Source of the DNA: Halichondria panicea
Lineage: Eukaryota; Porifera; Demospongiae; Suberitida; Halichondriidae
Direction: 5' to 3'
DNA: 64,000 nucleotides
Assembly: GCF_963675165.1 (NCBI RefSeq)
Contig: NC_087383.1
Location: 3,440,979 to 3,504,978, forward strand
Each line of letters opens with the position of its first letter. Positions within the stretch are counted from its first letter, which is position 1. The position numbers and the translations under genes were made by a program. Below the pieces are notes generated by a model, which saw only the letters and a list, made by a program, of their open reading frames with translations, had not been told where the DNA came from and ran no database searches. Below, in pieces: positions 1 to 64,000 of this stretch.

Positions 1-88
1 TTATAGTGTCATTGTCGGTCCCTCTGTTCAAGCTGATAATGGCAGCACCAAGTCCTCTAGCTCACACTCTTCACTTGATCCACCTTAA
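1..88 (+). CDS. Possible C-terminal end of an upstream gene (partial)
   Basis: Reading from base 2, 28 sense codons run in from the window edge and end at a TAA at 86-88. The encoded tail is rich in serine (a run of S-S-S-S-H-S-S near the end) and stops with L-D-P-P. A short open frame at a window edge can occur by chance, so this is only a candidate last exon of a gene to the left. No family is recognisable. Confidence 0.2.
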   Translation, partial: YSVIVGPSVQADNGSTKSSSSHSSLDPP

Positions 89-410
89 ATATATCAATGG
101 ACTTGGTGGATCTAGATTTTGCCAAACAAAAATGACTTGATATAGAACCACACAAAAATATCTGACCTTGACAAACTTAACCTTTAGCTTGTCTTCACTT
201 GTTCTTCTGTCTTCAAAATAATGTTTTCTAAGCTTCAGGGAAGATAAAAGCTTCAGCTAAGAGCCATTCCAATAATGATAAACGGGATACTGACTGCTAG
301 TACACGATAGTACACGAATATAAATGTCACAAAAGTGACCGAGAATATACTAATAGCCAGAATCTGGCTAACGACTGACGCATGCGCAGACAATTAGTAC
401 CAGACCTGTT

Positions 411-636
411 GTTCACCTAACCCTTATAAAAGCGAAAACTTGGCCTGGCAGGGTGGGGGAAAGGGGGGATACCCCCCCCTAGCTCCAATTTTCCCCCCTT
501 TCAATTATGACTGAGTGTCTTTAGCTGGGTATTGAAATAACAGTTGACCTTTTTTTAGCAACATTTTCTGGTTACTTTTCTCATTTCCCCCTCTACTTCA
601 AAATCCTGTATGACACCCTGCCTGGGATCGAGGCTA
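411..636. mobile_element. Half of a palindromic MITE (TAGCCTCG family), split by a second element
   Basis: Bases 411-448 and 621-636 together match one arm of the short palindromic element at 50571-50656, which ends in GGCCTGGGATCGAGGCTA. The arm is interrupted at 449-620 by another element. Only one arm remains here. Related ends recur at 20148, 25295, 28809, 47935, 54912 and 59679. Confidence 0.55.
449..620. mobile_element. Short DNA element with CAGGGTG ends and a 5-bp target duplication
   Basis: The 172-bp segment begins CAGGGTG and ends CACCCTG. It is flanked on both sides by CCTGG (444-448 and 621-625). Removing the segment and one CCTGG restores the arm of the TAGCCTCG-family palindrome it sits in, which supports a real insertion. 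The interior has G-rich and C-rich runs and no coding potential. Class is uncertain; ends starting CAGGG with a 5-bp duplication resemble some hAT-like elements. Confidence 0.6.
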
Positions 637-847
637 GTGTGAAGTTAATTTCTGCTTGCTTCCAAGGTTACAGGCTAGAGGTTGTTGGTTACATAATAAT
701 AATGTTCTGACCTTTTTAGGGGAAAGCAAAGCAAGCTTCCTACACTTGGCTTTGCTTTCACTTTGCTTCCCCTAAAAAGGTCAGAACATTATTATGTAAC
801 CAACAACCTCTAGCCTGTAACCTCGGAAGCAAGCATAAACTTCACAC
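637..847. repeat. Foldback inverted repeat with arms of about 90 bp
   Basis: The arm at about 637-736 is nearly the reverse complement of about 760-847, with a roughly 25-bp loop and a few mismatches. It would form a long hairpin. There are no ORFs. It directly abuts the TAGCCTCG-family arm on its left. Confidence 0.8.
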
Positions 848-1148
848 AAGAATAGGCATAATAATTAACTACTGCATGGGATAACGAGTGTTGCAAGCAT
901 GCGCTTGCTAATGCCTCTCGCCATGTTATGCTTTCGCTTCTATGTCTATGAACTTTGACCTTATAATTAATTTTTGTGTGTGATGTGGGGGCGGCTCCAG
1001 AGGAAACTTTAAAATCTCTAGTGCATGCATTTAGATCTATGCTGCATTGCAGGGTATTAAAATTAATGTGCTCCTCCCAACATGTTGTAAGACTAAAGAG
1101 TAATTGAAATTAATTGTTTTATTGCACAAAAAACAATAGTCAAAGTTT

Positions 1149-1505
1149 ATGAAAGAACATTCTGCCATCTGTGTTCGCCTCTTCACTGTATATGAGCAGT
1201 CTGATTTGTCCTATAGTCTCGGTCCCAAGGACGATGCTAGATCTGTCCCAATAGCTCCAGTAGAACTCCAATCAAAATTTGAAGATAAATATATGTGCTG
1301 TAGCGCGCACAAGCCACACAGTATTAAATATTCGGTGCTTTATAGATTCACGATCATTCCGATTCACCTTATTAATAATGTGACGGTAAAAGGTTATCAG
1401 ATCTGTTATGCGAAGAAGCTCAACGCACGGAGTGAATTCTCTATGAGCATCTTGTTGAATAATGGGAACGTAAATGTACCAAAGAAAAGTGGCACAAAAC
1501 AATAA
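1149..1505 (+). other. Unrecognised 118-codon open frame
   Basis: An ATG-to-TAA frame of 118 codons has a balanced amino-acid composition with several Cys, Lys and Arg residues, unlike the low-complexity frames elsewhere in the window. I do not recognise a family. No splice sites or neighbours support it, and it lies outside the duplicated TRPA unit. It could be a relic exon, a transposon fragment or chance. Confidence 0.15.
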
Positions 1506-1825
1506 ACAAATTACGATTTTGCTGACTGCTGACGTACATGCATGTACCGTAGTACAATTAATTACCCAGATTCAATCTGTGTAGCGACCTAAATGTATAA
1601 CTATATAGCATTACATTGGAGAAAAATCTGCCTGGGGACGTTGTGCATGTACATGTGTGTTTATTGGTAAACTTAATTGTTCTCTCCAACTATAGCATTT
1701 CAAACACTTGGCAAACTGTCCATATAATTAAATCCTGCCACAGTATAGTCATGCAGACTAGGTGCTTGTGATACTGAACTAGTAGTATATACCCATGCAG
1801 TCTCATTTTAAACCTATATATTATA

Positions 1826-2733
1826 ATGAAAGCACCGCGGCTGCTGATGCCTCGGTGCAGATATGCCAAAGCTACATAACATAAAGCTATAGCTTTTATA
1901 CACATGACATGTTGAACAATTGTAGTCGGGCGCCGCCGCCCTCTACCGTTGCCCGGAAGGAGGTCGGGAATCAAGCCTATCCACAGTTTTGTTCTGTTGT
2001 TGGAAATTCAACAATTCCACCAGCTCCAATCAGATTGCAGTATCTCAAGGGGGTTGATCACACCCACTCAACTGTACCACGTGTGAATTTTGCACACGTT
2101 GGATTGACTGAGAGGCGAGGCCAACACCCACTTTAATAAATGATATTCATCGCTATTGGTTAGCACCCACATAGAATGAATGATATTCATGATACTATTG
2201 CGTAACAGGCCAGAGAACAAAACTGTGGATAGGCTTGATTCCCGACCTCCTTCAAGGAGGGTGGCGGCGCTCGACTAGAACAATTGCTGCATGCAAACTC
2301 AAGTAGTGGGTAATGATCAACCATGATTGTTGTTAAAAACGATGGATGCCAAAAGTTCAAGTCTAAAATTAATTTAGCAGCATTAGCAGCTAGAGTTTTG
2401 CAGCTCTCTTCTCACTCTTGCAGCTACCAATAGCTAGCGTTCTAGTACAGAGCTAACTACTAAGTAGAGTAGCAACACTCGGTAAACAAGTTTGGCTACG
2501 TGCTCTTCTGAAAAGGCTGCAATGGCATTCCAAGTAAGCAAAACTAGGCATAACTCGAGAACGAAGCATTATTTTGCAAATCCACGAATTAAATCCAAGT
2601 AAACATGACTAGAAGCCTATAGAAACTCTTACTTGCACTTGATTCATCCTTGAGCAGCTGTAGCAGTCTACACACACAAACACACTACCGTATACCTCAC
2701 TTGCGCATGCACACCGAGGCATAATTAGGGCAG
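1826..2733 (-). mobile_element. Dispersed repeat (CCTCGGTG / GCATCAGCACC family), minus orientation
   Basis: This non-coding repeat has one end like TGCGCATGCGCACCGAGGCA and the other like GATGCCTCGGTG next to GCACC. Relatives lie at about 4719, 5793, 9391, 30015, 31105, 35350 and 50013. A second element is nested at 1923-2278. Most members carry a CA/GT run just inside the GGTATACGGTAG end; here it is short (about 2672-2686). Confidence 0.65.
1923..2278. mobile_element. Nested hAT-like MITE with 8-bp target duplication
   Basis: The 356-bp element is flanked by AACAATTG on both sides (1915-1922 and 2279-2286). Its ends are inverted repeats of about 65 bp beginning TAGTCGGGCGCCGCC on the left and, read inward from the right, CTAGTCGAGCGCCGCC. 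An 8-bp duplication with terminal inverted repeats is typical of hAT-type non-autonomous elements. The open frame across part of it follows from the GC-rich arms and is not a gene. Confidence 0.75.
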
Positions 2734-2957
2734 AACTTACTACATAAGATCTGGTACTGCATGCTACATGTATATATTTGATATGAATGTTCTGCTTCGA
2801 TCCAACCTTATAGTGTCGACATTAAAGTTATCTTCTTTATGTATGATTATATATTCTGCATGATTGTTTACAGTCGACATTAATATATATGTCTACACAT
2901 TGACCACTATCATTATGTGCCTGTTCACACGTACATGTACATTCTTTGATTGATAAG

Positions 2958-21717
<18,760 letters not shown>

Positions 21718-22259
21718 ATGTCCAAGTTTATGCTCTCTTCTACTACTGAACTGTTGATTTATTAAGGTTTTTGATTCTATTATAATATAATTTTTCTGTA
21801 TTGCTGTATTACGAGTGTGCAATGTGCAGTTTAGTTCAAGTTCCATTGTCTGATCATAACTCAAATGTCGAAGTTTTACGTGACAGTTGCTGATAATATT
21901 TTTAGTATCAGGGTTTATTTCTATACATTTTGCTGTATTGTTGTATGAGTGTGCTTCTATTTCCGTGTTTAGTTTAAAGACTTCCCCTGCATGTTACTGA
22001 AAATACTGTACTAGAAAGACTGAGATGACAGAAATAGAATCTAAGTGTAGTACAGTGTGTTTGGGTTTGATTACTGTACTGGTTTGTTGGACTGGATAGA
22101 TCTACAAGTGTTCCAAGCAGGATCAAGAGCATGCAACCTTCAGAAACAGTACAGTGCAACAACCAAAGAGAGTAGAACTTTTGACGTTTTTGTAAATATC
22201 TTCTAAACAAAATGTGATTGTAGGTTGGTCACGAAGCCAAAACGTTAATAATGACGTAG

Positions 22260-24003
22260 TCTTTTTTTCTTCTTTTTTTTTCTTTATAAAATTTAATGCA
22301 GAGCATAGGTGCGTACCAACTAGCAACTGAGAGCTAATATTAAGGTAGCCCTAACAAAAAACAGCAAAAGGCAAAACAAAAAAATAACAAAAAAACAAAA
22401 ACAAAAAAAACAAACAAAAAACAAAAGTAACTAAAAGGTGCAGGCAGTGACAAGGACCGTGCAGTGACATACAAATTAATTAACAGACACAAAACTGTAA
22501 GTAAGGGCAAGCAGGCAATTAGTTATAAGTAAGTAATTAATTGAAACAATCCCACACATGAGCCTTAAAACTAAGTAAACTACTTGCAGAGACAGCACTG
22601 CTTGGTAGAGAATTCCAGAGTGGAACCACATTTACGAAGAATGATGATTGATAAGACAGTGTTTTGGCAAAGGGGATAAGTAGAGGTTGGTCATGATGGT
22701 AATGCCGAGGGTTCGGTTTCGGATTGAGTGTGAACCTTGATGAGTGGAGAAAAGATTCTCCCCTGATGATTCTGCGGCACAGAGTTACTTTCTATTGAGA
22801 CCGTCTTGTGCTCAGAGAGGGCCGAGATAAACTAGCTAGCAGAGGTAAGTATTGATCTGACCAGCGTTTGGTACAGAGTCGCGCTCCAAACTTCTGAACC
22901 GACTCCAACTGATTGATGGCACAAGAAGAAGAGGGGTCCCACACACTGCTACAGTAATCAAGGAGTGGGAGCACCAGTGATTTGTACAGGGAGGAAAGTG
23001 TGGACTGATCTGCTTGGTTGAAGTGCCTGTATAACAAGCCAAGTTTAGATTTTGCCTTAGCGCAGGTGTTGGAAATGGGCTATTCCATTTTAGGTCTTTT
23101 GTGATGGTGACTCCAAGGTAGAACAAGGAGTCCACTTGTGTGATTTGACCTGAGTTTGTAGAGAGTATGATGGACGGGGGCTGTCTCTTTATAGAGATGA
23201 GTAGCAGTTTGGTTTTTGAGTGATTGAGAGTGAGTGTTGACCCAGTTGGCGATGGCATCAATATCTCCTTGAAGATCCAAGACGTCAAATTCATTTCTAA
23301 TGGGGCTGTACAGGAGTATGTCGTCCGCATACAATAACAGCTGAGAGCCCGGAGAAAGAGGAATTCTTGTTAGGGGATCAATGTATAGGCTGAACAGAAG
23401 GGGGCCTAAGATGGACCCCTGTGGTACTCCAGAAGTGACATTGGCGGTGGACGAAGAGTGACCATCTAGGACTACCTTCTGCTTCCTGTTTGTGAGGTAG
23501 CTAGTAAACCACTTATGTAGGCTGCCAGAGATGCCTGCTGACCAGAGAGTTTTCAGGAGGCCTTGGTGAGGGGCTCTGTCGAAGGCTTTGCTCAGGTCAA
23601 AGAAAACAGCAGCTATACACTAGAGCCATTGTCCAATGAGCGGTGCCAGTCATGAGTAGCATGGAGGATTGCCTCCTGGGTAGAACTGCCCCGCCTGAAG
23701 CCAAATTGAAGTGTTGAAAGAACGTTGTTGGAAGTAAGATACTCCACTACCTCATTATGAACAATGCGTTCCAGCACCTTTGATAGTAATGATAGTAATG
23801 AGATTGGACGGTAGTTTGACACTAGTTTGGGGTCGCCTGCTTTAAATATTGGTGTTACATTAGAGGCTTTCAACTCTTCAGGAAAGACACCCGTCTCTAT
23901 CGATTTGTTGAAAAGGTATGTGAAGAAATGATGGATGGAGGATGAGGTTTTGCGCAGCATGTGACTAGATATCCCGTCTGGCCCTGAAATACTTGAACCT
24001 TGA
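22260..24003 (-). pseudogene. Broken non-LTR retrotransposon (LINE) reverse transcriptase
   Basis: Read on the minus strand, the sequence gives a reverse transcriptase domain in order: SGPDGIS, then V-F-F-D-L-S-K-A-F-D, then GVPQGSILGPLLF, then the catalytic YADD at about 23320-23334, and a C-terminal part with LDYCSSVWDP and L-W-N-S-L-P-S-S. The stop is at 22537-22539. A two-base insertion near 23614 and frame changes near 23225, 23070 and 22795 break the frame, so it is dead. It is 5'-truncated, with no endonuclease domain. A-rich sequence on the minus strand at 22260-22285 looks like its 3' tail. The motifs fit a CR1/Jockey-like LINE. Confidence 0.88.
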
Positions 24004-24610
24004 ACCTACTTTATCAAGCTCTTTTCTAGCCGGCCAGCAGGCCACCTTTTCATTCTGGAAACAAGAGTATACTTAGATGATAATATAGCTGAGCTATATC
24101 CACTCTACAGCACGGTAGCTCCTACTTTATAAAGGTCAGAGGTCTACGACCTTTGTGAGAGGTCACCCCTTTTAGGCACTGCACCATTTCTCTGGAGGGG
24201 CGCAGTAGCTAAAAGTTAACTAATTTGCAGCAGCAGTAACATGAAGGGGCTATTTTATCACAAGAATCAGGGCGCAATGTGCAGTCAAACTTGTAAATTT
24301 ACTGCACAAAACATAAACACGTGATGATTAATTAGTGACCTTTTGACCCTGTCTATCCTGCCCGTATACCTCGCTTGCGCATGCGCACCGAGGCATAATT
24401 AACCCCTTAGGCATTTACATGGACTTCCGGTGCCTTGGCTATTCATAAATAGTGGCCTTATTCATTTATGGAGAAGAATTGAACACACTATGGCCAGTGA
24501 GAATAGAAGTCAGGGAGGCATATTACTGCAAACATTTGGATCCCTGAAAGTAAGGTTTGATTAGAAGCCATGCGCTTGCCTCATGTTCAGTGTACTGTAG
24601 TTGATGTATA

Positions 24611-24878
24611 AGGCCACTCCAAGTGATCCTCTGGTTTCTGGTCCACCGCCCGCATCAGATGTTATTTTTGGATTCTATCTCATTATTGGATTTCTATCTC
24701 ATTTATTTCTACTACGCATGCGCAGAATGGTCCATGTGGTACAAAATAGTGTGATAATGATATTCATTTGAAAAATGATGAGGTGAAATTGATAATGACA
24801 TAATGAGAAAAGCCGCCCGCCCGCATGCAATTAGAAAAACTTCAGGACCAGAAACCAGAGTGTCACTTGGAGTGGCCT
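24611..24878. mobile_element. MITE with inverted repeats of about 35 bp
   Basis: The left end AGGCCACTCCAAGTGATCCT and the right end (complement AGGCCACTCCAAGTGACACT) continue into matching CTGGTTTCTGGTCC segments. The interior is non-coding. Confidence 0.75.
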
Positions 24879-24924
24879 AAAGTACAGCTTATTTTCGTGA
24901 GACAATAATATATGGGGTGCTATA

Positions 24925-25209
24925 TAGACTCGCAAGCCGTCACGTGCACTGTTGCACGGCGAGCAGTAAACCGGTCAAACTCGGTGTAGAGACTCGTGTA
25001 ACGTTTGCCACGATATTTGTGGCAACTCAAGTGGCTAGACCGCATGCAGTTACCACAAGATCGAGATCGTTGATAGTGACGTAGCACTAGCTAAATCTAA
25101 GTATCACGTGCAGTAGACTGACGTCACAAAAACCACAGCCACTTAGAATCTTATCTGATATGCTGACTGTGACGGAGTTTAACCAGTCTAGTGACGGCTT
25201 GCGAGTCTA
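24925..25209. mobile_element. hAT-like MITE with exact 8-bp target duplication
   Basis: The 285-bp element has perfect 19-bp terminal inverted repeats TAGACTCGCAAGCCGTCAC. It is flanked on both sides by GTGCTATA (24917-24924 and 25210-25217). No transposase is present. Confidence 0.85.
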
Positions 25210-25294
25210 GTGCTATATGAGCGAAACGAAATATTGAAACTTCGTATGCGGCGCTGTGATTACAAAACTACGGTATCATAGTCCTGGGTGTAGC

Positions 25295-25851
25295 TAGCCT
25301 CGAGATCAGGCCGATTAAAATACGGCCTGGTCTCTATTGCATGGGTGATAGTGCACATGCGCGAACTGAGTTACCCAGAATCTGGGTAACTCGTATACTT
25401 TATAGTAAACCTTTGTAAAAGTATACCGTAAACTAGTTTGTTTTACGAGTTTCTTTCCGTATTAATTTTAAAGAATACCTGTCTCCTGTGAAGTTGTGGC
25501 TTATGCTCTCTATTGCGTTGTCGAGAAGGCTTGCTAGCTAGCTGTGGCCCTCTATGGTGTTGTCGAGAAGGCTTGCACACTAGTCTGAAGCCAGAAGAAG
25601 CTCTCATTTGTATAGAAACCAAGTTCAAAACATCACACGACCATCCAACCATTATAGAGGTAGATGAGAGCCTCTTCTGGTTTCAGACTAGTGTGCAAGC
25701 CTTCTCGACAATATCATAGAGGGCCACAGCTAGCTAGCTAGGCTACAAAGCCATAGTAGATAGTACATGGGCGTGTATGGACCACGCCTATGATTAATTA
25801 CACATGCAATATATACCAGGCCGTATTTTAATCGGCCTGGATTCGAGGCTA
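25295..25851. mobile_element. TAGCCTCG-family element with a second inverted repeat inside
   Basis: The ends are TAGCCTCGAGATCAGGCCG and the inverted CGGCCTGGATTCGAGGCTA. Inside, about 25533-25605 and 25665-25741 form another inverted repeat around GTCGAGAAGGCTTGCACACT. The internal ACCCAGAATCTGGGT motif is shared in form with the relative at 28809. Short open frames here are repeat-derived. Confidence 0.7.
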
Positions 25852-26444
25852 GGGTGGCCCGACCTTCTGTTAGGATGGGAGGTCGGGTTGCAAGCTTATC
25901 TTGGATTTGTTTCACTTTTTACCGTCACTATAGTGGCGCCCTATCAGATTGCAGCATTTTTCACGTGGTTGGTTACGTTTGCATTTAGTTGATGCAGTAT
26001 CATTATAAGATCAGGCTGGCTGGTTGATTGTCGGGCTTATGCTGATGTGAAATAGCTTTTCAACCAATTTCAACCGTCACTTAGATTTTGAGATGCAGTG
26101 TAATTCTATTTTAGAGTGTTTAGTGTTTAATAAGTATTCTGTGCCTGCATTCAGGATAGGATCACTGCCAACATCTGGGCCTTGATTCTTACTAATCTCT
26201 ACTTGTAAAACTCTAGCTACTATCCAGCAACAAATTCACTGAGTTTTATGCTCTAAACTCTCTTTATGGCACTTACTTGCCACCAGCTGAATGTCGTCAT
26301 TGGAATGCATTTTAACGACTTCTTTGTCTTTCTTGCCTTCAATCAAGAAATAGCAGCCACGTGTGAGCTTAACCGAGTGTCGTACCTCCTCTGAAGGGGT
26401 GCCATGCCAAAAGAATGAATCATTATAGGCTCAAAAGCAACCTA

Positions 26445-27214
26445 TACAGTATAGCAGTCAAAAAAAAGTACCCGCTCCGTTTACGTAGTACGCTGGTACG
26501 TTGCAAAATAAACGCTAAAAATACACTCAAGATACGCTATGTACCGTTGCGTTTTTTTTCTAATCAACCGTTATTAAATTTTTCCTTCGGCCACACCCAT
26601 GCAGCTCTGCATGCAGCTAGCTAGCTAGAACTTTTGCAGCAGTTAGCTGTTAGATATTATAGCTAGCTAGCTAGCTAGCGTTTTCTAACCTTGTAGAACA
26701 GAGATAGGACTCTATATAGAGACTGCAGACATCCTTTTTTTATGAGAAGGTTAAAGAACTTGTGAATGGTGCGTTTTATGTCTTTGTTGTAGATCTAGAG
26801 CTAGACTTACAGCTAGACATAGCCATAGCATAGCTAAGTAGCTATGCTAGCTACAATACTCGAGATGACTAGGATTGTCTCTTTATTCGTTTTCTATACA
26901 CAGTAAAAACAGATTCGTTATAATAACATAAAACATCTCAAATAAAATGCATCATTTGAAATTTATTGTAGAAATGACATTAATTTCTGTCATTTTAACA
27001 CTAAAATACGATGATGCATCCCATATAACATAATTTGTATGTGTTTTTGCTGTGTAAAACTTTTCTGCAAAACGTGCTTGCAACGTGCAACGGTAATTAG
27101 CAACGGTACGGTAAATTCAACGCTTTTGACACGGTGTCAAAACGGAAACGCTTCGAACATACTACGGACGTACTACGTAAACGGAACGGGTACTTTATTT
27201 TGACCGCTACTGTA
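26445..27214. mobile_element. 770-bp Tc1/mariner-pogo-like element without transposase
   Basis: It is bounded by inverted repeats of about 46 bp starting TACAGTATAGCAGTCAAAA on the left and TACAGTAGCGGTCAAAAT read inward from the right. TA CAGT...ACTG TA borders fit a TA target duplication. It ends about 50 bp before the start of the copy B duplication unit. Confidence 0.75.
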
Positions 27215-27331
27215 CATTGCAACATTGCTATATGACAAGGCTCTTTTTGAGCTATGTATGCATGTCTATCACATTGACCACTATCATTATGTGCCTGTTC
27301 ACACGTACATGTACATTCTTTGATTGATAAG

Positions 27332-30300
27332 GAATCCAGTGATGAAGAGTTTAAAAAGATTGAAGAGGTAGGTATTATTCACATGTATGTAAATATATAT
27401 CGTGTATATACAGCGTACCATTTTTCATGTATACCCGGGTCATAATTCATCTACTAAATTAAATTTCATTGAGAGCGGCAGCGACACCGTTGTTATAATT
27501 AAATTTCATAGAGAGCGGCAGCGACACCGTTGTTATAATTATATTGAGTTTATAACTATGCGTTTCATGCTTGTGTGAAATATGTGAAATATTTTATCCT
27601 CCCGCTAGATACGGTATAACCTTGATTACCGGCCCTCTAATGTCCGGCTGCATGGGCTATGCACAGGGTCACTAATAATGAAGAAACAGGCGTGCCCATT
27701 AAATGCGCATGCGCAAATTGCACCATGGAGACAGCACCTGCGCATGCGAAAACTAGAGCACTGAAGTGCTAGCTATTTACATGAATACAATAGGTATGAA
27801 GCATCCATGGAAGCTGGCTAAGTAGCAAGTAACATGAGTAATTAAACCACTTTCCATTGTTTCTGGTACAGGATTACTTCAGCTGCATGTAAATACGTAC
27901 CTTGAAAAAAGGACGCATGTAAAAAAAAAGGACGCATGTAGAGGCCATGCAGCCAACATGCAAGTTAGCAAGTTAGCTTTTGCTCGTTTTTATTTGACAA
28001 CGAAGCTTCAATATCAAAATCTGCCACTTTTACTTGCTGTGTGAAGGCTGTAAATGCAGCGCATATGACATATAGGTGAGTAGACACAAACAAACAAACC
28101 AATAGACTACTATATATACCCGCTGGCCGTGGAACGACCTTGGGTAACAACCATGCATGTGCCCTATATTTGCTTATTTAAGTGGGTGGACCAGTATTGA
28201 ACTGGGTGTGGCTTGTCAGTTATTCGGCCTGGCTCAGGAACAAAGGGGTCTGGATAATCGAGGTTCTACTGTAGAACTGTATAACTTGTAACCCTTAATA
28301 CATGTATCGTCATTTGCTTTCCTGCAACACTCAAATTCAAATTGTAAACGATACACTGTACACTTCTTCTGCAGGAAGTCAGAACATAATTACTGTCACG
28401 TATCTAATGTATACGGTTACGCTATAATTATATGTGCTAATTATGCTAATTAATGTCACATATATATGGTATACGGTCACGCTATATGCTTGCCCTCTTA
28501 GGCCATCAATGAAGGTGATGATGATATGTTGGACCGTATTCGGGACTGGCTAAGGGACAACAGTGTCAAAACAGTCAATGAGAATCAAGCAACTGCACTG
28601 CATCTCGCGGCCTCTAGCTTCAGGATAGAAGTAGCGAAACTGCTGTTGGAGCATGGTGCAGGTTGCAAGAATGCATACATATACATACGTATTATTGCTC
28701 TGTATAATTATGGCCTAACAAAGGTGTGCTCCCCCTCTTGTCAAGTATAGTACATGTACCTGTATAGCGTCCACTAACATTGCCCTATGCTATTAGCACT
28801 GAAAATACTAGCCTCGATTCCAGGCCGCTAAGAGAGGGCCTGGTATCGACTGTTTGCGCATGCGCCACCTATTACCCAGAAAGTGGGTAATTCGGATACC
28901 ATTGTATTTTGCTCAGTAAAACAATGACGTCACAACGAACGGAAGTGGATTGAAGAAGTGGATAGAAGTGTGATTGTAGCCCGTGTGATAGCATTCTAAT
29001 AGCCACCCTTAGCCTACTATGTTAACAAAGGACTCACAGCCTGCAACAGTGTGGATAACAATCCTCTGAACGGAGGGGAAGGCTGACAATAGCCATTATG
29101 GATAGGCCACGCCCATCTGACACTAACCTTCGTGAAAGTCGACTCTATCAGAAAGAAATTGCTGCTGTAACCAATACAGCTCTGTCTCTAGCTAGCTAGC
29201 TATATAGCTCTGTGTCTGACTTTATGAAGAGTATTCTTTGTCTGTATATGTTATTCAGGATATAATTCGGGTAAAAATTCAGTTTAATAGGAAACATTAC
29301 GGGAATATTATCCAATAATTTTGCGCATGCGCAAGCAGTCAGTAGCAGGCCTAATTGTTTAGGCCTTGAGAAGGAGGCTATGAAAATACATGATCACCCG
29401 GGATAAGCTTTATTTTGCAGCTGTGTGCTACTGTGATACAATTAAATACTACAAACAAGTATAATAACAAATGTAACACGTACATTTCATTGCAGACCCT
29501 AATATGGTAGACGATGAACAGAAAACGGTGCTGCACTATCTATGTGCACTTCCTAGTAAGAACAACATCACTGCGTTTTTCAAATTGCTCCTAGACCAGA
29601 AAAAGTAAGAGTATGTATAATTACTATACGCCATACTACACATGCACTATCATATACATGCAGTTAGTCAGAAAGAGAGAGAGAGAGCGTGTAACTTTTA
29701 TTCTTATTTTTGCGCTGCAGGACCGGCCAAATTACTACATGTACTATAAATAGAATGGTTTACGCAACTGTGGCACGTGTGAAACCAATAATTACTTTAA
29801 TTGTTAGCTTTAATTGTTAACTTTGCTGTATTTTAATGGCTACCAAACCTGTTGTTACCGCTGGTTGAAGCCATGACAATACAGGAAAGCTAACACTTAT
29901 ACAGGGTTTCATACAGGATTTTTAGCTTGGGGGGGAAGAAGGATGGCCCCGGAACATTTTTTGAACAAATATCGATTATCTGATAGTGCAATTTGGTGTT
30001 TCAAACCATTTAGTTATGCCTCGTGTGCATAATTATACACATGCGCAGGTATACGGTAGTGTGTGTGTGTCTGTCTGTGTGTCTGTGTGCATGTGTAGAC
30101 TTCTATAGAGCTGTCAAGGATAAATAGCATATAGGCTTCTAATCATGTTTTCTTGGAGTTTAATTTGTGGATTTGCAAAGTACTGCTTCGTTCTCGAGTT
30201 GTAGCTTGCTTACTTGGAATGCTATTGTAGCCTTTTCAGAACAGTGTAGCAAAACTTGTCCATGGAGTGTTGCTACTCTACTTGTAGTTAGCTCTGCACT

Positions 30301-33300
30301 ATAGAACTCTATAGCTATTGGTATAGTAAGAGCTGCAAACTTTAGAGGTATAAGTGACACATCTTGATTGCCCTCACAATTAAGTTGTCCTATAGCATAG
30401 TACAATTAACCCTTTCTTGGCTTTAGCCGTCATATAACGGCAGCTGCAGTGGTAATTTTCAAAAAATTGCTGTGCACGCTGTGTGGAGGTATGTGCACGC
30501 TGTATGTATACCAACACATGCGTATTGAGCTGCTCTTTCACGTGGTATTTTTAATGTCTTGCCTTGAGGTACTCTTGGTGCAGTACTCTGTTGTACTGAT
30601 GCAGTAGCCATTAGACTTTGTACTTTTGGCATTATTTTTAGTACGGTCGATTATTTCTCACTTTTCCATTTTCCCTGCCGACTACAGATATGATTAGCCT
30701 GCATGCATGCAGCAAAATTAATGCAAAAATCAATGCAAAAATGTTCATCATGATATTCATCAGTGCTGTATGTATAAGCAACAGCTAGTATATAGCTGCA
30801 TGTTGCTTATAAATAATAATTATATATACATACAACACTATAGCTATATTATATAGCTTTGACACATCATGCACCGAGACATCAGCACCTATATATGTAT
30901 AAGCAACAGCTAGCTTTATGTTACGTAGCTTTGATCCACAATCATTGAGGCATCAGCACCTGCGGTGCTTTCATTAGTTCAGCAGTGGACATCATGAGCC
31001 ACTTGTAAACCTGTGTGTAGGTGAAGATAACATTACCCGGGAAAAGAGCGTCTGCCGATAGAACCTCGTAGACAAGTTAGCACTTTAATCAGTGTCTAGT
31101 TATACCTCGGTGTGCGCATGCTCAAGTGAGTAGTGTGTCTGTCTGCATGTCTGTCTGTCTGCATGTCTGTCTGTCTATCTGTCTGTCTATCTGTGTCTAT
31201 CTGTGTATATAGACTGTTACAGTTGCCCAAGGATCAATTTAGTGCGAGTAAGAGTTTCTATATAGGCTTCTAGTAATGTTTTCGTGGATTTTATTGCGTG
31301 AATTTGCAAAGTATATAATGCTTCGTTCTGGAGTTAGCTTTGACACAATCACCGAGGCATCAGCTATCACCCGCGGTGCTTTAAAACTGTTTTTGTGCTA
31401 GACTATCCTACAGGTATGCGAATAGCTATTGAAAGACCTGCATGAATAAATTTTGGTGAGATTGTTCACGCTTTTAAGCATAGAATACTTCTTTAGAACT
31501 ATTGTAGAACCACCACATTTGTTAGGGCATCATTTTTTTTAGGGAGGGGGAGACTTTGGCTAGGAGGGAAATCCCTCGGCGCCCCCCCCCTCTCTGTATG
31601 TAAACCTGCAGTATAGTACTTGTGACAGCAGCTTGCGCCATGTGATTCTTGAAAACGCTCACTACTGCGCTGCATGCGCACATTTAATACATTATTAGTG
31701 TAAGGAATGTAATTATTAGTTCACACATGCCACGTTTGCGTAAACCGTTCGTTTTTGGATTTTGCCTGCTCTGCAGCGCATACAGAAGATATACACGCTC
31801 TCTCTCTCTCTCTCTCTTTTGCACTCTTTAGCTAATTGTTAAAGCCAATAGGCTCCAACAAAAACATTTGCAATGTAAAAAATTGGTAGGATTTTGTGAA
31901 CTAAATTTCGTGCTTGACAGTTCTGTGAAAATATCTACTTACCGGAAATACGGCAAATTTTCATTAAACGTTTTTTGTAGAGGATTGCTAAACAGCAAAC
32001 ATGAAGTATATACTTGCACTATGTATAATTTCTTTTTTTGGTTTTCATGCGTACGAAACTACAATGTAGCTATTTTGATGCTACAGTATATATATATATA
32101 TACATATACGTCTAGTTATACAGGTGTACATAACTGAACATGTTATACTTATGTTGTGTAAGAGGATTAATGACTTTTTAGGATTGATCACTTTAATCCT
32201 ATTGATACTGAAAATTTGACGCCACTTCATTTTGCTGCTGAGAATGGTCATTTGGAGGTTGTCAATGAGCTGTTGGAGAAGGGGGCTGACATGAAGGCTC
32301 GTGATGATATTGGAGACACACCTGTCCACAAGGCCGCAGACGCAGGACAGACAAAGTAGGGGAACTGGCAAACTGGCCAAAATTGTGTTTTATCCAATAT
32401 AATGTGACATTGTAGTATATAGAGCAAAGTATAGTGGCCTTTGTTTTTGAAATGTGTACAAGTCTTGTTCAGCTATCACATTACACACTCATAGAATTGT
32501 GGAAGTGTTCTTTGAGAAGGATGCCGACTGTGTCGTACTGCCTGGCTACAACGATGAGACCCCATTGCATAAGGCTGTGTTTGACGGACACATAGAAACC
32601 GTCAAGTTAATCCTAGGGTACAAACCCAATGTCAATGCTAGGTGAGTCTCTCACTCTGTCAGCACAGGCCGTGCACTCAATACTAGTACATAATTATAAA
32701 GCCTTACAAGAAATAGTGCAAATAATAAAAGTACCAACTTTGTTGGTAATGCATTCTTCACTATAGCAGATTTATAGGGCTGTCTGTAATGAGTAGACTG
32801 GGCTACTGGACTTTGACCTGAGCTATTGCAACACCAATTACATTCCTTTTCCTCATATATAACAAGACTACAATGACAAATGACTGTAAAAACCTAACAC
32901 ATGTACATCTAGCTACATTTCAAAACACTTACTGTACGTGGCAAGAACAAAAATTAATGCTTGTCTTTAGGTTTGCATGATAATGGAAGAGCATGCATGT
33001 TTAGCTTTCTGTATAGGAGGACAGGTAACTGGCTAGACTCGCTGGTCACTCCCATCATCACTATCTTGAGGACTGGGACTGGTCAACTGCCAATCTGCGA
33101 GTTGTTCTCATTACTGAAATCGGTAATGACCAATCACAGTGCAGAAGCAATGTAATGTGACATATTTCGCCCACGTAATTCGTTGTAGTTGGGCTGGGTC
33201 TTATGTTGTGTTAGATAAACCACGGGACATAACCCACATTCACTTGATAGTTACGCAACTTTGGTCAACCGCACAAACCACAAGATGATGTCATGCAACT

Positions 33301-36300
33301 AATTAAAATTCCACAAGAACAACTCGCAGATTGGCAGTTAACCAGTCCCAATCCTCAAGATAGTGATGATGGGAGTGGCCAGCGAGTCTAGTAAATGGCC
33401 TAGCTGGTTGAGACCATGATGCATTCTTGCCTTGCTTAATTGAACCACAATTGTAGCATCTCTAGAACTATTGTTTTTTAGGCTCAAACGTAGGTTAAAT
33501 TGAAAATGGTACATTGATTGTAAACACTTTCGATTTTAAGCGTGTCTGCTTCTCTGTTGAGCCGTGGAGAGTGAATATTTGCCATTTTTCATAGTGTACG
33601 AAGATCGAGTCTATGTGCATGCTCTAGCTGTGCGCATACTCCTGTCGTACTTTCCATGAAGCCGTTGTACATAAATTATACACACTTATATTTTCTAGTA
33701 AACAATATAAACCACAAACAAGACGGATGAGCATCCCCCCCCGCTATTTGTATCAGATCCGGTCGTAGTAGATACAAAGGATGTTCCTGTACGAGGAAAA
33801 TCACTTGAAAAAGGTGCTGTTTCAGGAGGGATTTGAAAAAAGAGCATGAATGTTTAGAGACACACTTGGGAACTGTTTACTCACTGTAGATCTACCTGTA
33901 ACGTTTCCCGTGTTTGTGTAATTTCCCCTACTTTGAGCCTATAAACAACAGTTCAATTGCCGTGCAAGCAAGAATGCTGCTTATCATTGTGTTCTTAAGG
34001 TATGTTTGTAATGTATACTAATAGCTAGATATCTATGTTGTGTTTTTCGTTCATTGTTTACAATCATTTGTCATTGCGGTCTTGTTATGAGGAAAAGGTG
34101 TCTCAAATTATATATAGCCGCGTACTACATGTATGTATAGCTCTATAGCCAACGTGCAACGTAAGTTCTTCTCACTTTTATTCAACAACGAAGCTTTAAC
34201 ATCAAAATCTGCTATTATTAAAACTGTTGTCTGGAGGCTGTAAACGCAGTGCTATGTCATACAAGTGAGCAGGCTCAGAAATCACAAACAATTGCAACCA
34301 ACTACTATAACCCATGGCGGGCCGCGGCGCGCCTCGAGTTAATTACTTATGACAAAATTGTTGGTACTATATATAGCCCTAATTTGATTAGATCTGCCCC
34401 CAATACAGATCCACTAATGATGAGACTCCTCTCCATTTCGTAGCGTTTGGAGGGAGCATTGAAATTGCCCAGATTCTTCTCAATGAAGGTGCTGAAGTCA
34501 ACCCTCTTTCCAACAAGTACACAGTAAGCTATGACCTGCACATGAGTGTATATACAGTACGTGTTATCAATAAAGTAGACCATGTGTGCACTTGTACGCC
34601 TGTTGTTGACACTAGGTGTAAGAACTTGGTTCGTTAGTGGTTCATGCACTGCCGAATTATGCATATACCGTAGAAATTGATGTGTGATACATTTATGCGA
34701 GTGCATATCATCGCATAAATTTGTATCGCACAATTACTGGCCTTTATTCGAGGTCTGTATAATCCCCATTGAAATCACGGCATTATTCGAGGAAATAAGA
34801 TTAAGCGCGTAACATTTTCGCAGCCTTATAATTGGCCAAAATATATTTTATGCTTGCGTATATTTCTAGCACTATACGGTATTGATTTTGTTGCCAAACA
34901 AAGTACCTGGACTGTTTTTATGCAGCTATACATGTATAGTGTGCAAGCAAAGTTGCCACTGTGTATGTACATACCTGCTTGTGTGACATTCTGATCATGA
35001 TAATTATGCTGATTTCTCCTCCTCCAGAAATCACCCTTTCACAAGGCTGCTTACTTCGGTCAAGCAAAGTTGGCAATCTTTCTTCTGGAGAACAAAGCTG
35101 ATGTTAGCAATGCAGCATTCAGAGATATTATCTCTGAGGGCTATGAGTAAGCCAATTAATTAATACTTGCATTAATTACTCATTTATGTTGTGTCCCTCA
35201 GGACCATCGCTAAAGCAGTCATTGAAAACGATCAGTGGCCACTTGCTCTTCGTGGTAGATACAAACACCGAGGAAAGTATACGACAGCTTTAAGGGAACT
35301 GATTGTAAAAATGCCAGGTATTATAATTATGAGAGCTAGGTGATACTATAATTATTATGCCTCGGTGAGCATGTGCAAGCGAGGTATATACGGTAGTGTG
35401 TGTGTTTTTGTGTGTGTGTATGTGCGCGCGCGTGCGTGCGTGCGTGCGTGTGTGTGTGTATAGGCTTCTAGTCATGTTTTCTTGGATTTTAATTCGTGGA
35501 TTTGCAAAATAATGCTTTGTTCTCGAGTTATGCCTAGTTTTGCTTACTTGGAATGCCATTGCAGCCTTTTCAGAAGAGTATACGTAGCAAAACCTTGTTC
35601 ACCATTGCAAGTGTTGCTATAGTTAGTTTTGCTCTAGAACGCTAGCTATGCAAGAGTGAGAAGAGAGCTGCAAGGCTCTGCTAATGATGCAGACATTAAT
35701 TTTAGACTTGAACTTTTGGCATCGATCGTCATGGTAATGACCCACTCTTTGAGTTGCATGCAGCAAAAATTAACGAGTGTTGCAAGCGTGCGCTTGCTAA
35801 TGCCTCTCGCCATGTTTTTGCTTTTGCTCAAAAGTATTAGAGTGTTATAGAAGAGGTAAATAAGTGGATCCAAATAATTTGCAATGTGCTTTAATTGTTT
35901 CACAAGAAAGGGGTGTCCACAGTTAATAGTGTATACTGATCTTCCTGTAGCCAAACAGTGGGAGCAATTGTCAAAGGCATAGTCTAAGTAGTCTGTGATA
36001 TAAGCAGAATTCAATCACAGAAAGTATAGTATCTATAACAAACAGTCTAAAAAGAGGTTTGTGGCTAATATTACCATGCAGGACCTCATAATGTGTGTAT
36101 ATAAAAGCTAGCTATTAGTATAGCTTTATGTTATGTAGCTTTGGCACCTTCACTGAGGCATCAGCACCACCTTCATTATACCTCGAGGTGTAGCTGCACG
36201 AGGCAGGGGCATAGCCAGGATTTTGAGAGAGAGGGTGCTACCATGACAAAAGAGGGCGCAAAGCGCCCGATTTTTAGCCGCGCAGTGCCGAAATTTGGTT

Positions 36301-39300
36301 GACCGGAAGCCACATCTCTTATTAATGACGTCATAATTAATGGTTGGGCGTGGCCCAATCTTCTATTTGCATAAGAGAAGCCTATTTTGCTACGAAAGAG
36401 AACTACATGTAGTTTATAGATCTAAGCCAGAATAGCTAACAGTTTACATTTTGCTTGCCTACTAGCTAGCTAACTGCAGGAGTGCAGCAAGATCTGGAAG
36501 AGAAGGGGGTGCTCAGCTAGACAATCAGGTACACTTTGTGTACAATCTCAGATAGAAAGGGGGTGCTCGAGCACCATGAGCCCCCCCTGCCTACGCCCCT
36601 GCGAGGGTTACGGTAAAAGCTGACTGTGTGTGTGTGTGTCTGTTCCAGCTGTAACTGCTCAACGGTTGCAATGCAACGAAAACTAACAGCTTCTATAGGC
36701 TTCTAGCCACGTTCTCTTGGATTTTGGTTCGTAGATTAGCAAACTAAAGCTTCTTTCTCTCGAGTTATGGCTAGTTTGATTCACATTTAAGGCTGTTGCA
36801 GTCTCTTTAGAATCTTTCATAGCATCATCCGTTCGCACAAACTTTCTATTCAACATAATTATGAGTTAGCCTTGCACTAAAGCGCTAGCTTTTTGTTAGC
36901 TACAAGAGTCAGAAAAGATCTGTTAAGCAGCTACCTATATAGTAGCCATTTTAAACTTGATCTCTTCGCAGACACACCCTTTAATAATTATTTCTTGATG
37001 TAATGAGCATGCGCGCTCATCCCACATGTTAAAATCCATGATCCAGTGGCAAGTGAAACTGATAAATCAAATTAGAAGGTTAAACAAACTTACTTCTTTT
37101 TCTTGAGGTCCTGGTATACCAGTAAGCCACAATGACATACCATATAGAGTAGATAGCAATAGATGCATGTACACAAGTCTGGTAACAATAGATACATGTA
37201 CACAAGTCTTTTCTCTGCTTGTTTAGATATACTGTACTGTCTGTGCTTTAATATACTCTGTGCCTTTGACAATAGTTTGCTCCCACTGTTTGACTACAGG
37301 CCATGCATTTGCAGTTGCTTCATTTATCGTTGAAGACTATTCATCAAGCCATCAGATATATATAGGCTTCTGCCATTCAGCTCCTCTCCTATAATGACTG
37401 TCCGTAATTCAATTCTGTCAACAATTGCAATCAACAATAATAACATATAATTATGCCTCTTCACCTCTTCTAATAGTTTTTGAGTGAAAGCAAAACAATG
37501 GCGAGAGGCATGCATTAGCACAGTGCAGCTTGCATGCAACACTCGTTATAATATAGCTTTCATATTGTGTCTATATACAAAGACCAAAACCATTTTTTGT
37601 CTTATGTACTTTCATATTGTGTCTATATACAAAGATCAAAATCATTTTTTGACTTACGTACATGTATACGTATATAGTAGTGTGTTTTAAAGCAGAAATT
37701 GTTTGTCTTGCCATCCAATTTTCTCATTGTTTTTGCAGATGTTGCATTGCAAGTGTTAGATCACTGCATTGTTGAAACTCCTGATTGCTATGATCGTAAA
37801 GGCCCTGACTATTACGTTGTTTACAACTATGAGTTCCTCGACGACGTTCCAGAGTAAGTATTACCACATCTTCATATGGCTTAAAGTTTTCAAGTAAAAG
37901 TGATTCACTTTAAGGTCCACTCTAAGGGGTAGTGTACAGTAGCCCTCAATAAAAGATTCCTGTTCTGTGCGTAAAACGTATACCATTCCCATTTAAACGC
38001 TTCAGAATAAACGCATAACAAATGTATTGTATTATGCAAAAATGCTTCTGTTTTCACGCATGTGACACGAGCAGCATGAAAATTGTTGAGTGAGCAGATT
38101 CATTAACTTGTGATTGTGTGTAGCTAGCTAGCTAGCGGATTGTCTAGCTCTTAGTTAGAACATATACAGAAGAGAGATATTGGAAACGGGAGTGGCCTCA
38201 GAAAACATCCGTGCCTCGCTTTCTTGTCTTTTTTTTGCCTTAACTGAGGGATGTTCTGTATCTCCATGACTACGAGGCAGCAGATTAGCTGGCTGAAAGA
38301 GATACAATCGAATTAGCAGCAGTAATTACAGACAATGTGCAGAGCTAGTGGTATTGCATGGACACAGTCTGAAATCACCAGAGGATGTTGAATTGTATAT
38401 TTGTATGGTAAATTAGAAGAGAAGAAGTCCACTAGTTTGAGGCAATAACCGTGATCATTTCAATTATATAATTACACCTCAGGTGCATTAAGGACCAATT
38501 ATTGCTGAATTTGCAAGTTCTATGCTCCGCCCACACGGTCTCCTTGGTTTTCGCCCACACGTTCATTACTTCAACGTACCACTCCCTTTTCATTTTGCAG
38601 TAGTTATGCCGCTGTGTGCATTTGCGTGTGAGGTATACGGTAGTGCGTGCGTGCGTAAATTGCTACAGCTACTCAAGGGTCAATGAAGTGCAAGTAAGAG
38701 GCATTTCCTTGGATTTTAATTCATGGATTTGCAAATAATGCTTTGTTTTCGAGTTATACCTAGTTTTGCTTACTTGGAATGCATTTTCAGAAGAGTGCGT
38801 AGCAAAACTTGTCCATGGAGTGTGGCAGGGGCCAAGATTTTACTGTGTTTCAGTTGTCCAACTTCCGATTATTTCATTTTTTCATGATAACATCGTTGAA
38901 CTGCTTTAATTAATTTTTATACTGTTGATTTATATTGAGGGAAGTGATCCGTTCCACATCCTAAAGTTATTCGAAAATTTATGATACGTATACGTGTTGC
39001 CATTTTATCACTTTCTGTTTCATGTAGGGAAGAGGTGAAGATTGAGAGGAGAGAGCCATGGAAGAAAAAGACTTATGGTTGCAGTTACGATGAAATTCGT
39101 CGTAGAGACTCGGAGCCTCCTCTCACTCAGGATCTTTCTCATCCTGCATTCAGCAAGCATCCTCTTCAAATCATGGTAGACTAACAGAACCTGTATTTCA
39201 AAATCTCACTCATATATAGTATTGCATTTTCAACCACATTACAGTCTGACCAATTAAGGGCAGGCCATTAGTGCATGGCTGGTATACCTATGTACTAGAG

Positions 39301-42300
39301 TGACACAAGGTGTCGTGGGGCGAGTGGAAGCGTTTGAGTTCACTGTGTTTAATTTGATGCACTTCGTTCATGTGATCAGTCACTAATAACCTATTTAGCT
39401 ATAGTGACTCAACCCTATTTAGCTAGTGACTCTGAGACCATAGCTGAGACTGAGCTGCATGGCCGGCCGGCCGGCTATGGATATAGATTGGTCAAAATTG
39501 TTATAGTCATAATGATGTTAATAAATGCAAAAGTAGTTTCAAAGTTGTTTGTTTTGTTTATTAATGTTTATTGTGACCAAGCCGTTTTTCTGCAGTTGTG
39601 CCGCCTGTGGCCTCAAGAGCTCAGGTGCATTAAGGACTGGGACCTTCAATTATTGCTGAATTTGCAAATTATAAGCCCCGCTCACACGGTCGCCATGGTT
39701 CCGCCCACGCGTTCATTACTTCAACGTACCACTCCCTTTTCATTTTGCAGTAATTCAGCTAGTTTAGAGAAGTGACTTAGTCGGCGTTTAAAACACCCTC
39801 TAGTAAAGCTTGCGAGGCAATAGATGACTTCCATAAGCCTTCCTTAGCTGATTTATCCTTGTACTTTGTCAAAAAATTGTTGACCGTGTCCCTGGGAAGC
39901 CTACTATCCAAGATGAGACTGCTACATCAAACAACTTTCTGTTATTTCTCCCTTGCAAAGACCAGGAGGGCTAAGCGCTAGAGTGAGTTGTTAGCTTAGA
40001 TAGAACTAAGTATAATGAGCAGCAGCAATAGCTATAGTAGCCTTAGTGTTTAAACGCCGATTTTTCAATAGAAAAGTGAAATAGTGCTTCGACAAAACGG
40101 ACCACCCCCACTGATCAATTAGTGGGCAGGGCTTCATTTTAATATTTTCCTAGAGAATGGAAGCTAGTGTTTCATTTCATCATAAAAGTTTTACACATAT
40201 TAATATACATAGTAAACAGCAGCAGGTTGAAGTGCCTCTTATAAATGTCTTTTTTATGTTGGTCCCAGTCCTTAATGCACCTGAGAGTCTGTATCTTCTC
40301 TGAGCTTTAGTTACAAGGCTAACAAGTATATGCTTATCATGTACTGTGGCTTGGCAAGTATTAAATAATTATAAACTGCTCTGATCACCTGTTATTATTA
40401 AGGGCACATGTGTGACCCCAGAAGTGTCCATCTGAGGTATTCTGACCTGCCGTAGTGTCTGATCTCTGTGTTGTCCTGTTGAGCTAGTAGGTTTATTATC
40501 ACACTGAAGACACAAGACAACAAGTAGACCTTGAACTATTAGTGATTTACTGTGACCCATCCTTGATGAAAAATAGCAAGTAAGTTGCTGCAGGCGTGCC
40601 TGTGATCACACAGGCAGGCTCAGAAGGTCCCCCGTCTGAGCTGGTCTGACCATAGGCTTGCCTGTGGCCTCAAGAGTCTCTGTGCCTTGTCTGAGCCTTC
40701 GTGCTGAGTGTAGATATAGCTGTTGCGCCCATGCGCATCGATTCACGTAAACGTTGGTAAAGGGTTGCGGGTACAAAAAACTAATATCGTGCCGGTCCAT
40801 GACAGACAGACAGGAAAAATCTCAACGTTGCACACTGGTAAGGGACTCGCTTCACTCGCCCCAATTATAACAATATATGCCCATATACATATGCATGTAT
40901 ATACATGCACCTTATCTATACTTCTGTGTGCATATGGTTTGATTTAATGCTTGCCGGATATAATTTTCCCTGCACATGCATGTTATAGTAATACTATCCA
41001 TGGATATTGAAGATTATCACGAGTCTGTGCCGGCCAGTAACTGCGCGAGTGACATTTCCGTTAAAAGAGCCAAGAAAAACAGCCTTTTGAACTTTCAGTA
41101 CCCTTTTTTTTCGAAATATCTCTTCAAGCCGCCCTGCATGCATGCATTATAATAATAGTGAAGCTACAGTATAGACTGTCTATGTAGTATTCGAGCCATG
41201 AAATGACTACTGCGTTTCAGCTGGACTTCCAGCTCATTCTAGCTGCTCAAGATCACTATAGATCTAGCTCATGAATAATTAGTAGGCAAACGGTTTACCG
41301 TAACCTTCAGATTGCGTGTTCTACTAACATAAATGTTTTTTTATGTTCTTTGTGATTGCAGGTTGATCAAAAGGAGTTAGATTTGTTGAAACATCCAGTG
41401 GTCGGCTCTCTATTCCATTACAAGTGGAAAAGATTTGGAATAATTGGTTACGTTGTCAATCTACTGACCTACGTCGTGTTCCTATCTCTGCTCACTGCTT
41501 TTGCCCTGCTAGTACCCAACCCACAGTCTCCTCAGTGTAAGCGCTGCATGTATTCTCATGTTATTGTAATGCAGCAAAGGTACTATGAGATGCCTGTCTA
41601 TATATATATATATAATTATATAAGATGCCCGCATGTCTATATTGGTGGGTTTAAATGGGATTTCAGGCCAGATTTTTTTGATCATAATACGGTCAAATAT
41701 GACGTTTTGGGTGGGATAATGGAAGGTGATTACATTCGATTTATTTCTCGAAACAGAACAGCTAAAATAGTCATAGTAGTCACTAAGTATAGAGCCACTA
41801 AGACTAAAGTAGCCATTAATTTTTATCCTCGAGGCAATACCATGAATTAGCCAATACCGTGAATTAGTCCGCATATAATTATACTGAGTACTTTCTGAAG
41901 TGCAGCTAATGTGGCAAACTGTATACCATCCCAAAGGTGACCAGAATAATAAGAGTCCACTGTACCAACATGTGCTGTAACTGTGTCAGTCTGTATATAA
42001 TTATATTATGAAAATTGAATATCATACTACATATATATACATATATAGCATGTATTTATATTACAGGTGCATGTACAAACAACACAGTGCCTACAGAAAA
42101 CGGAACATTGGTCAACTGTCCATGTAAGTAATAGATATATAATTTATGTATATATATATATATATATATAGGCGCTACTCGCTACTCCCAAACTGAACAG
42201 TCTTTTTATCGTGGGTCAAATGAAACCTCCAAGCTATAAATGAAGCGCCAGCTATAAGGCTCACATAAGTTTGTCGGTTACTTTAAGTTTGTAAAGAGAA

Positions 42301-45300
42301 CGTTTGTTAGACCTAGACTAAAACATACAAAGGCATTTTGTTCTTGCAGTAGGGAGTCTTACTGGGGTTCTTAGAAGAGAGGTATAGCTAACTATAGCTA
42401 ACTATAGCATTTCACTTTTATTGACCTGTGTTGTAAAAGTGCACCGTCAGCTCAATTAGCACTCGCCCGCAGATGATTATCACCCACTTATAGTTTTGCA
42501 TCAACAATCAAACAAAGCAATCGATCATGCTTTTCAAACTTGCACGAGATGCGATTCCCAACGTAAGACGCTCCTTCTGTAATCTGCTCCTGATATACTG
42601 TATTTACAACAGTCAATCCAATAACTGTGTAAGAAAAGGCTAACCCATGAATTACCCTTATACCACACTTATGTCACCACTAATTGATCTCATTGGTCAA
42701 CAGCTGTAGGATATATAGAATATTAGCATACAGCCCCAGGCATGCACAGTTTTTCAAGTTGTTTTTTAGTTTTTTCATTTGTTCAAGAAAGTAAGCAAAG
42801 AGAAAAGAGCCATGCTTGACAGTACTAAGACTCAAAGCGACGGCAGAAACAAGGAAGGTGCTCTCCAATTGGCCAACAAGATGGCTAAGCTTCCATGGGT
42901 CCATGGGCGCGGTTTAGATACATTTTATCCAAGGAGAGCTTGCAACTCCAGTAGGGGACGTCGAATGGTCAAAGCTTGGACCAAGGAAGCTCTTGAGCAT
43001 CTGTAGGAGTCAACATGTTGCTCAACTAGCTCTTTGACGGCTGCAAAATCCGGCATAGTCTTGTTCTTTTTTGCAGTCTGCATAGCGATTGAATTGTTGC
43101 TAGGGGGAGGTCCTTTTATAGTGCTACGGTCACGTGGTATAAATCAGATATGCCACACCTACTCGGAGGATATGCACCCTATATATCCTCCGCTACCGTG
43201 GTTACATACCCCTCGGCTCCGCCTCGGAGTAACCACGGTAGCGGAGGATATATGGGTGCATATCCTCCTCTTAGGTGTGGTATATCCTATACCTATAGTT
43301 TTGATGCTCATGCATACACATCATTGTACCAGTTTGATTATAAGTTTGGGCACAAAATATATACTGTATCTGCATGTAGGAATAGCAGTCTGCTATATAT
43401 TCTTTTATTAGAGACTAACCACGGCTAAGTATTGGGTGTGATACCTACGAGCCGGATACACAATTGTTTGATTGTCACGTCCTACTAAGTCCATGCAGCA
43501 GAGCACTTTTTAGAGCAACACAGATTCAGTGACATCATAATATTATTATGACACGTGGCGTCACTTGTGGTGCCTTTCAGTAACATGAAAATACTCTCGG
43601 AATGTATTTCAAAACCAAAAATAAACGAATTTGTGAAGTTTTAATGCAAATTTGTGCAAAATAAGCATTTGATTGTGGATTATTCAATGTACATGTATAA
43701 AATTTCTTTTGCAGATACTACTGCTGAGCTAAAGGCATTTCTCATTGTATCATCAGCTATTGTACTGCTCTTGGCTGTAGCTCGGCTTTTCTTTGAGACA
43801 ATCCAGTTCATCACCAAAAGATTGTCTTACCTTACTGACTGGATTAACTGGGTAGAAGTTATTCAGTATGTCACCACAATAATATTTGTGGTGGTGTATA
43901 GTACGGACAATTTCTGTGTCTTGAACTGGCAGTGGCAAATTGGAGTGATTTCAATATTCCTGGGGTGGATTAATCTTATCTCAAAGCTACCGTTTGTGGG
44001 GATTTACGTTCTCAAAATATCCATGACGACCTTGAAGATGTTGCTCTTGACCATGCTATTGATAATGTCCTTTGGGATACCATTTTTTATGGTTTTCTTT
44101 GACGTGAATGCCATCGTAAGTCATTGTACATGCAGTGTATATACTCTAGAGTATATAGATAAGAGTAAGAGTGTTGAACGGCTGTAGTAAACATGGAACC
44201 GCATTTGCCTGTCATTACTGTCGCCACTATTCAATTAATGAGTACTGTTACGTTGATTAAGTGTTCTTGAGTAAACTGCAGTGGTCTGTGCATGGTTTGT
44301 AGCACCGTCTGTATCAGGAACTGCGCAATCAGCATGTGCGGTTTTTGCGAAGTGTTGCTAATAATTTACCGATTGCCTATGAAATGATGACGCACAATAA
44401 GGCAAATGCAGTAATTACTATAGCTGGTCAACACTCTTATCTACTCTCTATATAAATTATGTAATGCATGTGTATATAGAGAGCATTAATTATGAGTGGA
44501 ACCTGTCATGTACCATACAGTGGGATATGTTCACTCTATATAGAGCCCTCAGCAGACATCTTCGAATATTCGCCTTTCAATACCAAAAAACCACACCCAC
44601 CAATAACTTTGCATGTGAATACCAGTGTGCATGTGGGACAGTAATTTCGTGTCTTCTGTCTGCCCTCGAAAAACACGAAATTTTGCACCTCACGAAAATT
44701 TCCCGCTGTGTACGGTATTGCACACTTGCACTGTTGTATACATAATATAGTATACATGCATGCATGACATACAGTATGTAATTTGTTGATTATTACAGCG
44801 TTCTCCATTTTCGGATGTTCCTCGATCGCTGCTTAAAGTGATGACTATGACAACTGGTGAGCTGGACTATGACACGATATTTCATTTGGATCCGTCTGGT
44901 GGAAGTGATGGTGCAGACAAAATACGTTTCCCTCCGATTTCAATCATTCTCTGGATCATATTCATCATACTTATGCCGATCATCCTCACCAACATGTTGG
45001 TATGTTTGTTTGTATTAAACGGAATGTTGCATCATCAATCAATAACTTACCACAGAGTTACGTTTCCCGTAGCAATTAATGCACTTTCCAGTATAATGTA
45101 TTATATAGAAGAAGTTCTGTTTGTGTCTTGTTCTCACAGACTAGTTTAGCTGTCTGTGGCACTGATGAAGTTCGGAAGGAAGCAAAACTAAAAAAGATAC
45201 AATTACAGGTACGACTATTATAAGCCAATCGGGAGTGTTTTATTTCAAATGCATGCATGGAAAGCACCAAATATGCTCTGCATGTGACTGACTATACTAT

Positions 45301-48300
45301 AATTATATGCACAGATCGAGTATATATGCGCGTGCAGTCGGTGCAACATAATTATTGCTCCAAATGCAACCTTGGGGATGCATGCACTGTTGCCTATAGT
45401 CTAGCTCATCTATATACTTGCCAGTACCCTCAGAAATATTTTGCCCAGTACTCCACCCACTAGTCCAGTCATCAGGTAGCCAGTGAGACAGGTGTAGAAA
45501 GCCGTGGAGCCCACAGCTCTCGGGATGGTGGTGTCACAGAAATCGCAAAGTTGCTGTAAACAAATATTATTGTATTGAGCATCTGATTTATGGTTAGAAC
45601 ATGGGCATGAGGTATCTATGTGTTATAGTGTCCCAAAGCTCGAGGGCTTTAGCCCAGGGGATGAGGGACACTATAACCATAGATACCGAAGCACATGTTC
45701 TAACTGATTTAGATCCCAAAACCTATATTGGCTACTAGAAATGCACTAGCTTAGCAACAGTCAACCTATATAAACAGCCAACCTAGCAACTGCATCATTA
45801 TTCTTTTGAAAACTAATATCTGAAGTTGGCATCTCTGTGTCTCTACTAACTAAGTCTGTGGTCTCTATTCAAGTCAACCCTGTTTCTCCACCTCAGTTTG
45901 ATGGACAAAATTATAGTTCTAGCTAGCTCCACCCACAAAACGGAAACATCCAGCTCCTCCCCCAGTTTTGCAGCAAACAAGCCCAGCACACTTTCCAAGA
46001 AACGAGCGGCTTGTACTACTCTCACAAAGCGAAAGGAAGACACCTAAGCTATAATTTGCAGCAAACAAGCCCAGCAAACGAGCGGCTCCTATACTACTCT
46101 TGAAAAAAGCGAAAGGAACTTTAGGAAGAAGCCAAAGCTAGAATCCCAGCACTTCCATACATCCAGCTCCTCCCCCATGCAGCCTTGTAGCAAAAAAGCA
46201 CAGCACACTGCCCAAAAAACGAGCGTCTCCTACTACTCTCGAACAAAGCCAAAAAAAAGAAACTAGAGCTTCTCTCTTTCATTCTAGTTCTGTTATTATA
46301 TATATTACTAGACAAAGCATCTAGCTACAATAATTTTTATGTTATTACATGCATTTGTATCTTCAACGATCGGAGAGCGGGAAACTATATACAGGAGTGC
46401 CTAAATTAATGCACAAAGTACATTTTTATAAAGTACATGCACATGTAAAACAGAGGTCTGTGTTTATCGTGCATTCTGCAAGAGATTCATAATTGACTCT
46501 TCTTATCTTATATATCTTTACAATAATTATAGGTTGAACAAGCATTGTCAATGGAAGAACTGGTAGTAGCCTTTCAGAAATGGTTCAAGTGTTGCCTGCC
46601 TAAAGGTTGGAAGCGGGCTAAAACTTCGCAAAGATTATCCCCAAATTTAGAAAGCAGCACAATTAAGCAACTTGGATTCCTATTGTGGGAAGGAGACTTA
46701 GGAGAGCGTTATGACGACATTCAAGCCATTACTCGTGTTTTGTCCCTTCCAGAGGTAATAATATATGTATGTATATATATTATACATGTATGTACCGTAC
46801 TCTACCGAGATTACGCCCACCCTAATTGAATGATACAAAGCAGCTACAGGTGGGATAAGCTTAATTTCGAAAACAGTAGTTTTGTCTCGAAATTAAGCCC
46901 ACCCAGGTGTTTGCTTCGAAATTAAGCCCACTCATTAAGAAACTATTCTTCTCTGTCTGCTATTATGCCTCGAGGTGTAGCCACACGAGAGATATATGGT
47001 AAAGCAGACTGCATGTGTGCATGTGTATCTGTCTGTGTGTGTGTGTATTCTCGCCGTAACTGCAACGGTTGCAATGTGACGAAAACTAACAGCTTCTATA
47101 TAATTATATATAGGCTAGCCACGTTCTCTTGGATTTTGATTCGTGGATTTGCAAACTAAAGCTTCTTTCTCAAGTTATGGCTAGTTTAACTCACGTAGAA
47201 GCTTAGAAACAAGAAATTCGGCGAGTGCATAACTCCAATCCGTTACAACGTCATGAACATGCACTTTAGTAAGAATTGAGAGACTGCATGCATGCATGTG
47301 TTAACAAGTTTCCATCCAACAGTCCACATCAACACTTCAATGTCACTATACGCATGGATGGATTGTGTATGCCTGTACTCAACACTGTAGCATAATTATG
47401 GTCATTATGTCACATAAATATCCAGGGGCGTAGCCAGGGGGGTGCTAGGGGTGCTCGAGCTAACCAGCCTGAGTCAAGTATACAAATTACAGAGAAATGT
47501 ATTTGATTATCCAGCTGAGCACCCCTTTTCTTCCAGATCTTGGCTGCAGTTATAGGCTGTTAGCTAGCTAGTAGGCAAGGAAAACGATTCAGTCTATAAA
47601 CTGTGCGCTATTCTGGCTTAAATCTATAAACTAGTTTTCTTTTGTGATCGTGGCCAGCTTCTCTGTGCAAATAAACGTTCAGCCATGCCCAACTTGGCAG
47701 ATAAGTTAATTATGTAAGAGGTGTGGCTTCCGGTCAACAACATTTTGGCGCTGCGCGGCTAAAAATCGGGCGCTTCACGCCCTCTTTCGTCTATAATAGC
47801 ATCCCTCCAAAATCCTGGTTAATAATTTGCGAAAAATTTACATGTGAATGATGTTGTAACAGAGTTATGCACTCGCCGAATTTTCTTGTTCTATGCTTTT
47901 CCGGGCAACCCTAGCAACGTTTCACCAATAGTTCGATCCCAGGCCAAGTTTCGCTTTTGGATTGGATAAGCGAACAACTATAGGCCTGGTACAAGTTGTC
48001 AGTGCATGCGTCAAATTTTCATTTCGTGATATAATTTAATAACCTATGTACATACAGTGTGAGTATATAATTATATATAATAGTTAGACACTGTTTAGGA
48101 AGTTTCTACATGATTTAGAAGCCCAAAGGGCTGGTTGTAGTATCCCGAACGCAGTGAGGGTTCTACTAGCCCTGAGGACTTCTAAATCATGTGGAAACTT
48201 CCTAAACAGTGTCTAAGCATTTTAGATCATAGCAACCATGAGTATTTAGCCAATCAGATTTGAATGTTCTTATCTAATCTTTGCTACATGATTTTCTAAG

Positions 48301-49168
48301 TGAAGTACATGATTTTCTATTGAAGTACATGATTTTCTATTGAAGTACATGATTTTCTAAATTGGATAGAACATTTCCTCTAACCAATCAGATTGCAGTA
48401 TTTATGACAAACATGATCTAAATATAGACATGCATGCAAGATGCACATTAGGAAGCTGCTTCATGCACAATTAAGGAGAGTGCCGGTTGTGCTGCAGCAC
48501 GATTATAGTGAGCACAATAATTAGTAATCGAGGGCAACATGATTGATTAAACTTTTCAGGGAGGCTTAGAAGGGCTGCTGCATGGACCTCTCTATAGGCC
48601 CCTATATTCAACTCATGCGCAGGTAAACCTTGCTTGAGAAACGTAGATTCTCTTGATGCTTCTGAGCTACCTTTTTTTTAGGTAAAATTCGGAGCTGCAC
48701 TACGCCTCTTGGAAGCAGAAGCATCTTCTTACTAGTACAAGCTACCTTGTTTTAGTTGCTCCATGAATAGCTAAGTTGGTGCCACAGCAAGTTATACAAG
48801 CGGTTGTCATACTGAAAAACAGTTAACCTTTTTTTTAGTAAAATTTTGAGCTGTTATTTTGCCACCCCTGCAAATCTAAGCTATCTACGGCTCTGTACAC
48901 ATGTGTGATTAGTAAGCACTGAATTTCAGCATCATATATAGTGTCGTTATGGTTGCTGGTGCATGCAGTGGCTTCCATACTTAATTCGTCAGCCCACATG
49001 CACTATATACTCCTTTATAATTTACGGTTGTAAGATATATACTTCAATTAAGCCGAGGGTTTATCCACTCTCTATATTGTTTTAAGGCTTTTACAACTGC
49101 AGAATGCAAATAAAGAAGTATTGGACGAAGCTGACGCACTAAATGAGAAAATGGAGACAACCCTTTGA
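27332..49168 (+). CDS. TRPA-type ankyrin/TRP cation channel, copy B (C-terminally truncated)
   Basis: Exons: 27332-27367, 28502-28661, 29496-29604, 32182-32355, 32495-32641, 34409-34523, 35028-35146, 35202-35317, 37739-37853, 39028-39175, 41362-41536, 42067-42123, 43715-44115, 44799-44999, 45140-45208, 46533-46754 and 49103-49168 (TGA). They join in phase to 809 codons plus stop. It is a close tandem copy of gene A with the same ankyrin, S1-S6 and pore plan and an intact TTGELDY. Differences: two 3-codon losses in exon 13 (S4 and S4-S5 linker), post-S6 LAVGD changed to LAVCG, G-to-D at the fifth residue of exon 14, two tail exons absent, and CGA of copy A changed to TGA at 49166-49168. All splice sites used are canonical, so it may still be expressed, but altered function is plausible. 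No start codon was located. Confidence 0.8.
28809..29380. mobile_element. TAGCCTCG-family element, copy B specific, 9-bp target duplication
   Basis: The 572-bp element begins TAGCCTCGATTCCAGGCC and ends GGCCTTGAGAAGGAGGCTA. It is flanked by TGAAAATAC on both sides (28800-28808, 29381-29389). Copy A has one TGAAAATAC at 4383-4391 and no element, giving a clean empty site. A 9-bp duplication is typical of Mutator-like elements; assignment to that superfamily is inference. No coding capacity. Confidence 0.85.
30015..31382 (+). mobile_element. Two CCTCGGTG-family repeats in intron 3 of copy B
   Basis: These are counterparts of the pair at 4719-6045 in copy A, with small length changes in the GT and GTCT microsatellites. 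The intron (29605-32181) shows no further exon. Confidence 0.55.
32845..34098. mobile_element. 1.25-kb inverted-repeat element in intron 5 of copy B only
   Basis: The left end CCTTTTCCTCATATATAACA and the right end TGTTATGAGGAAAAGG are inverted, with the matching stretch extending about 50 bp (ACAATGACAAATGA and its complement). A second inverted repeat lies inside: about 33010-33115 pairs with 33305-33405 (CTCGCTGGTCACTCCCATCA). The sequence is absent from copy A. Short frames inside look unsupported. Confidence 0.65.
36204..36601. mobile_element. CAGGGGC-end MITE, copy B specific, 5-bp target duplication
   Basis: The 398-bp element begins CAGGGGCATAGCCAGG and ends CCTACGCCCCTG. It is flanked by CGAGG on both sides (36199-36203, 36602-36606). 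Copy A has a single CGAGG at 9964-9968 in GCACGAGGGATACGG, the empty site. It belongs to the same family as 19676-19960. Confidence 0.85.
39620..40285. mobile_element. Element with CTCAGGTGCATTAAGGAC ends, copy B specific
   Basis: The 666-bp segment starts CTCAGGTGCATTAAGGAC and ends GTCCTTAATGCACCTGAG as inverted repeats. In copy A the flanks are joined (GGCCTCAAGAGTTTGTATC near 13131). A related single end occurs in both copies near 11755 and 38475. No coding sequence is evident. Confidence 0.7.
42779..43006 (+). other. Unrecognised basic open frame in intron 12 of copy B
   Basis: A 75-codon frame rich in Lys and Arg (for example SSRGRRMVKAWTKEALEHL near its end) lies in sequence absent from copy A. 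It looks less random than neighbouring frames and may be part of an inserted element. I recognise no family, and no splice or promoter evidence supports it. Confidence 0.15.
43148..43284. repeat. Near-perfect hairpin, arms of about 57 bp, copy B only
   Basis: The left arm ATATGCCACACCTACTCGGA... and the right arm ...TTAGGTGTGGTATAT pair almost completely around a short GC-rich loop (CCCCTCGGCTCCGCC). It is absent from the equivalent intron of copy A near 14890. It is likely a foldback or MITE insertion. Confidence 0.85.
44511..44716. mobile_element. MITE in intron 13 of copy B (counterpart of 16131-16330)
   Basis: It occupies the same position and has the same ends as in copy A, with substitutions and small deletions, so it was present before duplication. 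Confidence 0.55.
45428..45553 (-). other. Exon-like segment on the minus strand inside intron 15 of copy B
   Basis: Read on the minus strand, TTTGTTTACAG at 45554-45564 is a good splice acceptor. It is followed by 126 bp (42 codons, no stop) and a donor AGG|GTACTGG at 45421-45427. The peptide starts Q-L-C-D-F-C-D and contains AFYTCLTGYLMTGLVGGVLG, a membrane-like Gly-rich helix. Both boundaries are phase 0. Copy A has the same locus with 91 bp deleted (17026-17061). I do not recognise the protein and found no neighbouring minus-strand exons. It may be a displaced or relic exon, or chance. Confidence 0.3.
45592..45704. repeat. Hairpin-forming inverted repeat, copy B only
   Basis: GGTTAGAACATG...GGTATCTATG...TTATAGTGTCCC at 45592-45633 pairs with GGGACACTATAACCATAGATACC...CATGTTCTAAC at 45665-45704. 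It is absent from copy A. Non-coding. Confidence 0.8.
45950..46260. repeat. Degenerate tandem repeat, about three units, copy B only
   Basis: Segments with GCAGCAAACAAGCCCAGCA, ACGAGCGGC and TACTACTCT recur in the same order about three times with indels. Two minus-strand frames across it resemble each other only because of the repeat. The segment is missing from copy A intron 15. Confidence 0.7.
47423..47817. mobile_element. CAGGGGCGTAGCCAGG-end MITE in copy B, right end lost
   Basis: It has the same left end and left flank (ACATAAATATC) as 19676-19960 in copy A. The right side stops at AAATCCTGGTTAATAA, without the terminal TACGCCCCTG. It keeps about 100 bp of interior missing from copy A. 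Confidence 0.7.
48084..48216. repeat. Hairpin-forming inverted repeat in copy B
   Basis: TTAGACACTGTTTAGGAAGT on the left pairs with ACTTCCTAAACAGTGTCTAA on the right, and pairing continues through ACATGATTTAGAAG. No counterpart is present in copy A. Confidence 0.85.
48300..48362. repeat. 19-bp tandem repeat, about three copies
   Basis: GAAGTACATGATTTTCTAT-type units are repeated head to tail just downstream of the hairpin at 48084-48216, in the last intron of copy B. Confidence 0.8.
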
Positions 49169-49774
49169 GAATTTAAGGTATAATTATATATATATAATTA
49201 TATATAATTTATAGCATATACATGCATGTACTGTGTTCCCAGCCATATACTCAGTCACACTGCCTGTGTTGGAATTATGTTTGGTCCTTAATTGCTATAC
49301 ACTCACTATATAATGCAGTCACTCGGGCCGATCGTCTTAAATGTCCAAGTTTATGCTCTCTTCTACTACTGAACTGCTGATTTATTGTTGTATTAAGGTT
49401 TTTGATTCTATATATTATTATTTAATTTTGCTGTGTTGCTGTATTACGAGGCAATGTGCAGTTTAATTCTATTTCAAGTTCCATTGTCTGGATCATAACT
49501 CAAATGTCAAAGTTTTACGTGACAGTTGCTGATAATATTTTTAGTATCAGGGTTTATTTCTATAAATTTTGCTGTATTGTTGTATGAGTGTGCTTCTATT
49601 TCCATGTTTATATAATTATATATAGTTTAAAGACTTCCCCTGCATGTTACTGACTAATAGTACTAGAGAGACTGAGATGACAGAAATAATTGTAGTACAC
49701 GGTGTGTTTGACATGTTTAAGGTTTGATTACTGTACTGGTTTGTTGGACTGAATAGATCTACAAGCTTTCCGGA

Positions 49775-50030
49775 CAGAGAAAATGAAAGGTGCAATTAAG
49801 ATTGTTCGGGTCGAAATTCCCGATAAAATGTTTCCACAGGTATTTTGTAAGGTGTGATTTGTTTGTGTTCAACGATGACTCTGGATCCAAAACACCTCTT
49901 GGGAGCACATTCCAGAGCCGGACTATATATACGGATGAAAAAGAAGTTTCTCGTAGTCATTAGCCTCACGAATTTGTGCTCCAGTTTGACACCATTTGCT
50001 CTTGTCCTGTTATTAATGAAAGCACCGTAG
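49775..50030 (-). pseudogene. 3' remnant of a second LINE reverse transcriptase
   Basis: On the minus strand, R-T-R-A-N-G-V-K-L-E is followed, after a frame change, by R-L-W-N-V-L-P-R-G-V-L and a tail with F-D-P-N-N-L and C-T-F-H-F-L-C-P. This L-W-N-x-L-P then C-T-F-H-F-L-C-P ending is typical of the C-terminus of LINE ORF2 proteins. Only the last 80 or so codons remain. Similarity between TRPA units A and B ends where this fragment begins. Confidence 0.6.
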
Positions 50031-50717
50031 GTGCTGATGCCTCGGTGGAGATGCCATAACAGTTGAACATTATAAAGCTAGCTACTAATAGCTTATTAAT
50101 TGCAATATTTTACTGCATGCAAACTCAGAGTGGGTAATTATCGACCATGATTGTTGTTAAAAACGATCGATGCCAAAAGTTCAAGTCTAAAATTATTAAT
50201 TAATGGCTGCCATCAGCAGAGCCTTGCAGCTCTCTTCTCACTCTTGCAGCTACCAATAGCTATATAGCGTTCTAGTGCAGAGCTAACTACTAAGTAGAGT
50301 AGTAACACTCGGTAAACAAGTTTGGCTACGTGCTCTTCTGAAAAGGCTGCAATGGCATTCCAAGTAAGCAACTAGGCATATTACTCGAGAACGAAGCATT
50401 ATTTTGCAAATCCAAGAAAACATGACTAGAAACTCTTACTTGCACTTGATTCATCCTTGAGCAGCTGTAGCAGTCTACACACACACACACACACACATGC
50501 AGACACACACACGTCACACACTGTGACAGACCAGAGATAGAGTAATACTGATTTCTCTCTACAAACACACTAGCCTCGATCCCAGGCCGAGTTTTTGCTT
50601 TTATAACGTTTGCCTAACCGTTATAAAAGCGAAAACTCGGCCTGGGATCGAGGCTACAAACACGAGTTTTGAACACATGCACCTATACCTCGCTTGCGCA
50701 TGCGCACCAAGGCATAA
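50013..50717 (-). mobile_element. CCTCGGTG-family repeat, minus orientation, with nested palindrome
   Basis: It starts near AAAGCACCGTAGGTGCTGATGC and ends near CGCTTGCGCATGCGCACCAAGG. It is closely similar to 1826-2733, carries a (CA)n at about 50476-50498, and is interrupted by the palindrome at 50571-50656. Confidence 0.65.
50571..50656. mobile_element. 86-bp palindromic MITE of the TAGCCTCG family
   Basis: The two arms, TAGCCTCGATCCCAGGCCGAG and its complement, are almost exact inverted repeats and extend through GCTTTTATAACG. The flanks CAAACACAC and CAAACACGA agree at seven of nine bases, compatible with an aged 9-bp target duplication. Confidence 0.8.
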
Positions 50718-51277
50718 CAAACATAGTGCATTCTACCGCAAAGAAACTAACTAAGCAATACTGTGGGCGTAAGAATGTCACATGACATGATACTGCACTC
50801 TGTGATTGGTCATTACTAGCCTCTACACAGGCTCTCCTTTTTCTGTTCTTTACCGGTATCACAATCGTTCAATAAGATAAAATACTGCATTATTCGTTCA
50901 ATGAGATAAAATACAGTATTAATTGGAGGAGTAAAGAAAGAAATAGACGTACGCCCATTTCTTTCTTTGCTGCCTCACTATGTCTTTCTTATGTTTATGG
51001 ATGAACAGTGACAACAGTAAGAAAAAGTAAGGCCTGGGAACGAGGCTAGGTCATTACCAGATTCAGGTACGGCACAACTCTCAGTCCCTTACCCCGAGGA
51101 AGGGCTAGCCATAATTATTATTGCTACTCTATGGGCGTGGTTTAGTCTATCAGGAAATGATCGTTAGTGCTTGCCATTGGCTGATTGTGCACTTTTTGAA
51201 AAAGCTATAGGTACGTAAGTACGTCAAGCTGTGCACTGGTACGCGTTCACTGGTCCAGGTATTGAGAAGATCGAAGA
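50718..51277. other. 5' flank of the kinesin gene
   Basis: This 560-bp stretch between the last repeat and the kinesin ATG contains a degenerate TAGCCTCG-family end (GGCCTGGGAACGAGGCTA near 51031) and no open frame of note. It should hold the promoter and 5' UTR; I could not identify a TATA box or other element with confidence. Confidence 0.4.
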
Positions 51278-54200
51278 ATGGACAATATTAAAGTAGCAAT
51301 TCGGGTTCGTCCTCTCTTGCCCAAGTAAGTAAATTTTTTACACGCTCAACTTCTATCATAATTTTTTTACTAATAATTATTCTATCAGGTTATTGGACAC
51401 ATGTAGAAAAGTTTTGCTTGATTATATGTGACACACGGGTCTACAAGCATCCTATTATTTCCCTATCTCTGTACCACACACACATACAACCCCCCCCCCA
51501 CACACACACACACACACACACACGCAGAGACCATGGTCACAGTGAACAGTGGGACACAACTGATGAGAGAGTAACTCCAAGAAATCCACCACACACACCC
51601 TACTACTTCGGTACGTTGAGTGGAACAAGCATGATATCTAGTGGTCCAATTGCACACTCAAGTGTTTTTACTAGTGTAAGTGTACAGTACTGCGGTTCAC
51701 TGCTCTCCCCTGTGTAGATCATGTGTTTGGGACCTCGGCCACAACAAGCACACTCTATGAGAAGCTGGCTGAGCCCATTGTAGAGGGGGTCATGGATGGT
51801 ATCAATGGTGAGTCCTGTAGCGGTTTCCTAAACTGTGGGTGGGGAGTCTCATCCAATGCAGTAGACCAGAGGAGGTATCACATTTGTGAGTCAAGAATAA
51901 GACCCACATTCCTTATTATCTCCAGGTCAAAGTTCAAGTGCGTGTTACTGCCAAACACAATCTGAGCATTTATAGATGCCAAGAGTCTGATTCGTGCACT
52001 GTTATCTAGGTTATAGCTAATAGCTATATCAACCATCTTTAGAATATTCAGGAGGGATGCCTGGAGTTGCCAGGAGTATCACTTCGTTTGATGTGCTATT
52101 GAACTTGATCAGGATACCGTATTACTAGAATGTTTTGCGAGCATTAAACATTTGCAAACTTTGCGAGGGTTAATCAATTCGCAATAATAAAATCCGTAAA
52201 ACCTAAATTATTACTGGTAAATACACACGATCCTTGCCAGAGCGCAATAGTTAGATCGTAAAGGGTCAATTTGTCTGCTGATCTGGCTCATTTGCAAAGG
52301 TTTTTCACCAGCAAAATATTCTAGTAATACGATAATTATAGTAAGGAATGTGGGGCTCAAGACTCACGGATGTCGTACCTACTCTGGCAGTAGACAGTAC
52401 ATGTGTTGCACCTAAATTAAGACCTATGGCTTACATTACAGTATGCCCACAATCCTCTATACAATACTGTGGACTGTAGTTGTTAATGTTTAACAAAAGT
52501 TCTCCTTTTGTGTAGGCACCATCTTTGCTTATGGTCAAACAGCCAGTGGCAAGACATTCACCATGATGGGAGAAGAGCCTCATCACCCGGGTGTCATCCT
52601 GAAGGCAGCCAGCCACATATTTTCCTTGATTCAAGAGGTAATTAAATTGTGCAGCCAGTCCAGTGCTGTAAAATGTTAAACAATAAAGGTGCCACTCGCC
52701 AACCTTGAATGATCTAATTGTGTGCCAAATGAAGCAATCAAACTATTTATCCTGCAATATAAAATGAGGCGTAATTTTTCCCGCTGTACGCCAAAGAAAT
52801 GTTGTGCTTTTATTACATTTTTACGGTAGGCACATTACTTGATATATTTATGCTTATAGCGTCCTGACAGAGACCACATCATTAGAGCTTCTTATCTCGA
52901 GATCTACAATGAGGTATGGTGTATTGACCCCAGTGGGATATGTAGTATAATTTATACTGCGTGTGAGCATGTGACTATCACATGACTATTTCCCCTACAG
53001 TCCCTCACAGATCTTCTCCGTCCCGAAAAGAAACACCTGAACCTGAGGATAGGAGAAATAGACGTGAGCTAGTGTACTGTATAATTATAGTGTGTTCATC
53101 TTTTCTCTAAACAGCGCTAGTATAGTAATTTCTAAAACTAATCGCTCTGTTCTGCAGGGGAACTTTGTAGTCCACGGATTGTCTGAGGAGCCGATTTCCC
53201 TCCCCCAAGATATTTACCAGCTCATTGAGATCGGGGAGAGTAAGTCACTATCACTTGTGCACCTTTGTGAACCTGTCTGTCTAATGTGATCACCCTGTAG
53301 CCAGGTTAATGGCCCAGTCTCCATAGGGTTGGTTTCAACCTGTGTTAGCATAATTATGATGGTATGCCCTAGGGTGACCTCTCAGCCTTAGCCTTGTGTG
53401 TACATGTACATGCATGCTGCCTGTGCACCTGATGTGCTGGTAATGTGTATAATCTCTTCTGCTCAGAGAACCGCACATTTGGATCTACCAATGCTAATGA
53501 GCACAGCTCAAGATCACACACAATATTCAAGCTGACCATTGAGAGCAGGGTTAGAGATGAGGAACTCAGTGATGGCACTATCAGGGTGGCCTCTCTGGTG
53601 AGTGGGTTGGGCAAGTGTGTGCGTATACAGCAGTGAATAACGTCAATCTACATAAGTAATGACAGGAGTGCATGAATGTACATGTACGTATAATTAATTT
53701 ATGTGGACACTAATTGACATTACATTTTTTTTTACATGACATTGTACACGTAAATTATATGTATGATATATCTTTGCCTTCTCTGTGTTCAGAGCCTGGT
53801 TGACCTGGCTGGGTCAGAGCGTGTAAGTGCTACAGGTGCCACAGGGAAGCAGTTCAAAGAGGGGACGAACATCAACCTTAGCCTCCATGTGTTGGGGAGG
53901 GTCATATCAAAGTTATCAGAGGGAAACACGTGAGTTACTATAACAGTATGCACTGCATGCATGGTAATGTGTAGTCCTTCGATCGATCTTTATTTAATAT
54001 CTACAGCTCTCTGTTGCTTTTCTCTCCCTAATAAGTGCAAGTGGTTTGCATAACAGTACTCATACTCTAGTCTGAGGGCAGACCACCCCCTTGCACCTGA
54101 TCTGATACATGTAGTTGCCAGGGAGTGGTCTAGCTGGCATTTAGAGTTGGTTCAGTTTTGACATCTCCAATCAGATTCGCAAGAATCCAATTAATGAGAC

Positions 54201-54728
54201 TCCACCTTACGGAGGAGGTTGGTAGTCCTTGGTCTTTGTCGTTTTTAAAACTTTGCCAGTAGGCAATGGCTAACTTACCTGGCTGCTATATTGTACATGT
54301 ATATACGGTATTACATGTACAATTCTCCCCCAGGGGTCATGTGCCTTACCGTGATTCAAAGCTGACCAGTATCCTTCAGCCTTCCATTGGTGGAAACTCT
54401 AAAACGGCCATTATCTGCACGATAAACCCATGTGAAAGGGGCGAGTCTATCTCGACTATTCAGGTATGGATCGAGTGCACCTCTTTATTTATATGTGTGT
54501 GTGTGTGGTCTGCCAATACTTCTGTTAGGAACATGGCACGTTAGACTGTCCTACATCTAACATTAATGTTGTCAATGGTTGAACTGCTGATGAAAATCTG
54601 TTCTGCTTAATGTGTAGCTAGACTACAATGTACACACATCATGTGTTGTTCTGTACTGTATATTGCATCTTCTCGTGCAGTTTGCCAGCAGGGCTAAAAG
54701 AGTAAAAAATCAGCCAGTAGTCAACGAG
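51278..54728 (+). other. Kinesin motor domain and neck (exons 1-11)
   Basis: About 329 residues form a complete head. The P-loop GQTASGKT is at residues 80-87 (exon 4). Switch I NEHSSRSH is at about 191-198 (exon 8). Switch II DLAGSE is at 228-233 (exon 9). Microtubule-contacting YRDSKLT is in exon 10, and the neck [16 protein letters not shown] is exon 11. All ATP- and microtubule-binding signatures are intact, so the motor should be active. [13 protein letters not shown] and the F-A-S-R-A-K-x-V-K-N neck are most like kinesin-7. A (CA)n tract abuts the acceptor of exon 2. Confidence 0.9.
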
Positions 54729-57700
54729 GTCAGTTACTCTCATTTCAGCCTAGTCCTCACTTCCCTAATGCTATGTTTGTCCAGTTGGTATGTGGAGAAG
54801 ATGCTCTTCGGAAGAAACTTAAATCACTGGAGAAAGAAAATGGCCTGCTCAAGCAAAAACTGGAGGAGGTACTATTCACATAATTATATAATTATGTATC
54901 TGTATACAACATAGCCTCGAATCCACGCCGATTAAAATTTTAATCGACGTGGCTATATACAACACTGTACTGTCTTATATAATAATTAATGGTTTCTTTT
55001 GCAGAATTTACCTGATCAAGAGTGTGAGACTGTAAGTCCATGCATGACCTTTATATACAATCATGTACTAGTGTACTATTTATGTATGTTCTCTTACCAT
55101 GGCAGTTGACACAGCAGCTGGCCCAGTTTGAAACCCAGAAGGTAATAATTATATATACATGTATATAGTTATACATGTACGTAGTACACTGCTTGTCTGA
55201 GTAGCATTGTGTATGTAGTGTATGCCAATAACATGTTGAACTTCATGTATTTATGCACTACATGTAGCTCTCTGTCTATACTAATTATGTGTATTGAAGC
55301 TCTTTTCTCAATCTCAACTTAATCTTCTGTTGCTTGCAGCTACACCTCGAGGGTAAGCTTAGAGTTCTGGAAAATTGGATCGTGCGGACCAACAGCTGTG
55401 ATAAGTCAGCACTACCAAAGGTGAGCTCAGGTTGTACAGTAAATTACAATGTACAATGTCATGTATGTGGTACAAAAACTACATGTAGGGTGTATTTCGT
55501 GCTTGTATACAGTTTGGTTGTACGATATTCTAGTGCTTTACAATTCTCATTCTCCTCACAGCAGCTGTCCAGACGGAGGACCATGTGTCCGAGTCTTCTC
55601 TCACGTGACACTACATCCCACCAGCCCTGGTCTGAGGCCCCTCCCCCCACAACCTCCTCTCTCACTTTATCATCACTCAAATCCTCGACCAAGTCCGTAT
55701 CCTTTGCTCCAAGATCATGTGACGAGTCCTTCAAAGTGCACTTCACTCCTACCAGGTTCATGAAGTTCCTGAATGAGCAGGAGGTGAGAGGAGGAATGGT
55801 GTGCTCAAATTTCATATTTTGTTTTGGTGACCCTTTACCTGTCAATGTGGTAAAATACACATTATTTGGGAGTTGATCTTTACCAATTGCATACCCACCT
55901 TCTATATAGGTTGGCAGTAAAAAGAAGTCCAATGCTCTAGACGGTGGCAGAGGGCGTCCCTCGTTCCTACCCTCACCAAAATGCTTTGAGGACTCACTCA
56001 ATGACACCCAAGAGGTGAGAGATACACATGTGCAGTGTTTATAACTAGACTACATGTATTTAGTGCCCCTTAGTTACAGTAGATCTACAAGCTAGGCATT
56101 ATGCATGTACATTTATAGAATTGTGTGTATGTACAGTCCACTCAGTTCGATACTCACTCCGAGTCATGTGTGGTCAAGGAGGAGGAGGAGGAGATTGCTC
56201 TTCTCAGGCGTGAGTGTGCTGACCTTGTGGAGGAGAGAGCAACCTTACGCCAAGAGGTGAGTGTCTCACTCAATTGTGTTTTCACTGTTTAATGTACATG
56301 TACATGTATGGATTTGAGTGCATATGCATGTGGGATTTGATCTATGCCTAATTGCCAATTTTATTGTGTACTGTGTGATTGCGTACACGTACATTGGTAC
56401 TGTACTGTACTGTATGTCTTAGTAAATAACTCTATATAGTCTACATGTATATGCCCTAACATGTATTGCACGGTTCAACTATACAGGCTCAGCTAGCATG
56501 TATACGTACCTCTGTCTAGGATAATACCGCTAAGTTATTTAGTTATTGTACGTATGTCGTGTATTCTCCACATGGCAGCAACTTATTGATGTTCCCTCCT
56601 GTCAGGTTGAGGAGAAGGGTGAGACCATTCGAGGTCTGGAAGATGACCTGCTGAGGGAGTTGGAGGAGAAGCTGCTCGAGAAGTCTCAACTCATGGACCC
56701 AGATGTCATAGCTGAGCTGGGGAGAGAATTGGAACTGGCCAACAGCAAGGCAGATGTGAGTTTGGCTTTCTTGTAGTATATGTACACTATTGACTGTAGT
56801 GAGTCAGAAGTGTTAGACACTTAATTCGCTATACCAAAAGGACTCACTGTAAATCCTGTTGTGACGATACACCTACACTTGCACCTGTGTGTGTACATGA
56901 CAATCTATTACCCAGTCTGCTGTGCAAGAGAGACTTGTGATGGAAGAAGAGCTCAAGAAGGCACTGGATCGCTGTAAGGAGCTGGAGCAGAGCAGTGTGC
57001 CTGCAGTGGATGGGGTGGACATATTCGAGTGTTACGAACAGGAGAAGGAAGAGTACTTGAAACAGGTGATAAAGTGGTACAGTAAGGAGTGTTTTATGAA
57101 ATATATAGGGCAGAGTGCCTATGGCTTAGGCGTAATTGCAATGCGCGTGTGCATCTTTGTGACATTGTTTTTGTGCATGTGTTCGATGTGGTTCGACTCT
57201 TTCGAACTACACCAGTACATGTAACCATGCTGATTCAGGTAGCTATGTTAGTGATGAATGTTTGAACTGGTACAATGTAGTGACGTACGGGAGTACTGAT
57301 TTCAGTTTCTGCCCTCTCTCTAGCTTGCTGCCAATGAGAGGCAGATTGCCTCACTGACAGAGGACCATTCTGCTGCACGGAGGAAGGTGGATAAGATGAA
57401 GGAACAGTATGACAATGACCTGCAGTTCCTACAGGAATTAGTCACCTCTCTCAAGGCTGGGCTGGCAGCTGCCAAGGCCAGCATTGAGGTACACCGTGAA
57501 ATGAGTGTGTAGACCACTACTAACACGATTGTGCCCCATTTTTGTGTAGGAGACTGTTGTTGCGAAGAAGAGTTTAGAGTTGAGGCTGACAGAAAGTGAT
57601 CAGAGATTACAGGTCGCTAAGGGGACCATCGACAGTCACAGTCAGAAGCAAGTTGCAGCACAGGTTAGTTATGATGATGCACCAGCTGTGTACCAGTACG

Positions 57701-60700
57701 TCGTGTACATGTTTATGTGTGCATGCACTAGCTACACGCTGGCTTTATTCGAGGCACGTATTTACAGCTGAAGTGCACAGGAACAATGGAAAGAGTCATT
57801 TAAGTATAAACCTAGAATTATGATTGGGGTTGTTGCTTATACTGATCCTAGCCCCAAAACCACATCACAGGAGCCATATTTTCTAAGCCTCCAGGCATCT
57901 TGTTACTTGCGCAAAAAGCCAAAGTTATTTCCCATTTAATTTCCTCAGTGTCTTCACGAGGAGAATGTCAGTCTCCGTCAAGATAAAGATACTCTTGCTA
58001 AAGAAGTGTCTGATCTCAAGGAGGAGTTGGTCGTGGCAGAGCAGGAAAAAGACAAGGCTATGAACGAAAAGAAAATCGCTGAGGACTTTGAGACTAAACT
58101 GGAGATTGAGAAGACTAAACTGCTCAGAGAGGTACATGTATAGAATGATATACATGTACATATGATTTTCTGAAAGCTTAGAAAGAAACCTTTCAAATGA
58201 TGTTGTGTTTCGATTTAAAAGTTCATTAGGGACTTAATTTCTCATTATTTGCCCTTGGACCCATGGGCTATAATAATGTACCTATATAGCGGGAAATTTT
58301 GTGAGGTGCAACATTTCGCGTTTTTCGAGGGCAGAGCAGGTAACCCGGAAATTTAAACTCCCACACACTGGTATTTCACATGCAAACCTATTGGTGGGTA
58401 TGGTTTCCTTGCATTGAAACTCGAATATTAGAACCCATAATTATTACAACCCACGAAAATGTCTGCTGAGGGCTCTGAAGCCAAAGAGCGAAAATGTGCA
58501 CCCGCAAAAGTTCCCGCTATACAGTAATCATACACTGTACATGTAGAACATTACACACTTAGGTTAATGCCTTGTAATCAATGTATACAGTATTCGGTGT
58601 TTATGCATATACTATGAATTTACATGTGGGTACTAATTAACTACTTACGTACATTTGTATGTTGCCTTCTTCAGCTGAATGGGAAGAACAGTCGGATTGA
58701 AGAGCTTGATGGGGAGGTCGTGTCGGTACAGGCACAGTTGGACCATGTCGCCTCCACTCTTGATGTAAGTGGATCGATGATCATATTTTTATATTTGTGC
58801 CTACAGTACATGTTCGGAAATTTAAATTGTGTGTAACCCCTTTCATATACAGGGTCTCCACCAAGAGAAGGATGCTTTGATTAAAGAAGTGTCTGATCTC
58901 AAGGAGGAGTTGGTCGTGGCAGAACATGAAAAAGACAAGGCTATGAAGGAGAAGAAAATCGCTGAGGACTTAGAGACTAAACTGAAGATTGAGAGGACTA
59001 AACTGCTCGGAGAGGTACATGTATAATTGAAAATGGTATTCCTGCATGTACACTGTACATTATTCTATATACATTAAAATGACTGTTGATCGAGTACATG
59101 TAGTTACATGTTGCATACTTTTGATCACACTAGTCAATTAATTCGTGGCCTGTATACTTCCCATTGAAGTCGCGCCATTTAATCAAGGGAATCACATAAT
59201 AAAGCATAACTGACATTAAAAATTGGTCAAAACTAATGCTCGCGTTATGTTACCATTCTTCAGCTAAAAGGGAACAGTCGGATTGAAGAGCTTGATGGGG
59301 AGGTCGTGTCGCTACAGGGACAGCTGGAGAATTCCGTCTCCATTAATGTCAGTTATAGAAGGATCTTCATTTATGTACATGCGTATCAGTATTATAATTA
59401 TATTCGTGTACTTTGTACTTACATGATGATAATTATGTGCCTGCATTGTACATAGCGTATATATGGAAGGTTCCTTGTAAACATAAGTCATATAGGGTCT
59501 CAGCCAAGAGAAGGATGCTTTGATTAAAGAAGTGTCTGATCTCAAGGAGGACTTGGTCGTGGCAGAGCAGGAAAAAGATAAGGAGAGGAAAATTGCTGAG
59601 GACTTTGAAACTCAACTGGAGATTGAGACGACTAAGCTGCACAGAGAGGTGCATATAGTGTACATGTAGATTTACATTAGCCTCGATTCCAGGCCGCTCT
59701 CACTAGAGGGCCTGGTAACCACCATTTGCGCATGGGTGGATTCAATAGTAAATTTGTTAGTAAACCTCTTTGTATTAACCAAGTACATACATTTTTATGT
59801 ACTTAAATTTGTAATTCAGCAGCTACATGTACTGTACATGTACATGTATACGCAGTGTTCATGCATGTTACATGTACACACGTTACATTCTTTAGCTGAA
59901 GGGGAAGAACAGTCGGATTGAAGAGCTTGATGGGGAGGTTGTGTCGCTACAGGCACAGCTGGACAATGTCACCACCACTCTTGATGTTAATGTCAGTTAT
60001 ACACGTACATTGTAGAAGGATCTTCGTATAATTAATGTATTATACAGTCTCTTACTACATGTACATGTACATTTAGCTTGTACTGGTGATGCATGTGCCT
60101 GCATTGTACATGCATGTATTACTTGTAAGACATTGTAAAGAAAAGTCTTATACAGGGACTCAGCCAAGAGAAGGATGCTTTGATTAAAGAAGTGTCTGAT
60201 CTCAAGGAGGAGTTGATCGTTGCAGAGCAAGAAAAAGACAAGGCTATGAAGGAGAAGAAAATCTCTGAGGACTTTGAGACTCAACTGGAGATTGAGAAGA
60301 CTAAACTGCTCTGTGAGGTATAATACCTACATGTATAATAATTATACATACGTGTACTGTACATAAGATAGTTAAGTTTTGGTCAACGCTTTGTAACTCA
60401 GCAGCTATAGTACATGTAATAGTTGTATCATGGATATCAGGCTGACCACAAGGGATTTGTACCCTGGAGTATCCTGAGAGTTTCAATGGATATTCCTTAG
60501 TGTCAGAGCCCATCACGGTACAAGTACATGTACAGTACATGTATGCAGTGTTCATGCATTTACCCTGACTGCATGTACTACTGTAGTTACGTATGTTACG
60601 TTCTTCAGCTAAAAGGGAAGAACAGCCGGATTGAAGAGCTTGATGGGGAGATCGTGTCGCTACAGGGACAGCTGGATAATGTCGCCTCCACTCTTGATGT

Positions 60701-63700
60701 AAGTGGATGTGCCTAGTTGTATACGCACAGTACATGCACAGTACATGTTCGGAAAGTTGAATTGTGCCGTAACTCTTTTTCCTGCATGTATAGGGTATCA
60801 GCCAAGATAAAGATGTTATGACTAAAGAATTATCTGATCTCAAGGAGGAGTTAGTCATGGCAGAGCAGGAAAAAGACAAGGCCCTGAAGGAGAGGAAAAT
60901 CGCTGAGGACTTGGAGACTAAACTAGAGATTGAGAAATCTAAACTGCTCAGAGAGGTACATGTGTAGTACATATATATTGAATGATGTTCTAATCATAAT
61001 GTTTGACTTGATCGTTAACTGTTACATGCTACTCGATTTAGTAGCTTTATGTACGTAAATCTACTGTACTGTTCTGTTTATAATGACTGGGCAGTCTAGG
61101 CTCCGCTAGGCCTGTTGCTATACCTCATACATGTAGACTACGTGTATGTAAGTTATCGTATCATAATTATATCGCATACTTTTGTATTCCGCGTGGCCTA
61201 GCCTGTACTGTCTCATTTTAAATCATGCCATTTAAACGTTAATCACATAACAACAATTTCGAAGCCTCAAAATTAGTCAAGAGGCATAATTACTTTATAT
61301 ACTGTACAGTACTTACTTTCTACAGATAAAAGGGAAGAACAGTCGGATTGAAGAGCTTGATGGGGAGGTCGTGTCGCTACAGGGACAGCTGGACAATGCC
61401 GCCTCCTGCACTCTTGATGTTAATGTCAGTTAGAAGTGTTGTCGTATGTACTGTAGATGTACATGTTTGGAAGGTTCCTTGTAAACATAAGTCATGCATA
61501 TAGGGTCTCAGCCAAGAGAAGGATGCTTTGATGAAAGAAGTGTCTGATCTCAAGGAGGAGTTGGTCGTGGCAGAACAGGAAAAAGACAAGGCTATGAACG
61601 AAAAGAAAATCGCTGAGGACTTCGAGACTAAACTGGAGATTGAGAGGACTAAACTGCTCAGAGAGGTGCATGTACATGTATATTAAAAATGGTGTTCTGA
61701 TCATGTACATGTATGTTTGACTTGATGAATAACTGTTTCACTAGTAGCTACATGTATCTGACTCTACTGAGATTACGCCCACCCCCACTTTTGATTATAA
61801 GTTCCTGCATATTGTATGTTAATTTGCCTCGAGAATACACCTACCAGGAAGTGTAGCATTTATCTGGTTTAGCAGTTTCTGGCGTAAGCTGGTTAATATC
61901 TGAAGGCCAATAATTATTGCTCCTACATTGTATTTGCATAAGGACAATCGTCTCTGAATCTCTGTTGAAGACTCAGTGACAGTGACAAGGAAAATACTTC
62001 TCATGCAGAATCTTGACTTGTATACATTCTATAGCTATATCATGCATTTATTCGTTGTATTTTAAGGCAGGCCTCAGACGACGCTGACAGATAATACTTC
62101 CGTAGTTTCCTAGGCAACACCTGGGTGGGCGAGACAAAAGTACCTGCACCTGTAGCATGCATTGAGAGTGGGCGTAATCTTGGTAGAATGCGGTGCATTA
62201 ATTTTGTATCTATATATACATGTACATGTATAGTTTACGGTACTGTTTTGTACATTGTACATTTAAAATGACTGTTGATTAGTTACCGTACGTATGCTTG
62301 TGTACTGTAGCACTATGGTATGTTACATTCTTCAGCTAAAGGAGAAGAACAGTCGGATTGAAGAGCTTGATGGGGAGGTCGTGTCGCTACAGGGACAGCT
62401 GGAGAATGTCGCCTCCTGCACTCTTGATGTTAATGTCAGTTAGAAGTACTGTCATATACATGTAGTCAGTATACTGTACATGTATTGTATATTATAGTCT
62501 CTCCTATGTACATGCACTACATGCACTAGCTTGTATTGACGATGTGCCTACAATGTGTATATGGAAGGTTCCTTGTAAACATAAAGTCATACAGGGTCTC
62601 AGCCAAGAGAAGGATGCTTTGATTAAAGAAGTGTCTGATCTCAAGGAGGAGTTGGTCGTAGCAGAGCAAGAAAAAGACAAGGCTATTAAGGAGAAAAAAA
62701 TCTCTGAGGACTTCGAGACTAAACTGGAGATTGAGAGAACTAAACTGCTCAGAGAGGTATACATGTATGTATATAGTTACACATTCAACGCTTTGTAATT
62801 CAGCTACATGTATAAAGTCATGCAGTGTTCATGCATTTACCCTGACTGTTACATGTAGTTACATGTACTAGTAGTTACGTATGTTACATTCTTCAGCTAA
62901 AAGGGAAGAACAGTCGGATTGAAGAGCTTGATAGGGAGGTCGTGTCGCTACAGGCACAGCTGGAGAATGTTGCCCCCACTCTTGATGTTAATGTCAGTTA
63001 GAAGTATTGTTGTATGTAGATGTGCAATATTATAGTCTCTATACATGTACATGCACTAGCTTGTATTGACGATGTGCCTACAATGTGTATATGGAAGGTT
63101 CCTTGTAAACATAAAGTCATACAGGGTCTCAGCCAAGAGAAGGATGCTTTGATTAAAGAAGTGTCTGATCTCAAGGAGGAGTTGGTCGTGGCAGAACAGG
63201 AAAAAGAAACAGCTATGAAGGAGAAGAAAATTGCTGAGGACTTCGAGACTAAACTGGAGATTGAGAGAATTAAACTGCTCAGAGAGGTATACAATGTACA
63301 TAGTATAATAAAATTATTATGTAGAATGAAAATTATACATGTATATTATAGTTACACATTCAACGCTTTGTATAACTCAGCAGCTACTCGTACATGTATA
63401 TACATGCAGTATACGTGTTCATGTATTTACCTTGACTGTTGCATGTAGTTACGTATGTTATATTCTTCAGCTGAAGGGGAAGAACAGTCGGATCAAAGAG
63501 CTTGATGGGGAGGTCGTGTCGCTACAGGGACAGCTGGATAATGCCGCCTCTACTCTTGACGTTAATGTCAGTTAGAAGTATTGTTGTACATGCACTATAG
63601 CTTGTATTCATGATGTGCAGCCTACAATGTGTATATGGAAGGTTCCTTGTAAACATAAGTCATACAGGGTCTCAGCCAAGAGAAGGATGCTTTGATTAAA

Positions 63701-63829
63701 AAAGTGTCTGATCTCAAAGAGGAGTTGATCTTGGCAGAGCAAGAAAAAGACAAGGCTATAAAGGAGAAAAAAATCTCTGAGGACTTTGAGACTAAACTGG
63801 AGATTGAGAGAACTAAACTGCTCAGAGAG
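51278..63829 (+). CDS. CENP-E-like kinesin (kinesin-7), 5' part; gene continues past window
   Basis: Exons up to the repeat array: 51278-51324, 51528-51610, 51718-51807, 52516-52637, 52860-52913, 53001-53063, 53158-53239, 53467-53597, 53793-53929, 54334-54463, 54681-54728, 54785-54868, 55005-55031, 55106-55141, 55340-55420, 55562-55783, 55910-56014, 56137-56256, 56606-56755, 56916-57065, 57324-57488, 57550-57663 and 57949-58131; then eight exon pairs. About 1,487 codons are open and in phase. The start at 51278 gives [12 protein letters not shown], the canonical kinesin beginning. The N-terminal motor, short neck and very long coiled-coil stalk fit CENP-E, the plus-end-directed kinetochore motor. 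The C-terminal domain is outside the window, so assignment rests on the motor and the stalk plan. Confidence 0.88.
54912..54955. mobile_element. 44-bp minimal palindrome of the TAGCCTCG family in a kinesin intron
   Basis: TAGCCTCGAATCCACGCCGA pairs with the following TCGACGTGGCTA around AAAATTTTAA. It looks like a strongly deleted family member. Confidence 0.6.
58284..58521. mobile_element. MITE in a kinesin intron, reverse-oriented relative of 16131-16330
   Basis: The ends TATAGCGGGAAATTTTG and TTCCCGCTATA are inverted, and the interior matches the TRPA intron element in reverse complement (for example GGTGGGTATGGTTTCCTTGC). It lies between the founder-like exon and the first cassette. Confidence 0.6.
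59679..59735. mobile_element. Single end of a TAGCCTCG-family element in a kinesin intron
   Basis: TAGCCTCGATTCCAGGCCGC followed by GAGGGCCTGGTA matches the left end of the element at 28809. No right end was found nearby. Confidence 0.5.
61761..62190. mobile_element. Inverted-repeat element inserted in the fifth cassette interval
   Basis: ACTCTACTGAGATTACGCCCAC on the left is mirrored by GTGGGCGTAATCTTGGTAGA on the right. It explains why this cassette spacing is about 1,010 bp instead of about 560-720 bp. A related left end occurs at 46799 in the last intron of TRPA copy B. Confidence 0.7.
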
Positions 63830-64000
63830 GTATATGTATACAGTAATACTGTACGTATGTAGAATATACAGTGTGTACATGTACAGTTACACATTAATTT
63901 TGGTCAACACTTGGTAATTCAGCAGCTACATTGTACATGTGCATGTACATGCATTTACTGTTAGATACATGTACATGTACTATAGTTACGTACGTTATGT

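Follow-up and report, generated by a model that had tools for sequence, protein, structure and literature searches.

Vertebrate CENP-E, a kinesin-7, has an N-terminal kinesin motor followed by a long coiled-coil stalk, and the gene described here is laid out in the same way. In human CENP-E, according to the sections of PMC8905165 available to us, the stalk spans residues 341-2054 and the tail runs to residue 2701, with over 20 discontinuous coiled coils predicted in stalk and C terminus. A review (PMC7475649) puts the CENP-E dimer at up to 230 nm and holds that both the length of the stalk and its flexibility are important to CENP-E activity; chromosome alignment is reported not to be rescued when the stalk is shortened or made rigid, with the reservation that such constructs may be otherwise defective.

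The present gene differs from human CENP-E in that 819 of its 1753 modelled residues come from one array of related units. KNL1/Spc105, another kinetochore protein, also consists of repeated modules, the MELT arrays, whose copy number is the subject of PMC7292645; MELT motifs are short binding sites in the excerpts at hand, whereas the array units look structural. Among the papers that searches of open-licence literature listed, none was seen to report tandem exon units, whether in CENP-E or in another kinesin, and the available parts of two CENP-E papers (PMC6028960, PMC11827601) do not mention such units.

The amplification mechanism itself is of a known kind, since tandem one-phase exon arrays have already been described. 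Tetrahymena leucine-rich-repeat genes, in the portions of PMC6564038 that were available, carry head-to-tail 90-bp exons with a single intron phase, which are ascribed to unequal crossing over and possibly retrotransposition. The array shares with them its tandem, head-to-tail exons and uniform phase. In Tetrahymena, as set out in those portions, the repeats are single 90-bp exons with phase 2, which code for leucine-rich-repeat protein and occur in thousands of genes; the array here, by contrast, involves one gene, exon pairs, phase 0 and a coiled coil, with no copy elsewhere among the genome matches listed. Genes that splice tandemly duplicated exons in a mutually exclusive way, as covered in the accessible text of PMC9013439, share the tandem duplication within one gene, but the array consists of nine two-exon units, all of which can be joined in frame.

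We consider it likely that, in a CENP-E (kinesin-7) gene, a two-exon block, short exon then long exon, was tandemly duplicated to nine copies behind a lead copy, and that tracts were later exchanged among the copies. Homologous exons and introns stand in tandem with symmetric phases, as in other tandem exon duplication arrays, and the locus is a genuine case, and a good one, of an exon pair amplified in tandem in a motor of kinetochore type. With much of its stalk made up of some nine blocks, each of 79-87 residues, this natural gene opens a direct route to the question of length and function, through comparison of related species and removal of units.

The motor gene and its exon array

The window, that is, the whole 64,000-nt stretch of DNA analysed, corresponds to C7:3440979-3504978 in a genome of 131.5 Mb and 39 contigs; adjoining stretches were joined to it with exact agreement across the overlap. 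The gene model was built by hand from reading frames and splice sites, with no transcript tie and with the last exon not fixed. It runs on the plus strand from 51278 and so far comprises 48 exons and 1753 codons, free of stops, with AG before and GT after at every modelled intron (Table 1).

Table 1. Features of the CENP-E-like gene and its exon array, in window coordinates (unit 9 in extended coordinates)
Feature	Position	Strand	Remarks
Motor-domain exons E1-E11 (11 exons)	51278..54728	+	gene model; first ATG 51278; Pfam Kinesin 1.1e-105; best PDB chain 1t5c, 'Centromeric protein E', 2.6e-90
Upstream stalk exons E12-E22	54785..57663	+	introns phase 0; 8 of 11 compared with the cassette, none beyond heptad-preserving shuffles
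Lead long exon A0, 183 nt	57949..58131	+	5' end 21 nt longer than in the usual long exon; z 28.4 versus unit
Unit 1, 84 aa	58675..59014	+	B1 58675-58764, A1 58853-59014
Unit 2, 79 aa	59264..59648	+	B2 59264-59347, A2 59496-59648; A2 lacks 3 aa
Unit 3, 86 aa	59896..60317	+	B3 59896-59991, A3 60156-60317
Unit 4, 84 aa	60609..60955	+	B4 60609-60698, A4 60794-60955; internal intron of same class as in unit 1
Unit 5, 87 aa	61326..61665	+	B5 61326-61424, A5 61504-61665; 61417-61531 (115 bp) identical to unit 9
Dispersed repeat with inverted ends	61752..62198		intron before B6; 36-nt inverted ends, 75% complementary
Unit 6, 87 aa	62336..62756	+	B6 62336-62434, A6 62595-62756; 62518-62659 (142 bp) identical to unit 7
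Unit 7, 86 aa	62897..63286	+	B7 62897-62992, A7 63125-63286
Unit 8, 86 aa	63471..63829	+	B8 63471-63566, A8 63668-63829
Intron leading to unit 9	63830..64000	+	continues past window end
Unit 9, 79 aa	B9 64008-64103, A9 64183-64323	+	past window end; L010 2987-3302

The Pfam kinesin motor lies within the 357-residue N-terminal part. The best PDB matches of the motor were two CENP-E chains, 1t5c (306.3 bits; which we take to be human) and 6m4i (304.7 bits), followed by KIF3B at 261.8 bits, a gap of 44 bits; the spliced motor was 49% identical to 1t5c over 334 residues and 43% identical to KIF3B over 343. The array locus also had the highest summed CENP-E score, 305 bits versus 216 or less at 30 other kinesin loci of the genome, in a comparison tilted toward it by a slice of 6000 nt set against pieces of 3165-3942 nt, several of them from one gene, and covering fewer than all kinesin genes of the genome. 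It favoured CENP-E over KIF3B by 58 bits, whereas 27 of the 30 other loci favoured KIF3B. In an exon-by-exon genome search with the CENP-E motor the array locus, whose motor exons are short, was not ranked first; its listed exons were 66, 63 and 56% identical. CENP-E has a kinetochore-binding tail and a C-terminal prenylation signal; in the present model, with the last exon not fixed, 187 aa of the C-terminal part matched no Pfam family at E 0.01. On the strength of the PDB ranking and of the top score among 31 loci, the motor gene is supported as a kinesin of CENP-E type (kinesin-7), in agreement with the preliminary description of this DNA.

That description had counted eight short/long exon pairs at 57949..63829. 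Both ends are exact, being the first base of A0 and the last base of A8, and eight pairs do lie between them, but a ninth follows beyond the window; the full array comprises nine B+A pairs behind A0, at 57949-64323 in extended coordinates. The window itself holds eight short exons (B1-B8, 84-99 nt) and nine long exons (A0-A8, 153-183 nt). Throughout the array the short exons stay within 84-99 nt and the long exons measure 162 nt, except A0 (183), A2 (153) and A9 (141). The nine units encode 758 residues, 79-87 each, and are followed by unlike exons of the same gene, C1-C7.

Outside the array, none of the searches confirmed a similar sequence. A whole-genome search with one long exon found at least 10 places, all in the array (E 1.0e-74 to 1.4e-41), and an 86-aa composite unit found at least 19, again all in the array; among 118 genome_contigs and 40 viral_contigs pattern matches there were no confirmed relatives. 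In a comparison of the unit with 16 exons, aimed at finding an ancestral single copy, the array members A0, B1 and A9 matched, and the other 13 included no convincing candidate, the lowest heptad-preserving p value being that of C2 (z 2.3, p 0.033). The upstream exon E18 (z 2.3) reached p 0.022 with plain shuffles but p 0.103 with heptad-preserving ones. The lead exon A0 contains the 9-mer AATGTCAGT, which equals the end of seven of the nine short exons plus the donor after them, immediately 5' of the part of A0 that can be aligned with other long exons. Judged from this 9-mer, A0 may preserve a state lacking that short-to-long intron.

All 19 array introns are in phase 0, as had been claimed, but so are all 12 upstream stalk introns (after E11-E22) and 39 of the 47 introns of the whole model; phase 0 thus characterises the stalk as a whole and is no signature of the array. 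Lengths divisible by three are found in 19 of 19 array exons; each of these exons is followed by an intron, and of those 19 introns five have such a length. Since all boundaries are in phase 0 and all exons are multiples of three, gain or loss of a block keeps the frame, and the units are frame-neutral as originally proposed. Such stalk-wide neutrality would have eased amplification.

The same features are compatible with a reading in which the array is a bank of splicing cassettes, the number or choice of units varying per transcript and splicing setting the length of the stalk. Any skip of an array exon would remain in frame, and tandem exon duplications have been linked to mutually exclusive splicing (PMC9013439, in the part available). 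A G at donor position +5 is absent from all ten long exons, A0-A9 (58132-63835 and past the window end), versus 20 of 28 exons outside the array that have it; the long-exon donors are possibly weak, so that some units might be skipped. The trait was perhaps inherited from one ancestral unit, however, in which case it counts once; the units are so alike in protein sequence (dN 0.035-0.129) that there would be little reason for choice among them; and frame-neutrality is equally compatible with constitutive use. We therefore regard transcript-by-transcript variation as unlikely, and prefer the reading in which all units would be included in the mature mRNA.

The stalk encoded by the array

The preliminary description had the units extend a coiled-coil stalk, and coiled-coil scoring bears this out. 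Within the 819 residues of the array, a COILS-type score (with a reconstructed matrix) passed the threshold of 0.5 over 97.7%, compared with 66% for residues 331-747 and 1.2% for the motor; 50 shuffled arrays gave a mean of 40% and a maximum of 57%. The sole dip within the array, at residues 895-913, falls in the short exon of unit 2 (B2). A Pfam search with two units joined gave six weak matches, all below the curated cut-offs; the best was CALCOCO1 (4.4e-06), and the CENP-F leucine-repeat model was among them (5.4e-04).

The heptad register is continuous through the junction in units 1 and 4 (84 residues) and jumps in units 3 and 5-9, in which the short exon is two residues longer. A flexible point at the register-jump junctions is possible. 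Fully extended, the nine spliced units would form a two-stranded rod of up to about 110-113 nm (at 0.1485 nm per residue), and they would lengthen the rod between motor and tail, with a presumed mechanical role. The stalk is not exceptionally long: the entire model has 1753 residues so far, to be compared with the extents of the human stalk and tail given above.

Divergence and probable exchange among the units

The cassettes had been called near-identical, which overstates their likeness: nucleotide identity is 84-96% among long exons A0-A9 and 81-95% among short exons B1-B9. Their introns had been said to match, and in local alignment this holds for groups of the short-to-long introns (79-164 nt), namely those of units 1 and 4 (82% over 82 bases), 5 and 9 (identical) and 6, 7 and 8 (95-98%). 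It does not hold for units 2 and 3, which are more distant, or for the long-to-short introns (140-670 nt), which are more diverged; those before B7 and B8 are 94% alike.

Among the nine units, pooled pN was 0.077 versus a pS of 0.177, a ratio of 0.43. Changes in exon length all keep the frame: A9 lacks seven residues, or one heptad, and A2 lacks three, a loss that coiled coils tolerate as a stutter. The ratio and the frame-keeping length changes suggest translation of the units, with moderate constraint acting on them.

Between units dS averages about 0.2, with values of 0.17-0.23 at lags 1 to 8 and no distance trend, and none of the six branches of the exon tree was supported. Adjacent units are not as a rule the most alike: of four matrices, similarity was related to proximity in that of the short exons only (r 0.32, p 0.031), and the clearest neighbour pair is formed by the introns of units 7 and 8.

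In three of the 36 unit pairs, synonymous and intron divergence conflicted significantly after Bonferroni correction; in the other 33, with about 46-55 synonymous sites each, they did not. Units 5 and 9 differ at 0 of 79 intron positions versus 11 of 49 synonymous sites, and units 7 and 8 at 2 of 96 versus 13 of 55. Units 1 and 5 show the reverse, 22 of 75 intron positions versus 2.5 of 53 synonymous sites, and their introns are not recognisably alike (z 0.6). Short-tract exchange can give conflicts in both directions, which simple duplication and mutation do not readily give. The longest exact tracts, 142 bp between units 6 and 7 and 115 bp between units 5 and 9, both cross an intron/exon boundary. 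A PHI-type recombination test on the nine units (37 sites) was not significant (p 0.125), and Mantel tests, which have low power here, found exon and intron similarity unrelated, as either conflict or noise could produce. On the claim of gene conversion or exchange among units the tests are mixed, the conflicting pairs and exact tracts speaking for it and the PHI-type test giving no significant signal; taken together, the conflicts point to conversion-like exchange between units. The array is a case in which exons and introns of tandem units record different histories.

Intron similarity was assessed by local alignment with shuffles, and intron differences were counted for 12 chosen unit pairs and then for all 36. 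A global aligner with cheap gaps was rejected: 253 unrelated intron pairs of the gene averaged only 12% different, which renders its intron columns, and the Mantel tests dependent on them, meaningless. A GENECONV-like permutation test (1501 permutations) placed pairs involving unit 2 at the top and gave units 5 and 9 a global p of 0.007; we consider it confounded, because many of the polymorphic columns without gaps are intronic and result from the distinct introns that units 1 and 4 carry, and it was not relied on.

In these shuffle-controlled local alignments, units 1 and 4 have matching internal introns (z 14.6), and the introns before B2 and B5 match with z 5.6, compared with a control maximum of 4.6 among 114; nearly as good a match (z 5.4) links the intron before B2 to the one before B6. 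The 1/4 and B2/B5 matches, both three units apart, are a weak sign of duplication of a multi-unit block. We picture the units as products of tandem duplication, in which unequal exchange was probably at work and a block of several units was perhaps copied once, some of them having since swapped short tracts of about 115-142 bp by events resembling conversion.

Copy number and neighbouring sequences

It had further been proposed that unequal crossing-over or gene conversion is actively changing the length of the stalk, which could vary between individuals; on this reading unequal crossing-over would be ongoing, and unit number would change rapidly and be polymorphic. The exact 115- and 142-bp tracts imply that some exchange is too recent for differences to have accumulated, and the introns of units 7 and 8 are 94% (before the short exon) and 98% (inside the unit) identical in local alignment. 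In their exons, however, these neighbours are only 88% (short) and 91% (long) identical, and conversion tracts leave copy number unaffected. As no whole-unit pair is nearly identical, and given the level of dS without a distance trend, recent change in copy number is not supported, and we hold continuing turnover of units to be improbable. An extension of the idea, by which unit number would act as an evolvable dial of length, with the count of units, in the genome or after splicing, and through it the reach of the stalk differing between individuals or close species under selection by chromosome or kinetochore size, strikes us as speculative and quite improbable.

Expansion of one or two units by the assembler would account for the repeated sequence but is scarcely credible, because the nine units differ in their exons and in intron lengths in both classes (the exception being the identical 79-nt intron of units 5 and 9), a dispersed element sits in one intron, all units are open and in frame, and the array lies at 3.5 Mb inside a 7.36-Mb contig; no copy is an assembly duplicate, since each has exon and intron differences of its own. 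Tandem duplication followed by exchange of tracts remains our preferred account.

The dispersed element in the intron before B6 had no copy in other units among the genome matches listed. Queried with 61774-62190, it gave at least 45 genome matches including itself, the others 66-92% identical to it over part of the element's length.

Downstream of the motor gene, on the minus strand, lies an RPE65-type gene (L010 7239-7457 and 9687-9854), with matches to Pfam PF03055 at 9e-08 and 0.0011, the latter below the cut-off. A third stretch, L010 9408-9647, had no Pfam match; by eye, a similar stretch seems to be present in L011 near 5500. Elsewhere, a COX1-like fragment (L043; C1:5280527-5280718) with two internal TGA codons was the only COX1 match among the matches listed, and is perhaps a nuclear copy of mitochondrial DNA.
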